The notes beneath the pieces were generated by a model, which did no database searches, was not told where the DNA came from, and saw only the letters and a list, made by a program, of their open reading frames with translations. Of a stretch of 64,000 bases of DNA, positions 1 to 64,000 are shown piece by piece. Both the position numbers and the translations under genes were made by a program. Source of the DNA: Rhodospirillales bacterium (lineage in GTDB: Bacteria; Pseudomonadota; Alphaproteobacteria; Rhodospirillales; Shumkoniaceae); the NCBI GenBank assembly GCA_018432935.1, contig JAHDSF010000023.1, positions 1 through 64,000 of the forward strand, read 5' to 3'. Every line of letters starts with the position of its first letter. Within the stretch, counting starts at the first letter, position 1.

Positions 1-1
1 A

Positions 2-82
2 AACATCGAGACAAGCCCCCAGATACGCCAGATCGCCGAACACCTCCGGCGGCAGCCGACGTGCGGCTTCGAAGCCTGTCAT
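2..82 (-). CDS. N-terminal 27 codons of an unidentified protein, running off the left edge
   Basis: An ATG at 82 on the minus strand opens a frame that stays open to the left edge and reads MTGFEAARRLPPEVFGDLAY and on. The beginning looks like ordinary coding sequence, but it is too short to assign a family. It diverges from the ModC fragment that starts at 140, so the 58 bases between them must hold whatever promoter or junction exists. It could also be a chance frame in GC-rich DNA. Confidence 0.35.
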   Translation of the reverse strand, partial: MTGFEAARRLPPEVFGDLAYLGACLDV

Positions 83-139
83 CCCCGCCGACCCGTCACG
101 CCGTCGCCGTCGGCGGCGCGGTATGAGAAATGCGGGCTA

Positions 140-628
140 GTGGTGATGGAGTCCGGGCAGGTTGCCAGAGCCGGCCAGATGGAGGACCTGCTGATCGACC
201 TGAACCTGCCGTTTGCCCGCAGGAGCCGGGCGGGATCGGTGATCGAAGCCAGGGTCGTCGGCTTCGACGGCGCCTACGGCCTCAGCGAGCTCGCGGTGCC
301 AGGCGGCACGCTGGTCGTTCCCGGCCGGCTCGGCGGGCCGGGGGCCACCCAGCGGCTGCGGGTGCTGGCGGTGGATGTCAGCCTGATCCTCAGTCCTCCT
401 GCGCAGAGCAGCATTCTCAACGTGCTGCCGGCCCGAATCGAGAAGGCGGTCCAGCTCGACGAAGCCCAGACCACGGTCCTGCTTCGCCTCGGCGCCGACG
501 GACAGGGCGCCCCGTTGCTGTCGCGCATCACCCGCAAGTCGTGGGAGATGCTCGGCCTCGCGCCCGGAGCCCCGGTGTTCGCGCAGATCAAGAGCGCGGC
601 CATCGCCAACCGCACCCGGCCGGGCTGA
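140..628 (+). CDS. Orphan C-terminal part of ModC (molybdate ABC transporter ATPase), molybdate-binding TOBE region
   Basis: The 162 residues match the part of ModC that follows the ATPase domain. It starts at the VVMESGQV strand that normally ends the ATPase core, then has the linker and a TOBE/molbindin domain (about residues 98-158, ILNVLPARIEKAV through ITRKSWEMLGLAPG to AQIKSA). No Walker A, signature or Walker B motif lies upstream: the frame stays open to the window edge but codes for nothing ModC-like. A full ModC has about 360 residues, so this is either a truncated remnant or a freestanding molybdate-binding domain. GTG at 140 and ATG at 146 are possible starts; no strong ribosome site is visible. 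Confidence 0.6.
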   Translation: MVMESGQVARAGQMEDLLIDLNLPFARRSRAGSVIEARVVGFDGAYGLSELAVPGGTLVVPGRLGGPGATQRLRVLAVDVSLILSPPAQSSILNVLPARIEKAVQLDEAQTTVLLRLGADGQGAPLLSRITRKSWEMLGLAPGAPVFAQIKSAAIANRTRPG

Positions 629-668
629 ACGTCCGGCCGGGCTGCTGCGCCATGAAGCCGCAGCCTTG

Positions 669-2354
669 TCAGCCCGCGCGCACGCTGGCGAGGAACTCGT
701 TGACCTCGCGGGCCAGCGTTGCCGCCTCCTGCTGCATGGCGGTCGCGGCCTGGCTGATCTGGGCAGCCGCCGAGCCGGTCTCCCCCGCTGCCGCGTTGAC
801 CCCGGTGATGTTGGTGGAGACTTCCGACGTCCCCGCCGCCGCCTGCTCGATGTTGGTGGCGATCTCGCGGGTTGCCGCCGACTGCTCCTCGACCGCCGAA
901 GCGATCGCCGAAGCGATGTGATGGACGTCCCGAATGGTGTGGGTGATGGCCTGGATGGCGCCGACGGTCTCTTCGGTGGACGCCTGCACGGCCCCGATCT
1001 GGGCGGCGATCTCGCCGGTCGCCCGAGCCGTCTGGTTGGCAAGGTTCTTGACCTCCGAAGCGACCACCGCGAAGCCCTTACCGGCATCGCCCGCGCGGGC
1101 CGCCTCGATGGTCGCGTTCAGGGCCAGCAGGTTGGTCTGGTTGGCGATGTCGGTGATCAGCGCCACCACCTCGCCGATCTTCTGGGCGGCTTCGGAAAGC
1201 CCGCGGATCTTGACGTTCGCCTCTTCCGCCTGGTTGACCGCGCTGGTTGCGACGTCGGCAGCCTGCTCGACCTGCCGCCCGATCTCGCCGATCGAGGCCG
1301 TCAGCTCCTCGGCTGCGCTGGCCACCGTCTGCACGTTCGCGCTGGCCTGCTCCGACGCCGCGGCCACGGCAGCTGCCTGGCGGGTGGTCTCTTCGGCGAC
1401 CGCCGTCATCGCCTGGGACGACGAGCCGAGCTGGGAAGACGCAGTGCCGACGTTCTTGACCACTCCGCCGACGCTCTCCTCGAAGCGGTCGGCCATGGCC
1501 GCCAGCATCTCCTTGCGCTCGCGTGCCGCCTGCTTGTCCTTCTCCTCCTGGGCGGCGCGCATGCGGTCCATCTCGACCGTCTTGTCGAGGAAGGTCTGCA
1601 TCGAGCGCGACAAGGCCCCGATCTCGTTCTTCTGGTCGACGTCCTCGACCACGATGCTCTTGTCGCCGCCGGCCAGCTTGAGCATGCCGTCCGCGATACG
1701 GGTGATCGGGCGGGTGATGCTGCGCGCGATCACGAACGACACGCCCCCGATCAAGAGGGCGAGGACAGCAACGAACCCGGCGGTCTGCCCCATCAGGCCG
1801 TAGAAGATGGCGTCTACGTCATCGACGTAGATGCCGCTCGCCAGGTACCAGCGCCAGGGCGCATAGGCCTTGACGTAGGTGATCTTCGGCGCGGGGCGCG
1901 TCTCGCCCGGCTGCGGCCACATGTAGTCGACGAAGCCCTGACCGGCACTGACCGCCACGTCGCGCATCTCGACCGAGAAGCGCTTGCCGTTCGCATCTTT
2001 GTCGGGACTGCGATCGGTGCCGATCATCTCCGCGTTGGGATGGGCGATCATCTTGACGTCGAAGTCCAACGCAAAGATGTAGTCGCCTTCCCCGTAGCGC
2101 AGCTTGCTGATCGCCTCCTGGGCCGCCTTCCGGGCGTCGGCGGGTGACAGCTCGCCGCTTTTCTCCTTGGCGGCAAAGAACTCGAGCACCCCGTAGGCCG
2201 TCTCCACCACCCTCTGCGTCTGGGCCATGCGATCCTTGAGCAGATTGTCCTTGAGCTCCACCAGGCCGAACCCGGCGACCGCCAGAATCCCGAGCATGGC
2301 GGCTGCCATGAGTGCGTAGAGCCGGAGACCGATCTTGAGGTGCCTGAAATGCAT
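669..2354 (-). CDS. Methyl-accepting chemotaxis protein with periplasmic Cache sensor
   Basis: Receptor of 561 residues. An N-terminal membrane helix (about 10-32) is followed by a periplasmic single-Cache domain (about 40-180, with the [14 protein letters not shown] stretch typical of sCache_2), a second membrane helix (about 190-212), a HAMP linker and a long cytoplasmic signalling coiled coil. The hairpin tip carries the conserved [20 protein letters not shown] core that binds CheA and CheW. ATG at 2354 is preferred over ATG at 2396 because GGGGGAAG lies just upstream of it. There is no C-terminal CheR-tethering pentapeptide. The ligand is unknown; Cache domains of this type often bind small organic acids. 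It is divergent from the LysR gene at 2489. Confidence 0.93.
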
Positions 2355-2420
2355 ATCTTCCCCCGACAGAGCTTGGATTGGCCGCTTCTTGTGCATATAT
2401 CCTGATGCTCAATGAGTACA

Positions 2421-2454
2421 TTGCAGTAACCTCCGGTAGCAAGTTAGGTATAAT
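2421..2454 (+). promoter_or_regulatory. AT-rich divergent control region: TTGC-N14-GCAA dyad and TATAAT
   Basis: The gap between the chemoreceptor and the LysR gene is the most AT-rich stretch nearby. A dyad TTGC (2421-2424) with GCAA (2439-2442) resembles the loose inverted repeats bound by LysR-type proteins. A perfect TATAAT follows at 2449-2454, 35 bases before the LysR start. No good -35 box sits at the right distance, which would fit an activated promoter. This is inference only. Confidence 0.35.
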
Positions 2455-2488
2455 TAATCAATTTTAAGCAAAACTAAATCAGCCGTTC

Positions 2489-3406
2489 ATGCCACGACGC
2501 CTTCCCCCACTGAACCCGGTCCGCGCCTTCGAAGCGGTTGCCCGGACCGGCAGCTTCAGTGCCGCTGCCGAGGAGCTCAGCGTCACGACCTCCGCCGTCA
2601 GTCTTCAGGTGAAGGCGCTGGAGAGCTACCTGGGCTTCCGCCTCTTCGTGCGGAACGGCAAAGCGTTGACCCTCACCGCGCGTGCCGGGGACTGCCTGCC
2701 CAAGATCTCCGCTGCGCTCGACCTGCTCGCCGAGGCAGGCTCGCAATGGCGGGCGATGTCCGACGCCGCCGTCCTTCGCCTGCGCTTGCCCCCGGGATTC
2801 GCCGATTTCTGGCTGATCCCCCGGCTCCCGCGGTTCCGGGAGCGCTGCCCCGAGACCGAGGTCCGGATCGCCACCTTGCCGGCTGCTGATCCCGGCAACG
2901 ATGCCGAGGACGACCTGACGGTCAGCGTCCTCAGCCTGGGCTCCCCCGGGAAGCTTCTGTTTCCGCTCGAGATGGCGGCGATCTGCTCGCCGGAGTACCT
3001 GGGCCGGTCGGCCCTGCCGCTTGCGGCCCCGGCGGATCTTCTCCGGCACCGCCTGCTGCACATCGACTTTTCCGGCCTCCGCCTGGACCTGCCGGACTGG
3101 TCGGCGTGGCTGCAGCGGTTTGACATGGGAGGCATCGACGCGGCCGCCGGGGTTCATTTCGATTCTCCCAGCGCCGCCGTGAAGGCGGCCCGCAACGGCC
3201 TCGGCCTCGTGCTGGCTCCGAAACGGCTCTTGGCCCGCGAGATCGCCGACGGGCATCTGATGTGCGCGTTCGATCCACCGTTCCCGGCGGACAGGGGCTA
3301 CATCATTTCCTCCGCCCGCGGGGCAACGGATCTGCCTCGGATCGCCGCATTCCGGCGCTGGCTGATCGAGGAGGCAGACCACGATGCGCTCGCGGCACAG
3401 GAATAG
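2489..3406 (+). CDS. LysR-family transcriptional regulator, GcvA-like
   Basis: Protein of 305 residues with an N-terminal winged helix-turn-helix (about 8-65, VARTGSFSAAAEELSVTTSA then VSLQVKALESYLGFRLFVR) and a two-lobed effector-binding domain from about residue 93. The sequence LNPVRAFEAVARTGSFSAAA and the overall architecture resemble the GcvA/AmpR branch. It is transcribed away from the chemoreceptor at 2354 and probably regulates itself or its divergent neighbour. The effector cannot be inferred. It is about normal length for the family, with no missing segments. Confidence 0.92.
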   Translation: MPRRLPPLNPVRAFEAVARTGSFSAAAEELSVTTSAVSLQVKALESYLGFRLFVRNGKALTLTARAGDCLPKISAALDLLAEAGSQWRAMSDAAVLRLRLPPGFADFWLIPRLPRFRERCPETEVRIATLPAADPGNDAEDDLTVSVLSLGSPGKLLFPLEMAAICSPEYLGRSALPLAAPADLLRHRLLHIDFSGLRLDLPDWSAWLQRFDMGGIDAAAGVHFDSPSAAVKAARNGLGLVLAPKRLLAREIADGHLMCAFDPPFPADRGYIISSARGATDLPRIAAFRRWLIEEADHDALAAQE

Positions 3407-3456
3407 CGGTCGTGCGCTCGCGTCCTTCCCGTTAGGTGCTCAGGAAGGGAGACATC

Positions 3457-3705
3457 ATGAGAAGGATCGCGTTGCTGGCACTGCTTGGCGGATTGGCGGG
3501 ACTGGCGGCATGCGAAAGCTCGCCGCAGGCCGTGCAGGCCCAGGACCCGGTCGTCAGCGTCCGCTACGCCGGCGGCGGCGAGGAGCAGGCCGAGGCCAAT
3601 GCCGACGAGTTCTGCGACGATCGCTACGACCGCGACGCCGCCCTGTTGTCGCGCCAGCTTCAGGGCGGAGTGTGGGTCGCCACCTACCAGTGCGTGCCCG
3701 ACTGA
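3457..3705 (+). CDS. Small lipoprotein, unknown function
   Basis: Protein of 82 residues with a charged start (MRR), a hydrophobic stretch and an LAAC lipobox that places the acylated cysteine at about residue 20. The mature part (about 60 residues) is acidic, with two further cysteines (EFCDDRYD and YQCVPD) that could form a disulfide in the periplasm. The ATG at 3457 has AGGAAGGGAG just upstream. No domain of known function is recognised. It follows the LysR gene by 50 bases. Confidence 0.75.
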   Translation: MRRIALLALLGGLAGLAACESSPQAVQAQDPVVSVRYAGGGEEQAEANADEFCDDRYDRDAALLSRQLQGGVWVATYQCVPD

Positions 3706-3712
3706 CGGCCGC

Positions 3713-4264
3713 CTAGGTAATCCGCTTCGCCATCAGGATGTCGTGCCGGCCCCGGCCGCCGGCATCGGGCAGGATGCCGACCACGGCGTAGCCGATCCGC
3801 CGATAGAACGCGTACGGGTGCCAAGTCGTCACGGCAAGCCGCTTCAAGCTCTCCAGCACGTCGGGATAGAGGTCGACGCCGAACAGGCTGGTACCGCCGA
3901 AATCGTCGTCCGTGCCAAGCCAGATCGTCGACACCCCCGCGTTGCGGGCTGCAGCCTCCAACGCCGTCACCAACAGCCTTCCATGTCCGCGCCCTTGGAC
4001 CGGAGGGTCGACTACCAGCGGGTGCAGTTCCCAGAGCTGTCCGGAATGGCGGATGGCGCCGATCCAGCCCAACAGCCGTTCCGCTGCGAAAGCGGCAAAT
4101 CCGAGCCGGTCCGGATTGTCGACGAAGGTCGCCACTTCGGCCCGCGCAGCCGCCAGGTCGGGCCAGACCGACGGGGCGTGGGAAAGGGCGCCAACCAGAA
4201 TGCGCGCCGCCTCTTCGAGGTGCGCCGCCGAGACGTCCTGCAACGGGGCGATGCGGATGCTCAT
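3713..4264 (-). CDS. GNAT-family N-acetyltransferase, AAC(6')-I-like
   Basis: Protein of 183 residues with the acetyl-CoA loop QGRGHG preceded by LHPLVVDPPV (about residues 80-98), as in GNAT enzymes. The C-terminus HPYAFYRRIGYAVVGILPDA followed by GRGRHDILMAKRI closely resembles aminoglycoside 6'-N-acetyltransferases of the AAC(6')-I type and their chromosomal relatives. Chromosomal homologues often act on other amines, so resistance is not claimed. It converges with the small lipoprotein gene, the two stops being 8 bases apart, and lies just downstream of the lytic transglycosylase on the same strand. Confidence 0.85.
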   Translation of the reverse strand: MSIRIAPLQDVSAAHLEEAARILVGALSHAPSVWPDLAAARAEVATFVDNPDRLGFAAFAAERLLGWIGAIRHSGQLWELHPLVVDPPVQGRGHGRLLVTALEAAARNAGVSTIWLGTDDDFGGTSLFGVDLYPDVLESLKRLAVTTWHPYAFYRRIGYAVVGILPDAGGRGRHDILMAKRIT

Positions 4265-4283
4265 CCCGCAAGGATAGCACGCG

Positions 4284-4871
4284 TCACGGCTCGATGCGGA
4301 CGAAGAACCTGCTGGGACGTCTGCCGGGACCGCCCTCGTCGGACCGTGAGATTGTCACCGCTTGCCGATGCGGCTCCGCGATCGGCAGCGGCGCCTCGCC
4401 GTTCTGCGGTGGCGGCTCGGCATCCGTCGGCGCGGAGGCCAGCGCCCGCGAAACGCGCCGGGCATAGGCTTCCTTGCGCACCGCCGGGCCGGAGCGGCCT
4501 GCATGGTACTGGCCGACCGTCTCCCAGGAATACCCGCTGGCTTCGATCTCCTGGGCCAGGATCCATGCCCCCGACATCACGCAGGTGCAGGGCTCCGCCA
4601 GAAGGTGCTCGCGTTCGATCCCGAGGCGCGACAGGCGGGAAAACCAGAAGGAGTTGATCTGCATGGCGCAGACGTCCTCGCTGCCGTCGGGGTTGCGGTT
4701 GACCGCGGTCCAGCGTCCGGCGCTCTCGACCTCGCTGATCGCGCGCAGAAGCTCGGATGGGATGTTGTAGCGAAGGGCGGCGGCGTCGAAGCAGGTGGCG
4801 GCGGCGGGAGTAGTGGCGATCACCCATATCGCGGCGGCGAGCGCCCTTCTTCCTATTGTCCCGTCCGCCAT
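4284..4871 (-). CDS. Lytic transglycosylase, Slt/VirB1-like
   Basis: Protein of 195 residues with a signal peptide (about 1-26, ending AAA before TCFD) and a single SLT domain. The catalytic glutamate is in AISEVESAGRW (about residue 48), followed by NRNPDGSEDVCAMQIN, which matches the family's GlmQIN block with Ala in place of Gly-Leu. YSWETVGQYHAG is the conserved third block. It cleaves the MurNAc-GlcNAc bond of peptidoglycan with formation of the 1,6-anhydro product. Six cysteines suggest disulfides, as in VirB1 and IagB proteins. No secretion system genes lie nearby. The tail after about residue 150 is low-complexity. Confidence 0.87.
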   Translation of the reverse strand: MADGTIGRRALAAAIWVIATTPAAATCFDAAALRYNIPSELLRAISEVESAGRWTAVNRNPDGSEDVCAMQINSFWFSRLSRLGIEREHLLAEPCTCVMSGAWILAQEIEASGYSWETVGQYHAGRSGPAVRKEAYARRVSRALASAPTDAEPPPQNGEAPLPIAEPHRQAVTISRSDEGGPGRRPSRFFVRIEP

Positions 4872-5039
4872 TCGTCACCCTCGCATGGGAACCCGCCCGG
4901 CCGACAGATGGGAGCCGCCGGTCGAGGTTGTTACCCCAGGCCCCATCCGGATGGCCAGGGTTCCCCGTCGTGGCAACCCGCTTTCACCGCCCGCGCCGAA
5001 CGGCTAGAATGGCGACGCTGCAGTCAGGAGTACCCCCTC

Positions 5040-5297
5040 ATGTCGCTCGCTTCCCGCCTCGGCGCCTTGTTCCTGGCGCTCGCGTTGGCCGGCTGCCTGG
5101 ATTCCAAGCAGGACATCCTGAAGAAGGCAGAAGGGGTGAGCAGCCGCGCACAGCTCGAGACCGTGCTCGGCAAGCCGGACGACATCGCCAAGATAGGCCC
5201 GGTCGAGAGGTGGACCTACAAGGCGACCAACGGCACGGTCACCTTCATTCTCGCCGGCGACATCGTCACTACCAGCCTGACCGGCGACGCCAAATAA
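5040..5297 (+). CDS. Small lipoprotein, unknown function
   Basis: Protein of 85 residues: signal sequence with LAGC lipobox (cysteine at about residue 19), then a soluble part containing KAEGVSSRAQLETVLGKPDD and ending in two beta-like strands (VERWTYKATNGTVTFILAGD). The pattern 'VLGKPDdi.kigpverWtYk..ng.v.f.i.gd' resembles the small BamE/SmpA-like fold of outer-membrane lipoproteins, but this is only a resemblance. The ATG at 5040 has CAGGAG ten bases upstream. Confidence 0.75.
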   Translation: MSLASRLGALFLALALAGCLDSKQDILKKAEGVSSRAQLETVLGKPDDIAKIGPVERWTYKATNGTVTFILAGDIVTTSLTGDAK

Positions 5298-5451
5298 GCG
5301 GGCACTTGCCCGACCGAATCTCCACCCCTTGGTTTTCGCGATCGTCGAAGCGTGCGTAGGCCGTATCCATCTACGTCTTCAGGACATGGCTCCTCATGCC
5401 GAGGTTGTCGGAGCACGAGGGGCGGGGACGCAAGTGGGTAAGGTCCGGCCG

Positions 5452-7140
5452 CTAGGCAGCGATGCAGACCTGGTTCCGGCCGCCATTCTTGGCCTGGTAC
5501 AAGGCCGCATCCACCGAGGCCAGGAACGCCGAAGAGGTCCGGATGTCCCCCGTCCAGGCGCTGACCCCGGCGCTGATGGTAACCTGGACGACGCCCGCCC
5601 TGGTCAGGATGTGCTGCTGCTCCACCGCGGCGCGCAACCGCTCCGCGACGACCCGGGCCTCCTCCGCTTCGGTCTCAGGCAGCAGCAGGGCGAACTCCTC
5701 GCCGCCGACGCGGGCCGCCAAATCGTTCGCGCGGCGGTGACTGCCGAGCACCGCCGAAATCGTCTGCAGTACCTCATCGCCGACCGGATGACCGTAGGTG
5801 TCGTTGATGCGCTTGAAATGATCGACATCGACCATCACCAGAGCAAGAGGGCGGCCATAGCGGTTGGCTCGGCCGATCTCCTCCGCGGTCCGCTCGTCGA
5901 AGGCGCGGCGGTTGGCGAGCCCGGTCAGGGGGTCGTGGGTCGCGATGTCCCGGAGGTGCCGTTCGTAGCGCTTGCGAACCTCGATCTCCTTGGCCAACTC
6001 CTGCGTCCGTTCGGCGACCCGCCGCTCGAGGCTCGCGCGGGCCTCGGCAAGCTCGCACTCGCGTTCCCGAATCGTCTCCCGCATGGCCTGGACAGCCTGC
6101 CCGATCGTCGCCAACTCGTCATCGCCTGCCACCACCAGAGGACGTGCGTAATCCCCTGCTGCAATCGCCTTCAGCGCGACCACGATGGCGTCGACGCGGC
6201 GAACCAGGAAGCGATCGAACAGGCGGTTGAAGACCAGGAATGCACCGAAACCGGTGACAAGCAGAACCAGGACGATCAACCGACCGAGCTGCCGCCACGG
6301 CTCGTTCACCGTCGCCAGGTTGAAGTCGGTCCGGATCACCGCATAGCGGACGCCACTCAACCCGCTCGTCTGACTGTTGACTCGGGTCAGGATCGTCACC
6401 CGGTCGTCCTCTGCCATGCGAACCTCTCGCTCGCCCTCAAAGTTCGCAATCACGTCGCCCGACAGGTACTCGCCCTCCCTCAGCGCCGAGAAGCCCCCCT
6501 TGGCGTTGACGAGATAGACATCGATGCCCTGCAGGAAATCCTTGGTGCGGCCGTCGCTCGCAAAGAAGGTTCCGAACAGGTAGTCGCGATAGGCGGGTGT
6601 GCGTTCGCGGCGCCCGAAATCGTGAACGTCGACGGCGCCCCGGATCAGAACCTTGGAACCCTCGGGACTGTAATAGCCGGCGATCTCGAGCCTGTGGGTG
6701 AATGGAGAGACCGCCATCACGTCGACGAGGACGAGGCCGCTGCCCGCCAACACCTTCAGCCGGGCCACCTCGTCCGCGTCGAGGCCGGGGATGTCGCGAT
6801 CCGGCGCTTCGCCATCGATCAGGCGGACATCGTCTAGTCCCCAAGCCCCCGGCTCCAGTTTCCCGGGCATGACGGCGCCGGAGTCTCGGTGAGCCTCCGT
6901 CGCCAAGTGTGCCAGCGCGGGCAGGGTCCGATGCATCCACGCCTGGATGCCGCGCTCGTCCTCCGCAAGCGTCTCGGTGAATGTCCAGAGCCGGCTCTCG
7001 ACATGGTCGCGCACCTGATCGACCTGGCGATCGACCGTCTTCCCGAGATCGAGCCAGGCGGCAAGGTAGATCGCCCCGCCGACGACGCCCAGCGTCAGGC
7101 CGGTGACCGTGATCAGAATCCTGCACAGCCAGTTACGCAT
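5452..7140 (-). CDS. Membrane-bound diguanylate cyclase (GGDEF)
   Basis: Protein of 562 residues. It has an N-terminal membrane helix (about 9-31), a periplasmic sensor of about 250 residues without a recognised domain (CHASE4-like by size), a second membrane helix (about 287-308), a HAMP-like segment, a coiled coil and a C-terminal GGDEF domain (about 400-562). The active-site motif is GGEEF (about 479-483), a catalytically competent variant. RAND sits five residues before it and is an intact RxxD inhibitory site, so feedback inhibition by c-di-GMP is expected. It makes c-di-GMP from two GTP. It is divergent from argG. Confidence 0.92.
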
Positions 7141-7303
7141 GCAATCCTATGTACCACAACAGGACCCACGGCCAAACCCCAAGTTTCCGATATGTGTTTC
7201 GTTGCAAGATGCCGGCCGCCGCCGGAACCGGCTTGGCGCGAAGACCAACATTGCCTACACTCCGCGCTTCTCGCATTCCCGATCCAGCACAAGGCGCATC
7301 CCC

Positions 7304-8521
<1,218 letters not shown>

Positions 8522-8534
8522 TCCTCCCTCTCCA

Positions 8535-8586
8535 GGAAAAGGGGTCGGAGTCATTTTTCAAAAAAAATGACTCCGACCCCTTTTCC
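8535..8586. repeat. 24-bp perfect inverted repeat with 4-base loop; probable bidirectional terminator
   Basis: Left arm 8535-8558 (GGAAAAGGGGTCGGAGTCAT plus four T) pairs perfectly with right arm 8563-8586 around CAAA. It lies between convergent argG and the GH63 gene. The word AAAAGGGGTCGGAGTCATTTTT is known to me from dispersed repeats in several proteobacteria, often of the REP/RAYT kind; no RAYT transposase is in this window. The last part of the right arm is partly repeated just downstream (GGACCCCTTTTCC, 8589-8601). Confidence 0.85.
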
Positions 8587-8604
8587 TTGGACCCCTTTTC
8601 CTCC

Positions 8605-9855
8605 CTACCTCGCCGCCCAGCACAGCGCCATCGCGGCGGTCCAGGAGAAGTTGCTGCCGCCGCAGGCGCCGCCGTCCGTCGGGTCGTAGTACTCGGAGAA
8701 CCCGGATTGCCACATGAGCTCCGCGGTCTGCTCGCGGATGCGCGCGGCCAGCGCCGCCTCGCCGTAGTGCTCGAGCCCTTGCGCGATCATGCGGTTGATG
8801 ATCGCCCACACCGGGCCCCGCCAGTAACGCTTGGGATCGAACCGGGGGTCGGACGGGCAGAGGCTGGGAACCAAGTAGCGCACGTGCTGCCCCCAGCGCT
8901 CGATTTCGCGGGCCATGCGAGCGGCCCGCGTCGGGCCGGGATGCCGGGCGAACAGCGGCAGCAGGCCGCCGCTGGTACAGACCGGGATGCGCTCGCCGCC
9001 TAACAGGTCCAGCGACTGGTAGAGCCCGGCCTCCCCGTTCCACAGCCGGTCGAGCGCGTTGCGCTGGCGTTCCAGCCGCTCTGCGATCTCGGCCCGCTCC
9101 GCCGCCTCGCCGAAGCGTTGGGCCAGCACCAGAAGGTCCTGCTCGGCACGATAGAGGATCGCGTTGACCGCGACGTCGGCCACCTTGAGCGGCGCGCACC
9201 TCCACATCGCCGACGCCTGCCAGCCGACGCCGCGGAACAGATCCACGAGGTGGATGTAGCGGCGGTACTCCTCGTCGTGCGGCCGCATCGCGGCATCGAC
9301 GTGTCCGGTATCGCGGCGACGGATCGGCGTGGTCGGCGTCGCCGGCACGCGGGCCAGCGGCGCGTCCCAGGCGGGGCTGTTGTCCATCCCCGACTCCCAG
9401 GGGTGGAGGATGGCGACCAGCCCGCCGCCCTCGGGGTCGCGGGCCGCCGCCCACCAGCGGTGCCAGGCCAGCACGCGCGGGAAGAGCGTCGCGGCCCGAT
9501 TATCGTCGCCGGTCTCTTCCCAAAGTTGGCGCAGTACGGTCGCCAGCACCGGCGGCTGGGAAATGCCCGAGGTCGCGGGCTGGTGCCGGGTGCCCCAGAC
9601 ATCGGGGCCGGGGAAGTAGTCGTCGCTGCGGACGTGGAAGACGATGTGCGGCACCATGCCGTCATCCCACTGCCCCTCCAGCAGCCGCTCGAGCTCCCGC
9701 CATGCCCGTTCGGGGTCGAAGGTGACCCAGCCGAGCGCGACCAGCGCGGAATCCCAGTTCCATTGGAACGGATAGAGGCGGGCGGTCGGTACCGTGTAGC
9801 CGCCCTTGTCGTTGGCCCTCAGGACGGCCTGCGCCGCCTCGATCATGCCCGTCAT
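8605..9855 (-). CDS. Glycoside hydrolase family 63-like, glucosylglycerate/mannosylglycerate hydrolase type
   Basis: Protein of 416 residues forming an (alpha/alpha)6 barrel enzyme. The opening LRANDKGGYTVPTARLYPFQ and WNWDSALVALGW, then EGQWDDGMVPHIVF, are the hallmark of the GH63 branch that includes bacterial glucosylglycerate and mannosylglycerate hydrolases. The later block RYWRGPVWAIINRMIAQGL and the C-terminal FSEYYDPTDG are also typical. No signal peptide, so it acts in the cytoplasm on an imported substrate. It is the last gene of the sugar ABC operon, 58 bases after the ATPase gene. The exact glycoside is inferred from family and context; kojibiose- or trehalose-like substrates remain possible. 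Confidence 0.8.
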   Translation of the reverse strand: MTGMIEAAQAVLRANDKGGYTVPTARLYPFQWNWDSALVALGWVTFDPERAWRELERLLEGQWDDGMVPHIVFHVRSDDYFPGPDVWGTRHQPATSGISQPPVLATVLRQLWEETGDDNRAATLFPRVLAWHRWWAAARDPEGGGLVAILHPWESGMDNSPAWDAPLARVPATPTTPIRRRDTGHVDAAMRPHDEEYRRYIHLVDLFRGVGWQASAMWRCAPLKVADVAVNAILYRAEQDLLVLAQRFGEAAERAEIAERLERQRNALDRLWNGEAGLYQSLDLLGGERIPVCTSGGLLPLFARHPGPTRAARMAREIERWGQHVRYLVPSLCPSDPRFDPKRYWRGPVWAIINRMIAQGLEHYGEAALAARIREQTAELMWQSGFSEYYDPTDGGACGGSNFSWTAAMALCWAAR

Positions 9856-9913
9856 GAAAACTCCGGTTGGTACGTCTGAGCTTCGATTCGAGATTCCCCC
9901 TCACCCCGGCCCT

Positions 9914-10960
9914 TTACGGCCCCACCGCCTGCTCCGATTGCGGGTCCATCCACACCACCCGACCGGCGTCGGGCTTCAGCCCGATGCGGCGGCCGGCCGG
10001 CCAGTCGATGATCTCGGGCGTGACCACCCGCACGGTGGCGCCGTCGCAGCGCACGGTCACAAGCGTGTGCGAGCCCAGCGGCTCGACCACCAGCACCTCG
10101 GCGGCGAGGCCCTGATCGGGAGCGACGATGGCGAAGTCCTCGGGCCGCACCCCGGCCAGTAGCGCGCCGCTCGTCACCGGTGCCGGGACCGGCAATCCGC
10201 CCAGGCGCGCCTCCCCGCCCGTCACCTCGACCGGCAGGAAGTTCATCGGCGGGCTGCCGACGAAGCCGCCGACGAACTTGGTCCGCGGATGGCGGTAGAC
10301 CTCGGTCGGGGTGTCGATCTGGACGATGCGGCCGCCATGCATCACCGCAATGCGGTCGGCCAAGCCCATCGCCTCGGTCTGGTCGTGGGTGACGTAGATG
10401 GTGGTGGTGCCAGCCTGTTCCAGCACGGTCTTGAGCTCGGCCCGCATCTCGAGTCGCAAGAGGGCGTCCAGGTTCGACAGCGGCTCGTCCATCAGCAGCA
10501 CCGGCGGCTCGACCGCCAGCGCGCGCGCCACCGCCACCCGCTGTCGCTGGCCGCCCGAGAGGTTGCCGGGATGGCGGTCGAGGTAGTCCTCGATGTGCAG
10601 CAGGCCGGCCGCCTTGCGCACCTGGGCGTCGATGCGGGTGGGGTCAGCCTTCTGCATGCGCAGTCCGAAGGCGATGTTCTCGAACACCGTCATGTGCGGG
10701 AACACCGCATAGTTCTGGAACACCATCGCCAGGCCGCGCGCCCGGGTCGGCACCTCGGTGAGGTCGCGTCCGCCGATGACGATGCGGCCGGCCGTCTGGG
10801 TCTCCAGTCCGGCAACGATGCGCAGCAGCGTCGTCTTGCCGCAGCCCGAAGGCCCGAGCAGGGCGACGAACTCGCCGTCGGCGATATCGAGGGTCACCTC
10901 GTCGAGAGCGCGGACGGCGCCGAAGTCCTTGCGCACCTTGTCGATCAGGATCTGAGCCAT
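9914..10960 (-). CDS. Carbohydrate ABC transporter ATPase, UgpC/MalK type
   Basis: Protein of 348 residues with Walker A GPSGCGKTT (about 36-44), Q-loop, signature LSGGQRQRVAVARAL (about 135), Walker B VLLMDEPLSNLDA and the switch VTHDQ, followed by a C-terminal TOBE/OB domain (about 235-345). This is the CUT1 sugar-importer architecture. It powers the two permeases encoded just upstream; only 10 bases separate it from the inner permease gene. MalK-type ATPases usually serve uptake of di- and oligosaccharides. Confidence 0.93.
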   Translation of the reverse strand: MAQILIDKVRKDFGAVRALDEVTLDIADGEFVALLGPSGCGKTTLLRIVAGLETQTAGRIVIGGRDLTEVPTRARGLAMVFQNYAVFPHMTVFENIAFGLRMQKADPTRIDAQVRKAAGLLHIEDYLDRHPGNLSGGQRQRVAVARALAVEPPVLLMDEPLSNLDALLRLEMRAELKTVLEQAGTTTIYVTHDQTEAMGLADRIAVMHGGRIVQIDTPTEVYRHPRTKFVGGFVGSPPMNFLPVEVTGGEARLGGLPVPAPVTSGALLAGVRPEDFAIVAPDQGLAAEVLVVEPLGSHTLVTVRCDGATVRVVTPEIIDWPAGRRIGLKPDAGRVVWMDPQSEQAVGP

Positions 10961-10970
10961 CGCATCTGCC

Positions 10971-11780
10971 CTAGCGGTTGGCGATGCCCCACATCGCGAA
11001 GAGATACTTCCTCACCGCGAAGATGAAGGCGATTGACGGGACGATCAGCAGGAAGCCGCCGGCAAACCGGAAGTGCAGCGGCGATTCCGAAAGCACGGTC
11101 AGCAGATAGGCAGTGAGCGTTCGCTCGCGCACGGTCAGGATCGAGGCCGCGAACACCTCGTTCCATGAAATGACGAAGGCGAAGATCGCCGTGGCGGCGA
11201 TCCCCGGAAGCGCCAGCGGCAGCACGATCTTGCGGAACGCCTGGACGCGCGAACAGCCGAACACCCAGGCCGCCTCCTCGAGCTCGCGGGGGATGCCCAT
11301 GAACAGGCTGGACGAGATCAGGGCCGCGAACGGCAGCGCCAGCGCGGTGTGGATCAGCGCGACTCCGACCGGCGTGTCGTAGAGGCCGACGCGGATGAAG
11401 ATCACCGTCAACGGCAGCGCCAGGATGGCGAGCGGAAAGGCGCGGGTCAGCAGGATCAACAGCCGGTACAGGTTCTGGCCGGGGAAGCTGTAACGGGCGA
11501 GCGCATAGCCGGCCGGCGCGCCCAGGGCGATCGACAGCGCCATGCAGATCGAGGCGGCGATGACGCTGTTGAAAGCGGCGTGGGCGACGCCCTCGATTCT
11601 CAGGAAGGTGTCCATCGCCGCGAACGAGAAGGTCTCGCCCGGCAGCACCCCCTTCGGCCACTTGAAGACGCCGGCGCGGCCGCCGAAGGCGCCGAGCGTG
11701 ATGAAGTAGATCGGCACCAGCACCCAGGCGCAGAGCGCGACCACCCCGGTGGCGTAGACGAGGCGGCGAACGGTCTTCAT
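10971..11780 (-). CDS. Sugar ABC transporter permease, MalG/UgpE type
   Basis: Protein of 269 residues with six predicted membrane helices. The EAA loop that contacts the ATPase is ELEEAAWVFGCSRVQAFRKI (about 175-194), then VLPLALPG. The ATG at 11780 overlaps the stop of the upstream permease by four bases (ATGA), so the two are translationally coupled. It is normal length for the CUT1 second permease. Confidence 0.92.
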   Translation of the reverse strand: MKTVRRLVYATGVVALCAWVLVPIYFITLGAFGGRAGVFKWPKGVLPGETFSFAAMDTFLRIEGVAHAAFNSVIAASICMALSIALGAPAGYALARYSFPGQNLYRLLILLTRAFPLAILALPLTVIFIRVGLYDTPVGVALIHTALALPFAALISSSLFMGIPRELEEAAWVFGCSRVQAFRKIVLPLALPGIAATAIFAFVISWNEVFAASILTVRERTLTAYLLTVLSESPLHFRFAGGFLLIVPSIAFIFAVRKYLFAMWGIANR

Positions 11781-12628
11781 GACCGCTCCTCCGTCCGGCT
11801 GCGCAGCACCCGCAGGTAGACCACGGTGGCGGCCAGGGAGATGACGACGATGAGAACCGCGTAGGCCGCGGCCACTCCGTAGGCCTGGTTGTCGCGCTGC
11901 CACACGTAGGCCTCGCCGACCAGGACCGGGAAGTTGCGGCCGGCGATCGCGTAGACCACGGCGAACACCTCGAAGGCCAGCACCGTACGCAGGATCAGCG
12001 CCGTCTGCAGGCTGGGCTTCAGGAGCGGGAGCGTGATGCGGCGGAAGGTCGTCCACGGGCTCGCGCCGAAAATTTCGGCCGCCTCGCGGTATTCCTTGGG
12101 GATCAGCTGCAGACCGGCGACCAGAATGATGAACACGATCGCGGTCGCCCGCCACACCTCGGCAAGCAGGATGCCGACGAAAAGGGTGCCCGGCGTCTCG
12201 TAGGTCAGCCACTGGGTCGGGCCGTCGATCAGCCCGAGCGCTGCAAGCGCGCTGTTGAGGTAGCCGCGCTCCTGCAGGAGCGCCAGCCAGACCAGGCCGG
12301 CGGCAAGGTCTGAGACGCCGAGCGGGATGGTCCAGATCCACAGGACGAGGTCGCGGCCCCGCGGCAGCTTCTGCAGCATCGAGGCCATGCCGAGCGCGAT
12401 CGCCACCTGCAGCGGCACCACCGTCACCACCAGCAGGAAGGTGTTTTTCACCGCGGGCCAGAAATTGAGGTCGCCCGCCATCCGCCGGTAGTGGTCGAGG
12501 GTGGGCGCGCCGTTGTCGGAGAACGAGATCGCGATCGTCTCGACCAGCGGCACCACGAACAGCGCCGCCAGGAACAGAACCGACGGCGCCAAGAGCAGGT
12601 AGGGAAGGAACCGGGAACGGCCACTCAT
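11777..12628 (-). CDS. Sugar ABC transporter permease, MalF/UgpA type
   Basis: Protein of 283 residues with six membrane helices and EAA loop YREAAEIFGASPWTTFRRIT (about 195-214). The start at 12628 gives MSGRSRFLPYLLLAPSVLFL, the usual beginning of MalF-like permeases without an extended N-terminus; in-frame codons further upstream run into repeat DNA and are rejected. It pairs with the permease at 10971-11780. Confidence 0.92.
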   Translation of the reverse strand: MSGRSRFLPYLLLAPSVLFLAALFVVPLVETIAISFSDNGAPTLDHYRRMAGDLNFWPAVKNTFLLVVTVVPLQVAIALGMASMLQKLPRGRDLVLWIWTIPLGVSDLAAGLVWLALLQERGYLNSALAALGLIDGPTQWLTYETPGTLFVGILLAEVWRATAIVFIILVAGLQLIPKEYREAAEIFGASPWTTFRRITLPLLKPSLQTALILRTVLAFEVFAVVYAIAGRNFPVLVGEAYVWQRDNQAYGVAAAYAVLIVVISLAATVVYLRVLRSRTEERS

Positions 12629-12745
12629 GCGCCTCTCCCCTCCCCCTCGAAGGGGGAGACGGAGGAGGTGCCTCGCGGCTTCTCCCTGCGAGAGGGGAGA
12701 ACAATGCGGCAAGATGCGCCGGTTCTCATGTCTTGTCCCCATTCA

Positions 12746-12819
12746 CCCTCATCCTGAGCCTGTCGAAGGATGAGGGTAGCCCCAGGGGCCTCATGGTTCG
12801 ACAGGCTCACCATGAGGCC
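12746..12819. repeat. Pair of hairpins with mutually complementary 11-base loops
   Basis: Hairpin 1: CCCTCATCCT (12746-12755), loop GAGCCTGTCGA, AGGATGAGGG (12767-12776). Hairpin 2: GGCCTCATGGT (12787-12797), loop TCGACAGGCTC, ACCATGAGGCC (12809-12819). The second loop is the exact reverse complement of the first. Words of this kind are dispersed repeats in many alphaproteobacteria. It lies in the 210-base gap between the binding-protein gene and the permease genes, where it could stabilise the upstream message or attenuate transcription. Confidence 0.85.
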
Positions 12820-12838
12820 CTTTCCCGCTTCGCCGACT

Positions 12839-14134
12839 TCACTGCACCGGGCAGGCGCCCTGGCTCGGCTTGTCGGGAGCCCAGCACGGGGCCTTGGTGG
12901 CCTCCATGATGCCCTTGAGCACGCCGGCCTGCGCCTCCAAGACCTCCTTAACCGGCTCGCCGCGCAGGACGATGCGCTGGAAGGCATCGAAGTAGACCTT
13001 GTTGAACTCGCCGCCCTTGTCGGCGAGCCCCACCGGCAAGAGCGCCGGCAGCGCGTCGGGCGCGTTCTGGGTCTTGGCGACGGCGCTGGCGATCAGCTTG
13101 ATGCCCGGCGACAGGTCGGCCGGCAGCTCGGCCTTGACGACCGGGAAGAAGCCGACCTCGGCGGCGGTAACGATCTGGGTTTGCGGCTTGGTCAGGTGCT
13201 CGATCAGCGCCACCGCGCCGTCGCGGTTGGGGGCGCCGGTGGGGATCGCCAGCCCGGCGATCACCGGCATGTAGCCGCGGCCCTTGGGCCCCGCCGGCGC
13301 CGGGAAGGTGACGAAGTCCTGGGGCATCTGGACCAGGGCCTCCTTGACCCGGGCGACGTGGTCGAAGGCAACCCAGACCTCCTCGCCCATCAGCGGCTCC
13401 TGCATGAAGTCGTACGAGGTCGAGTTCGGGGTCACGTATTTCCAGAGCGCCGCGAACTTCGTCCACATCTGCTCGGCCTCGGGCGAGCGGAACGTGGTGA
13501 CTACGCCGCCGGTGAAGGACGGATACAGATAGCCTTCGAAGAAGCGCGGCATCAGCCCCTTGGGACCGGCCGGAAAGCCGATCAGGCGCTTGCCGGCCTT
13601 GTCCGTCATCGCCTTGCCCCAGGCCTCGAGCTGGTCGTAGGTCAGGCTGTCGATATCGGCGCCCGGCGGGAGGTACTGCAGCGCCTTCTTGTTGGCGACC
13701 ATGATGTAGGTCGCCTGCATCCACGGGATGTAGACCTGTTTGCCGGTCCCGAACCTGCCGAGCTCCATCAGGTTGGCGGGAATGCCGCGGTCCTTCACCT
13801 TGGCGGCGATGTCGTCGATGGCCTGGAGGTCGCCGGACGGCTGCAGGGCCGACAGCTCTCCGTGGAGGGCGCCGGCGAGGCTGACCGTGCGCCTGCCCGC
13901 CTGGCCCTCGGCCCGCATGCGGACGTCGAACTGCGGCGGCTCCTCGACGAGGTAGGTGACCTTGCCGGGGAAGCCCTTGAGGATCACCTCGCGGACCTTC
14001 TGCGCCTCCTCGATCGGCCGCAGCTGGGTCGACAGGAAGACCACGTCCTGCTGCTGGGCGTAGGCCGGCACGAAGGCCAGCGCCGCCGCGAGGCCGGCCA
14101 GGCCCGCGACGGTCAAGCGACTGATGGCGTTCAT
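12839..14134 (-). CDS. Sugar ABC transporter substrate-binding protein
   Basis: Protein of 431 residues with a signal peptide (about 1-26, cleavage after AYA before QQQD) and the two-lobed fold of family-1 solute-binding proteins. The ATG at 14134 has GGGAGGAG upstream. The mature sequence has many tryptophans and acidic residues consistent with sugar binding. It delivers substrate to the permeases encoded downstream. A 210-base gap with two strong hairpins separates it from the permease genes, which commonly lets the binding protein be made in excess. Confidence 0.9.
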   Translation of the reverse strand: MNAISRLTVAGLAGLAAALAFVPAYAQQQDVVFLSTQLRPIEEAQKVREVILKGFPGKVTYLVEEPPQFDVRMRAEGQAGRRTVSLAGALHGELSALQPSGDLQAIDDIAAKVKDRGIPANLMELGRFGTGKQVYIPWMQATYIMVANKKALQYLPPGADIDSLTYDQLEAWGKAMTDKAGKRLIGFPAGPKGLMPRFFEGYLYPSFTGGVVTTFRSPEAEQMWTKFAALWKYVTPNSTSYDFMQEPLMGEEVWVAFDHVARVKEALVQMPQDFVTFPAPAGPKGRGYMPVIAGLAIPTGAPNRDGAVALIEHLTKPQTQIVTAAEVGFFPVVKAELPADLSPGIKLIASAVAKTQNAPDALPALLPVGLADKGGEFNKVYFDAFQRIVLRGEPVKEVLEAQAGVLKGIMEATKAPCWAPDKPSQGACPVQ

Positions 14135-14159
14135 TGCTCTCCTCCCGAGTGGTTTCTCC

Positions 14160-15164
14160 TCACGCTGATTCGCCCGAGGACGCCCGCGGCATCTGGACCA
14201 GCGGACGGACCTCTGCGATCTCTCCCGGGTCGGCGCCGCCGAGCCGCGCCACCACCATGTCGGCGACCCTTTCGCCGACTTCACGCAGCGGCAGCTCCAT
14301 GGTGGTCAGCGGCGGATCGGTGAAGGCGGCGGCCGGGATGTTGTCATGGCCGGTGATCGCGATATCCGACCCGATCTTCTGGCCGCGCTCGATGGCGGCG
14401 CGCATGGCCCCCATCGCCATCCGGTCGGTGGCGCAGACGACCGCGCTCGGCCGCCCGGCCGCGAGCACCTCCGCTGCCGCCGCATAGCCTCCCTCCTCGG
14501 TGGGCTCGCCCTCGGCGACGAGGTGGGTCTTCAGCCCCGCCTCCGCCATCGCCGCGCGCCAGCCGGCGCAGCGAAAGCCGGCGAACATCAGCTGGGCGGG
14601 CGCCGACACGAAGGCGATGCGGCGATGGCCGAGCCCGATCAGGCGCCGGGTCAGGTCGCGAAAGCCGCCCTCGCCGTCGCCGTCGATGTAGGCATAGGGT
14701 TCAGGGCTGTCGGTGCGGCCATGGCAGACGAAGGGAAAGCCCTTGTCCAGCAGATAGCGGACCCGTTCGTCGGACCGCCGGGTGCGCACGACGATCGCCG
14801 CATCGGCGCGCCGACCCTCGACGAGGCGGCGGTAGACCGCCATCTCGTCGGCCCCGGGTCGTGCCGCCAGCAGCAGCAGGTCGTGGCGGCGGGCGGCGAG
14901 CCGCTCGCCGATCGCCGACAGCAGCTCGACGAACACCGGCTCGTAGAAGCGGCCCGGTTCGCTGGGCATGACGAAGGCGACCGCCTCGCCCGATCCCTTG
15001 CGCAGGCGCCTGGCCGCCGAATGGGGATGATAGCCGGCCTCCTCGGCCGCCTTGCGCACCCGTTCGCGGGTGGCGGGCGACACGTCCGGATAGCCGTCGA
15101 GCGCGCGGGAAACGGTGGTGATGGAGAGCCCGAGCGCCTGCGCCAGTTCCCGAAGCGAAGACAT
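14160..15164 (-). CDS. LacI-family transcriptional repressor of the sugar ABC/GH63 operon
   Basis: Protein of 334 residues: N-terminal helix-turn-helix and hinge (SLRELAQALGLSITTVSRAL, hinge at about 45-60) and a periplasmic-binding-protein-like sugar domain from about residue 60. The ATG at 15164 is preferred to the in-frame TTG at 15176, because the TTG lies inside the operator and the ATG has GAGG upstream. Only 25 bases separate it from the binding-protein gene, so it is probably the first gene of the operon and represses itself and the transporter. The inducer is likely the transported sugar or a derivative. Confidence 0.93.
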   Translation of the reverse strand: MSSLRELAQALGLSITTVSRALDGYPDVSPATRERVRKAAEEAGYHPHSAARRLRKGSGEAVAFVMPSEPGRFYEPVFVELLSAIGERLAARRHDLLLLAARPGADEMAVYRRLVEGRRADAAIVVRTRRSDERVRYLLDKGFPFVCHGRTDSPEPYAYIDGDGEGGFRDLTRRLIGLGHRRIAFVSAPAQLMFAGFRCAGWRAAMAEAGLKTHLVAEGEPTEEGGYAAAAEVLAAGRPSAVVCATDRMAMGAMRAAIERGQKIGSDIAITGHDNIPAAAFTDPPLTTMELPLREVGERVADMVVARLGGADPGEIAEVRPLVQMPRASSGESA

Positions 15165-15169
15165 GGCCT

Positions 15170-15189
15170 CATCCAAAACGTTTTGGATG
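15170..15189. promoter_or_regulatory. Perfect 20-bp palindromic LacI-family operator
   Basis: CATCCAAAACGTTTTGGATG is its own reverse complement, with the central CG step and AAA/TTT flanks typical of LacI-family operators (CcpA/PurR type). It begins 5 bases upstream of the lacI start and lies directly downstream of the -10 box, so bound repressor would block its own operon. Confidence 0.85.
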
Positions 15190-15194
15190 GTTTC

Positions 15195-15223
15195 CTATAT
15201 CGGGAGCGCGCGTCCCCTGTCAA
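15195..15223 (-). promoter_or_regulatory. Promoter of the lacI-sugar operon (TTGACA-N17-ATATAG)
   Basis: Reading the minus strand, TTGACA (15223-15218) is followed after 17 bases by ATATAG (15200-15195). The expected start of transcription falls inside the palindromic operator. This is the best housekeeping-type promoter in the window. Confidence 0.7.
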
Positions 15224-15236
15224 CGGCGATTCCGAA

Positions 15237-16115
15237 CTATCGACGATGGGTCTTCAGGAACGCCGCCGCGGCTCCCAGCAGCGGAGCGTCGGAGCCGAGG
15301 GTTCCGCGGGCAACCGGGCACGGCAACCGCGCCGCAAGAGGCGGGCCGAACAGCGCGAAGGCGCCGGAAATGCCGCCGCCGACCAGCACCGCATCGGCCT
15401 GGAACGCCTCGGCATAGCCGGCCAGGAAGGTGCCGAGGTCGCGGCCGAAGTCTTCGAACACTGCCCGCGCGAGGGCATCCCCGGCGAGGGCTGCCGCAGC
15501 CGCCTGCTCGGGTGTGCGGCCGTCGAGCCCCGCGGCGGCAAGCCGCTTCTGCATGCCGCGAATCGAGAAGCAATCGTCTGCGGCCTCGCCCTGGAAGATC
15601 CCGTCGAACAGCCAGCCCCCGTTGCCGGGGACCCCCTCCCCCACGCTTTGGCGGACGCCGTCGACGAAGAACCCAGAGCCCATCCCGGTGCCGAGCGTCA
15701 CCCCGATCACGCGACCAAAGCCCCGTCCCGCCCCGTAGGAGATCTCGCCCGCGATCGCCGCCTCGGCATCGTTGAGGAAGACGATGCGCGGGATGCCCGT
15801 CCGCGAGGCCAGCTCGCGGCCGACGTCGACGCCATACAGGCGGTCGAACTTGCAAACGCCCGCGGTGCGGCAGATCCCGGTCTCGTATTCGAAGGGCCCG
15901 GGAAATGCGACCGCCAGCCCGCCAGCCCGTCCGGGCAGCCGTTCCGCCCGTGCCAACACGCAGGCGGCCAGCGTGCCGAGGATCGCCTCGGCCGAGCCGG
16001 CACTGTCGAGGGCCGTGCGCGCCTGATCCGAGACCGCCATCTCCGGCACCCGCACCACGCCGCTCTTGACCGACGTGCCGCCGACGTCGAGGGCGATAAG
16101 GACGGAGGGGCTCAT
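15237..16115 (-). CDS. ROK-family sugar kinase lacking the zinc motif
   Basis: Protein of 292 residues with the ATPase phosphate-1 motif LDVGGTSVKSGVV (about 9-21), the catalytic aspartate in FLNDAEAAIAGE, the GTGMGSGFFVDG phosphate-2 motif and a GGGISGAF adenosine motif. The usual ROK zinc site (CxCGxxGCxE) is absent; the region reads GNGGWLFDGIFQGEAADDC. In context (nanA, NanR-like regulator, SiaPQM) a role as N-acetylmannosamine kinase is attractive but unproven; glucokinase-like activity is the alternative. ATG at 16115 is preferred to TTG at 16130. It ends the operon that starts with nanA. Confidence 0.85.
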   Translation of the reverse strand: MSPSVLIALDVGGTSVKSGVVRVPEMAVSDQARTALDSAGSAEAILGTLAACVLARAERLPGRAGGLAVAFPGPFEYETGICRTAGVCKFDRLYGVDVGRELASRTGIPRIVFLNDAEAAIAGEISYGAGRGFGRVIGVTLGTGMGSGFFVDGVRQSVGEGVPGNGGWLFDGIFQGEAADDCFSIRGMQKRLAAAGLDGRTPEQAAAAALAGDALARAVFEDFGRDLGTFLAGYAEAFQADAVLVGGGISGAFALFGPPLAARLPCPVARGTLGSDAPLLGAAAAFLKTHRR

Positions 16116-16139
16116 GGTCTTAGGGGACAAGGCGGACGT

Positions 16140-16517
16140 TCACACCCGGCCGTACTGGTCGTCCAGGCGCTCTATATCGTCCTCGCGCAGGTCCTGGCCG
16201 TATTGGACCTCGATCACGCACAGGGGAGTCGTGCCGGGGTTCTCGAGCCGGTGCGCCGTGCCGACCGGGATTTCGACCGCCTCGTTCTCGCGCAGTCGCC
16301 GCACCTCGCTGTCGAGGGTAACCAGCGCCTCGCCGGCCACCACCACCCAGTGCTCGTGACGGCCGCGGTGGCGTTGCAGCGACAGCCGCTGCCCGGGGAG
16401 GACGACGATGCGCTTGGCGCAGTAGGTGGGGCCGGTCGCCAGCACCTCCCACGTACCCCAGGGCCGGGTGTCGCTCTCGCCGGGGCGATAGGCGTTGCCG
16501 CCGGTCTGCTCAGCCAT
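16140..16517 (-). CDS. Cupin protein, mannose-6-phosphate isomerase type II C-terminal-like
   Basis: Protein of 125 residues forming one cupin barrel. RPWGTWEVL at the start, LSLQRHRGRHEHWVVVAGEA (His/His/Glu-like metal ligands) and ENEAVEIPVGTAHRLENPG closely match the isomerase half of bifunctional ManC/AlgA enzymes and freestanding type II phosphomannose isomerases. It may isomerise a phosphosugar made by the neighbouring ROK kinase. It lies 15 bases downstream of the NanR-like gene and 24 upstream of the kinase start. Other cupins of this size have no known enzyme activity, so the reaction is inferred. Confidence 0.8.
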   Translation of the reverse strand: MAEQTGGNAYRPGESDTRPWGTWEVLATGPTYCAKRIVVLPGQRLSLQRHRGRHEHWVVVAGEALVTLDSEVRRLRENEAVEIPVGTAHRLENPGTTPLCVIEVQYGQDLREDDIERLDDQYGRV

Positions 16518-16532
16518 CGGTCTCCTCCTCGC

Positions 16533-17261
16533 CTAGCGCAGGGTCGCCGCGTGGATGTCCGCCATGTAGAGGGCGTAGGCGTTGTCCATGTGCCGCTGCA
16601 TGGCCGCGGCCGCACGGTCGGGGTCGTGCCGCAGGACGGCGTCGAAGATCTCCTTGTGGTCGGCGTACGAGCGCCGGTTGCGGTCCTCGACATCGACGTT
16701 CTCGGGTCGTTGCATGATCAGCCATTCGACGAACGCGTCGTGCATCGCCACAATGATCGGATTGCCCGCGGTCTCCGCCAGGGCGCGGTGGAAGGCGACG
16801 TCACTCTCGACGAAGCTCGTCTCCTGACCAATCGTCGCCTGGTTGCGCTCCAGCGCATAGGCCAGGCGCGCGATCTGCGCGTTTGAGGCATGACTGGCGG
16901 CGTGACGGGCCAAGCTGACCTCGATGAACGAACGTACCTGTTCGAAGTGGGCGAACCCCTCCGGCTGGTCAAGAATGAAGCGCGCCGCGCTGGTCAGCTC
17001 GCGGATGATGTTCTGCGGCGTCGGCTTGGTGACGCGCGGCCGCTGGCGCGGCGACAGATCGGCCAAGCCCATGCGCTGCAGCCCGATCAGCGCCTCGCGG
17101 ATCGACGGCCGGCCGACCCCGAATTCCTCGCAAAGCTCGCGCTCCGAGGGGTAGAACGAGCCGACCTCGTAGACGCCCGAACGCACGCGGGCGGCCAGTT
17201 CCTCGACGATCGCGGCGGAGACCTTCCGGGGTTCCGCCGCCGTGTTCGCGTCATCCACCAT
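16533..17261 (-). CDS. nanR: GntR/FadR-family regulator, NanR-like
   Basis: Protein of 242 residues: winged helix (about 15-85, SFYPSERELCEEFGVGRPSI then REALIGLQRMGLADL) and a C-terminal FCD effector domain. The stretches IIRELTSAARFILDQPEGFA, HFEQVRSFIEVSLARHAA, SDVAFHRALAETAGNPI and DAVLRHDPDRAAAAMQRH align in order with Escherichia coli NanR, the sialic acid repressor. The start at 17261 has GGAG upstream; a longer reading frame would run into the intergenic DNA. It is 52 bases after nanA on the same strand and probably controls the divergent nanA and siaP promoters. Confidence 0.88.
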   Translation of the reverse strand: MVDDANTAAEPRKVSAAIVEELAARVRSGVYEVGSFYPSERELCEEFGVGRPSIREALIGLQRMGLADLSPRQRPRVTKPTPQNIIRELTSAARFILDQPEGFAHFEQVRSFIEVSLARHAASHASNAQIARLAYALERNQATIGQETSFVESDVAFHRALAETAGNPIIVAMHDAFVEWLIMQRPENVDVEDRNRRSYADHKEIFDAVLRHDPDRAAAAMQRHMDNAYALYMADIHAATLR

Positions 17262-17313
17262 CCCGCTCCATCCTGGCGCTCCAGCGTCCTGCCCTGGTAA
17301 TACCAAAATCGGT

Positions 17314-18210
17314 TCAGGGAAGATAGGGGTCCAGCGCACCGGAGGCGACGAAGCGGTCGAGTGCAGCCACCTTGGCCGGATCACCCAGCGCCAGCGGCAG
17401 CCGACACGGCCCGGCATCGACCCCGCGCAGCCCCAGCACGCGCTTGGTGGCGGGAAGCAGCCCGGCTTCGAGCAGACAGGTCACGAGGTCGCAGGCGACG
17501 GCCTGCAGCCGCCGCGCCGCTTCCACGTCGCCGGCGGCGACGCGCTGATGGATCTCGCGGTAGAGGCCGGCGACCAGGTTGTAGGTCGAGCCGATGCCGC
17601 CGTCGGCGCCGACCAGGGCCGCGCTCGCATAGATCTCGTCCTTGCCGAACAGGAGCGCCCTGTCCGGGAAGGCCCGACGCAGCCGATTGAAGAGGTAGAG
17701 GTCCTCGCAGGTGAACTTGATGCCGGCGACGCCTTCGAGCTCCAGCAGCGCCGCCGTCTCCTCGAAGCTGAAGGCCCGCCGCTCGCGCGAGGGCATGTGG
17801 TAGACGAACATCGGCAGCCCCGCCGCCTGGATCAGCGCCTTGTAGTAGCCGATCACCGCCGGAAAGCCGCGCGCGTGGTCTTCCGAGGGCGGCAGCGCGG
17901 AAACAGCCGTGTAGCCGACGGCGCGGGCAGCACGGGCGAGGTGCTCGGCGCTGCGCAGGCTGGCCGCGCCGACATGGGCGATCAGACGGAGACGCTTCTC
18001 GCAGGCGCACTCGAACACGACATTCAATTGGGACTCGCGCTCGGCCACCTGCATCAGCGCCTGCTCGGCAGTGGTGCCGCCGACGTAGAGGCCGTCGACG
18101 TGCTGGCGCAGCACGTACGCGCAGATGGCCCGCTGCCGCCGCTCGTCGAAAGCCCCATCGTCCGCGAACCCCGTCAGTATCGCCGCATAGAAACCGGAAA
18201 ACGCGCGCAT
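17314..18210 (-). CDS. nanA: N-acetylneuraminate lyase-like aldolase
   Basis: Protein of 298 residues, a (beta/alpha)8 class I aldolase. Tyr137 (FVYHMP) and the Schiff-base Lys165 (AGIKFT) fall at exactly the residue numbers of Escherichia coli NanA. DGLYVGGTTAEQ corresponds to the pyruvate-carboxylate loop DGLYVGGSTGE, with an unusual TAE in place of TGE, and DGGIGSTYNLVAG matches the lyase block after the substrate loop. Expected reaction: N-acetylneuraminate to N-acetylmannosamine and pyruvate. A related keto-deoxy acid cannot be excluded. First gene of the minus-strand operon, divergent from siaP. Confidence 0.88.
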   Translation of the reverse strand: MRAFSGFYAAILTGFADDGAFDERRQRAICAYVLRQHVDGLYVGGTTAEQALMQVAERESQLNVVFECACEKRLRLIAHVGAASLRSAEHLARAARAVGYTAVSALPPSEDHARGFPAVIGYYKALIQAAGLPMFVYHMPSRERRAFSFEETAALLELEGVAGIKFTCEDLYLFNRLRRAFPDRALLFGKDEIYASAALVGADGGIGSTYNLVAGLYREIHQRVAAGDVEAARRLQAVACDLVTCLLEAGLLPATKRVLGLRGVDAGPCRLPLALGDPAKVAALDRFVASGALDPYLP

Positions 18211-18243
18211 GCCTGGATCCCCCGCCTTCGCTGAAGGCAGACA

Positions 18244-18254
18244 TGGTCAGACAA
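18244..18254. promoter_or_regulatory. FadR-subfamily operator-like site between nanA and siaP
   Basis: TGGTCAGACAA fits the FadR-subfamily consensus TnGTnnnACnA exactly. It lies 34 bases upstream of nanA, in the AT-rich intergenic region, where the NanR-like protein encoded nearby would be expected to bind. A weaker match, TGGCCGACCAA, lies at 18330-18340. E. coli NanR itself recognises tandem GGTATA, which is not seen here. Confidence 0.4.
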
Positions 18255-18286
18255 AATACTTACTTTGGCAAGCCATATATATATAA

Positions 18287-18316
18287 TTGACAGCCAAAAA
18301 CTCGTAATGGTACGCT
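18287..18316 (+). promoter_or_regulatory. Candidate siaP promoter (TTGACA-N18-TACGCT)
   Basis: A consensus TTGACA at 18287-18292 directly follows an AT run (18273-18286). The best -10 at a usable distance is TACGCT (18311-18316), which is weak. The position, about 100 bases before siaP, is suitable. Confidence 0.4.
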
Positions 18317-18414
18317 GCTTGATCATGAATGGCCGACCAAGCCGCGTCGGCGCGGGGCACTTGGCATTCGGCCGGCGCCGCCAAGCAAGACTCTAGTCAG
18401 GAGGATAACGCGAG

Positions 18415-19386
18415 ATGACGACCACTTTCAGGAAGGGCGCATTCGCCGCGATCATCGGGCTGACGGCCATGGCGGCCATGTCGGCCGCGGCGAAGGAGTT
18501 CAAGTTCGCGATCCAGGATTCGCCCGGCAGCATCACCTACAAGGCGATCGTCGCGATGAACGAGGAGGCGCAGAGGCTCTCCGCCGGCGAGGTCAAGACC
18601 GCCCTCTTCCCGTCCGAGCAGCTCGGCGGACTGCAGGCGATCGTCGAGCAGGTGCGCGAAGGCGAGATCGACTTCACCGCGGTCGGCTATCCGGACATGA
18701 GCTACCTGATCCCCGAACTCAAGCTGATCGGCGAGCCCTACGTGGTCAAGGACTACGACCACCTGCTGCGCATCATCGCCGGCCCCTACGGCCAGAAGAT
18801 GAACGCCGAGTTCGCCAAGCAGGGCGTCCGCGTGCTGGATGTCTGGTACTACGGAACCCGCCAGACGACGACCAAGAAGGCGATCAACTCGATCGCCGAC
18901 ATGAAGGGCCTCAAGCTGCGCACCCCGAACGTCGACTTCCTGATCGACTTCGCCCAGGCAGCCGGCGCCAAGCCGGTGCCGGTAGCGTTCCAGGAAGTCT
19001 ATCTGGCCCTGCAGACCAACGTCGTCGACGGCCAGGAGAACCCGCTGCCGACCATCGACACGATGAAGTTCTACGAGGTCCAGACCCACCTCGCCCTGAC
19101 CAACCATTTCGTTGCCTCGAAGGCGGTGCTGGCCTCGGAGAAGACCTGGAAGGGCTTGACCGAAAAGCAGCGCGACGCGGTCCTCCAGGCCGCTAGGACG
19201 GCGCGCAAGATCAACAACGACATGGTGGTCAAGCAGGAGGTCGAGCTGATCGACGCTTTCAAGAAGCGCGGCATCACCGTGACGACGCCCGACACCGCTC
19301 CCTTCCGGGCCGCCATGCAGCCCTACTACAAGAAGCTCGAGGACAAGTTCGGGGCGGGCTCGATTGCAGCCCTGGTGAAGCAGTAG
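18415..19386 (+). CDS. siaP: TRAP transporter substrate-binding protein, SiaP-like (sialic acid)
   Basis: Protein of 323 residues with a signal peptide (about 1-26). It aligns in order with Haemophilus SiaP: GTRQTTTKKAINSIADMKGL then KLRTPN, FQEVYLALQTN, VDGQENP, MKFYEVQTHLALTNH. The SiaP ligand residues Arg127, Arg147, Phe170 and Asn187 correspond to Arg149, Arg169, Phe192 and Asn209 here, all conserved. It binds the substrate in the periplasm and passes it to SiaQM. AGGAGG precedes the ATG. Substrate assignment is family knowledge plus the nanA/nanR context. Confidence 0.9.
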   Translation: MTTTFRKGAFAAIIGLTAMAAMSAAAKEFKFAIQDSPGSITYKAIVAMNEEAQRLSAGEVKTALFPSEQLGGLQAIVEQVREGEIDFTAVGYPDMSYLIPELKLIGEPYVVKDYDHLLRIIAGPYGQKMNAEFAKQGVRVLDVWYYGTRQTTTKKAINSIADMKGLKLRTPNVDFLIDFAQAAGAKPVPVAFQEVYLALQTNVVDGQENPLPTIDTMKFYEVQTHLALTNHFVASKAVLASEKTWKGLTEKQRDAVLQAARTARKINNDMVVKQEVELIDAFKKRGITVTTPDTAPFRAAMQPYYKKLEDKFGAGSIAALVKQ

Positions 19387-19468
19387 ACTGCCGAAAGCCT
19401 TCTTGCGCGTCGGGGCGGCAGGGTCGCCGCTCCGGCGCCATGGTCCGAACCCCGGGCGAGGGCAGGCC

Positions 19469-19966
19469 GTGAGCGACGACAAGCTTCCCGTTCCTTCGCG
19501 AAGCCCCGAGGGCTGGGCTGCCGCCTCCCTCCTCCTCGGGGTCTTCCTGGTCATCCTGCTGCAGATCATCAGCCGCTACCTGCCGCTGCCGGTCCCGATC
19601 TGGACCGAGGAGCTGTCGCGCTGGCTGTGGGTCTGGCTGGTGTTCGTCGGCATCGCCGAGGTCGAGCGCAGCGACGCCCACCTCAAGATGGACCTGGTAG
19701 GCGGCGCTTTGCCGCCCCGGCTGCGCACCGCGATCGGCCTGGTGATCGACGTCGTATCGCTGATCGTCTTCGCCGAGTTGCTGCGGATCGGTTACAACGG
19801 CGCGGTGCGGGCCGCCAGCGCGGCCTCGGTGACGCTGCCGGTGCCGATGGTCTTCTTCTATGCCGCCTATCCGGTGGGGGCGGTGTTCATCATCCTGCGC
19901 GTCGTGCAGCGCATGATCCGGCGCATCCGCAGTCTGGCCCGGCGGACGGGGGAGGCGACGCGATGA
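19469..19966 (+). CDS. siaQ: TRAP transporter small permease, SiaQ/DctQ
   Basis: Protein of 165 residues with four membrane helices; the conserved DctQ block WTEELSRWLWVWLVFVGIAE (about 42-61) is present. GTG at 19469 is chosen: it gives the normal short N-terminus, and the extra upstream residues are not conserved-looking. It overlaps the next gene by four bases (ATGA), so translation is coupled. Partner of SiaM in the sodium-driven carrier. Confidence 0.88.
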   Translation: MSDDKLPVPSRSPEGWAAASLLLGVFLVILLQIISRYLPLPVPIWTEELSRWLWVWLVFVGIAEVERSDAHLKMDLVGGALPPRLRTAIGLVIDVVSLIVFAELLRIGYNGAVRAASAASVTLPVPMVFFYAAYPVGAVFIILRVVQRMIRRIRSLARRTGEATR

Positions 19967-21237
19967 TCGTCCTCGCCCTTGCCTCGGCCTGGATCGCCCT
20001 CATCATCATCGGCTTTCCGATCGGCATCGCGATGATCGTGGTCGCCCTCGGCTACTTCCATTTCGTCGGCGGCGGCCTCAACTTTGCGGTGCGCCTGATG
20101 TCGGACGGCCTCAGCAGCTTCCCGCTGCTGGCGGTACCCCTGTTCATCCTGACGGCGGCCCTGCTGAATTCGTCGGGGGTCGCCAACCGGCTGTTCCAGT
20201 TCGCGCAGGCCCTGGTCGGCCAGTTCCGCGGCGGGCTGGGCCACGTCAACATCCTGGCCAGCCTGTTCTTCTCGGGGATGTCGGGCTCGGCGATGGCCGA
20301 CGCCGGCGGGCTCGGCAAGCTGGAGATCCAGGCGATGCGCCGGGCCGGCTACGACGACCGGTTCTCCGGCGCCGTCACCGCCGCCTCCTCGATCATTGGC
20401 CCGCTGGTGCCGCCGAGCATCCCGATGGTCCTCTACGGCGTGATCGCCAACGCCTCGATCGGCGATCTGTTCCTGGGCGGGTTCGCGCCCGGCTTTCTCA
20501 CCGCGGCCGCGCTGATGGTGATGGTCTACGTCCATGCCCGGGCGCGGAACTATCCGACCCAACCGAGAGCACGCCTGGTCGAGATCGGCCGCTCCTTCGT
20601 CAGCTCGTTCGGGGCGCTGCTGACGCCGTTCGTGATCATCGGCGGCATCTTCAGCGGCTTCTTCTCGCCGACCGAGGCGGCCGGCATCACGGTGCTGTAC
20701 GCGATCCTGCTCAACGTCTTCGTCTATCACGAGCTGACCTGGCGGAAGTTCCTCACCGACCTCTATGAAACCGCCGTGACCTCGGCCGCCATCGGCACCA
20801 TCATCGCCGGGGTCAGCCTGTTCGGCTACATCCTCGCCCGCGAGCAGGCGCCGCAACAGATCGCCGGACTGTTCCTCGCCGTCACCGACAATCCGCTGGT
20901 GTTCCTGCTGATCGTCAACGTCCTCTTGTTCGTGCTGGGGGCGTTCGTCGAATCGCTGGCAATCCTGTTGATCCTGGTGCCGATGCTGGTGCCGGTCGCG
21001 GTCAAGCTGGGCATCGACCCGGTGCATTTCGGGGTGGTGGTGATCCTGAACCTGATGATCAGCCTGCTGACGCCGCCGATGGGAATGTCGCTGTTCGTGG
21101 TGGCCAAGGTCTCGAACATCCCGTTCCAGCTGCTGGCGCGCGCCATCCTGCCGTGGCTGGTGCCCCCCGCGGTGGTGCTGGTCCTGATCACCGTGTTCCC
21201 GGAGCTGGTGATGTTCCTGCCCAACCTGTTCCGGTAG
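19963..21237 (+). CDS. siaM: TRAP transporter large permease, SiaM/DctM
   Basis: Protein of 424 residues with about twelve membrane helices. Conserved DctM blocks are visible: FFSGMSGSAMADAGGLG, ASSIIGPLVPPSIPMVLYGV, FSPTEAAGITVLYA and LTPPMGMSLFVV. It forms the sodium-coupled translocation path with SiaQ. Eight bases separate its stop from the following aldolase gene, so siaPQM and that gene form one operon. Confidence 0.92.
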   Translation: MIVLALASAWIALIIIGFPIGIAMIVVALGYFHFVGGGLNFAVRLMSDGLSSFPLLAVPLFILTAALLNSSGVANRLFQFAQALVGQFRGGLGHVNILASLFFSGMSGSAMADAGGLGKLEIQAMRRAGYDDRFSGAVTAASSIIGPLVPPSIPMVLYGVIANASIGDLFLGGFAPGFLTAAALMVMVYVHARARNYPTQPRARLVEIGRSFVSSFGALLTPFVIIGGIFSGFFSPTEAAGITVLYAILLNVFVYHELTWRKFLTDLYETAVTSAAIGTIIAGVSLFGYILAREQAPQQIAGLFLAVTDNPLVFLLIVNVLLFVLGAFVESLAILLILVPMLVPVAVKLGIDPVHFGVVVILNLMISLLTPPMGMSLFVVAKVSNIPFQLLARAILPWLVPPAVVLVLITVFPELVMFLPNLFR

Positions 21238-21245
21238 GAGGCAAA

Positions 21246-22181
21246 ATGACGACGTTGCGTGGGGGGCGGCTCCTCGAGGGCATCTGGGGCGCGGTCCTGC
21301 TGGCGATCGATGCCCGGGGCGAGATCGACTGGACGGCGACCGGCGAGACCCTGGACATCCTGTGCGGCAGCGGCGTGAACGGCGTCTACACCAACGGTAC
21401 CGCCGGCGAGTTCCACGTCCAGACCGAGGCCGAGTTCGACCGCCTGAGCGAGGCCACAGCGGCCGCTGCGGGGCGCGCAGGCATTCCGTTCCAGCTCGGG
21501 GTCTGCCACGCCAACCCGCGGGTGGCGCGCGAACGCCTGCTTCGGATCGCCGGCCTCGCGCCCGACGCCGTGCAGATCGTGCTGCCCGACTGGTGGCCGC
21601 CCAGCCTCGCCGAGGCCGAGCGCTTCGTCGCCGGCATGGCCGAGGCGGCGGGAAGCATCCCGCTGGTGCTCTACAATCCGCCGCATGCGAAGCGGAGGCT
21701 CACGCTGGCCGAGATCGCCGCCCTCAAGCGGACCGCGCCGTCGCTGATCGGGGCCAAGCTGCCCGGCGGCGACGCCGCCTGGTACGCCGAGATGCGCGCC
21801 AGGCTGCCCGACATGGCAGTGTTCATCCCCGGCCACTTCATGGCCTCGGGATGCAGTTCCGGGGGCCGCGGCTCGTACTCGAACGTCGCTTGCCTCAGCC
21901 CGCGCGGCGCGGTGCGCTGGTGGAACCAGCTCCTCAGCGACCTCGACGCGGCGCTCGCCTTCGAGCCGCGCGTCGTCGGTTTCATCGAGAAACACATGAT
22001 CCCGCTGCGGGCGAGCGAGGCGCTTTCCGACGTCGCCCTCGACAAGGCGATGGCCGCGGCCGGCGGCTGGGCTCCGCTGACGCAACGGCTGCTGTGGCCG
22101 TACGCCTCGGCTTCTGAGGAGGCTGTGAAGACGATCGCCGCCGCCGCAAGGCGCGAACTGCCGGAGCTGTTCCTCGACTGA
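21246..22181 (+). CDS. Second DHDPS/NAL-superfamily aldolase of the cluster
   Basis: Protein of 311 residues. Tyr143 (LVLYNPP) and Lys171 (IGAKLPGG) are the class I aldolase pair, and NGVYTNGTAGEFH is the pyruvate-binding loop. It is distinct from the NanA-like protein across the operator: TNGTAGE against VGGTTAE, and the IGSTYN block is replaced by SGGRGSYSN. It probably acts on a different 2-keto-3-deoxy acid, or on a step after SiaPQM import. The ATG at 21246 has AGGAGG upstream. Last gene of the plus-strand operon. Confidence 0.87.
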   Translation: MTTLRGGRLLEGIWGAVLLAIDARGEIDWTATGETLDILCGSGVNGVYTNGTAGEFHVQTEAEFDRLSEATAAAAGRAGIPFQLGVCHANPRVARERLLRIAGLAPDAVQIVLPDWWPPSLAEAERFVAGMAEAAGSIPLVLYNPPHAKRRLTLAEIAALKRTAPSLIGAKLPGGDAAWYAEMRARLPDMAVFIPGHFMASGCSSGGRGSYSNVACLSPRGAVRWWNQLLSDLDAALAFEPRVVGFIEKHMIPLRASEALSDVALDKAMAAAGGWAPLTQRLLWPYASASEEAVKTIAAAARRELPELFLD

Positions 22182-22218
22182 CCGCAGAGCGGCCGTTCCG
22201 GGGGACGTGCCCGCCCGC

Positions 22219-22869
22219 TCAATTCGTTGTTGTCTGCGACGCCCACAGGCGGAAAATGCGGTCGTGGCGAAATTCAACCACGAGGAAGTTACCTACCTCG
22301 AAGTCGCCGCCGGCCGGCCGTACGCTGGAGAAGTACGGCCGGGTCGTGCCGGCGATGCGAACCGAAGGGAATTTCGTCGCCAAGTCCCAGCGGGACAGTC
22401 CGAGCCAGACGCCACTGTCCAGTAACACCGGGTTGTATTTCGGCGGCAGAAGAGGGCAATCGTCCGTCGCTCCTTCCCCCTCTTGCAGCACGGTGGCAGT
22501 AACCCCGAGCGCCGCCAGCTCGGGCCCACCGAATTCGTAGTCAGACGTTATCCAAAGGCGTTGTCGTTCTCCCTGGTCGATCGTGTAGCACAACCAGTGC
22601 CGGTTGTAGTGTTCCTGACCGCTTTCAGACAATGGGCCCGAAGGGATCGCCAAGGCAATTTTAAACAGTCCTGTCCCTTCGAAGTTGACCCGGAAATCCC
22701 CCAGGTTCAGCCCCGCGGCGGGAACCCGGTCGGTGTTGGGGGGAAAGCCGCTTTCCTGCCCGTCTACCTCGTCTGATGTCAGCCCCGGCGGAGCGGTGGC
22801 GTCATCTGATAGTCCGGGCTGTATCCACGCCAAGACGAACAAGACCGCAATCGGAAAAGACTTGAGCAT
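22219..22869 (-). CDS. Secreted protein of unknown family; candidate immunity protein for the upstream Tlde1-like toxin
   Basis: Protein of 216 residues with a clear signal peptide (about 1-21, cleavage near GLSDD) and no membrane helix afterwards, so it should sit in the periplasm. Two cysteines (WLCYTI and DDCPLL) could form a disulfide. No known domain is recognised. It lies 25 bases downstream of the DUF2778 toxin gene on the same strand, the order seen for tlde1-tldi1 effector-immunity pairs. Base composition is less GC-rich than the flanking genes. The immunity role is inferred from position and location only. Confidence 0.65.
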   Translation of the reverse strand: MLKSFPIAVLFVLAWIQPGLSDDATAPPGLTSDEVDGQESGFPPNTDRVPAAGLNLGDFRVNFEGTGLFKIALAIPSGPLSESGQEHYNRHWLCYTIDQGERQRLWITSDYEFGGPELAALGVTATVLQEGEGATDDCPLLPPKYNPVLLDSGVWLGLSRWDLATKFPSVRIAGTTRPYFSSVRPAGGDFEVGNFLVVEFRHDRIFRLWASQTTTN

Positions 22870-22894
22870 AGCACGACCTCATCGGGACGCAGGT

Positions 22895-23359
22895 TCAGTA
22901 CACTCGGAGACGGCGGTCACGACTGGCCGCGATGCGGTTCCGGACATCTCTCGGAAGCACGATGCAGCCCTTGGAGGCACTTCGGTCTCCACGATTGTTG
23001 TCGGCATGGATCAGAAAGCCCGACCGTGCGTGCATGTCATTGGCGGCGTCCGGCGTCAGCCGCATCGAGCCGGGCAACTCCTTACCATCAATCTCAATGT
23101 TCTCCTGACTGCCAATCGTGTAGAGCCCGCGCGGAATAGGTCCGGTGTTGCGGACATGCTGCATGTCCGGGTTGTTGAGGCCAGCACCTTGACCCGAGTA
23201 GCCCCTGCCCACGCGCCTCACGACCTCCGATCCGTCGACATAGTCCAGCTCACCTGTTCTCTGATTGTACCACCATTCTCCTGGTTGTCTATTTACATTA
23301 GAATGCTCTTTTTGCTGGCGCGCCACAGGGCCCTTGGCCGCTGACGGCGCCGACGTCAA
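22895..23359 (-). CDS. Tlde1-like (DUF2778) peptidoglycan-targeting toxin domain
   Basis: The 154-residue frame contains WWYNQRTGELDYVDG, GYSGQGAGLNNPDMQ, GPIPRGLYTI, LTPDAANDM, ARSGFLIHADN and SKGCIVLPRDVRNRIAASRD, the ordered blocks of DUF2778/Tlde1 proteins. These are L,D-transpeptidase-fold enzymes delivered by type VI secretion that cut or exchange D-amino acids in tetrapeptide stems. The catalytic His (FLIHADN) and Cys (KGCIVL) are present. The start is uncertain: TTG at 23359 or GTG at 23326 (AAGGG upstream). The frame stays open upstream all the way to the ubiD stop without an ATG. It may therefore be a detached toxin domain. No type VI secretion genes are in the window. Confidence 0.75.
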   Translation of the reverse strand: MTSAPSAAKGPVARQQKEHSNVNRQPGEWWYNQRTGELDYVDGSEVVRRVGRGYSGQGAGLNNPDMQHVRNTGPIPRGLYTIGSQENIEIDGKELPGSMRLTPDAANDMHARSGFLIHADNNRGDRSASKGCIVLPRDVRNRIAASRDRRLRVY

Positions 23360-23437
23360 AAAACTCCGCGCGGCATCACTCGTCAGGGCAACCGCGCCGG
23401 CGGCCGGGGCCTGGTTGGTGCCCGCCTGCGGTGGCTG

Positions 23438-23476
23438 ATGGCCGCCGCCGCGAGATGCGAAATGCCGGAGCTGTTC
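23438..23476 (+). repeat. 39-base imperfect direct repeat of the end of the aldolase gene
   Basis: This stretch matches 22134-22172, the 3' end of the second aldolase gene, at 34 of 39 bases (ATsGCCGCCGCCGC... to CCGGAGCTGTTC). The two copies bracket the toxin/immunity island. It may be a remnant of a related gene end, or a duplication made when the island arrived. The plus-strand frame through it reads AAAARCEMPELFEE against AAAARRELPELFLD. Confidence 0.55.
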
Positions 23477-23503
23477 GAGGAGCCACAGAATCCAAAAGGG
23501 ACA

Positions 23504-23572
23504 GTCATCCCCGCGAAAGCGGGGATCCAGGCGGTGCGTCCCTGGCTGGATTCCCGCTTTCGCGGGAATGAC
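23504..23572. repeat. REP-like inverted repeat (GTCATTCCCGCGAAAGCGGGA family)
   Basis: GTCATCCCCGCGAAAGCGGG at the left pairs imperfectly with TTCCCGCTTTCGCGGGAATG at the right; each half is also a small hairpin. This word is one of the most widespread intergenic repeats of proteobacteria. It lies between the ubiD stop (23597) and the toxin frame and may terminate ubiD transcription. Confidence 0.8.
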
Positions 23573-23596
23573 GGAAAGGATGGCGGGCGTCGCGGC

Positions 23597-25111
23597 TCAC
23601 TTCCAGATCGGCTTGCCGCTGCCGGGCAGGCCGTAGCTGGACCACTTGCGGGTGACCTCGTCGATCACCTGGTCGGCCATGCGCAGCTTGCGCCCCCAGT
23701 CGCGTTTCGTCTCGGGCGGCATCTTGGCGGTGGCGTCGATGCCGACCTTGCTGCCGAGGCCGGAGTCCGGCGAGGCGAAGTCGAGGTAGTCGATCGGCGT
23801 GTTCTCGATCAGCGTCAGGTCGCGGGCCGGATCGACGTTGGTCGAAACCGCCCACATCACGTCCTTCCAGTCCCGCGCGTCGAGGTCGTCGTCGATGACG
23901 ATGACGAACTTCGTGTACATGAACTGGCGCAGGTAGGACCATACCCCCAGCATCACCCGCTTGGCGTGGCCCGGGTAGGCCTTGCGCATGGAGACCACGG
24001 CGATGCGGTACGAGCACCCCTCGGGCGGCAGCCAGAAATCGGTGATCTCGGGGAACTGCTGGCGGAACAGCGGCACGAACACCTCGTTCAGCGCCTCGCC
24101 CAGCACGGAGGGCTCGTCCGGCGGCCGCCCGGTGAAGGTGGAGAGGTAGATCGGCTTGCGGCGCATCGTGATCGCGCTGAGGGTGAAGACGGGGAAGCGT
24201 TCGACCGCGTTGTAGTAGCCGGTGTGGTCGCCGTACGGGCCCTCGTCCCCCTCCTCGTCCAGCGAGACGTGCCCCTCGAGCACGATCTCGGCCTGCGCCG
24301 GCACCTTCAGCGGCACCGTCCGGCAGTCGACGAGGTCGACCTTGGCGCCGCGCAACAGCCCCGCGAACTGGTATTCCGACAACGCGTCGGGGACCGGGGT
24401 GACGGCGGCGATGATCGTCCCGGGGTCGGCGCCGATCACGGCGGCGACCGGCATCGGCTCGGAACGCGCCTTCTTCCAGCGCGCGAACTGCTGGGCGCCG
24501 CCGCGGTGGCGCAGCCAGCGCATCAGGGTGGTGTTCCGCCCGGTCACCTGCATGCGGTAGATGCCGAGGTTGAAGTCGTCGCGCCGGTCCGCATCCGCCT
24601 CCGGCCCCCGGGTCACCACCAGGGGCCAGGTGATCAGCGGCGCCGGCTCGCCCGGCCAGCAGGTCTGGATCGGCAGCCGGGCAAGATCGATCTCGTCGCC
24701 CGTCCACACGACCTCCTGGCAGGGCGCGTGGGTGGTGACCCGCGGCTTCATCGCCAGCACGTTGCGCACCAGGGGCAGCATCCCCATCGCCTCGCGCAGA
24801 CCTCCCGGCGGCTCCGGCTGGCGCAGAAAGGCCAGCAGCTCGCCCACCTCGCGCAGTTCGGAGGGCCGGCGGTTCATGCCGGCGGCGACCCGCTCGACGG
24901 TGCCGAACAGGTTGGCCAGTACCGGCATGTCGAAAGCCTGCCCGTCGGCGCCGGTGACGTGCTCGAACAGCACCGCCGGCCCCTTCTCGGCCAACAGCCG
25001 GGTCTGGATCTCGGTGATCTCGAGGTGGCACGAGACCGGGGCCTTCACCCGTACCAAGCGCCCGTCCCGCTCGAGGCGGTCGATGAAATCGCGCAACGAG
25101 GAGTACGCCAT
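23597..25111 (-). CDS. UbiD-family decarboxylase
   Basis: Protein of 504 residues with the full UbiD fold: N-terminal FMN-binding-like domain, linker and C-terminal domain. [20 protein letters not shown] at the start, [20 protein letters not shown] in the centre and [15 protein letters not shown] further on are signature stretches. Such enzymes use prenylated FMN made by UbiX and decarboxylate aromatic or unsaturated acids; length and sequence fit 3-octaprenyl-4-hydroxybenzoate decarboxylase of ubiquinone synthesis. No ubiX is nearby. ATG at 25111 has AGGCGAGG upstream. Divergent from the HD-GYP gene. Confidence 0.88.
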
Positions 25112-25252
25112 GGGGCCTCGCCTGCCGCCCAACAAGGTTCGCGTATTGATCCAGGCATCCCGCCAGGGGTCAACCCCCTTGACGGGAAGCGGGTGCCGGC
25201 GCGCTACTGGTCAGTGAAGTGCCATGCTTCATGCTTTGCCGGAGTGAGCGGG

Positions 25253-27067
25253 ATGACAGTCGAGAACAACGTGCCGGTCGAGCGTCGTCGCAACAAGCGG
25301 CTCGGCCGCGAGCAGCGCTATCAGCGCCTGATCGACGTCGGCATCGCGCTGTCGGCGGAACGCGACCATCACCGCCTGATGGAGATGATCCTGCTGGAGG
25401 CGAAGCAGCTCTGCAACGCCGACGGCGGCACCCTCTACCTGCGTACCGAGGACGACCGGCTGAAGTTCGCGATCATGCGCACCGATTCGCTGGGCATCGC
25501 GCTGGGCGGCACCACCGGCAAGGAAATCCCGTTCCCGCCGGTGCCGATGTACGACCCCGCGACCGGTTTGCCGAACCGCAAGAACGTCTCCAGCCACGTC
25601 GCCGTCACCGGGGCTTCGGTGAACATTCCCGACGCCTATGAGGTCGAGGACTTCGACTTCTCCGGCACCCGCAAGTTCGACCAGGGCACCGGCTACCGTT
25701 CCAAGTCGTTCCTGACCGTGCCGATGAAGAACCACCAGGGCCGGGTGATCGCCGTCCTGCAGCTCCTGAATGCCCGCGATCCTCGCAGCGGAGCGGTCTC
25801 ACCCTTCGATCCCGATCTCCAGCCGGTGGTCGAGGCGCTGGCCTCCCAGGCCGCGGTGGCGATGGAGAACCAAACGCTGATCGAAGCCCAGAAGAGGCTG
25901 CTCGATTCCTTCATCGAGGTGATGGCAAGCGCGATCGACGCCAAATCGCCCTACACCGGCGGCCACTGCCAGCGTGTGCCCGTGCTGACCCGCATGATCG
26001 CCGACGCGGCCACCGCCGACGACCGGCCGGCGTTCCACGACTTCCATTTGTCCGAAGAGGAACGCTACGAGCTCAATATCGCCGCCCTGCTGCACGACTG
26101 CGGCAAGGTGACGACCCCGGAGTACGTCGTCGACAAGGCGACCAAGCTGGAGACCATCTACGACCGCATTCACGAGATCCGCACCCGTTTCGAGGTCGCC
26201 AAGCGGGACGCCGAGATCGCCTATCTCAAGGACCTTCTGGCCGGAGACGGAGACCCGGCGACCCTGAAGCGCCGGCACGATGAGGCGATGGCGCAGCTCG
26301 ACGCCGATTTCGCCTTCATCGCCGAATGCAACGTCGGCGGCGAGTACATGTCGCCGGACAAGATGACGAGGCTGAAGACGATCGCGGCGCGGACCTGGAC
26401 CCGGACCCTCAGCGACCGGATCGGCCTCGGCCCTCTGGAGCGGCAGCGGCTGGCCAACTTCCCCGAGCCGCCGCTCCCCGTCGAGGAGCCCCTGATCGCC
26501 GACAAGCCGCACCACCGCTTCCCGCGCGAATCGCGGACGCTGTTCGAGCCCGGCAACCCGTTCGGCTTCAAGCTCGACGTGCCCGCGGACCTGTACAACC
26601 TGGGCGAGGTTTACAACCTGTCGATCCCGCGCGGCACCCTGACCAACGAGGAGCGCTTCAAGATCAACGAGCACACGGTGCAGACCGTGGTGATGCTCGA
26701 GCAGCTCCCCTTCCCCGACCATCTGAAGCGGGTCCCGGCCTACGCCGGCGGGCACCATGAGAAGCTAGACGGCACCGGCTACCCGAAAAAGCTGACCCGG
26801 GACGACATGGCGTTGCCCGCCCGCATGATCGTGGTCGCCGACATCTTCGAGGCGCTCACCGCCTGCGACCGCCCCTACAAGCAGGCGAAGAAGCTGAGCG
26901 AGGCGATCAAGATCATGTCGTTCATGGTCAAGGAGCAACACATCGACCCCGACCTGTTCGCCTTGTTCCTGCGCTCGGGCGTCTACAAGGCTTATGCCGA
27001 GAAGTTCCTCAAGCCGGAGCAGATCGACGAAGTCGACGTGACGCCGTACCTGACCCCCTCAGCTTAG
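25253..27067 (+). CDS. GAF and HD-GYP domain c-di-GMP phosphodiesterase with a large insertion
   Basis: Protein of 604 residues, soluble. GAF domain at about 25-205, then an HD-GYP domain from about 217. The HD pair is HDCGKV (281-286) and the GYP block [11 protein letters not shown] (501-511), with the final [15 protein letters not shown]. Between VVDKATKLE and [12 protein letters not shown] about 160 residues are inserted where most HD-GYP proteins have about 20. It should hydrolyse c-di-GMP, opposing the cyclase at 5452-7140. ATG at 25253 has GGAG eight bases upstream. Confidence 0.9.
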
Positions 27068-27219
27068 GCGGAGTCGCGCTGGCGCGGCCGGACGGCTGCG
27101 GGACCATGATTGCGCCTCGCTCTCTCCCTGGGGCTGTGGGGCGTCCGACGTTGATGGCCTTGAAACCGCACCGCAGCCGCCCTCATCCTCTGGATAGGCC
27201 ACCGCATCGAGAGGGGCGG

Positions 27220-28611
<1,392 letters not shown>

Positions 28612-28620
28612 GCCTGGCGG

Positions 28621-29253
28621 TCATTGGCTTGCCCACACGATGCGGAACATCCATACGATGTCCTCGACCGCCACCGACAGTTCTTGCTGCGAGGCGTCGA
28701 AAAGGGCGAGGTCGATCTTGCGCGCCGAGCGGCGGCGCATAAGGCCGACGACGATCCGGCCCTCGCGTGTGTTCACCACGACGCGATCACCCCTTCTCAC
28801 CCCCGCCTGGGGAGACACGATCAGAACGTCGCCGTCGCGGTAGACCGGCGTCAGCGCATCACCGCTGACCTCGAGCGCGAAGGCGCCGGGATCGGCAAGG
28901 TTCGGAAACGGAATCTCGTCCCAGCCATCGCCGCTTGGTTTTCCCGCGGCATCGAAATGCACGGCGGCGTCGACCTGCGCCAGGGAGAGAAGCGGCACGT
29001 GGCGGAACACACCGCTCGCCTCGCGGCCGTTGATGTAGGCCACGAACTCGTCGAGCGTGGCGCCGGTGGCAACCAGGATCTTGCCGATGCTCTCGGTGCT
29101 CGGCCAGCGCTGCTTGCCTTCCCGGGTCACCCGCTTGCTGCGGTTGAAGGTGGTCGGGTCGAGACCGGCACGGCGCGCCAGTCCGGAAGGCGAGAACCCG
29201 TGCTCGCGGGCGAGCCGGTCGATCGCCTTCCAGATGTCCGCGTGCCGCAGCAT
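28621..29253 (-). CDS. Helix-turn-helix repressor with a degenerate S24 (LexA-like) peptidase domain
   Basis: Protein of 210 residues. Helix-turn-helix at about 5-65 (GFSPSGLARRAGLDPTTFNR), S24-like domain from about 100. At the usual nucleophile position (GDSM in relatives) the sequence is SGDALTPVYRDGD, Ala replacing Ser. The lysine expected in the VVxK strand is replaced in GRIVVGLMRRR. The fold blocks (YRDGDVLIVSP, RRGDRVVVNT) remain. It should bind DNA but not cleave itself. ATG at 29271 is an alternative start with AGGA upstream. Converges with fumC, 9 bases between the stops. Confidence 0.82.
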   Translation of the reverse strand: MLRHADIWKAIDRLAREHGFSPSGLARRAGLDPTTFNRSKRVTREGKQRWPSTESIGKILVATGATLDEFVAYINGREASGVFRHVPLLSLAQVDAAVHFDAAGKPSGDGWDEIPFPNLADPGAFALEVSGDALTPVYRDGDVLIVSPQAGVRRGDRVVVNTREGRIVVGLMRRRSARKIDLALFDASQQELSVAVEDIVWMFRIVWASQ

Positions 29254-29469
29254 GGGAACCTTTTCCAGCATCCATCCTTTCTCGCGAAACCGCAGCCGGG
29301 CCTTTCAATCGTTCGAGACCGACCCGCGCATACTCGACAGACGCAGGAAAAACCGAGTTCCCTCCCTGCCGCCGATCACGAATGCGTGAACCAGAAGAAC
29401 AGCAGCCGTTGTTGGCACGCCGACCTCCCCGCGCACTGCGGACCATACTCCTGAATCCGGCGAACAAAG

Positions 29470-31764
29470 TCAGCCGGCAAGCAGCGACCGGTCGATCTGT
29501 TGGCAGAGGGCTCGGGTGACGGAGATCGCACCGACGATGTGTCGATAACAGTCCCGGTCCGCCGCCGTGAGGATCCGGCCGCGCCGATCCAGAAGCCAGC
29601 GGCGGCAGACCTGATAGCCGCCGATGCGGTGTTGCCACACCCCCTCTTGGATGCCCGAAAAACACGCATCCTCGGCGAAGTCGACGCGCCCGCCGATGAA
29701 GGTCGCGCCGGTCACTTGCGGCATTGACGGCCCCTCGTAGCGGCCAAGGGCCGGCGCCTCGGCGGGATCCAGATGCGCGGCAAGAAGCTGCCGACCCAGC
29801 CGCGCCAGGACCAGGAACATCTCGGCGGCCGCAGGCACCGGCACCCTGGGATAGCCGTGACGGAGCGATGCCTGGTAGCGCTCGCGGAAGGACGGGGCAT
29901 GGAGGACGGCGTAGATGTATCCGAACACGTCCTCCGCCGCCAGATCGCGACCCCATGCGAGGCCGGTGGCGGCGGCCACGGCGGCGACCCACGACGGCGC
30001 CAGGTTGGCGGCAGGCGCACCGTCCGTCGCCAGCCATAGCGGCGCCACCTGGTTGACTTCCTTGACCGCCACCGTATGCAGCTGGGCCAGGGCACGGGTA
30101 GCGAACACGTGCGACCAGGTCCCGGGCGTCTCGATGCCGCGACCGAACAGGAGCGCCGGCGAGCGGCCGTCGACCAGGTGGTCCATGACGCGGCGGCGCG
30201 GCCGGCACAGGAAGCCGCGCGAGCGCCCGGTATAGATCGTCCAGCGGAGATCGAACGGGCGGTAGAGGATCGGCACCGGCATTGCCTCCGGATGCACGCG
30301 CAGGTCCGCCTGGGCGTCGGCCACCCGCCAGTCGGCTCCGTCGGGGCCGATCGCGAAAGCGGCACGCGCCGCATCCGCATCAAGCTTGGCAAAGGCCTCG
30401 GCCGTGGCTGCCATCTCTGCGGCCGTGAACTGCACTGCCAGACGGTCGCGCGCCGTCGCGATGCCCAGCGAGCGGACCGGAAAGATATCGTCCAGGGGAA
30501 CGCCGGCGCCATACCCGCCGTCCAGCGCGGCGGGCGCGAGAAAATGGAACGGCGAGGCGGGCCTCACCTTCGTCCAGGCAACGCTGCCGATGTCGTGGCT
30601 GGCGAGCCACGCCCCCTTGTCCTCGCCCCGCCCCCAAAGGTCCGCATGACGGACTATGGCGTTGCGTGCGTGCCCGCCGCTGCAGCGGGCGAGGAGAACG
30701 ACCGCGATCCCCTGCCGGATCGGAAACAGGTTTTCGTCACGGCCGCCGTCCGGGGCGCGCTCGCGCCGGTTGGCGTTGCCGTGGAGGTCGAGGACGTAGA
30801 TGGCGTCGAATGCGGCGACCAGGCTTTCCCGCATCCCGCGGAAAGTCTCGCCGCTCAGGAAGCCGTGATTGACGACGAAGCCGACCACACCCCAACCGGT
30901 GCGCTCGATCCGCCACTGGGCGAAGCGGAGGAACTTCACATAGTCGTCGTTCAGCCACTTGGTATTGCGCTCGCCGAGCGGACTGCCGTCGCAGGAAAGA
31001 TAGCTCGCTGTCGTCGCGCTGGCGATCTCGTCATGACCGCGAAGCAGCCCTGCAATCCACCGCCCCCGATTGCGCGACCTGCCGAGATACGGCGGGTTGC
31101 CGATGACGACGGCGACAGCGGCATCGTCGCGGACGGCGCGCAGGCGATGCGGGCAACGCTCCGGATCCGCCAGCGCGTCGCCGACGATCAGACGCGCGGT
31201 CGAAAGCCCGGCCTCTTCCAGCATGGCGCCGCACACCACCAGGGCGGCGGGGTCGATGTCGATCCCGGCCAGACCCCGGCCAAGGCTGGCGGGATCGGCC
31301 GTCTCGGCGAGGACGGCCTTCAGGAACACGCCGGGGCCGGCCGCCGGATCGAGAACAAGCGCGTCGCCGAGGCCGGACAGACCGCCGCGGATGCCAAGGT
31401 CGTCGGACAGGATGCCGTCGACGGCCCGTGCGACGAAGCGGGCCAGCGGCCCCGGCGTGCAATAGACGCCGCGACCGGTGCGCTGGCCGGCATCGCAGCA
31501 GGCCAGGAACTGTTCGTAGAACCCGCCCAGCTCGCAGAGCGGTCCTGATGCGGCGGCCAGTCCGTGAAGGCGATCGAGCAGGTCGGGATGGCTGCGCAAC
31601 AGCTCCGCGCAGGGTTCGGCCCAGGGGAGCGGAGATTCTCTGCCCGAGAGGTGGCGCACCGTCTCGGCCATGCAGGCGGTGCGGGCGGCATCCGCCACCG
31701 GCAGCCGTACAGCCAGCCGCCGCCGCGCCAGCCGCGCCTCAAGGGCCGCAGCCACGGCTGCCAT
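29470..31764 (-). CDS. Orphan N6-adenine DNA methyltransferase with type ISP specificity domain
   Basis: Protein of 764 residues. The methyltransferase core has motif I LDPAAGPGVFLKA (about 145) and the catalytic NPPYLGRSRN motif (about 215), as in gamma-class N6-adenine enzymes. The C-terminal half (LYRPFDLRWTIYTGRSRGFL, then CRPRRRVMDHL, later FGYIYAVLHAPSFRERY) matches the type ISP target-recognition region. True type ISP enzymes have about 1500 residues with nuclease and helicase-like domains in front; these are absent, and no restriction gene is adjacent. It may be a solitary methylase or a remnant. Start at 31764 is tentative. Divergent from phaR. Confidence 0.8.
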   Translation of the reverse strand: MAAVAAALEARLARRRLAVRLPVADAARTACMAETVRHLSGRESPLPWAEPCAELLRSHPDLLDRLHGLAAASGPLCELGGFYEQFLACCDAGQRTGRGVYCTPGPLARFVARAVDGILSDDLGIRGGLSGLGDALVLDPAAGPGVFLKAVLAETADPASLGRGLAGIDIDPAALVVCGAMLEEAGLSTARLIVGDALADPERCPHRLRAVRDDAAVAVVIGNPPYLGRSRNRGRWIAGLLRGHDEIASATTASYLSCDGSPLGERNTKWLNDDYVKFLRFAQWRIERTGWGVVGFVVNHGFLSGETFRGMRESLVAAFDAIYVLDLHGNANRRERAPDGGRDENLFPIRQGIAVVLLARCSGGHARNAIVRHADLWGRGEDKGAWLASHDIGSVAWTKVRPASPFHFLAPAALDGGYGAGVPLDDIFPVRSLGIATARDRLAVQFTAAEMAATAEAFAKLDADAARAAFAIGPDGADWRVADAQADLRVHPEAMPVPILYRPFDLRWTIYTGRSRGFLCRPRRRVMDHLVDGRSPALLFGRGIETPGTWSHVFATRALAQLHTVAVKEVNQVAPLWLATDGAPAANLAPSWVAAVAAATGLAWGRDLAAEDVFGYIYAVLHAPSFRERYQASLRHGYPRVPVPAAAEMFLVLARLGRQLLAAHLDPAEAPALGRYEGPSMPQVTGATFIGGRVDFAEDACFSGIQEGVWQHRIGGYQVCRRWLLDRRGRILTAADRDCYRHIVGAISVTRALCQQIDRSLLAG

Positions 31765-31932
31765 CCCGGGCGCGCTGGCAGTTCTCTTCTGTTGCGACGC
31801 AATATCGGTTAGCGATTTGCCCCGCCTTGCATTGCCATCGTCCAAAGCTTCAGCCGTTCGCAATGCAGCATTTGCGGCCGGCGCGGAATGTGGTAGGAAA
31901 GGCCTGCCTGTAGACAACAGCGGACTCCGGCT

Positions 31933-32436
31933 ATGGCGGAACGCAGTGGCACGCGTTCGCAGCGCGTCACCATCAAGAAATACGCGAACCGGCGGCTGTA
32001 CAATACCGCCACCAGCGCCTACGTCACGCTCGATTATCTTGCCGACCTGATCAAGAAGGGCACCGATCTTTCCGTGTACGACGCGCGGACTGGCGAGGAT
32101 ATCACGCGCTCGGTGCTGTTGCAGATCGTTCTCGAAGAGGACGCCAAGGGTCACGGCATGCTGCCGGCGGCGTTCCTCCGCAAGCTGATCTGCTTCTCCG
32201 GCGATCCGCTGGAGGCGCTGGTCGCCCGCTATCTCGAAAAGGCCATCGAGGAACTGACGCGCAACCGGGCGGTGTTGAGCCGCCATATCCAGGATTCCCT
32301 CGACGGCCTGTTTCCGATTGCGCCGATGGCACCGGCCGGCGAGCCGGAGGTGGACGAGCTCGATCAGCTGCGCGAGCAACTTTCCCGCATGCAGCAGCAG
32401 ATTGACGTGCTGGCTCGCCGCGCCCGCAAAGGATGA
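31933..32436 (+). CDS. phaR: Polyhydroxyalkanoate synthesis repressor PhaR
   Basis: Protein of 167 residues. The N-terminal DNA/PHA-binding domain (about 11-75) includes IKKYANRRLYNTATSAYVTL and then LADLIKKG, followed by a PHB-accumulation regulatory domain and a C-terminal coiled coil (about 140-165, LREQLSRMQQQIDVLARRA). In relatives it represses phasin genes and is released when it binds PHA granules. No phaC or phasin gene is in the window. Expected to be a full-length protein. Confidence 0.95.
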   Translation: MAERSGTRSQRVTIKKYANRRLYNTATSAYVTLDYLADLIKKGTDLSVYDARTGEDITRSVLLQIVLEEDAKGHGMLPAAFLRKLICFSGDPLEALVARYLEKAIEELTRNRAVLSRHIQDSLDGLFPIAPMAPAGEPEVDELDQLREQLSRMQQQIDVLARRARKG

Positions 32437-32810
32437 GCGACGGCCACGTCACCGATCGCGCTGATAGAATATTCCTGGCATAGTAATTATCTTATGGTTG
32501 AGAATGAAAGCTCGCCGTTACGTGGCGAGGCGGCATGATATTGATGATCCTTCAACGTTAGATAGGTGGTAAGGCTAAGCAAAAATAATCCTATGATTGT
32601 TCTCTCGTTCGAAGATCTTTTGAGTGCAGGGTCCTATTCTGCCAACAACGCCCCACACCAATTCACGTGAACGACGAACGCTATTGTTTCTTGCTTTGGT
32701 CTCTAGTAATGAGAAAGGGCCTCGGCATCATTTTGGCACGTATCTGGGGTGCGTTTGCGCCAGGGAGAAAACGCAGGCCGGAGGGGGGCGCGAGGCGGTG
32801 AACAAAGAAT
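32437..32810. other. 374-base AT-richer intergenic region upstream of the Xre regulator
   Basis: No protein gene is supported here. Base composition drops markedly (for example the stretch 32462-32500 is mostly A and T). It probably holds the phaR terminator and the promoter of the Xre gene, but no hairpin with a T tract and no convincing -35/-10 pair was found. A TGGCACG word at 32734-32740 was tested as sigma-54 and rejected. Confidence 0.6.
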
Positions 32811-32825
32811 ATGGAGGGTATAGAA

Positions 32826-33221
32826 GTGGCGGATCGCAATGCCGCCGTGGGAGTGGCCAAGGCCGCTAACCGAGCCACGGAAACGGACCGGTTCGTTGGT
32901 TCTCGCATTCGCGAAAGGCGCATAATGCTCGGGCTGAGCCAGCAGCAGATGGCCGAGCTCATTGGCGTCACCTACCAACAGGCTCACAAGTACGAGCGCG
33001 GGATCAACAGGATTTCGGCGGGCCGGCTGTTTCAGATCGCCCAGGTTCTGAAGGTGCCGGTCAGCTTTTTCTACGACGGTCTCGAGCAGGCTCCCGACAG
33101 CACCGAAGTGTCGGTCCGCCAGCGCATGTGCCTCGAACTGGCCCGCAACTTCTCGCTGATCGAAAACAAGCGATATCAGGAGGCGCTCAGCCAGCTTGCC
33201 CGAACCCTCGCGGAAGGCTGA
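32826..33221 (+). CDS. Xre-family transcriptional regulator
   Basis: Protein of 131 residues. The Cro/CI helix-turn-helix (about 22-80) reads VGSRIRERRIMLGLSQQQMA, then ELIGVTYQQAHKYERGINRI. The C-terminal extension (FFYDGLEQAP to the end) is typical of the short alphaproteobacterial Xre regulators found in most members of the class. GTG at 32826 has GGAGGG seven bases upstream; an in-frame ATG at 32811 is possible. Target genes cannot be inferred. Confidence 0.9.
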   Translation: MADRNAAVGVAKAANRATETDRFVGSRIRERRIMLGLSQQQMAELIGVTYQQAHKYERGINRISAGRLFQIAQVLKVPVSFFYDGLEQAPDSTEVSVRQRMCLELARNFSLIENKRYQEALSQLARTLAEG

Positions 33222-33365
33222 ACCTCTCCCCTCGTCCGGGGCGTTCGGGAGACCAGGTCAAGTTCCTGCGTCTCCCGATGTTTTTTCGGGTGCGGGTCCC
33301 ATTGGCATTTTGCTAGCGTAGATCGCCGCATAAGAACAAGCGGCGGACGGAGGGGGGGGAGCACC

Positions 33366-34586
33366 ATGCATTTCACCATCAAGTCCAAGCTCTTCGTGCT
33401 TGGCGGGCTTTCGCTCCTGGCGATGGCGGCGGTGGATCTGACGGCAATCCTCGACCTCGAGGCTGCCGCGGAAATCACCGTCTGGATCGTCGCCGGCGGC
33501 ACCGTCATCGTCGCCGTCGTCCTTACCGGCCTCAGCATCCTCAATCCCGTGAACCGCATGAGCGAAGCCATGCGGAGGCTCGCCGACGGCGACACCTCGG
33601 TCGAGGTTCCTCACCAGGGGCGGGCGGACGAAGTCGGCGCCATGGCAGCGTCGGTGCAGGTGTTCAAGGAAAGCCTGATCCGCGAGAAGAAGGCCAAGGC
33701 CGACCGCGACGAGGCGCGTGCCCGCGCCGCGGCGGAGAAGCAGGAGACCACCAGTCGGCTCGCCGCCAGCTTCGAAGCCGAGGTACAGGGCGCCGTCGGC
33801 TCCTTTGCGACCGCCGCCGATCGGATGCGCGCCTCCGCCCAGGCCCTCACGACGATCGCCAACCGGGTCAGTTCGGAAGTCGCGACCGTCGCATCGGTGA
33901 CCGAGCAGACCTCCGGCAATATGGAAACGGTGGCCTCGGCGGCCGGTCAGCTTTCAAGCTCGATCTCGGAAATCTCGGGCCAGGTCAACCGGTCGTCCGA
34001 AATCGCCTCCTCGGCGGTTCAGGACGCAGGCGCCGCGCGGGCCTCGGTCCAGGGCCTCGTCGAGGCGGCCCAGAAGATCGGCGAGGTCATCAAGCTCATC
34101 ACCGATATTGCCGAGCAGACCAACCTTCTGGCCCTCAACGCGACCATCGAGGCGGCCCGCGCCGGCGATGCCGGGAAGGGTTTCGCCGTGGTGGCCGCCG
34201 AAGTGAAGAACCTCGCCAACCAGACCGCCCATGCCACCGAGCAGATCACGGGCCAGATCGGCGAGATCCAGAACGCAACCCGCGACGCCGCTCAGGTGAT
34301 CGAGAACATCGGCCAGACCATCGGCAAGATCAGCGACATCTCGTCGATGATTGCGGCCGCCGTCGAGGAGCAGGGCGCCGCCACCGAAGAGATCTCCCGC
34401 ACAGTGCAACGTTCGGCGGAGGGGACGCAGAAGATCAAGCGCAACCTCGCCGACGTGAGTCAAGCGGCCGGAGAGGCGGTCGAGGCGGCCGAAGCCGTGC
34501 TCAAGACCTCGGACGATCTGGGCGGGCGCTCGGCTCAACTCAGCGCCGGCGTCGGCGGCTTCCTGAACCGGATCCGCGCCGGCTGA
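33366..34586 (+). CDS. Methyl-accepting chemotaxis protein with minimal sensor region
   Basis: Protein of 406 residues. Two membrane helices (about 9-27 and 37-59) are separated by only about ten residues, so there is no periplasmic ligand domain. A HAMP linker (about 58-110) and the signalling coiled coil follow, with [20 protein letters not shown] at the tip. It may sense membrane or redox state, or act through partner proteins. GGAGGGGGGGAG precedes the ATG. The tip sequence differs only slightly from the Cache receptor at 669-2354. Confidence 0.92.
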
Positions 34587-34948
34587 TCCCCGGACCTGAG
34601 AAGAAGGTTCTGCTTTCGCGGGAGAGGCCTTCCGGGCGTTCTACGATGAGCTGAAGCTCAAGTCTCTTCAGACGCTGAAGGCGTGGCGGGACCGCCGCAG
34701 ACCCTCCTCGTTTGTATGTATGCGGATATACGTACGTATGCTTCCGTAACGCCCGCCCAAAGTGTATCCTGTGTTTGTTGATTGACGGTGCTGCCGTTGC
34801 GGTACCGGTACCGTGTCCTCCAACCACGGTGGGTTCTGTAAGGTCGTTTGCGAGTTCTCCCGCACGCCGCACCCATCGGCGTCCGGATCCTACCCACCCA
34901 CGGAGACGTGCTTCGTGAGTGGGCTCCCTCCCTGAAACCTCCCTCCTT
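34587..34948 (+). ncRNA. Candidate small RNA region with CCTCCC motifs ahead of a terminator
   Basis: No complete gene is present in these 362 bases. On the plus strand two CCTCCC-rich words (34924-34933 and 34938-34946) lie just before the terminator at 34949. Such anti-Shine-Dalgarno motifs near a 3' terminator are known from alphaproteobacterial small RNAs. A hairpin (CCCACCCACG with CGTGAGTGGG) precedes them, and a 14-base palindrome CGGTACCGGTACCG lies near 34799. Positions 34620-34745 also contain a short open frame (EAFRAFYDELKLKSLQTLKA) without a start codon, possibly a decayed gene. The RNA start is not defined. Confidence 0.35.
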
Positions 34949-34981
34949 AAAAGAGGGTCCATTTAGGACCCTCTTTTTTTC
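34949..34981. terminator. Rho-independent terminator, usable in both directions
   Basis: AAAAGAGGGTCC (34949-34960), loop ATTTA, GGACCCTCTTTT (34966-34977), followed by more T on the plus strand (eight T in all). On the minus strand the stem ends in TTTT, 9 bases downstream of the DUF2333 stop. It can serve both the convergent minus-strand gene and plus-strand transcription from the chemoreceptor side. Confidence 0.85.
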
Positions 34982-34989
34982 TTGCACCA

Positions 34990-36009
34990 TCATTTGAGCA
35001 GGATGTTCGAAACCTCTTGCAGGCGCGTGCGTGCGCGCAGCAGGTAGAATCCCTGCACCGCGAGATGGCTGGGCGTGAACAGCCCGTCGTTGCGGCCGTT
35101 CGAAATGATGAGCGGATCCATCTCGGCGGCGATGCGCAGGGATTCCAGCATCTGTCCCCACACCCCGGCGACCCGCCGCTCGTTGATGACCTCCGAGAAA
35201 TCATACTGCAACTCGCGCAGCAGCATGTAATAGCCGTACAGCCGCCCCTTGGTTGCATAGAAGATGTCGTCCGCCTGCGCATCCCACCAGCCGGCGTTCG
35301 ATTCCATCGCCTGCCGGTCGAGGATGGCCGACTGGCTGCCGAGGTCGGCGCCGATCCGGTCGAGCAGTCCGATCAGGTTGTCGGAACGGCGATCGAACAC
35401 CGCCTCGCCGCGACCGAGGCGGTCGTTGAAGAGCATCAGCGAGCGGGCGGCGGCACGGTACTGCTTCTCGGCGCTGGCCGTCGGCATCAGCGAGGTCGAC
35501 GGCTCCCAAACCCAGATCGTACCGTCGTACTTCAAGAGGCCCGACGCCTTGTCGAGGTCCGGGTCGACCTGGCTGGTGCCGCGCATGCGGCCCAGGATGT
35601 CGGTCATCTCCATGGTGAAGCGCGACAGCGCATAGAACAGCCCGACCTGGAAGTTCGGCATGTTGTCGAGCGCGGACGAGGGCAGAAACCAGGGGCTGTT
35701 CGCCACCCACGGGGTCTCGTTGACCTCGCGCACGATCAACGCCGTCGCCATCGCGACCGCCCGGCTGCCGTTGGCCGGCAGCAGACGCTCGGGGGTCTCG
35801 TAGCTGACGTCGTCGTTGACCTGGTGGACGACAAGCATCCCCAGCGGGTAATAGGCGGCCGCCGCGACCGCCAGCACCACCAGGGCGATCCGCAGCACCC
35901 GGCGGCGCCGCGACGGATCGGTGTAGACCCGGCTTTCGAGCCTGCGGCGCAGGCGCTCCCGCGCCGCATGCCACCAGCGATCGACGGCAAGGCTTCCCGA
36001 CACGGCCAT
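34990..36009 (-). CDS. DUF2333 family membrane-anchored protein
   Basis: Protein of 339 residues with one membrane helix (about 40-62) and a large periplasmic part. Blocks such as NETPWVANSPWFLPSSALDN, MPNFQVGLFYALSRFTMEM, ILGRMRGTSQVDPDL and VFDRRSDNLIGLLDRIGADL are typical of DUF2333, a family of unknown function found in many proteobacteria. It lies 67 bases downstream of the decarboxylase beta subunit on the same strand but probably has an unrelated role. Confidence 0.85.
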   Translation of the reverse strand: MAVSGSLAVDRWWHAARERLRRRLESRVYTDPSRRRRVLRIALVVLAVAAAAYYPLGMLVVHQVNDDVSYETPERLLPANGSRAVAMATALIVREVNETPWVANSPWFLPSSALDNMPNFQVGLFYALSRFTMEMTDILGRMRGTSQVDPDLDKASGLLKYDGTIWVWEPSTSLMPTASAEKQYRAAARSLMLFNDRLGRGEAVFDRRSDNLIGLLDRIGADLGSQSAILDRQAMESNAGWWDAQADDIFYATKGRLYGYYMLLRELQYDFSEVINERRVAGVWGQMLESLRIAAEMDPLIISNGRNDGLFTPSHLAVQGFYLLRARTRLQEVSNILLK

Positions 36010-36076
36010 TCCTTCCTCCTTTGCCTGGCCGCAAAGATATACGGCGATTGGACCCGGATTTCGATGGCAGTGTCGT

Positions 36077-37207
36077 TCAGCCGAGACGGGCGATGAAGTA
36101 ACCCGCCACCACCGCCGTGCCGATCACTCCCGCCACGTTGGGCCCCATGGCGTGCATCAGCAGGAAGTTCTGGGGATCGGCGCGCTGGCCCTCGATCTGC
36201 GATACCCGCGCCGCCATCGGCACCGCCGACACCCCGGCCGAACCGATCAGCGGATTGATCGGGTTCCGCGGCGACAGCAGGTTCATCAGCTTGCCCATCA
36301 GCACCCCGGCCGCCGTCGCGACGATGAACGAGAACACCCCGAGGGCCAGGATCTTCAGCGTCTCGGCGCGCAGGAAGGTCTCGCCGGTCATGGTGATGCC
36401 GACGCTGGTGCCGAGAAAGATGGTGACGACGTTGATGATCTCGTGCTGCGCCGCGTCGGACAGGCGCTTGGTCACGCCGCATTCGCGCAGGAAATTGCCG
36501 AGCATCAGCATGCCGATCAGGGCGGAGGCCGGCGGCACCAGGATCACGCAGACGATCGTCACCACCAGGGCGAAGATCAGCTTCTCGAGCTTCGAAACCG
36601 GGCGCAGCGAGCGCATGCGGATGGCCCGCTCCCGCCGCGTGGTGAGGGCGCGCATGACCGGCGGCTGGATCAGCGGCACCAGAGCCATGTAGCTGTAGGC
36701 CGAAACGGCGATCGGAGCCAGCAGCTCGGGCGCCAGCTTGTTGGCGAGAAAGATCGAGGTCGGGCCGTCGGCCCCGCCGATGATCCCGATCGACGCCGAT
36801 TGGGCATCGGTGAACCCGAGGGCGACGGCGCCGAGGAAGGTCGCGAACACCCCGAACTGGGCCGCTGCCCCCAGCAGCAGCGTCCGCGGGTTGGCGATCA
36901 GCGGCCCGAAGTCGGTCAGCGCCCCCACCCCCAGGAAGATGATCGGGGGGAAGATCTCGAGATGGATGCCTTGCGAGATGTAGTAATAGAGGCCGCCGGG
37001 CACGTTCCCTTCGGGCGGGTTGACCACCCCCATCGTCGGCAGGTTGGCCAGGAAGGCGCCAAACGCGATCGGCACCAGCAGGAGCGGCTCGAACTCCTTG
37101 AACACGGCGAGCGAGAGCAGAACCGCGACGACCCCCCACATGACCACCATCCGCCACGTAACGGCGGCCATGCCGGTCAGGTCGAGGAGCTCGGCTGCGA
37201 CGTCCAT
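36077..37207 (-). CDS. Sodium-pumping decarboxylase, beta subunit (OadB/MmdB family)
   Basis: Protein of 376 residues with about nine to eleven membrane helices. The family signature [20 protein letters not shown] (about 146-165), with the aspartate essential for sodium binding, and the second block [16 protein letters not shown] are present. It couples decarboxylation of the biotin-bound carboxyl group to export of sodium. It lies 7 bases after the biotin-carrier gene and completes the complex with the carboxyltransferase, gamma and carrier subunits. Confidence 0.93.
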
Positions 37208-37214
37208 GGCGGCC

Positions 37215-37559
37215 TCACGCCAGCATCATCAGGATCTGCCCTTCCTCGATGGCGTCACCCGGCTTGACCGAGATCGCGGTCACCGTGCCGCCCCGCGGCG
37301 CCGCGATGGTGGCCTGCATCTTCATCGCCTCGATCACCAGCAGCGGGGCTTGCGCCGCGACCGCCTGGCCCTCCTTCACCGCGACGCTGACCACGGCGCC
37401 GGCAACCTGGGCGACCACCGGCTCGGCGGCGGGGCCTGCGCCGGACGGCGGCGCCGGCAGCGCCGGAGCTCCTTCGCCCGACAGCTCTTCCACGGTGACG
37501 TCGTAGCTCTTGCCCTCGATGGTGATGCGGAGTCTTCTCATGGAGGCTTCTTGCTTCAT
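37215..37559 (-). CDS. Biotin carboxyl carrier subunit of the decarboxylase
   Basis: Protein of 114 residues. An N-terminal strand region is followed by an Ala/Pro-rich linker (about 32-48) and a biotinyl domain with the EAMKM biotinylation site (Lys at about residue 81). The ATG at 37559 overlaps the gamma-subunit stop by four bases (ATGA); an in-frame ATG at 37541 is the alternative. It carries the carboxyl group from the carboxyltransferase to the membrane beta subunit. Confidence 0.92.
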
Positions 37560-37837
37560 GGCCGGCCCCATCCGGGGATCCGGAGCGCCGGCACTTGGAC
37601 GGTGAGGATACGGTGCGGCCTGCCCTGCAGCGCCACGGCCACCGCGGCGGCAATGGCGACCCTGTGGTGGGCGGGGACCTCCGCCGCCGCGGGCGGATTG
37701 GCGGCGGCTGCGTTGCGGAACCGCGGCAGGAAGGCCTGGCCCACCGCTGCCGTCACCAGCCACAGGAACGCGAGCGCGGCCACCACGACCACCGCCCCGG
37801 TAGCGATCAGTTCAAGCTGCGCAGGGTTCGGGATCAT
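37556..37837 (-). CDS. Decarboxylase gamma-like small membrane subunit (OadG family)
   Basis: Protein of 93 residues with one N-terminal membrane helix (about 9-32) and a soluble tail containing VPAHHRVAIAAAVAVALQGR, which resembles the C-terminal segment of OadG-like anchors. In known complexes the gamma subunit holds the complex together. It overlaps its neighbours on both sides by four bases. The sequence is poorly conserved as a family, so identity rests partly on position. Confidence 0.82.
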   Translation of the reverse strand: MIPNPAQLELIATGAVVVVAALAFLWLVTAAVGQAFLPRFRNAAAANPPAAAEVPAHHRVAIAAAVAVALQGRPHRILTVQVPALRIPGWGRP

Positions 37838-39276
37838 GGCGCCAGGGTTCCGTGCTTGCGCGGCGGCCGCAACTCCCGCTTCGAGGCGAGACTGCGCAAC
37901 GCCAGGGCGACGGCGCCGCGGGTACGCGACGGCGCGATCACGTCGGCGACCGTGAAGCGGCCGTCCCGCAGATACGGCGCCGGATAGCGGGCCTCGACGT
38001 CGCGCTCTCCGTCGCCGCCCGACAGGCCGATGTCGGCGGTCGGCCAGGCAAACACGACATCGGCGCCGAGCGGCCGGCTGCCGAGCGCCAGGTAGGCGCC
38101 GCCGAAAGCCTTGCGGACAACCACCGTGACCTTGGGAACGGTCGCCTCGGCATAGGCGAAGGCGAGCCGCGCCGCCTCGCGCACCAGGCCGCCGCGCTCC
38201 TGGTCCAGGCCCGGAAGGAACCCGGGCGAATCGACCAGGGTGACGACCGGAATCCCGAACGCGTCGCAGAAGCGTACGAACCTGGCCGCCTTGGCGCAGG
38301 CGGCCAGGTCGAGCACGCCGGCCCGCTCGCCCGCCTGGCTGGCGACCAGACCGCTGACGAGTCCGCCGATGCGGCCGAACCCGGCGACGAGGCTGCTGCC
38401 GTAGGCTGGCTGGATTTCCAGCCAGTCCCCCCCGTCGGCCAGCCGCGTCAGGATGGGGCGGATATCGAGCGGCTCTTCCAGGCTGCCGGGCGCCAGGGCG
38501 TCCATGCCCTCGTCCGACCCGACATCGAGCGCCGCCTCGTCGCGATCCGGAGGCGGCGCGGCGTTGTTGGCCGGCAGGAAACCCAGCAGCCGCCGCACCA
38601 GGGCCGCCGCCTCGGCATCGTCGGCGACGGCGAAGTGGGCAAGGCCGCTGACCCCGGCATGGGTTCCGGCGCCGCCCAGCTCTTCGGCCGTGGCAAGGCC
38701 GCCGCCCACCCGTTCGATCACCTCGGGGCCGGAAAGGTAGAGCGCGGCACGGTCCCGCACCATGATGACGAAGTCGGCGAGGCCGGCGATCATCGCCGCG
38801 GCGCCGGGACAGGGGCCGGCTACCACGATCACCTGCGGCACGACCCCCGACAGGTTTGCCATCCGGCCGAGGATTGCCCCGTGGCCCGCCAGGGCCTCCA
38901 TTCCCTCCTCCAGCCGACCGCCCACGGAGGACAGGAAGCCGACGACCGGCATGCCGGCCTTTCCGGCATGATCGACGATGCCGGCGATCTTGTCGGCATG
39001 GGCGCGGCCCAGCGAGCCGGAAGCGATCTGCAGCGACTGCGCGAACGCGGCCGCCGGTCGCGCCCCCACGTAGCCGACGCCAGTGACGACGCCGTCGCCC
39101 GGGAACGACGCCGCCTTGCGGTCGGCGGCGGGCAAGGCATGGTCCGCGAAGCGCCCGTACTCCTGGAAGGTGCCCCGCTCGAACAGGACATCCAGCCTTT
39201 GCCGGGCATCCGCCAGCGCGTCGCCCGCCTTGGTTCGGCGCTCGAGATCGTGCAAGAGCTCGCCCGGCAGCGGCAT
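37834..39276 (-). CDS. Carboxyltransferase subunit of a sodium-pumping acyl-CoA decarboxylase (MmdA/GcdA-like)
   Basis: Protein of 480 residues with two crotonase-like halves (ACCase carboxyltransferase fold). The N-half has GARPAAAFAQSLQIASGSLG then KIAGIVDHAGKAGMPVVGF, and the C-half has FVRFCDAFGIPVVTLVDSPG and KAFGGAYLALGSR. It moves the carboxyl group from an acyl-CoA such as methylmalonyl-, malonyl- or glutaconyl-CoA to biotin. ATG at 39276 with GGAGGTGG upstream is the start. Which acyl-CoA is used cannot be read from the sequence. No CoA ligase or transferase is encoded next to it. Confidence 0.87.
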   Translation of the reverse strand: MPLPGELLHDLERRTKAGDALADARQRLDVLFERGTFQEYGRFADHALPAADRKAASFPGDGVVTGVGYVGARPAAAFAQSLQIASGSLGRAHADKIAGIVDHAGKAGMPVVGFLSSVGGRLEEGMEALAGHGAILGRMANLSGVVPQVIVVAGPCPGAAAMIAGLADFVIMVRDRAALYLSGPEVIERVGGGLATAEELGGAGTHAGVSGLAHFAVADDAEAAALVRRLLGFLPANNAAPPPDRDEAALDVGSDEGMDALAPGSLEEPLDIRPILTRLADGGDWLEIQPAYGSSLVAGFGRIGGLVSGLVASQAGERAGVLDLAACAKAARFVRFCDAFGIPVVTLVDSPGFLPGLDQERGGLVREAARLAFAYAEATVPKVTVVVRKAFGGAYLALGSRPLGADVVFAWPTADIGLSGGDGERDVEARYPAPYLRDGRFTVADVIAPSRTRGAVALALRSLASKRELRPPRKHGTLAP

Positions 39277-39286
39277 GTCCACCTCC

Positions 39287-40597
39287 TCAGGAGCCCATAT
39301 GCGACGGCAGGTAGGTCGCAAGGTCCGGGAACGCGGTGATCAGCACGATCGAGACCATGAGAATGACGAAGAACGGCAGCGACTGCCGGGCGACGTAGAT
39401 CATGTTGTGGCCGGTCAGACCCTGCAGGACGAACAGATTGAAGCCGACCGGCGGCGTGATCTGCGCCATCTCGACCACGATCACCAGGAACACCCCGAAC
39501 CAGATCAGGTCGATACCGGCCTGCTCGACGATCGGCATGATCACCGCAGCGGTCAGCACCACAATCGAGATCCCCTCGAGGAAGCAGCCCAAGACCACGA
39601 ACAGGATGGTCAGCGCGATCAGGAGCTGATTGGGGCTGAGGCCAAGGGTGCCGATCCATTCCGCCATCAGGCGCGGGATCCCGGTGAAACCCATCGCCAC
39701 TGTGAGCAGCGAGGCCCCCATCAGGATCATCGCGATCATGCACGAGGTGCGGGTGGCGCCCATGACGCCGGCGGTGACGTTGCGCCAGTTCAGGGTCCCG
39801 GCCGCCCACGACAGCAGGAACGACAGGAACACGCCGACCGCCGCCGCATCGGTGGGCGAGGCGAGGCCCGCGTAGATCGAGCCGATCACCCCGGCGATCA
39901 GCAGGATGACCGGGAACAGGCGCCGCGTGTGATAGATCTTCTCGCCCAGCCCCATCGGCGCGCCGCGGGGCGGGATGCGCTGGGGATGGATCAGCGCCCA
40001 GACAATCACGTAGCCCATGAACAGCAGGACCAGCATCAGGCCGGGGATGACGCCGGCGATGAACAGCCGGGCGATCGATTGGTCCGTCGCCACCCCGTAG
40101 ACGATGAGGATGATGGAAGGCGGGATCAGCAGTCCGAGCGTCCCCGACCCGGCCAGGGTGCCGACGCTCAGTCCCTCGGGGTAGCCGAGGCGCTTCAGCT
40201 CGGGTAGCGACATCCTGCCGATGGTGGCAGCCGTCGCCGCCGAGGAACCGGAGACCGCCGCGAACACCCCGCACCCCAAAACGTTGACGTGCAGGAGGCG
40301 TCCGGGAAGCCGGGTCAGCCACGGCGAAAGCCCCTCGAACATGTCCTCCGAAATGCGCGAGCGGAACAGAATCTCGCCCATCCAGATGAACAGCGGCAGC
40401 GCAGCCAGGGCCCACGAGTTGCTGGAACCCCAGATCGTGGTCGACAGGATGATGCCGATGTCGGTCAGGCTCTTGCTGGTGAACAGCACGAACGCGACCC
40501 AGCCTACCCCGAGCAGCGAAAGCCCGACCCACACGCCGCTGGCCAGGAAGGCGAACAGGGCGACGACGAGAACGATGCTGGAAATGACCTGTTCCAA
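39287..40597 (-). CDS. TRAP transporter large permease (DctM)
   Basis: Protein of 436 residues with about twelve membrane helices and DctM blocks GCGVFAAVSGSSAATAATIG, LAGSGTLGLLIPPSIILIVY and ITPPVGFNLFVLQG. The start codon is TTG at 40597, with GGGGGG four bases upstream; the first residues EQVISSIVLVVALFAF fit the usual N-terminus. Ten bases after the small permease and 10 bases before the carboxyltransferase gene, so transporter and decarboxylase form one operon. Confidence 0.92.
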   Translation of the reverse strand: MEQVISSIVLVVALFAFLASGVWVGLSLLGVGWVAFVLFTSKSLTDIGIILSTTIWGSSNSWALAALPLFIWMGEILFRSRISEDMFEGLSPWLTRLPGRLLHVNVLGCGVFAAVSGSSAATAATIGRMSLPELKRLGYPEGLSVGTLAGSGTLGLLIPPSIILIVYGVATDQSIARLFIAGVIPGLMLVLLFMGYVIVWALIHPQRIPPRGAPMGLGEKIYHTRRLFPVILLIAGVIGSIYAGLASPTDAAAVGVFLSFLLSWAAGTLNWRNVTAGVMGATRTSCMIAMILMGASLLTVAMGFTGIPRLMAEWIGTLGLSPNQLLIALTILFVVLGCFLEGISIVVLTAAVIMPIVEQAGIDLIWFGVFLVIVVEMAQITPPVGFNLFVLQGLTGHNMIYVARQSLPFFVILMVSIVLITAFPDLATYLPSHMGS

Positions 40598-40606
40598 CGA
40601 GCCCCC

Positions 40607-41203
40607 CTAGATCTGGTTGACGCTCTCGTCGAGCGCGTCCCGCCGCCTGGCGAGGGCCCGCTTCGCCGCCGCCTCTTCCTCTTCGAGGTAGGGCGGGATG
40701 CCGCCGCGGAGGACGACCACGAGCTGGTCGAGCAGGGCGATGCTCAGCACCAGCAGCCCGAACAGCATGGCGAGTTGGGGAATCCACATCGGCACCGGCA
40801 CCATGCCGATCGACATGTCGCCGAACTCGTAGGATTCGAGAACCAGGATGCCGGCGAACCAGGTGGCGTAGCAGGAGAAGAAGAGGCCGGAGGCCGAGCA
40901 CCAGATCTCCAGCCCCCGCCGGGCGCGCGGCGGCGCCTTGTGCAGCAGCATCGCGACCCGGATGTGGCCGCCGCTGCGCAAGGTGTAGGCCAGCGCGAGG
41001 AACGAGGACGCCGCAAGGAAGAAGCCGGTGAAATCGGTGTAGCTCGGGACCAGCAAACCCCGGGCTGCCCCGGTGACGTAGCGGAAATAGAGATCGACGA
41101 CGTTGGCGCCGACCTGGAGCAGCACGACGACGCCGATCAGAACCAGAAACACCCCTGCCAGCACGCCGCTGCCCTGGTACAAGGCATCAAGGACTTTACG
41201 CAT
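40607..41203 (-). CDS. TRAP transporter small permease (DctQ)
   Basis: Protein of 198 residues with four membrane helices. FTGFFLAASSFLALAYTLRS followed by GGHIRV is the conserved DctQ block. The C-terminal 25 residues are charged (EEEEAAAKRALARRR) and probably cytoplasmic. It lies between the binding protein and DctM genes in the usual P-Q-M order. Confidence 0.88.
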   Translation of the reverse strand: MRKVLDALYQGSGVLAGVFLVLIGVVVLLQVGANVVDLYFRYVTGAARGLLVPSYTDFTGFFLAASSFLALAYTLRSGGHIRVAMLLHKAPPRARRGLEIWCSASGLFFSCYATWFAGILVLESYEFGDMSIGMVPVPMWIPQLAMLFGLLVLSIALLDQLVVVLRGGIPPYLEEEEAAAKRALARRRDALDESVNQI

Positions 41204-41263
41204 GACCCCCTCTGAAAAGCGTCCGCGGCCAGCCGTTCGACCGGCCGCGGCGCTTGGGCAGGT

Positions 41264-42232
41264 TTACTTCTTGTACGCGTCGATGATCGCCTTGCCATCG
41301 GCGCCGGCCCGGCTTAGCCAGCCATCGGTCATCGTCTCGCCGACCTTCCTGAGGCTCGCCTTCAGCTCGGGGCTCGGATCGGAGACCTTGAGGCCCCCGG
41401 CCTTGAGCTCGGCGATCTTGGCCGAGGTCTCGGCCATGCTCATCTGCCAGCCCCGCTCCTGCGCCTTGGCGCCGAGGTCGAGCAGGGTCTTCTGCAGATC
41501 CTTGTCGAGGCGCTGGAAGGCCCGCTTGTTGACCAGGATGGCATTCTTCGGAAGCCATGCCTGGGTGTGATAGAAGTGCGTCAGGTAATCCCAGGCCTTG
41601 CTGTCGACGCCAGTGGTGGGCGAGGTCATCATCGCTTCCACGCGCCCGGTCGAGAAGCCTTGCGGGATGTCGGGCACTTCGATCTGCGTCGGCACCATGC
41701 CCAGGTTCTGCGCCAGCTGCTCGCCTGCCTTGTTCTGAGCCCGGAACTTGAGGCCCTTGAGGTCGGCGGCGGTGTTGATCTCCTTTTTCGTGTAGAGACC
41801 CTGCGGCGGCCACGGCACCACGTACAGCACCATGATGCCGTCCTTGTCGAACAGCGTCTCGATCTGCTTCTTGGAAGAGGCCCACAGTTTCTTGGCGTCG
41901 TTGTAGTCGGTGGCCAGGAACGGGACCGCGTCGAGGCCGAACACCGGGTTTTCGTTCTCCAGCAGCGACATCAGGATCTCGCCCATCTGAACCTGACCGC
42001 CGCGCACCGCATTCTTGATGTCCGGGTGCTTGAACAACGAGCCGTTGGGATGGACGGTGATCTCGAGCTTGCCGCCGGTTGCCGCCTTCACCTCGTCGGC
42101 GAACTGCATGATGTTGACGGTGTGGAACGTCTTCGGCCCGTAGGGCGTCGGCATGTCCCACTTCTCGGCCACGGCAGGCGTTGCGGCCAGGCCGACCAGC
42201 AGCCCCGCCGCAACCAGCGCTTTCAGGTGCAT
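41264..42232 (-). CDS. TRAP transporter substrate-binding protein (DctP)
   Basis: Protein of 322 residues with a signal peptide (about 1-22, cleavage after AVA). The conserved carboxylate-binding arginine lies in ADLKGLKFRAQN (about residue 160), and the fold-specific TSPTTGVDSKAWDYLTHFY block follows. AGGAGGG precedes the ATG. Linked to a biotin-dependent decarboxylase, it probably binds a dicarboxylate or a related organic acid. It differs clearly from the SiaP-like protein: the TRQTT and QENP sites are absent. Confidence 0.92.
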   Translation of the reverse strand: MHLKALVAAGLLVGLAATPAVAEKWDMPTPYGPKTFHTVNIMQFADEVKAATGGKLEITVHPNGSLFKHPDIKNAVRGGQVQMGEILMSLLENENPVFGLDAVPFLATDYNDAKKLWASSKKQIETLFDKDGIMVLYVVPWPPQGLYTKKEINTAADLKGLKFRAQNKAGEQLAQNLGMVPTQIEVPDIPQGFSTGRVEAMMTSPTTGVDSKAWDYLTHFYHTQAWLPKNAILVNKRAFQRLDKDLQKTLLDLGAKAQERGWQMSMAETSAKIAELKAGGLKVSDPSPELKASLRKVGETMTDGWLSRAGADGKAIIDAYKK

Positions 42233-42498
42233 GGAACCCTCCTAGTTTTTTTATGACGTCAAACCCAGAAGCCGCGGAAAGGTTGGGCTAGGCCCGCGCG
42301 GCAGTCAACGCAAAATTAAGCACAACTCGTGCCAACGCCGGGGTCGACGGCAACTGCTCCGAGCCGGCGAAGGCGCGCCGGTCAAAAAACCGGCATTTGC
42401 CTATTCGGCGGGCCGCCGGGAGAACGGAGGAAATACTCTCCGGTCGGATACACCTGCGACGAATTCTGCCGCCGATTCAACGCCCCTGTGCAAGACCC
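42233..42498. other. Upstream region of the TRAP/decarboxylase operon
   Basis: No gene is supported. The minus strand carries the dctP ribosome site and, further up, an AT-rich stretch (42300-42325) that could contain its promoter; TTGACT (42311-42306) is a possible -35 without a good -10. A small hairpin GCCGGT/ACCGGC with loop CAAAAA lies at 42377-42394. Confidence 0.5.
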
Positions 42499-42547
42499 TG
42501 TGGAAAAGCTGTTTGTGAATTGTGGCAATGTCCAATAAATATTCACA
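42499..42547. other. AT-rich patch with clustered DnaA-box-like words
   Basis: TGTGGAAAA (42499-42507, one mismatch to the box complement), TGTGAATTG (42514-42522, two mismatches) and ATATTCACA (42539-42547, one mismatch to TTATTCACA) lie within 49 bases. A further CTATCCACA (one mismatch) is at 43240-43248, on the other side of the structured region. No replication initiator gene or iteron array is present, so an origin is not claimed. Confidence 0.3.
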
Positions 42548-42585
42548 ACTTTTCGTCGTATGCCAGAAGAATCCCCGTTGCCCTC

Positions 42586-42630
42586 AAAAGAAAAGTACGG
42601 CACCCTCGAAGCTGTACGTGAAAGGTGCCG
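42586..42630 (-). terminator. Terminator-like hairpin closing the structured region (minus strand)
   Basis: On the minus strand CGGCACC (42630-42624) and GGTGCCG (42604-42598) form a stem with a 19-base loop, followed at once by TACTTTTCTTTT. The long loop weakens the case. Confidence 0.45.
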
Positions 42631-43205
42631 ATCCGGTTTCACTTGGTGAAGAGAAGGTCGGACTAGCTTCGGGCTCCCCTTCCTCGAGTGAAAGCGGCCT
42701 CTGAAAGACAGCTCCTCGGAGCGGCCTTTCGGGGAGACGGCCGGGGGGAAGAGCTTCGGCTCGAAACTCTGGTCGTCTGGCGAGGGGGATCCCGTTCCCG
42801 ACGAACGGGTTCGCATTCACCCTGGCAAACCTTTTCGGAGGGGCGTCGGGGTTGCCGTCCGCTTCCACCGCTCGGGGCGCGGAAGCCGCGGCAGGGACCG
42901 ATGGCGGCGCGATCCTCCGCGACGCAAGTTCGGTTCCGGGAACGTCCCGTTCCCTGGCGAGCCTGCTTCTGGGTTCGGTAAAGCCTAGCCTCGGCACCGC
43001 CGCGTCGGCCGCTTCGGCGGACGATGCGGAAACCTCGATCCGTGGTCCCGGCCGTCTGCCCAGGATGACGAGGCCGCAGGAACGAGGTAAGCGAGGAGCC
43101 GCTTGATTCACGTACACGGAGCTTGACCAGCTCCACGAGGCGTCGGGAGTTCCGGCTGACCCCGGAACGTTCGGAGGGCCTGAAAGCCCTGCGACCCGAC
43201 GCCTC
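42586..43205 (-). ncRNA. Candidate large structured non-coding RNA, about 620 bases
   Basis: No convincing protein is encoded. The region is dense with hairpins: an 11-bp stem GAGGCGTCGGG (43137-43147) with CCCGACGCCTC (43195-43205) encloses two further hairpins (43149-43168 and 43175-43190). A split helix pairs 43025-43029 and 43033-43037 with 43069-43078. Other stems lie at 43118-43134, 43089-43104, 43009-43020, 42938-42954, 42861-42886, 42791-42809 and 42751-42762. On the minus strand a promoter-like sequence precedes it and a hairpin with a T-rich tail closes it. Two stems would have C(UUCG)G loops if read on the plus strand, so orientation is not certain. It is not recognisable as RNase P, tmRNA, SRP or 6S RNA. 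Confidence 0.45.
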
Positions 43206-43207
43206 AC

Positions 43208-43236
43208 CTTGTATCAGGGTCGCCGGTCCGCCGCAA
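43208..43236 (-). promoter_or_regulatory. Promoter-like sequence ahead of the structured region (TTGCGG-N17-TACAAG)
   Basis: Minus strand: TTGCGG (43236-43231), 17 bases, TACAAG (43213-43208). Transcription would begin near 43202, at the base of the 11-bp closing stem. Confidence 0.4.
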
Positions 43237-43339
43237 TAGCTATCCACAAGATGTTGTAGCAGCCGTGGGGACGGCCTTGCGCGTCGCCGCAAAGCGTGGG
43301 ACTCTTCGCCGGCATCCCGATACCCCGCGGAAGGCGCGG

Positions 43340-43906
43340 ATGAACCTTGGCGCTGTCAGCTTCCTTGTCGTCGACGACAACCGCTTCATGCGGAACCTCG
43401 TCGTCAAGGTGCTTCGCGCCCTGGGCAGCGGCCCCACGCACGAGGCGGAGAACGGCCGCGAGGCCATTACGGCGATCCGCGCCGGCCTGGCCCCCGACAT
43501 CGCGATCGTCGATTGGGAGATGGCGCCGGTCGACGGCATCGAACTGGTCCGCTGGATCCGCAGCGCGCCCGACAGCCCCGATCGCTTCCTGCCGGTGATC
43601 ATGCTGAGCGCCCATTCGGAAATGCGGCGGGTGTCCGCGGCGCGAGACGCGGGCGTCACCGAGTTCATGGTCAAGCCGGCTTCGGCCAAGGTGATCCTCG
43701 GCCGCATCCGCGCGGTGATCGAGCGACCGCGCCGCTTCGTCAAGACCAAGGACTATTTCGGCCCCGACCGGCGGCGCCAGATCATCGATCCTCGGGGCGA
43801 GGAGCGGCGCAAGAGCGGGGCGCGACCGCAACGCGCCGACGCCATGAGCCAGGAGGCGATCAATGCCTTCTTCAACGGCGAGGCGGAGCCGCGCAAGGGC
43901 GTGTGA
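43340..43906 (+). CDS. Single-domain response regulator (CheY-like receiver) with C-terminal tail
   Basis: Protein of 188 residues. Receiver domain at about 5-125: acidic pair in VVDDNRF, phosphorylatable aspartate in IAIVDWEMAPVDG (about 57), Thr/Ser replaced by Ser in MLSAHS, lysine in FMVKPAS. The tail (about 130-188) includes FVKTKDYFGPDRRRQI and EERRKS, a basic motif common in alphaproteobacterial receiver proteins near motility genes. No output domain, so it probably acts by protein contact. ATG at 43340 has GGAAGG six bases upstream. Confidence 0.88.
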   Translation: MNLGAVSFLVVDDNRFMRNLVVKVLRALGSGPTHEAENGREAITAIRAGLAPDIAIVDWEMAPVDGIELVRWIRSAPDSPDRFLPVIMLSAHSEMRRVSAARDAGVTEFMVKPASAKVILGRIRAVIERPRRFVKTKDYFGPDRRRQIIDPRGEERRKSGARPQRADAMSQEAINAFFNGEAEPRKGV

Positions 43907-43911
43907 CGCTT

Positions 43912-44430
43912 TTACGCGGGAACGCTGGGGGGATCCGGATCGAAGTCCCAGTCCGAAGGCGGCCGGGGATACTTCGCGAGCCAACGGTCCAGGGTGGCGA
44001 CGTGCTCCGATTCCTCCTCGGCGAACTCCTTGGCAAGGTCGCGGATCGCCTCGGCGTCGGAAAGCTTGGCCACTCTGGCGTAGAAGTCCTGTGCTTGCCC
44101 TTCCGCGCGCCGCGCCATCGTCAGCGCATGGTACGGCGTCATCAGATAATGGGTCTCGGCCATTGGCGGGGTTTCGGGCGCCTCCTGCCCGCCCCAGCGG
44201 AAACCCCACGGCGCCACGTGCGGCAGGGGCTTGTGAGCGTACTCCAGGACCTCCCGGCCATGCTTCGCGCTCTGCTCGGCCAGTTCGCGGAACAAGGCCG
44301 CCACCTCGGGATTGTTGTGCACCTCCATCGCGTCGGCAATCTCGCCGTACCGTTCGGCGACTTCGCTCTCCAGCGCGTAGGCATGGGCCAGAAAATCGTC
44401 CATGTCATCGAACGCGTGCATCTCGCTCAT
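43912..44430 (-). CDS. Ferritin-like/rubrerythrin-type di-iron protein
   Basis: Protein of 172 residues. Four-helix bundle pattern with metal-ligand candidates ESEVAERYGEIADAMEVH (helix 1), ELAEQSAKHGREVLEYA (helix 2), MARRAEGQAQDFYARVA (helix 3) and FAEEESEHVATLDRWL (helix 4, ExxH). It has no rubredoxin CxxC domain. Likely a cytoplasmic di-iron protein used against peroxide or for iron storage. Converges with the receiver gene, 5 bases between the stops. Confidence 0.82.
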   Translation of the reverse strand: MSEMHAFDDMDDFLAHAYALESEVAERYGEIADAMEVHNNPEVAALFRELAEQSAKHGREVLEYAHKPLPHVAPWGFRWGGQEAPETPPMAETHYLMTPYHALTMARRAEGQAQDFYARVAKLSDAEAIRDLAKEFAEEESEHVATLDRWLAKYPRPPSDWDFDPDPPSVPA

Positions 44431-44487
44431 GGTCGGCCCCGCTGCAAAAACCCCTCTCCTGTACCATACAATTTCCGTGCCAGGACG

Positions 44488-45234
44488 TCAGCGCTGCCGG
44501 GCATGCGCGACGAGCTGCCGCAGGACGTCGACCTCGACCGCCCCGGGCACGAGCTGACCGCCCACGATGAAGGCAGGCGTGCCCTGGATGCCTATCCTGC
44601 CGGCAAGCTGGTGATTCTTCCCGATGCTGCGCTCGACTTCGGGGGACGCCATCGCGGCTTTCATCCTGTCGCGGCTGACGCCAAGGCCTTCGCCGACGCG
44701 CAGCAGCTTGTCCTCGGTGAGGGCGCCGCGGTTGGCCATCATCACGGCATGGAAATCGTCGTACTTGCCGGGGGCAAGCTGCCATATCGCCAGGCCCGCC
44801 CGTGCCGCCAGCACCGACTCCTCGCCCAGCACCGGGAACTCCTTGATCACCAGACGCAGCTTGGGGTCTTCCTTGAGCAGCGCCTGCAGGCTGGGGAACA
44901 CCTTCTTGCAGTAGCCGCAGCGGTAGTCCGAGAACTCGACGATGGTTACGTCGCCCTCGGGATTGCCCACGAACGGCGAGGCGGGATCCTCCTCAAGCTC
45001 GGAGCGCAGGCTGGCGATGGCATCCTTCTCTTGAGCCTTCTGCTCGGCCTGGCGCTTGATCTCGTAGGCTTGCAGAGCCTCGATGATGATCTCCGGCCGG
45101 TTCTTGAGGACATCGATCACGAGCTGCCGTACCGCCTCCTCCTGCTCGGGGCTGAGCGGCTCGGCCGCAGCCGCGTAGCCGGAGAGGGCGACAACCACGG
45201 CGGCGGCGCAGGACATCAGGCGGAACGGACGCAT
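44488..45234 (-). CDS. DsbA-family thiol oxidoreductase, periplasmic
   Basis: Protein of 248 residues. Signal peptide (about 1-25, ending AAAA before EPLS), an N-terminal helical segment (about 28-80) and a thioredoxin fold with the active site YRCGYCKK (Cys-Gly-Tyr-Cys, about residue 103-106), then the cis-proline loop IQGTPAFIVGG. This is the arrangement of the alphaproteobacterial 27-kDa DsbA/ScsC-like proteins, which oxidise or isomerise disulfides. ATG at 45234 gives the best signal peptide; ATG at 45258 is possible. Confidence 0.9.
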   Translation of the reverse strand: MRPFRLMSCAAAVVVALSGYAAAAEPLSPEQEEAVRQLVIDVLKNRPEIIIEALQAYEIKRQAEQKAQEKDAIASLRSELEEDPASPFVGNPEGDVTIVEFSDYRCGYCKKVFPSLQALLKEDPKLRLVIKEFPVLGEESVLAARAGLAIWQLAPGKYDDFHAVMMANRGALTEDKLLRVGEGLGVSRDRMKAAMASPEVERSIGKNHQLAGRIGIQGTPAFIVGGQLVPGAVEVDVLRQLVAHARQR

Positions 45235-45316
45235 CGGATTCTGATCCTTGTCATTCATGCGGGTCGATCGGGCCATGATCGGCTGCGGAAGGCGTCGGCA
45301 CAAGCGCCCCGGTGAG

Positions 45317-46042
45317 TCATCGCGAGAGCGTGATGCCGGCGAAGCGCGCCGCGGTGCTCGGCGCCGCGTCGACGACGAACCCGGCAAAGGCGATGCGCGC
45401 CCATTTGGCGTCGTCGCCCGGCCACGAACGTCGGTAGATCTCGGACAGATCGATCGTCTCCCGCCACCACTGGCCCGAGTTCTCGACGCCGCCGCGGGCG
45501 ATGTAGAGAGAAGTCCCGACCACGCCTTCCTCGACCATCGGAAGAAGGAGATTGCCGCGCTCCAGCGCCGAGGCGCCCCACGCGATCTGGACCACGCGGT
45601 CATGCTCGGGCAGCGGCGACTCGAGGCCGCGGAGAAGCCGTTGCGCCCAGGGCGGCCGCTTCTGGACCCCTCCGACGAAGCCGATGACAAGGCGGACCGG
45701 ATGGCGCTCCGGGGCCGGAGCCACATTCCATGACCAGCCGAGATAGGGTGAGGTCAGCAGCGGGGTGTCGAGGTGGCGCACCACCGCGTAAGCTTGGCCG
45801 CCCGCCTGCAGCCGCAGCGAGGTGCCCGAATCGACGGGGGCGACGTCGGGCCGTCCCTCGACAATCCATTCGCCGCCGCTGGCGGCCCCCGGGGGAGCGA
45901 AGAACGGGGCCAGCACGTCGAGCGTCCCCGACGGCTCCAGCTGCGCTCTCGGCGTCTGGCAGCCCAGCACCAGGAGGACCGACAACAGCAGGGCCATCCG
46001 CGCCACTGCCGAACGTCTCGCTTCGTCGTGCCTTGTGGTCAC
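45317..46042 (-). CDS. DUF3047 lipoprotein
   Basis: Protein of 241 residues with a lipobox LVLGC (cysteine at about residue 28). The mature part has the DUF3047 blocks LTSPYLGWSWNVAPAP, PVRLVIGFVGG, VVQIAWGAS and the closing IAFAGFVVDAAPSTAARFAG, a beta-sandwich family of unknown function. It lies 7 bases after the BepA-like protease gene on the same strand, so both probably act on the envelope. Confidence 0.82.
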   Translation of the reverse strand: MTTRHDEARRSAVARMALLLSVLLVLGCQTPRAQLEPSGTLDVLAPFFAPPGAASGGEWIVEGRPDVAPVDSGTSLRLQAGGQAYAVVRHLDTPLLTSPYLGWSWNVAPAPERHPVRLVIGFVGGVQKRPPWAQRLLRGLESPLPEHDRVVQIAWGASALERGNLLLPMVEEGVVGTSLYIARGGVENSGQWWRETIDLSEIYRRSWPGDDAKWARIAFAGFVVDAAPSTAARFAGITLSR

Positions 46043-46049
46043 GGGCGCG

Positions 46050-47429
46050 TCAGTTCGTCTGTTCCTTGTCGGTCGCCGCCAGGATGTCCTGCGCCCGCAA
46101 CCAGCCGGGCGACCCCCGCGACAGCTCCTTCTCCGCCTTTCCGGCGTAATAGCGCGCCTCCTTCGGACGCCCCGAGTGGAAGGCCTCCTCGGCCATCGCC
46201 AGCGCGCTCTCGCCCATCTGGCCGTCGCGCCCGTACGCGATCGCGAGCAGCCGCCACGTGAACGGACGGTCGGAATCGTAGCGCAAGGACGCCTTGAGGT
46301 TCTGGATCGCCGGCTTGAGCAGAGCGGGATCCTCGGACTCGATCTGAACCCGCCCCAGCTCGCCCCGCAGCAGCGCCGAATCGCCGTACAGGGCCACCGC
46401 CCGCTCGTAGCTTGGCAGGGCGTCGGCGAGATGCCCGCTTTCGAACAGCATCTGGCCCCGCAGCTCGTGGAAGAACGGATCTTCAGGGAACTCCTTCAGC
46501 AGGCCGTCGATCTTCGCCACCGCCTTGTCGAGCTCGCCGCGCCGATAGAACGCGATCGCATGCGCATAGCGGGCGGGAACGCTGGTCTCGGTCTGCGGAT
46601 AGCGGCGGAACACCGCCGCCGCTGGCTCGAGGAAGCCGCTCAGCTTCGCCTTCATGCGGGCATGCATCTGGGCGAACCCTGCCGGATCGCTCCGATTGCT
46701 GAGCGAGGAGCGCGCGACGTGCTGCTCGACAGCGGCGACTCGCTCGCGCGACATCGGGTGGGTGCGCGCGTACGGCGACTGCCGGCTGGCGCTGAGCAGC
46801 TCGTCTCCCTCGAGGATCTCGAGGAAGTCCATCAGCCCCCTGGACGAAATCCCGGCATCGTCGAGAAAGCGCATCGCCGCCTGGTCGGCCGCGTATTCCT
46901 GGGTCCGGCTGTATTGCAGGAACGACCGTTCCCCGAGCTGCTGGCCGCCCATGATGATGGCGCTGCCGAGGTCGCCGCGGCCGGTCCCCAGGGCCGCGGC
47001 ACCGCCGAGGACGAAGGCCAGGATCGACTGCGCGGTACTGTTGCGCAGCTGTTCGTGCGTGCGCGACAGGTGCCCGCCCGCCATGTGGCCCGCCTCGTGG
47101 GCGATGACTCCGATCACCTGTCCGGCGCTCTCCGAACGCAGCAGAAGGCCGGTATGGAGGAACAGTTTCTGCCCGCCCGCCACGAAAGCGTTGATGCTGT
47201 CGTCCTTTACAAGGTAAACCTCCACGGATTGCGGGCTTAGGCCCGCAGCCTCGAAGACTGGCGTCGAGAACAGGCGGATCATCCGCTCGATCTCGGCGTC
47301 GCGAATGAACGACAGGCCCTCCGCCCGCGTATGTCCCGGAACCGAGAGAGTTGAGAGGGCGATGAGGGCAGCGGCGAAGAGGAAGCGGATGCGTTTCTCC
47401 ACGGCGTTCAACCTCTCTGAGTGCACCAT
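46050..47429 (-). CDS. M48-family metalloprotease with TPR domain, BepA-like
   Basis: Protein of 459 residues with a signal peptide (about 1-36). The zinc protease domain has the HEAGH motif (about 110-114) and the downstream glutamate in SRTQEYAADQAAMRF. From about 280 to the end there are TPR-type helices. BepA-like proteins check assembly of outer-membrane proteins such as LptD. ATG at 47429 is used, though it has no ribosome site; GTG at 47402, with GAGAGG upstream, would also leave a good signal peptide. Confidence 0.9.
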   Translation of the reverse strand: MVHSERLNAVEKRIRFLFAAALIALSTLSVPGHTRAEGLSFIRDAEIERMIRLFSTPVFEAAGLSPQSVEVYLVKDDSINAFVAGGQKLFLHTGLLLRSESAGQVIGVIAHEAGHMAGGHLSRTHEQLRNSTAQSILAFVLGGAAALGTGRGDLGSAIIMGGQQLGERSFLQYSRTQEYAADQAAMRFLDDAGISSRGLMDFLEILEGDELLSASRQSPYARTHPMSRERVAAVEQHVARSSLSNRSDPAGFAQMHARMKAKLSGFLEPAAAVFRRYPQTETSVPARYAHAIAFYRRGELDKAVAKIDGLLKEFPEDPFFHELRGQMLFESGHLADALPSYERAVALYGDSALLRGELGRVQIESEDPALLKPAIQNLKASLRYDSDRPFTWRLLAIAYGRDGQMGESALAMAEEAFHSGRPKEARYYAGKAEKELSRGSPGWLRAQDILAATDKEQTN

Positions 47430-49059
47430 AAGTAATCGGCGCGGCGGATGGCGTCAATTCGCGGGAGCGGTGCTCGCGATCACGCTGGCCGGTTGCTCGT
47501 CGCAGCCGCCGGAAAGCCAGCGCGGCACCCTCGGCTTCGTCGAGGGCTTCCTCGGCGGCGTCGCCGCCGACGAGCCGCGAGCCGCCCTGATCGGCCGCGA
47601 CGTGCTGTCCTCGGGCGGCAGCGCCGTGGACGCCGCGGTGGCGATGTACTTCGCGCTCTCGGTGACGCTTCCCTCCTCGGCCGGTCTCGGCGGCGGCGGC
47701 GCGTGCGTGGTCTGGGATCGCACCACCCCCAAGACCGGCAAGGTGGAGGCGATCGATTTCCGCGCCCTGGCGGGCCAGGAGACCGCGCCAACCGCCGACC
47801 GGCCGAGCGCGATCCCCGCCAACCCGCGCGGCTTCTTCGCCCTTCATTCGCGCTACGGGCGCCTGCGCTGGAGCCAGCTGGTCGGCCCGGCGGAGAACCT
47901 GGCCCGCTTCGGCGCACCGGTGACGCGATCGTTCGCCCGCGACCTTCTGATGTTCGGCCCCGCACTGGTCGCCGACCCCGAAGCGCGCCGCATCTTCGCG
48001 CGCCGCGACGGTTCGGTGCTGCAGGAAGGCGACATGCTGCAGCAGATCGACCTCGCAGCCATCCTGGGCCGCATCCGCACCCAGGGACCGGGCGAACTGT
48101 ATGTCGGTCCCGTTGCACGGCAATTCGTGGATGCCGCCCTGCGCGCCGGCGGCACCGCCAGCATCGAGGACCTGCGGCAGACGATGCCGCAGTGGCGCGA
48201 GACGGTGGCGGTCAAGGTCGGCAACGACACCGCGCATTTCGCGCCCCTGCCGGGCGGCATCGCCGCCGCCCAGATCTGGGGCATGCTGAACCGTCGGGGC
48301 AGCTTCGCCCGGGCCGACGCGGCAACGCGAAGCCACCTTCTGGCCGATGCCGCGATGCTGGCCTACGCCGACCGCGCGCAGTGGATGGCAAACGACGGTT
48401 CGCTGCGCATGGCGCCTGCCGAGCTGGTGGCTGAGGCACGCCTCGACGCTCTCGCCGGCAGGCTGGATCCCGGCCGTCACCTTTCGGCTGATCGTCTCCC
48501 GGCGGTGCCGATGCGGCGGCCGGAGAACCCCTTCGCCACCAGCTTCGTGGCCCTTGACCGCGACGCCAACGCGGTCGCCTGCGCGGTCACGATGAACTAC
48601 CTGTTCGGCACCGGCCGGGTGGCGCCTGGAACCGGGATGCTGCTGGCGGCGCGGCCGGGCAGCGCGGGTCGGGGCGCGGAATCGCTTTCGCCGATGCTCG
48701 TGGTCAACCACAACGTCAGGGAATTCATCTTCGCCGGCTCGTCGTCGGGCGGCCTTGCGGCGCCGACCGCCTTGACCGCGGTGGCTGCGCGCACGCTTTT
48801 CGCCGACCAGCCCCTCGAAGAGGCCCTGGCTGCGCCCCGCGTGCACCACAGCGGCGAGCCGGACCGCACCTTCCACGAGGCGCAGATGCCGCCCGACATC
48901 ACCGCCGCGCTGGCCGCCAAGGGGCATACCTTGGCCCCGGCCGGAGAAATCGGCCTTGTCAACGCGATCGCCTGTCCGCGCGGCCTGCCGCCCAAACCCG
49001 AAAGCTGCGTCACACGACCCGACCAGCGCCGCTCGGGCCTCGCCCTGGCCGCTGACTAG
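47389..49059 (+). CDS. Gamma-glutamyltransferase-like lipoprotein with altered catalytic threonine
   Basis: Protein of 556 residues, lipobox LAGC (about residue 35). Family blocks: SSAGLGGGGACVVWD, the substrate arginine in IDFRALAGQE, NYLFGTGRVAPGTGMLL and LEEALAAPRVHH. At the autocleavage site the usual TTHxSVVD reads ATSFVALD, so the nucleophile threonine is replaced by alanine and only the second Thr remains. The oxyanion PGGSxI loop reads SSSGGLAAP. Self-processing is therefore doubtful. ATG at 47389 has AGGAAG upstream but overlaps the divergent protease gene by 41 bases; GTG at 47470 is the alternative. Confidence 0.82.
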   Translation: MRFSTAFNLSECTISNRRGGWRQFAGAVLAITLAGCSSQPPESQRGTLGFVEGFLGGVAADEPRAALIGRDVLSSGGSAVDAAVAMYFALSVTLPSSAGLGGGGACVVWDRTTPKTGKVEAIDFRALAGQETAPTADRPSAIPANPRGFFALHSRYGRLRWSQLVGPAENLARFGAPVTRSFARDLLMFGPALVADPEARRIFARRDGSVLQEGDMLQQIDLAAILGRIRTQGPGELYVGPVARQFVDAALRAGGTASIEDLRQTMPQWRETVAVKVGNDTAHFAPLPGGIAAAQIWGMLNRRGSFARADAATRSHLLADAAMLAYADRAQWMANDGSLRMAPAELVAEARLDALAGRLDPGRHLSADRLPAVPMRRPENPFATSFVALDRDANAVACAVTMNYLFGTGRVAPGTGMLLAARPGSAGRGAESLSPMLVVNHNVREFIFAGSSSGGLAAPTALTAVAARTLFADQPLEEALAAPRVHHSGEPDRTFHEAQMPPDITAALAAKGHTLAPAGEIGLVNAIACPRGLPPKPESCVTRPDQRRSGLALAAD

Positions 49060-49072
49060 AGGAGCGGCGGCA

Positions 49073-50221
49073 ATGGCCCTGAAGACGGCGCGGCGCGGCC
49101 GGATCCCGCCCTTCATCGTGATGGATGTCATGCGGGCCGCCAACGAGCGCGAGGCCGCCGGCAAGGACGTCCTCCACCTCGAGGTGGGGCAGCCCTCGAC
49201 GCCGGCCCCCGCGGGAGTACTGGAAGCCGCCCGTCGGGCCCTCGTCCAGGATCGCCTCGGCTACACCGACGCCTTCGGGGTGCCGGAGTTGCGCGATCGC
49301 ATCGCCCGCTTCTATGCCGAGCGGCACGGGGTCGCGGTCGACCCCGCCCGGGTGGTGGCGACCACCGGCTCCTCGGGCGCGTTCGTGCTGGCGTTCCTCA
49401 GCGCCTTCGATGCCGGCGACCGCGTCGCCCTCGCCAGCCCGGGTTATCCCTGCTACCGCAACATCCTGTCGGCGCTGGGGGTGGAACCGGTGCTGGTGCC
49501 GGTCGGCCCGGAGACCGACTTCCAGCCGACCCCGGAACTGCTGGAGGAGCTGCCGGGCCGGCTGGACGGCCTGATCATCGCCAGCCCCTCGAACCCGACC
49601 GGCACGATGATTCCCGCCGCCGGCCTGCAGGCCCTGGTCAGCTATTGCGGGTACCGCGATATCCGGCTGGTCTCGGACGAGATCTACCACGGCATCACCT
49701 ACCGGGAGCCGGCCTGCACGGCGCTTGCCTTCACCGACCAGGCGGTGGTCGTCAACAGCTTCTCGAAATACTTCTCGATGACCGGCTGGCGCCTCGGCTG
49801 GATGGTGATCCCCGAGGGTCTGGCGCGTTCGGTCGAGTGCCTGGCGCAGAACCTGTTCATCTCGCCGCCGACCCTGTCGCAGCTCGCCGCGGTGGCCGCC
49901 TTCGACTGCGAGGAGGAGCTCGAGGCCAACGTCGCCAAGTACGCGCGCAACCGCGACCTGCTGCTGGAGGAGCTGCCGCGGGCCGGTTTCGACAAGCTGT
50001 CCAGCGCCGAGGGCGCCTTCTATCTGTATGCCGACGTCAGCCGGCTGACCAACGACAGCCAGGAATTCTCGCGCCGCATGCTGGAGGAGACCGGGGTGGC
50101 GGCCACCTCGGGGGTCGACTTCGATCCCGATCGCGGTCACCTCTTCATGCGCTTCTCGTTCGCCCGCGGCACCGACGACATCGCCGAGGCCGCCCGCCGC
50201 CTCTGCGCTTGGCGGCGATAG
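49073..50221 (+). CDS. Class I/II pyridoxal-phosphate aminotransferase
   Basis: Protein of 382 residues of fold type I. The pyridoxal lysine is in VNSFSKYFSMTGWRLGWMV (about residue 230), the substrate-contacting Asn in ASPSNPTGTM and the aspartate in LVSDEIYHGI. The C-terminal arginine for the substrate carboxylate is in FMRFSFARG. Expected to be an aspartate- or alanine-type aminotransferase; the amino acid is not predictable. It follows the GGT-like gene by 13 bases with AGGAG in the gap, so the two are probably co-transcribed. Confidence 0.92.
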   Translation: MALKTARRGRIPPFIVMDVMRAANEREAAGKDVLHLEVGQPSTPAPAGVLEAARRALVQDRLGYTDAFGVPELRDRIARFYAERHGVAVDPARVVATTGSSGAFVLAFLSAFDAGDRVALASPGYPCYRNILSALGVEPVLVPVGPETDFQPTPELLEELPGRLDGLIIASPSNPTGTMIPAAGLQALVSYCGYRDIRLVSDEIYHGITYREPACTALAFTDQAVVVNSFSKYFSMTGWRLGWMVIPEGLARSVECLAQNLFISPPTLSQLAAVAAFDCEEELEANVAKYARNRDLLLEELPRAGFDKLSSAEGAFYLYADVSRLTNDSQEFSRRMLEETGVAATSGVDFDPDRGHLFMRFSFARGTDDIAEAARRLCAWRR

Positions 50222-50247
50222 CGCCTGCCCGAACGATGGCATGAGCC

Positions 50248-51399
50248 TCAGCCGACGCGGTCGAACGTGGCGGTAAAGGTGAAGGTGCTGCCCGCGCCGA
50301 GTTCGCTTCTGACCTCGATCCGGCCGCCCATCAGCTCGGCCAGCTGGCGGGCGATCGGCAGGCCGAGGCCGGTGCCGCCGTACTTGGCGTGAGCCGAGGT
50401 TCCGACCTGGGCGAAGCTTTCGAAGATCCGCTCGAACTGGCAGCGCGAGATGCCGATTCCGGTATCGGCAACCCGGAAGGCGATCTCGGCGTCGTTCTCC
50501 GTCACGTTCCGCGCCGCGATCCAGATCGCGACGCGCCCGGCCGGCGTGAACTTGATGGCATTGCCGATCAGGTTGTTGAGGATCTGGCGCAGCCGTCCGG
50601 CATCGCCGATCAGGTTGTCGGGAACCTTGGGATCTACCCGGCACGAGAGTCTGAGGCCGCGCTCCCGGGCCAGGCCGCGAAGGGGTCCGAGCAGGCTGCC
50701 GAGCTCGGCCCGCAACGACAGCGGCTCGCGCTGGAGCTCGACCCGGCCGGCTTCGATCTTCGACAGGTCGAGAAGATCATTGATGATGTCCGACAGCCGC
50801 CAGCCCGCGGTCCGCATCAAGGTCAGGTATTCCCGGACCTTCGGGCTGCGGGAGAACAGCAGGGCCAGCTCGGCCATGCCGATGATGCCGTTCAGCGGGG
50901 TGCGGATCTCGTGCGACATGCGGGCCAGGAAGTCGCTCTTGGTGCGGCTGGCGACGAGCGTGGCCTCCTTGGCCTCGCGCCGGGCGGCCACGAACTCGGT
51001 GATGTCGCTGCCGAAGGCGAGGACGCGAACCATCCGGCCGTCACGAAGCTCGGGGACGAAGCTTACCCGGAACCGCTTCGGGCCCTCGGGAAGAGCAACC
51101 GTCAACTCGCCGGTCCGGCCCTGGCCGCTCTCGTAGACCTGGCGAAGCAGCTCGCGGACAAGGGAATCCGGACTGCCTTCCTCACCGCCATCCGTCGGAC
51201 TGGCGGGGAGCACGGTCCGGCGCGCCGCGGGATTGGCGTACAGTTGACGATACCCGAGGTCGTAGCAGGCAAGGGCGCGCGGAGAGCATTCTACCAGGGC
51301 GCGGAAAACATCCGCGCATTCCGCGTTTCGGTTGCCGTTGCGCCCAAGCCGCGCCTGATTCCGCGAATCGCCGCGGAAGTTAGGATGATCCTCCCCCAT
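50248..51399 (-). CDS. Soluble PAS-domain sensor histidine kinase
   Basis: Protein of 383 residues without membrane helices. PAS domain at about 28-135, then the dimerisation H-box FLARMSHEIRTPLNGIIGMA (phospho-His at about 164), N-box NNLIGNAIKFT, G1 VADTGIGI, F-box IFESFAQVG and G2 GGTGLGLPIARQLAELMGG. There is no receiver domain. It is divergent from an OmpR-type response regulator (start 51548), its likely partner. It senses an intracellular signal. Confidence 0.93.
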   Translation of the reverse strand: MGEDHPNFRGDSRNQARLGRNGNRNAECADVFRALVECSPRALACYDLGYRQLYANPAARRTVLPASPTDGGEEGSPDSLVRELLRQVYESGQGRTGELTVALPEGPKRFRVSFVPELRDGRMVRVLAFGSDITEFVAARREAKEATLVASRTKSDFLARMSHEIRTPLNGIIGMAELALLFSRSPKVREYLTLMRTAGWRLSDIINDLLDLSKIEAGRVELQREPLSLRAELGSLLGPLRGLARERGLRLSCRVDPKVPDNLIGDAGRLRQILNNLIGNAIKFTPAGRVAIWIAARNVTENDAEIAFRVADTGIGISRCQFERIFESFAQVGTSAHAKYGGTGLGLPIARQLAELMGGRIEVRSELGAGSTFTFTATFDRVG

Positions 51400-51434
51400 T
51401 TTTCCGCCCCTTGCCGATCACGGGCAATCGATTT

Positions 51435-51488
51435 GTTACAGCCGACTTGCCGCGCAGCCCGGTTCATTCTATGGTGGCGAAGTTACAG
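51435..51488 (+). promoter_or_regulatory. Kinase/regulator divergent promoter with repeated GTTACAG
   Basis: TTGCCG (51447-51452), 17 bases, TATGGT (51470-51475) is a plausible promoter for the response regulator. The word GTTACAG occurs at 51435-51441 and again at 51482-51488, just upstream of the -35 and at the expected start of transcription; autoregulation by the response regulator would fit. Confidence 0.4.
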
Positions 51489-51547
51489 ATAGCCGCATCG
51501 GATTCCTATAGACCCGACGGGGTAAGTGGACACGGGGGAGGCAAGGA

Positions 51548-52297
51548 ATGCGGAATAGGGAGGCAGAGCGCCACGTGGTGATCGTCGAGGATGACGCGAT
51601 CACGCGCAAGGCGGTCAGCGATTACTTGGCCGAGCACGGATTCCGCGTCCATCCGGCGGAAAACGGCGTGACGATGAGCAGCATTCTCGGCCGCCAGGCG
51701 GTCGACATGGTGATCCTCGACGTCGTGCTGCCCGGGGAGAGCGGCCTCGATCTGGCGCGCCAGATCCGCAAGCAGAGCGACGTCCCTATCATCATGCTGA
51801 CGGGACGCAGCGAAGAGATTGACCGCATCATCGGCCTGGAGATCGGCGCCGACGACTACATCGTGAAGCCGTTCAGCCCGCGCGAGTTGGTCGCCCGCAT
51901 CGGTGCCGTGTTGCGCCGCCGCCAGTCGGAGACGCCGGGCGCGTCCAGCAGCCCGACCCGCACCGCACGCTTCGCCGGCTGGACCTTCGACCTCGACCAG
52001 CGACAGCTCACCTCGTCAAGCGGCGAGGCGGTCGATCTGACCGGCCGCGAGGCGGACCTGCTGACGATGTTCGTCACCCAGCACAACCAGGTCATCAGCC
52101 GCCAGCAGGTGATCGAGAGCCTGGGCGGCGGCTCCGCCGGAAAGCGCAGCGTCGACGTCACCATCCTGCGGCTGCGCCGCAAGATCGAGCCCAATCCCAA
52201 GAAGCCTGTTCTCATCAAGACCCTGCGCCGGTCCGGCTACATCCTGGCGGCGCCGATCACCTGGATTGAAGGCAAGGCCAAGACCGCTGCCGCCTAG
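51548..52297 (+). CDS. OmpR/PhoB-family response regulator
   Basis: Protein of 249 residues. Receiver domain at about 8-122 (EDDAIT, phospho-Asp in VILDVVLPG at about 58, Thr in MLTGRS, Lys in YIVKPF) and a winged-helix output domain at about 140-240 (LTGREADLLTMFV, then SVDVTILRLRRKIEPNPKKP and IKTLRRSGYIL). GGGGGAGG precedes the ATG. The sequence has a TorR/ArcA-like feel, but targets are unknown. Confidence 0.94.
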   Translation: MRNREAERHVVIVEDDAITRKAVSDYLAEHGFRVHPAENGVTMSSILGRQAVDMVILDVVLPGESGLDLARQIRKQSDVPIIMLTGRSEEIDRIIGLEIGADDYIVKPFSPRELVARIGAVLRRRQSETPGASSSPTRTARFAGWTFDLDQRQLTSSSGEAVDLTGREADLLTMFVTQHNQVISRQQVIESLGGGSAGKRSVDVTILRLRRKIEPNPKKPVLIKTLRRSGYILAAPITWIEGKAKTAAA

Positions 52298-52349
52298 ATC
52301 CTGACCGCCTCGCGGCAGGCAGGCGGAGGATCGCCTGGCACGATTTGCC

Positions 52350-53558
52350 TTACTGCTTCGCCCCTGCGGCGGGGGAAGCCTGGGCGTCCTTGCCGGCCGA
52401 CAGGGACATCGCGACCGGCAGCCGCGTGCTCGGCTCGACCCTGCTCAGCACCGCCGTCAGTGCGGATCCGCCGCCGGCCTTCTCCCAGCGCGCGTCGAGG
52501 CGGCCATCCTCGCGGAGAATGTAGGTCAGGCGCGCCTTGGTGCCGGCGAAGGAAAGGTTGCCTCCGGCCAGCTTGCCCCCGGCGATCCGTTCCCAGCCGC
52601 CCTCGTCGACGTTCTTGTAGCGCCCCCAGGCGTAGACTGCGCGGACATCGTCCCTGTTGCCGGGGTCGTCGAGCACGAACAGCACCTCGCGGCCGTTCTG
52701 GTACCAACCGTGCCAGGCGCCGACCAAGGGATGGGCGGGCGGTGCGGGCGGTGCCGAAGCCAGCACCGTAACGGCGATATCGGGAGGAAGCCGGAAGTTC
52801 GCCCTGACCTCCTCGAAGCTGCGGGTCGGGCATCGGTAGCCGCCGGCCACGTCGGCCGCTTCGGCAAAGGCGACGATGCAGGGTCCGAACTCGGCGGCGA
52901 AGCCCAGCGTGTTGGCACCGCCATGCCCGACGTGGCCAGGCGGCGCGTCGACCACCAGATGGGGGATCCCGCGGCGCTCCAGCGACGCCCGGGTCGCCAG
53001 GCCCCGTCCGCCCGGATCGTATTCGTCCTTGTCGAAGAAGAAGGCCATCGCCCGAGTCGCATGGAGGCTGCCGGCCAGGGTGGCGATCTGCGCGTTGTTC
53101 TCCCAGTTCCACGACGAACCGCGCTTGCCGAATGCCGCCGGCGCGGTGGCAAGGATTGCATGGAAGAGACCCGGCTTGGCGCCGGCCGCGACATACGAGA
53201 TCCAGCCGCCGTAGCTTTGGCCGACGCTGACGATGCGCCTGTATCCCTCGGCCTTCAGGCGCTCGGCCTGCGCGACCAGTTCGCGCGCGGACGCGGCCAC
53301 CCGGTCCTCGGCCACCGGGCGGGACAGGCTGAAGATGTCCCAGCCGGCCTTGCGGAAGGCCTCCACATACGGCTGCGGCGTATCGGGGGTATCCTTGTCG
53401 AGTTCCTTGCCATGATTGAAGACGACGGCACCCTTGGCCGCCCCCGGCCCGAGCAGGCCGTCATAGGCGGCGCGGAGCCGCATCTCGGCGGACGCGGGCT
53501 GCCCCCCCCACGCCGCCGCGACCAGCAGGCTGGTGAAAACCAACGCAAACGCACGCAT
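52350..53558 (-). CDS. Secreted alpha/beta hydrolase of unknown substrate
   Basis: Protein of 402 residues with a signal peptide (about 1-24, cleavage ASA before EMRL). The hydrolase core has the nucleophile elbow SVGQSYGGW (Ser at about 113), an acid in FFFDKDEYD and a histidine in PPGHVGHGG. From about residue 270 there is an extra C-terminal domain (VGAWHGWYQNGREVLFVLDD...) resembling a small lipocalin-like beta barrel. It is monocistronic and faces the ABC operon across a 380-base gap. Confidence 0.82.
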   Translation of the reverse strand: MRAFALVFTSLLVAAAWGGQPASAEMRLRAAYDGLLGPGAAKGAVVFNHGKELDKDTPDTPQPYVEAFRKAGWDIFSLSRPVAEDRVAASARELVAQAERLKAEGYRRIVSVGQSYGGWISYVAAGAKPGLFHAILATAPAAFGKRGSSWNWENNAQIATLAGSLHATRAMAFFFDKDEYDPGGRGLATRASLERRGIPHLVVDAPPGHVGHGGANTLGFAAEFGPCIVAFAEAADVAGGYRCPTRSFEEVRANFRLPPDIAVTVLASAPPAPPAHPLVGAWHGWYQNGREVLFVLDDPGNRDDVRAVYAWGRYKNVDEGGWERIAGGKLAGGNLSFAGTKARLTYILREDGRLDARWEKAGGGSALTAVLSRVEPSTRLPVAMSLSAGKDAQASPAAGAKQ

Positions 53559-53938
53559 GAACGGACCCCCCGGACTCTACGGGTCCATTCAGGCCCAAGG
53601 AGGTGAAGGATTGGTGAATCCTGGAACGATTCCAGTGAGATTTGCCGGTCTTGCCAGGGCTCCGAACTCGGGGCACGAGATGGTTGACGGCAGCTGGACA
53701 AAGCCCCTCACCCCACACCTTCCCCGCCGGTTCGGGGCGAGGGAGCTCGTTTTCCGTGCCCTGCCGATGCGACCGATTCGACCGGGGCTCTTGCGCCAAG
53801 GCCGCGAAACAATTACAAATTTATGACAGTTCTGCGTCAACACAGCCGGAGGTGGACCCGCGATCCGTTTCAAAGGGACAGCAAGAATCCCTGCCAATCC
53901 AAGATCCACCTTGCCGTCAAGAGCAGGAGGAATGGGAG
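53559..53938. other. 380-base intergenic region before the ABC operon, with a candidate promoter
   Basis: No gene is supported. The best signal on the plus strand is TTGCGC (53791-53796), 17 bases, TACAAA (53814-53819), in a locally AT-rich spot 120 bases before the binding-protein start, leaving a leader of about 110 bases. No known riboswitch or Fur-like box was recognised. Confidence 0.4.
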
Positions 53939-54964
53939 ATGACGTTCAAGTCGCGTTTGCTGGTGACCGTTGCGGTCGCCGCCATGTCGGCATCGGCCCC
54001 GGCCGCTGCGGAGACCCTGACGCTCTACTGCAGCCCACAGATCGAGTGGTGCCAGCTGGTCATCGAAGAGTTCCAGAAGGCAACCGGCATCGAGGTCGCA
54101 ATGACCCGCAAGAGCTCGGGCGAGACCTATGCCCAGCTCAAGGCGGAGAAGGACAACCCCAAGGGAGACGTGTGGTGGGGCGGCACCGGTGATCCCCACC
54201 TGCAGGCCGCCGAAGAGAAGCTGACCCTCGAATACAAGTCGCCGATGCTCGACAAGCTGCGGCCCTGGGCCCAGCAGCAGGCCAAGCAGTCGGGCTATCG
54301 CACCGTCGGCATCTACCTCGGCGTCCTCGGCTATGGCTACAACACCGAGCTTCTGGCCAAGAAGGGCCTGCCCGAGCCCAAGTGCTGGGCCGATCTGGCG
54401 AAGCCCGAGTACAAGGGCGAGGTGCAGATCGCCAACCCCAACTCGTCGGGCACGTCGTACACGACGCTGGCCACCATGGTCCAGCTGATGGGCGAGGACA
54501 AGGCCTTCGACTTCCTCAAGGCCATGCACAAGAACGTCAATCAATACACCAAGTCCGGATCGGCGCCGATCAAGGCGGCAGCGCGCGGCGAAACCGTGAT
54601 CGGCGTGTCGTTCCTGCACGACGTGGTGACCGAAATCGTCGAGGGATTCCCGCTCAAGTCGGTGTCGCCGTGCGAGGGCACCGGTTACGAGATCGGCTCG
54701 ATGAGCATCATCAAGGGAGCCCGCCACATGGCGGCGGCCAAGAAGTTCTACGACTGGGCGCTGACGCCCGAGGCGCAGAGCCTGATGGTCAAGGCCAAGG
54801 CCTACCAGCTGCCGTCCAACGCCAGCGTCGACGCCCCGCCGCAGGCCCCGAAGGCTTCCGCGACCAAGCTGATCGACTACGACTTCGCCAAGTACGGCTC
54901 GTCGGAGGAACGGCGTCGCCTGCTGGCGAAGTGGGACAAGGAGGTCAAGGACCTTCCGCGCTAA
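53939..54964 (+). CDS. ABC transporter substrate-binding protein of the iron(III)/phosphonate-like family
   Basis: Protein of 341 residues with a signal peptide (about 1-24). LYCSPQIEWCQLVIEEFQKATGI and GDVWWGGTGDPHLQAAEE are typical of the FutA/AfuA/FbpA-like clade (SBP_bac_6 type). Two cysteines are close together (YCSPQIEWC). Binding could be of ferric iron, or of a phosphorylated or phosphonate compound: the FbpA iron tyrosines near the C-terminus are not obvious. GAGGAATGGGAG precedes the ATG. First gene of a three-gene importer. Confidence 0.85.
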   Translation: MTFKSRLLVTVAVAAMSASAPAAAETLTLYCSPQIEWCQLVIEEFQKATGIEVAMTRKSSGETYAQLKAEKDNPKGDVWWGGTGDPHLQAAEEKLTLEYKSPMLDKLRPWAQQQAKQSGYRTVGIYLGVLGYGYNTELLAKKGLPEPKCWADLAKPEYKGEVQIANPNSSGTSYTTLATMVQLMGEDKAFDFLKAMHKNVNQYTKSGSAPIKAAARGETVIGVSFLHDVVTEIVEGFPLKSVSPCEGTGYEIGSMSIIKGARHMAAAKKFYDWALTPEAQSLMVKAKAYQLPSNASVDAPPQAPKASATKLIDYDFAKYGSSEERRRLLAKWDKEVKDLPR

Positions 54965-54973
54965 GCGGCGCCG

Positions 54974-57190
54974 ATGCTGAACAGAACCGTCGTCCTGTGG
55001 CTGGCCGTGGGATGGGTCGGCTATGCCGTCCTGCCATGGTACGCCTTGGACGACGGCTTCTGGGGATTCGGCTGGATCGCAAGCTACCTTGGCGACACGG
55101 AGCATTCTCCGGGCCTGGTTTCCGGACTGACGGGCGAGCGGCCGTGGCTGGCGCCCGTCGCGCTTTTCCTGCTGATGCCGCTGGCGGTCCTGCGCCGACC
55201 CAAGATGGACCCGCTGTTCTCGACCGTCCTGCTGGCGGCCGGCGGATTCGGGCTTGCCTACGTCCTGGGGCAGGGCTTCACCGTCGGCCTCAGCGGCTGG
55301 CGATGGGACTTCCTGGAAGGCTGGTTCGGCGCCACCGACCTGCAGCAGTTCGGGATGGGCTACGGCGCCCTGCTGGTGTGCGCCGCACTTCTGTTCCTGC
55401 TGTCCCAGGGCATCGCCGCCCGCGGAGCCGTCAACGGCGACGTCTTCGTGGTCGGCTCGATCGCACTGATCGTCGCCCTGGTCGCCACTTTCATCTTCTT
55501 CCCGATGACCCAGATCCTGATCAGCGCCTTCCAGGATCTGGACGGCAACTTCGCGCCCGAACGGTTCGGAGAGAAACTGGTCTCGGCAGACCTTTGGGGC
55601 GTAGCCTGCCTGACCTCCAGCGTGCGATGCGGCATCGCCTGGAATTCGCTGGTGCTGGCGATCCTGGTCGGCGTCAGCACCGCCGTCATGGGACTGGCTT
55701 TCGCCCTGGCGGTGACCCGGACCCGCATTCGCGGCAAGAAGCTTCTGCGGGTCCTCACCATCCTGCCGATCATCACGCCGCCATTCGTGATCGCGCTGGC
55801 GATCATCCTGCTGTTCGGGCGCTCGGGCGCCGCCAGCACGTTTCTCGAGTGGGCGTTCGGCATCCCGCCAAGCCGCTGGATCTACGGCCTGTTCGGCACC
55901 TGGCTGTCGCAGATGCTGGCCTTCACGCCGATCGCCTTTCTGGTGCTGATCGGGGTCGTCGAAGGCGTCAGCCCGGCGATGGAGGAGGCGTCCCAGACCC
56001 TGCGGGCCAAGTCGTGGCGCACCTTCATGACGGTGTCGCTGCCGCTGATGCGCCCGGGGCTGGCCAACGCCTTCCTGGTCGGCTTCATCGAAAGCCTGGC
56101 CGATTTCGGCAACCCGATGGTGCTGGGCGGCGACTTCGAGGTGCTGTCGACCTCGATCTTCTTCTCGATCGTCGGCTCGCAGAACGACATGGGGCGGGCC
56201 GCCGTGCTGGGCATCGTCCTCTTGGCGTTCACCCTTTCCGCCTTCTACGCGCAGCGGCGCTGGCTAGGCCGCAAGTCCTACACCACGGTGACGGGCAAGG
56301 GCGATGCCGGCATCCACCCGGAACTGCCCAAGGGCTTGGTGCGCCTGATCTATGGCACGACCGTGCCATGGGCCGTCTTCACCTTCGTCATCTACGCGAT
56401 GATCATGTTCGGCGGCTTCGTCAAGCTGTGGGGTTACGATCACAGCTTCACCCTGCAGCACTACATCGACGCCTTCGACGTCAGCTGGGGCCAGCACGGG
56501 ATCGTGTGGGCGGGCGCCGCCTGGAATTCCTTCTCGACCACCCTGATCATCTCGGCGATCGCGGCGCCGCTGACCGCCGGGGTCGGCCTGCTTACCGCGT
56601 ACCTGCTGGTACGCCAGCGCTTCCGCGGCCGCGACACCTTCGAGTTCGGCACCATGCTGAGCTTCGCGATTCCCGGCACCGTGATCGGCGTCAGCTACAT
56701 CCTGGCCTTCAACGTGCCGCCGATCGAGCTGACCGGGACCGGCGCCATCCTGGTCATCTGCTTCGTGTTCCGCAACATGCCGGTCGGGGTGCGCGCCGGC
56801 ATCGCTTCGATGAGCCAGATCGACCAGAGCCTGGACGAATCCTCGCTGACCCTCGGCGCCAGCAGCTTCACCACCCTGCGCCGGGTGGTGCTGCCGCTGC
56901 TGCGGCCCGCCATCGTGGCCGCGCTGGTGTTCAGCTTCGTCCGCGCGGTGACGGCGATCAGCGCCGTCATCTTCCTGGTCAGCGCCCGCTACGACATGGC
57001 CACCTCCTACATCATCGGCCGGGTCGAGAACGGCGACTACGGGCTGGCCATCGCCTATTCGTCGGTCCTCATCGTCGTCATGGTGGTGGTCATTCTCGGG
57101 GTCCAGGTGGCGGTCGGCGAGCGCAAGCTCGGCCGACGCGGTACCATCAAGCCCGCAGGCGCTCCGGCCATGGAGGTTGGCATAGCATGA
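54974..57190 (+). CDS. ABC transporter permease, two fused permease domains (FbpB-like)
   Basis: Protein of 738 residues. An N-terminal region with four or so membrane helices (about 1-165) precedes two permease units. EAA loops are AMEEASQTLRAKSWRTFMTV (about 336) and SLDESSLTLGASSFTTLRRV (about 618), each followed by LPL. Fused FbpB-type permeases usually have about 500-700 residues, so this is long because of the N-terminal region. Its stop overlaps the ATPase start by four bases (ATGA). Confidence 0.9.
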   Translation: MLNRTVVLWLAVGWVGYAVLPWYALDDGFWGFGWIASYLGDTEHSPGLVSGLTGERPWLAPVALFLLMPLAVLRRPKMDPLFSTVLLAAGGFGLAYVLGQGFTVGLSGWRWDFLEGWFGATDLQQFGMGYGALLVCAALLFLLSQGIAARGAVNGDVFVVGSIALIVALVATFIFFPMTQILISAFQDLDGNFAPERFGEKLVSADLWGVACLTSSVRCGIAWNSLVLAILVGVSTAVMGLAFALAVTRTRIRGKKLLRVLTILPIITPPFVIALAIILLFGRSGAASTFLEWAFGIPPSRWIYGLFGTWLSQMLAFTPIAFLVLIGVVEGVSPAMEEASQTLRAKSWRTFMTVSLPLMRPGLANAFLVGFIESLADFGNPMVLGGDFEVLSTSIFFSIVGSQNDMGRAAVLGIVLLAFTLSAFYAQRRWLGRKSYTTVTGKGDAGIHPELPKGLVRLIYGTTVPWAVFTFVIYAMIMFGGFVKLWGYDHSFTLQHYIDAFDVSWGQHGIVWAGAAWNSFSTTLIISAIAAPLTAGVGLLTAYLLVRQRFRGRDTFEFGTMLSFAIPGTVIGVSYILAFNVPPIELTGTGAILVICFVFRNMPVGVRAGIASMSQIDQSLDESSLTLGASSFTTLRRVVLPLLRPAIVAALVFSFVRAVTAISAVIFLVSARYDMATSYIIGRVENGDYGLAIAYSSVLIVVMVVVILGVQVAVGERKLGRRGTIKPAGAPAMEVGIA

Positions 57191-58305
57191 CCCTCAAGGG
57201 TAAGGCCGCGTCCGTCGAGTTCCGCAACGTCACCAAGGCCTTCGGGCCGGTGGTCGCGGTCCGCGACCTGACGTTCACCATCGAGGCGGGGGAGCTGATC
57301 ACCTTCCTGGGTCCGTCGGGGTGCGGCAAGACCACGACCCTGCGCATGATCGCCGGGCTGGAACTGGCGACCTCGGGGCAGATCTTCATCGGCGGCGACG
57401 AGGTGACCAGGCTGCCGGCCACCGACCGCGACGTCGCGATGGTGTTCCAGTCGTATGCGCTGTTCCCCCACATGACCGTCGCCGAGAACGTGGCCTACGG
57501 CCTGACGGTCGGCGGCGGTCCGAAGGCGGAAGCCCGGGCGCGGGCCCGCGAGGGTCTCCACCTGGTCGGCCTGGACGGTTTCGAGGAACGGATGCCGAGC
57601 GAGCTGTCGGGCGGCCAGCAACAGCGCGTGGCGGTGGCCCGCGCCCTGGTGCTGGAGCCCCAGGTGCTGCTGTTCGACGAGCCGCTCTCCAACCTCGACG
57701 CCAAGCTGCGTCGCCGCATGCGCGAAGAGATCCGCGACCTGCAGCGCAGCCTGGGTCTCACCGCCGTCTACGTCACCCACGACCAGTCCGAGGCGCTTGC
57801 GGTATCGGACCGCATCGTCGTCATGCGCAACGCCGCGATCGCCCAGGTAGGCTCGCCCCAGGACCTTTACGAGCGCCCGGTCGACGGCTTCGTTGCCGAC
57901 TTCATCGGCGACGCCAACCTGGTCGAAGCCGAGGTGGTGCGGGTCGAGGGCGAGGAGGCGGTAGTGCGGATCGGCGGGATCGAGACGCGGCGGCCAGGGC
58001 GGAGCGTCGCTCCGGGGCCGGCCAAGGTGGCGATCCGGCCCGAGGCGCTGAAGCTGTCCGAAGGACGCGAGCCCGGCAGCATCGAGGGAACGGTGACGCG
58101 GGCCGTCTATCTCGGCAGCCACCTGGAATACGTCGTCGAATGCGTCCTGGGCGAGCTGTTCGTCATCGACCATGCCATGGAATCGCCGATTCCTCAGGGT
58201 GCGACGGTTGCCATCCGCCTCGCCCGCCGCGGCGTGAACCTGGTTCCCGGGCGGGACTCAGAGGCGCAGGCGGCGACGCAAGGCATCCAGACGGAACCTG
58301 CGTAG
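57187..58305 (+). CDS. ABC transporter ATPase, FbpC/PotA-like
   Basis: Protein of 372 residues: Walker A GPSGCGKTTT (about 42-51), signature LSGGQQQRVAVARAL, Walker B VLLFDEPLSNLDA, switch VTHDQ, then a C-terminal TOBE domain (about 290-350). It pairs with the fused permease by overlap and length. It ends the operon and converges with the SUF operon, 9 bases between the stops. Confidence 0.92.
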   Translation: MTLKGKAASVEFRNVTKAFGPVVAVRDLTFTIEAGELITFLGPSGCGKTTTLRMIAGLELATSGQIFIGGDEVTRLPATDRDVAMVFQSYALFPHMTVAENVAYGLTVGGGPKAEARARAREGLHLVGLDGFEERMPSELSGGQQQRVAVARALVLEPQVLLFDEPLSNLDAKLRRRMREEIRDLQRSLGLTAVYVTHDQSEALAVSDRIVVMRNAAIAQVGSPQDLYERPVDGFVADFIGDANLVEAEVVRVEGEEAVVRIGGIETRRPGRSVAPGPAKVAIRPEALKLSEGREPGSIEGTVTRAVYLGSHLEYVVECVLGELFVIDHAMESPIPQGATVAIRLARRGVNLVPGRDSEAQAATQGIQTEPA

Positions 58306-58314
58306 TCCGTCCTC

Positions 58315-58638
58315 TCAGAAGAACCCCAGCTCGAGCTTCGCGGCCTCGGACATGCGGGACGGATCCCACGGCGGGTCCCAGACTACGTCAAGATTGACGT
58401 CGGTGACGCCCTCGACGGAACGGATCTTGGTCTCGACCTCGGCCGGCAGGGTTCCGGCAACCGGGCAATTGGGCGCGGTCAGGGTCATGTCGACGTCGGC
58501 CACCCCCTTGTCGTCGACCTCGAGCCGGTAGATCAGCCCCAGCTCGTAGATGTTGACCGGAATCTCGGGGTCGTAGACGGTGCGCAGCACCTCTTCGATG
58601 CGCTCGCGCACGGTCGCTGGTTCGGCGGCTTCGCTCAT
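58315..58638 (-). CDS. sufT: SUF-associated MIP18/DUF59 protein (SufT)
   Basis: Protein of 107 residues. The DUF59 block TVYDPEIPVNIYELGLIYRL (about 20-39), the single conserved cysteine in LTAPNCPVAG and VNLDVVWDPPWDPSRMS are all present. SufT helps mature iron-sulfur proteins when demand is high. It overlaps sufU by four bases and is the last gene of the operon. Confidence 0.92.
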   Translation of the reverse strand: MSEAAEPATVRERIEEVLRTVYDPEIPVNIYELGLIYRLEVDDKGVADVDMTLTAPNCPVAGTLPAEVETKIRSVEGVTDVNLDVVWDPPWDPSRMSEAAKLELGFF

Positions 58639-59089
58639 TCCGTCTTCACCGGCTTTGTGGCGTGGTCGAGGGCGGCGATCAGGGTGTGCCACGGCAGGGT
58701 CGCGCACTTGACACGGACCGGATACTCGCGCACGCCGCCGAACACCGCCAGCTTCTCAAGCGGCTCCAGCGCGTCCATCGCGGCCATCTCGTCGCTTGTG
58801 GTGAGGCCGACGTGGAAGCGTTCGAACATGGCGCGGATCTCGGCCTCGCTCCGCCCCTTGACCGCCTCGGTCATCAACGACGCCGAGGCCATCGATATGG
58901 CGCAGCCTGAGCCTTCGAAGTGGGCATCGACAACCTTACCGTCGGCGACCGTCAGGGACACGGTGACGGCGTCGCCGCACAGCGGGTTGTGGCCATCCGC
59001 ATGGTGGCTGGCGCCGTCGAGGGCGCCGAAGTTCCGCGGCTGCTTGTAGTGATCCAGGATGACTTCCTGGTAGAGGTCGCGCAGCTCGC

Positions 59090-59093
<4 letters not shown>
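58635..59093 (-). CDS. sufU: SufU-type iron-sulfur scaffold / sulfurtransferase
   Basis: Protein of 152 residues with three conserved cysteines (NPLCGD, GSGCAIS, VKCATLPW) and the adjacent Asp, the zinc-binding set of SufU. The extra GLTTSDEMAAMDALEPLEKL segment between the second and third cysteine distinguishes SufU from IscU. It accepts sulfur from SufS. It overlaps both neighbours by four bases. Confidence 0.94.
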
Positions 59094-60342
<1,249 letters not shown>

Positions 60343-60346
<4 letters not shown>

Positions 60347-61638
60347 GAGCGCCCTCCCCCGGCCAGCCAGCGGTCGACCGCGCGGCGGAAATAGGCGCGC
60401 GGCTCGTCGCCTCCGATGTGCTCGATCAGCTCGGCCACGAAGGCGTCGATCAGGATGGCGCGAGCTTCCGGCACGTCGAGCCCTCGGGCGCGCAGGTAGA
60501 ACATCGCATCCTCGTCGAGGTCGCCGATGGTGGCGCCGTGGCTGCATTTGACGTCGTCCGCCAGGATGATGAGCTCGGGCTTGGCATCGGCGTTGGCCTG
60601 CGGCGACAGCAGAAGGCTGCGGTTGACCTGCTGGGCGTCAGTCTTCTGTGCGTCCGGGGCGACGTGGATGCGGCCCTGGAACACCGTATGGGCGCGGTCG
60701 TCGACCACGCTCTTGAACTCCTGGCTGCTGGTGCCGCCCGGCATCGAGTGCTCGACCCGAACCGTGGTGTCGAGATGCTGGGCGTCGCGCCCCAGCATCG
60801 CGCCCGAGAGCTTCGCCTCCGCCCGTTCCCCGGCAAGGTCGACGTCGACCTCGTGGCGGGCGAGACGGGAGCCCAACGACGCCGCAAACATCGCGTACGA
60901 TGCCTCCTGCTCAAGCCGCGCCGAAATCGCGGCGATGTGGAAGGCCTCGATGCCTTCCGCTTGCAGCTTGTAATGACGCAGCACGGCGTTCGGGGCGACC
61001 ACCACCCGGGTCACGGCATTGGTCCAGTACGGGCCCTTGCCAAGGCTGACGTAGGACTCGAGGACCGTCGCGCTCGATCCCGCTTCCGCCTGGATCAGAT
61101 TGCGCAGATGGAACGCCATCGGCTCGCCTTCGGGACGCCCGACGAACAGGAGCTGCACGGGGTCGAGCACGGCGCCGCGGCCGAGGTGCACGACGGCCCC
61201 GCCCGTCATCCGGGCCGTGTTGAGGTCGGCAAGTACGCGCGCACGCGCATCGCCTTCCACCGTCGGTACCGCGGTCAGCAGCCGAAGGTCGGCCTCGTCC
61301 GCCTGCGACAGGTCGACGACCCGGCTGCCGTCGGGGATCCGGTCCAGGTCCGATAAGTCGGCCCGAAAACGGCCGTTGACGAAGACGACAAGGTGGCACT
61401 CGGGGGTCAGGCGGTAGGGCTCGATGTCGGCACGCGTCAGCTCCGGCACCTCGGCCGGCGAGGCCTCGCGGAAGCTGGTCCCCGCCAACGCGCTCAGGTT
61501 GGTGAACTTCCAGGCCTCCAGCCGCGGGGTCGGGAAGCCGGTCTGGCGGAAGCGTTCGATCGCCTCCTGCCTGACCCCGGCCAGCCACGCCGGCGTGTTG
61601 CCGATCGGCGGCAGGTTGATGGCAGCGTCGATGTTCAT
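60343..61638 (-). CDS. sufD: Fe-S assembly protein SufD
   Basis: Protein of 431 residues with the beta-helix core of the SufB/SufD family: HMPGGTSS-like stretch EHSMPGGTSSQEFKSVVDD, FQGRIHVAPDAQKTDAQQVN, KCSHGATIGDLDEDAMFYL (conserved cysteine and histidine) and the final FFxRxxxxxEA-type helix. It forms the SufBC2D scaffold with SufB and SufC. It starts 10 bases after the sufC stop. Confidence 0.95.
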
Positions 61639-61648
61639 CGCATGCTCC

Positions 61649-62404
<756 letters not shown>

Positions 62405-62432
62405 CGTTTTTCGTGTCCTCGTATTCGCTTGC

Positions 62433-62491
62433 CATTCCCGCGCCGAGCGGGAACCCAGGCTATTCTCTGGCCCGCCGCTTTCGCGGGGTGA
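62433..62491. repeat. Diverged REP-like hairpin repeat between sufB and sufC
   Basis: TTCCCGC (62435-62441), loop GCCGA, GCGGGAA (62447-62453), followed by a degraded right half ending CGCTTTCGCGGGGTGAC. It belongs to the same GTCATTCCCGCGAAAGCGGGA family as 23504-23572. Confidence 0.7.
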
Positions 62492-62500
62492 CGGTGAACG

Positions 62501-63964
<1,464 letters not shown>

Positions 63965-64000
63965 CGTCGACCTCTATTCCCCTACGGTTGCACGTTGTAC

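Follow-up and report, generated by a model that had tools for sequence, protein, structure and literature searches.

Alphaproteobacteria are a class used to model the bacterial cell cycle, and large conserved noncoding RNAs of bacteria are, to our knowledge, few and mostly without a known function. Caulobacter crescentus makes CcnA, an RNA of 182 nt that is encoded inside oriC, is presumably driven by CtrA and has ctrA and gcrA as its targets (PMC8959179). DnaA-box clusters outside oriC, datA and DARS, can regulate DnaA itself, and in datA the essential DnaA boxes all point the same way, an IHF site lying between them (PMC5742627). The locus analyzed here, in which an array of candidate DnaA boxes stands upstream of a structured RNA, lies within the window, a stretch of 64,000 nt from the 5.05-Mb draft genome of a Rhodospirillales bacterium.

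The RNA occupies a gap between a TRAP transporter operon on the minus strand (DctP at 41264-42232, then DctQ and DctM) and a response-regulator gene on the plus strand (43340-43906). An earlier note on this DNA had placed a possible undescribed structured RNA of 620 bases at 42586-43236; its proposal of a structured RNA stood, and the boundaries were corrected to about 42613-43216 on the plus strand (about 603 nt), ends that we infer from the position of the promoter and from the terminator stem. No tRNA or tmRNA gene was found in the window. No Rfam 15 family covers the RNA, and no family reached its gathering threshold anywhere in the window; permissive scans of the gap (E ≤ 10) returned only chance-level fragments, the top one being Rev41 with 19.6 bits against a threshold of 535. 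The open papers searched contained no description of the RNA, which is not proof that it was never described. The RNA family appears, then, to be undescribed, as the same note had supposed, and this view is supported by the absence of a covering Rfam family together with the homologues, the covariation and the structure conservation index reported below.

Homologous sequence exists in relatives. BLASTN against 60 relatives gave no long matches, and a 38-nt piece (window positions 43112-43149) recurred in three genomes, within DNA that was plainly homologous yet highly diverged; the exact conserved core is present in three named contigs, all of them from Rhodospirillales metagenome-assembled genomes. 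A 24-base pattern taken from this piece was searched in 297 genomes of the order and located the same element in about 60 of them, one copy in each, and the complementary arm of the enclosing stem was present in nearly all loci checked. A covariance model (R2) was built on the 3' domain (P2 plus P1, P1a and P1b) from 40 training sequences, and it matched 37 of 387 genomes and 27 of 264 genera of the class. The window scores 80.2 bits with this model, partly by construction because it is one of the 40 training sequences. In a phylum-wide sample, R2 matched the window's genome and three genomes from a single additional family of the class, with two weak matches elsewhere (E 0.003-0.008). Sampling was limited to a fraction of every large group and the filters were strict, so that the distribution is a lower bound. 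Many genomes of the order are without a match (for example, those of genus g32), so that the RNA is not essential throughout the order, and a search of a plasmid collection gave zero matches. The RNA is mostly single-copy; second, diverged copies were seen in three of the genomes (L215 in G552, L216 in G677 and L217 in G302), each accompanied by an array of its own.

The degree of structure in the region is far above chance. It folds on the plus strand at -353 kcal/mol (z -6.0), with a centroid almost equal to the minimum free energy structure, and on the minus strand at -319 kcal/mol (z -3.9); the RNA at 42613-43216 folds at -331 kcal/mol. A 9-bp long-range helix, P3, closes the rest of the RNA by pairing GTACGTGAA (42614-42622, plus strand) with TTCACGTAC (43107-43115, plus strand), with pair probabilities of 0.74-1.0 in the window and of 1.0 over the first seven pairs. 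Across 80 aligned rows, some of which are the same locus fetched twice, the 5' strands of P3 fit their own 3' strand better than permuted partners (0 of 5000 permutations as good), although the relatedness of the sequences inflates this test. A conserved hairpin motif of the CTCTGCCCAGGGT type, represented in the window by CGTCTGCCCAGGAT (43053-43066, plus strand), recurs in 39 of 60 homologues at a distance of 141-156 nt from the 3' end of the RNA.

The P2 hairpin, GGAGCT-TGACC-AGCTCC (43118-43134, plus strand), is followed by the 3' domain (43137-43205, plus strand), in which P1 encloses P1b and P1a. P1 (43137-43147/43195-43205) is the 11-bp stem with two enclosed hairpins that the earlier note had described, and the hairpins are P1b (43149-43155/43162-43168) and P1a (43172-43179/43187-43193). 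Among the 40 sequences, 97% of the cells are paired in P2 and 99.3% in P1, and changes on both sides of a pair were found in 7 of 11 pairs of P1, 5 of 5 of P1b and 9 of 9 of P1a. Covarying pairs thus exist: over the 33 pairs of the 3' domain, 25 show compensatory changes and 92% of the cells are paired, compared with 35-46% for slid structures and with 0 of 500 shuffles, a test that the relatedness of the sequences again inflates. The structure conservation index was 1.04-1.35 in five of seven full-length clade alignments; it was 0.84 and 0.63 in the remaining two, the lower value coming from the set that holds the window's own family. The middle of the RNA varies in length, and the total size therefore ranges from about 0.35 to 1.25 kb. 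Two short forms were observed in genome G348, with the array as close to the 3' domain as 130 nt (L219) and 85 nt (L220), and at these loci the RNA may have a length of about 200 nt. A kissing loop joining P2 (CCUGG) to P1a (CCAGG) found no support, 1589 of 5000 permutations being as good.

The direction of the RNA had at first been unsettled, and C(UUCG)G loops on the plus strand, which were confirmed, had been weighed against signals on the minus strand. When both strands of 29 homologues were folded, the plus strand folded better in all of them (mean z -6.3 vs -2.2), and in an alignment of 40 sequences (A3) the plus strand gave 187 G-U pairs against 28 A-C mismatches, numbers that swap on the minus strand. 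By these two measures the RNA is on the plus strand, and we regard this point as settled. The minus-strand promoter and terminator of the earlier note consequently lose their role as signals of the RNA: the TTGCGG-N17-TACAAG sequence is located at the 3' end of the RNA, and the hairpin followed by TACTTTTCTTTT sits in the -35/-10 spacer of the predicted plus-strand promoter. A minus-strand RNA modeled as R1, prompted by a TTGTTG promoter, was likewise overturned by the folding and wobble counts.

A stem followed by a U-run marks an intrinsic terminator. In most relatives P1 is followed, in the plus direction, by a U-run such as CTCTTTTTTTATCA, and alignment A3 shows the corresponding tract of the window (43206-43216, plus strand) to be weak (ACCTTGTATCA); P1 and the U-tract probably form an intrinsic terminator. 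An antisense sigma-70-like element, TTGTTG-N17-TGATAAA, overlaps this terminator in many loci (L057, L050, L005 and others), with a window counterpart at about 43206-43250 on the minus strand, and it may make an antisense RNA. A GANTC (CcrM-type) site is found in the spacer of this element in 24 of 66 loci, against a 5% background. Control of the antisense promoter by GcrA and CcrM through GANTC was considered and rejected, the enrichment of the site being independent of GcrA presence.

On the 5' side, a DnaA-box array extends over 42499-42547, with TGTGGAAAA at 42499-42507, ATATTCACA at 42539-42547 and two weaker boxes at about 42513-42530; a further box-like sequence, TGTGCAAGA, lies at 42487-42495. 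The boxes were assigned to DnaA by their 9-mer sequence, and binding of DnaA is accordingly a prediction. The window array is homologous, with 2 mismatches, to the TGTGNATAA-N31-TTATNCACA arrangement of relatives, in which the order on the plus strand is TGTGGATAA-TGTGGG-TGTGTAAA-TTATNCACA; TTATCCACA is one box of the array. The array is AT-rich and helically phased, its boxes are about 11 bp apart except for the last, the outer pair is 31 nt apart in most loci, and the promoter-proximal box is inverted relative to the others. A GGGGGTAA block was also seen at a fixed position just before the array in part of the family (L050, L057, L060, L094, L095, L136, L137 and L139).

The link between the array and the RNA is rigid. 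The distance from the promoter-side box to the P3 motif is 79-82 bp in 50 of 51 loci (81 bp in the window), although the length from the RNA 3' end to the array ranges from 425 to 1324. Among the 30 most distant homologues, same-genome second copies included, the array was upstream in 24 and downstream in none, and the exact array was present in 5 of 30 class genomes with an R1 match vs 1 of 357 without (Fisher 1e-5). Rigid spacing is what a regulator-bound promoter needs, and an ungapped, array-anchored alignment of 50 loci gave in relatives a predicted promoter of the form TTGAAA-N17-CANNAT, TTG standing at the expected -35 place in 54 of 60 loci. The window counterpart is a weak match on the plus strand, TTGCCC (42578-42583) and CACCCT (42601-42606) separated by N17. 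Compared with relatives, the window copy is thus degenerate in its array, where there are 2 mismatches, and weak in both its -10 and its U-tract, and it may therefore be poorly regulated.

The fixed DnaA-box cluster beside the RNA suggests that production of the RNA is tied to replication. We checked whether the locus could be oriC itself, and this candidate was ruled out by GC skew and hemE positions, the likely origin being 0.3-0.6 Mb off in three genomes. The complete genome G048 has hemE at 0.433 Mb, inside the interval of the skew switch (0.39-0.585 Mb), and the RNA is 0.58 Mb off. In G107, hemE (1.438 Mb) again falls inside that interval (1.33-1.64 Mb), and the RNA is found at 1.042 Mb. 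In neither genome does the skew switch at the RNA locus, the switch being about 0.4-0.6 Mb from it. The distance between RNA and hemE is 0.33 Mb in G002, and in the window's genome two DnaA boxes precede hemE, which lies on a contig other than that of the RNA. In most relatives checked (L201, L202, L206-L209, L211-L214) the 2 kb upstream of hemE held no TTATNCACA or TGATNCACA box, and the origin may thus lie elsewhere near hemE in those lineages.

Taking the whole of this comparison, we consider the locus to be, with fair probability, a plus-strand gene for a stand-alone noncoding RNA, one that is controlled by DnaA and whose product acts in trans as an RNA. DnaA would bind the phased boxes about 69-121 bp upstream of the predicted start, and bound DnaA would control the sigma-70-type promoter (TTGAAA-N17-CANNAT); activation seems likelier because the boxes lie around -69 to -121. 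RNA polymerase would then transcribe about 600 nt, the long-range helix between the 5' and 3' parts would close the RNA, and the three-way-junction stem with the U-tract would end it, doubling as terminator. The product would persist as a structured molecule or ribonucleoprotein acting in trans, and its most likely task would be to relay DnaA activity or the replication state to other cell-cycle or growth functions. A bolder version, which we put forward tentatively and hold to be doubtful, is that the RNA is an ancient alphaproteobacterial readout of DnaA activity: with every round of replication, a DnaA filament on the array would turn a large RNA, serving as scaffold or catalyst, on or off. 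We know of no bacterial link between replication and physiology of this kind, through a large RNA switched by DnaA. If the proposed role of the RNA is confirmed, a large RNA would be tied to the master initiator of replication in a class that serves as cell-cycle model. The rigidly linked DnaA-box array is a strong clue that makes the role of the RNA directly testable, and annotators gain a new RNA family.

The explanation that competes best with a trans-acting RNA, although we judge it unlikely, is that the DNA is the active part: the array would titrate, inactivate or reactivate DnaA in the manner of datA or DARS, and transcription of the RNA would serve or modulate the array. A phased box array 0.3-0.6 Mb from the likely origin would suit such a site, as would the two short-form loci with their array only 85-130 nt from the 3' domain, and E. 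coli datA is itself placed near oriC, beside a tRNA operon (PMC5742627, PMC10950094). Against it, selection on structure is strong in the RNA itself, whose loops are conserved, the array is tied at fixed spacing to a promoter-like sequence, and the arrangement of the boxes is unlike that of DARS1/2 and datA.

A very improbable alternative is that the RNA is a cis-acting leader, riboswitch or attenuator, of a neighboring gene. The response-regulator gene of the window does lie downstream on the same strand, starting at 43340, and the 3' junction resembles DUF3800-VI, whose Rfam type is cis-regulatory. In relatives, for which gene names were taken from reading translations, 16 of 21 genomes have sdhCDAB beyond the array and oriented divergently from the RNA (in the window the TRAP transporter operon stands in its place), and the 3' side carries asd-leuBDC-trmD-rimM-ffh or other genes. 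The neighbor on that side is frequently convergent and varies from genome to genome, so that the RNA is no gene's leader. P1 followed by a U-tract also speaks against this explanation, and the RNA keeps company with its array where sdhCDAB is absent; the constancy of RNA and array while the neighbors change argues against a gene-specific regulator as well as a leader.

We likewise give little credence to a replication primer or accessory-origin RNA similar to ColE1 RNA II, which a long structured RNA adjoining an AT-rich DnaA-box array might suggest, since the RNA runs away from the array, G107 and G048 show no switch of skew at the locus, and the window's genome has DnaA boxes upstream of hemE on another contig. 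A minus-strand RNA started by TTGTTG/TTGCGG-N17-TGATAAA, in whose favor the antisense element is conserved in many loci with GANTC in 24 of 66 spacers, is scarcely credible, with the minus fold worse in 29 of 29 homologues, the wobble to A-C ratio reversed, its -35 absent from many loci whereas the A-rich (U-tract) side is general, and the DUF3800-VI resemblance on the plus strand in both relatives that show it.

A putatively DnaA-controlled RNA gene that is autonomous from its neighbors can be set beside four kinds of known system. DUF3800-VI (RF02915, 52 nt) resembles the 3' three-way junction, sharing GGAG-GC-GC...GC-GU-CGUU, and matched the plus strand of two homologous loci (L149:549-611 with 35.3 bits and L063:6095-6157 with 34.4, against a threshold of 35), with no match in the window or the other 34 homologous loci at the thresholds used (36 loci scanned). 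It spans roughly a tenth of the molecule; neither the window's genome (G000) nor G029 has a DUF3800 gene, and in G042 that gene is on contig C31 and the RNA on C152. We read the resemblance as a shared junction shape or as the distant relation of one domain, in what would be a different RNA. OLE, GOLLD and ROOL are similar in being stand-alone, several hundred nucleotides long and conserved in secondary structure, with no conserved coding frame seen; the RNA described here differs in having no Rfam match to any of them and a promoter linked to DnaA boxes. E. coli datA, DARS1 and DARS2 share with it a DnaA-box cluster outside oriC with conserved spacing, and differ in box order and spacing; the cluster described here is, moreover, coupled to a promoter and a structured RNA. 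Its promoter-side box points the opposite way to the rest, unlike the single orientation in datA, and the three-box cores of E. coli DARS (L176 and L177) differ by inspection in order and spacing. CcnA differs in lying within oriC and being about 182 nt long, whereas the RNA of the window, set apart by size and place, is about 600 nt long, lies 0.3-0.6 Mb from the likely origin, off the skew switch in each of two relatives, and has an array that is promoter-linked and outside the transcript. CcnA, a noncoding RNA of an alphaproteobacterium with a gene tied to DnaA boxes and to the cell cycle, nevertheless appears to be the nearest precedent.
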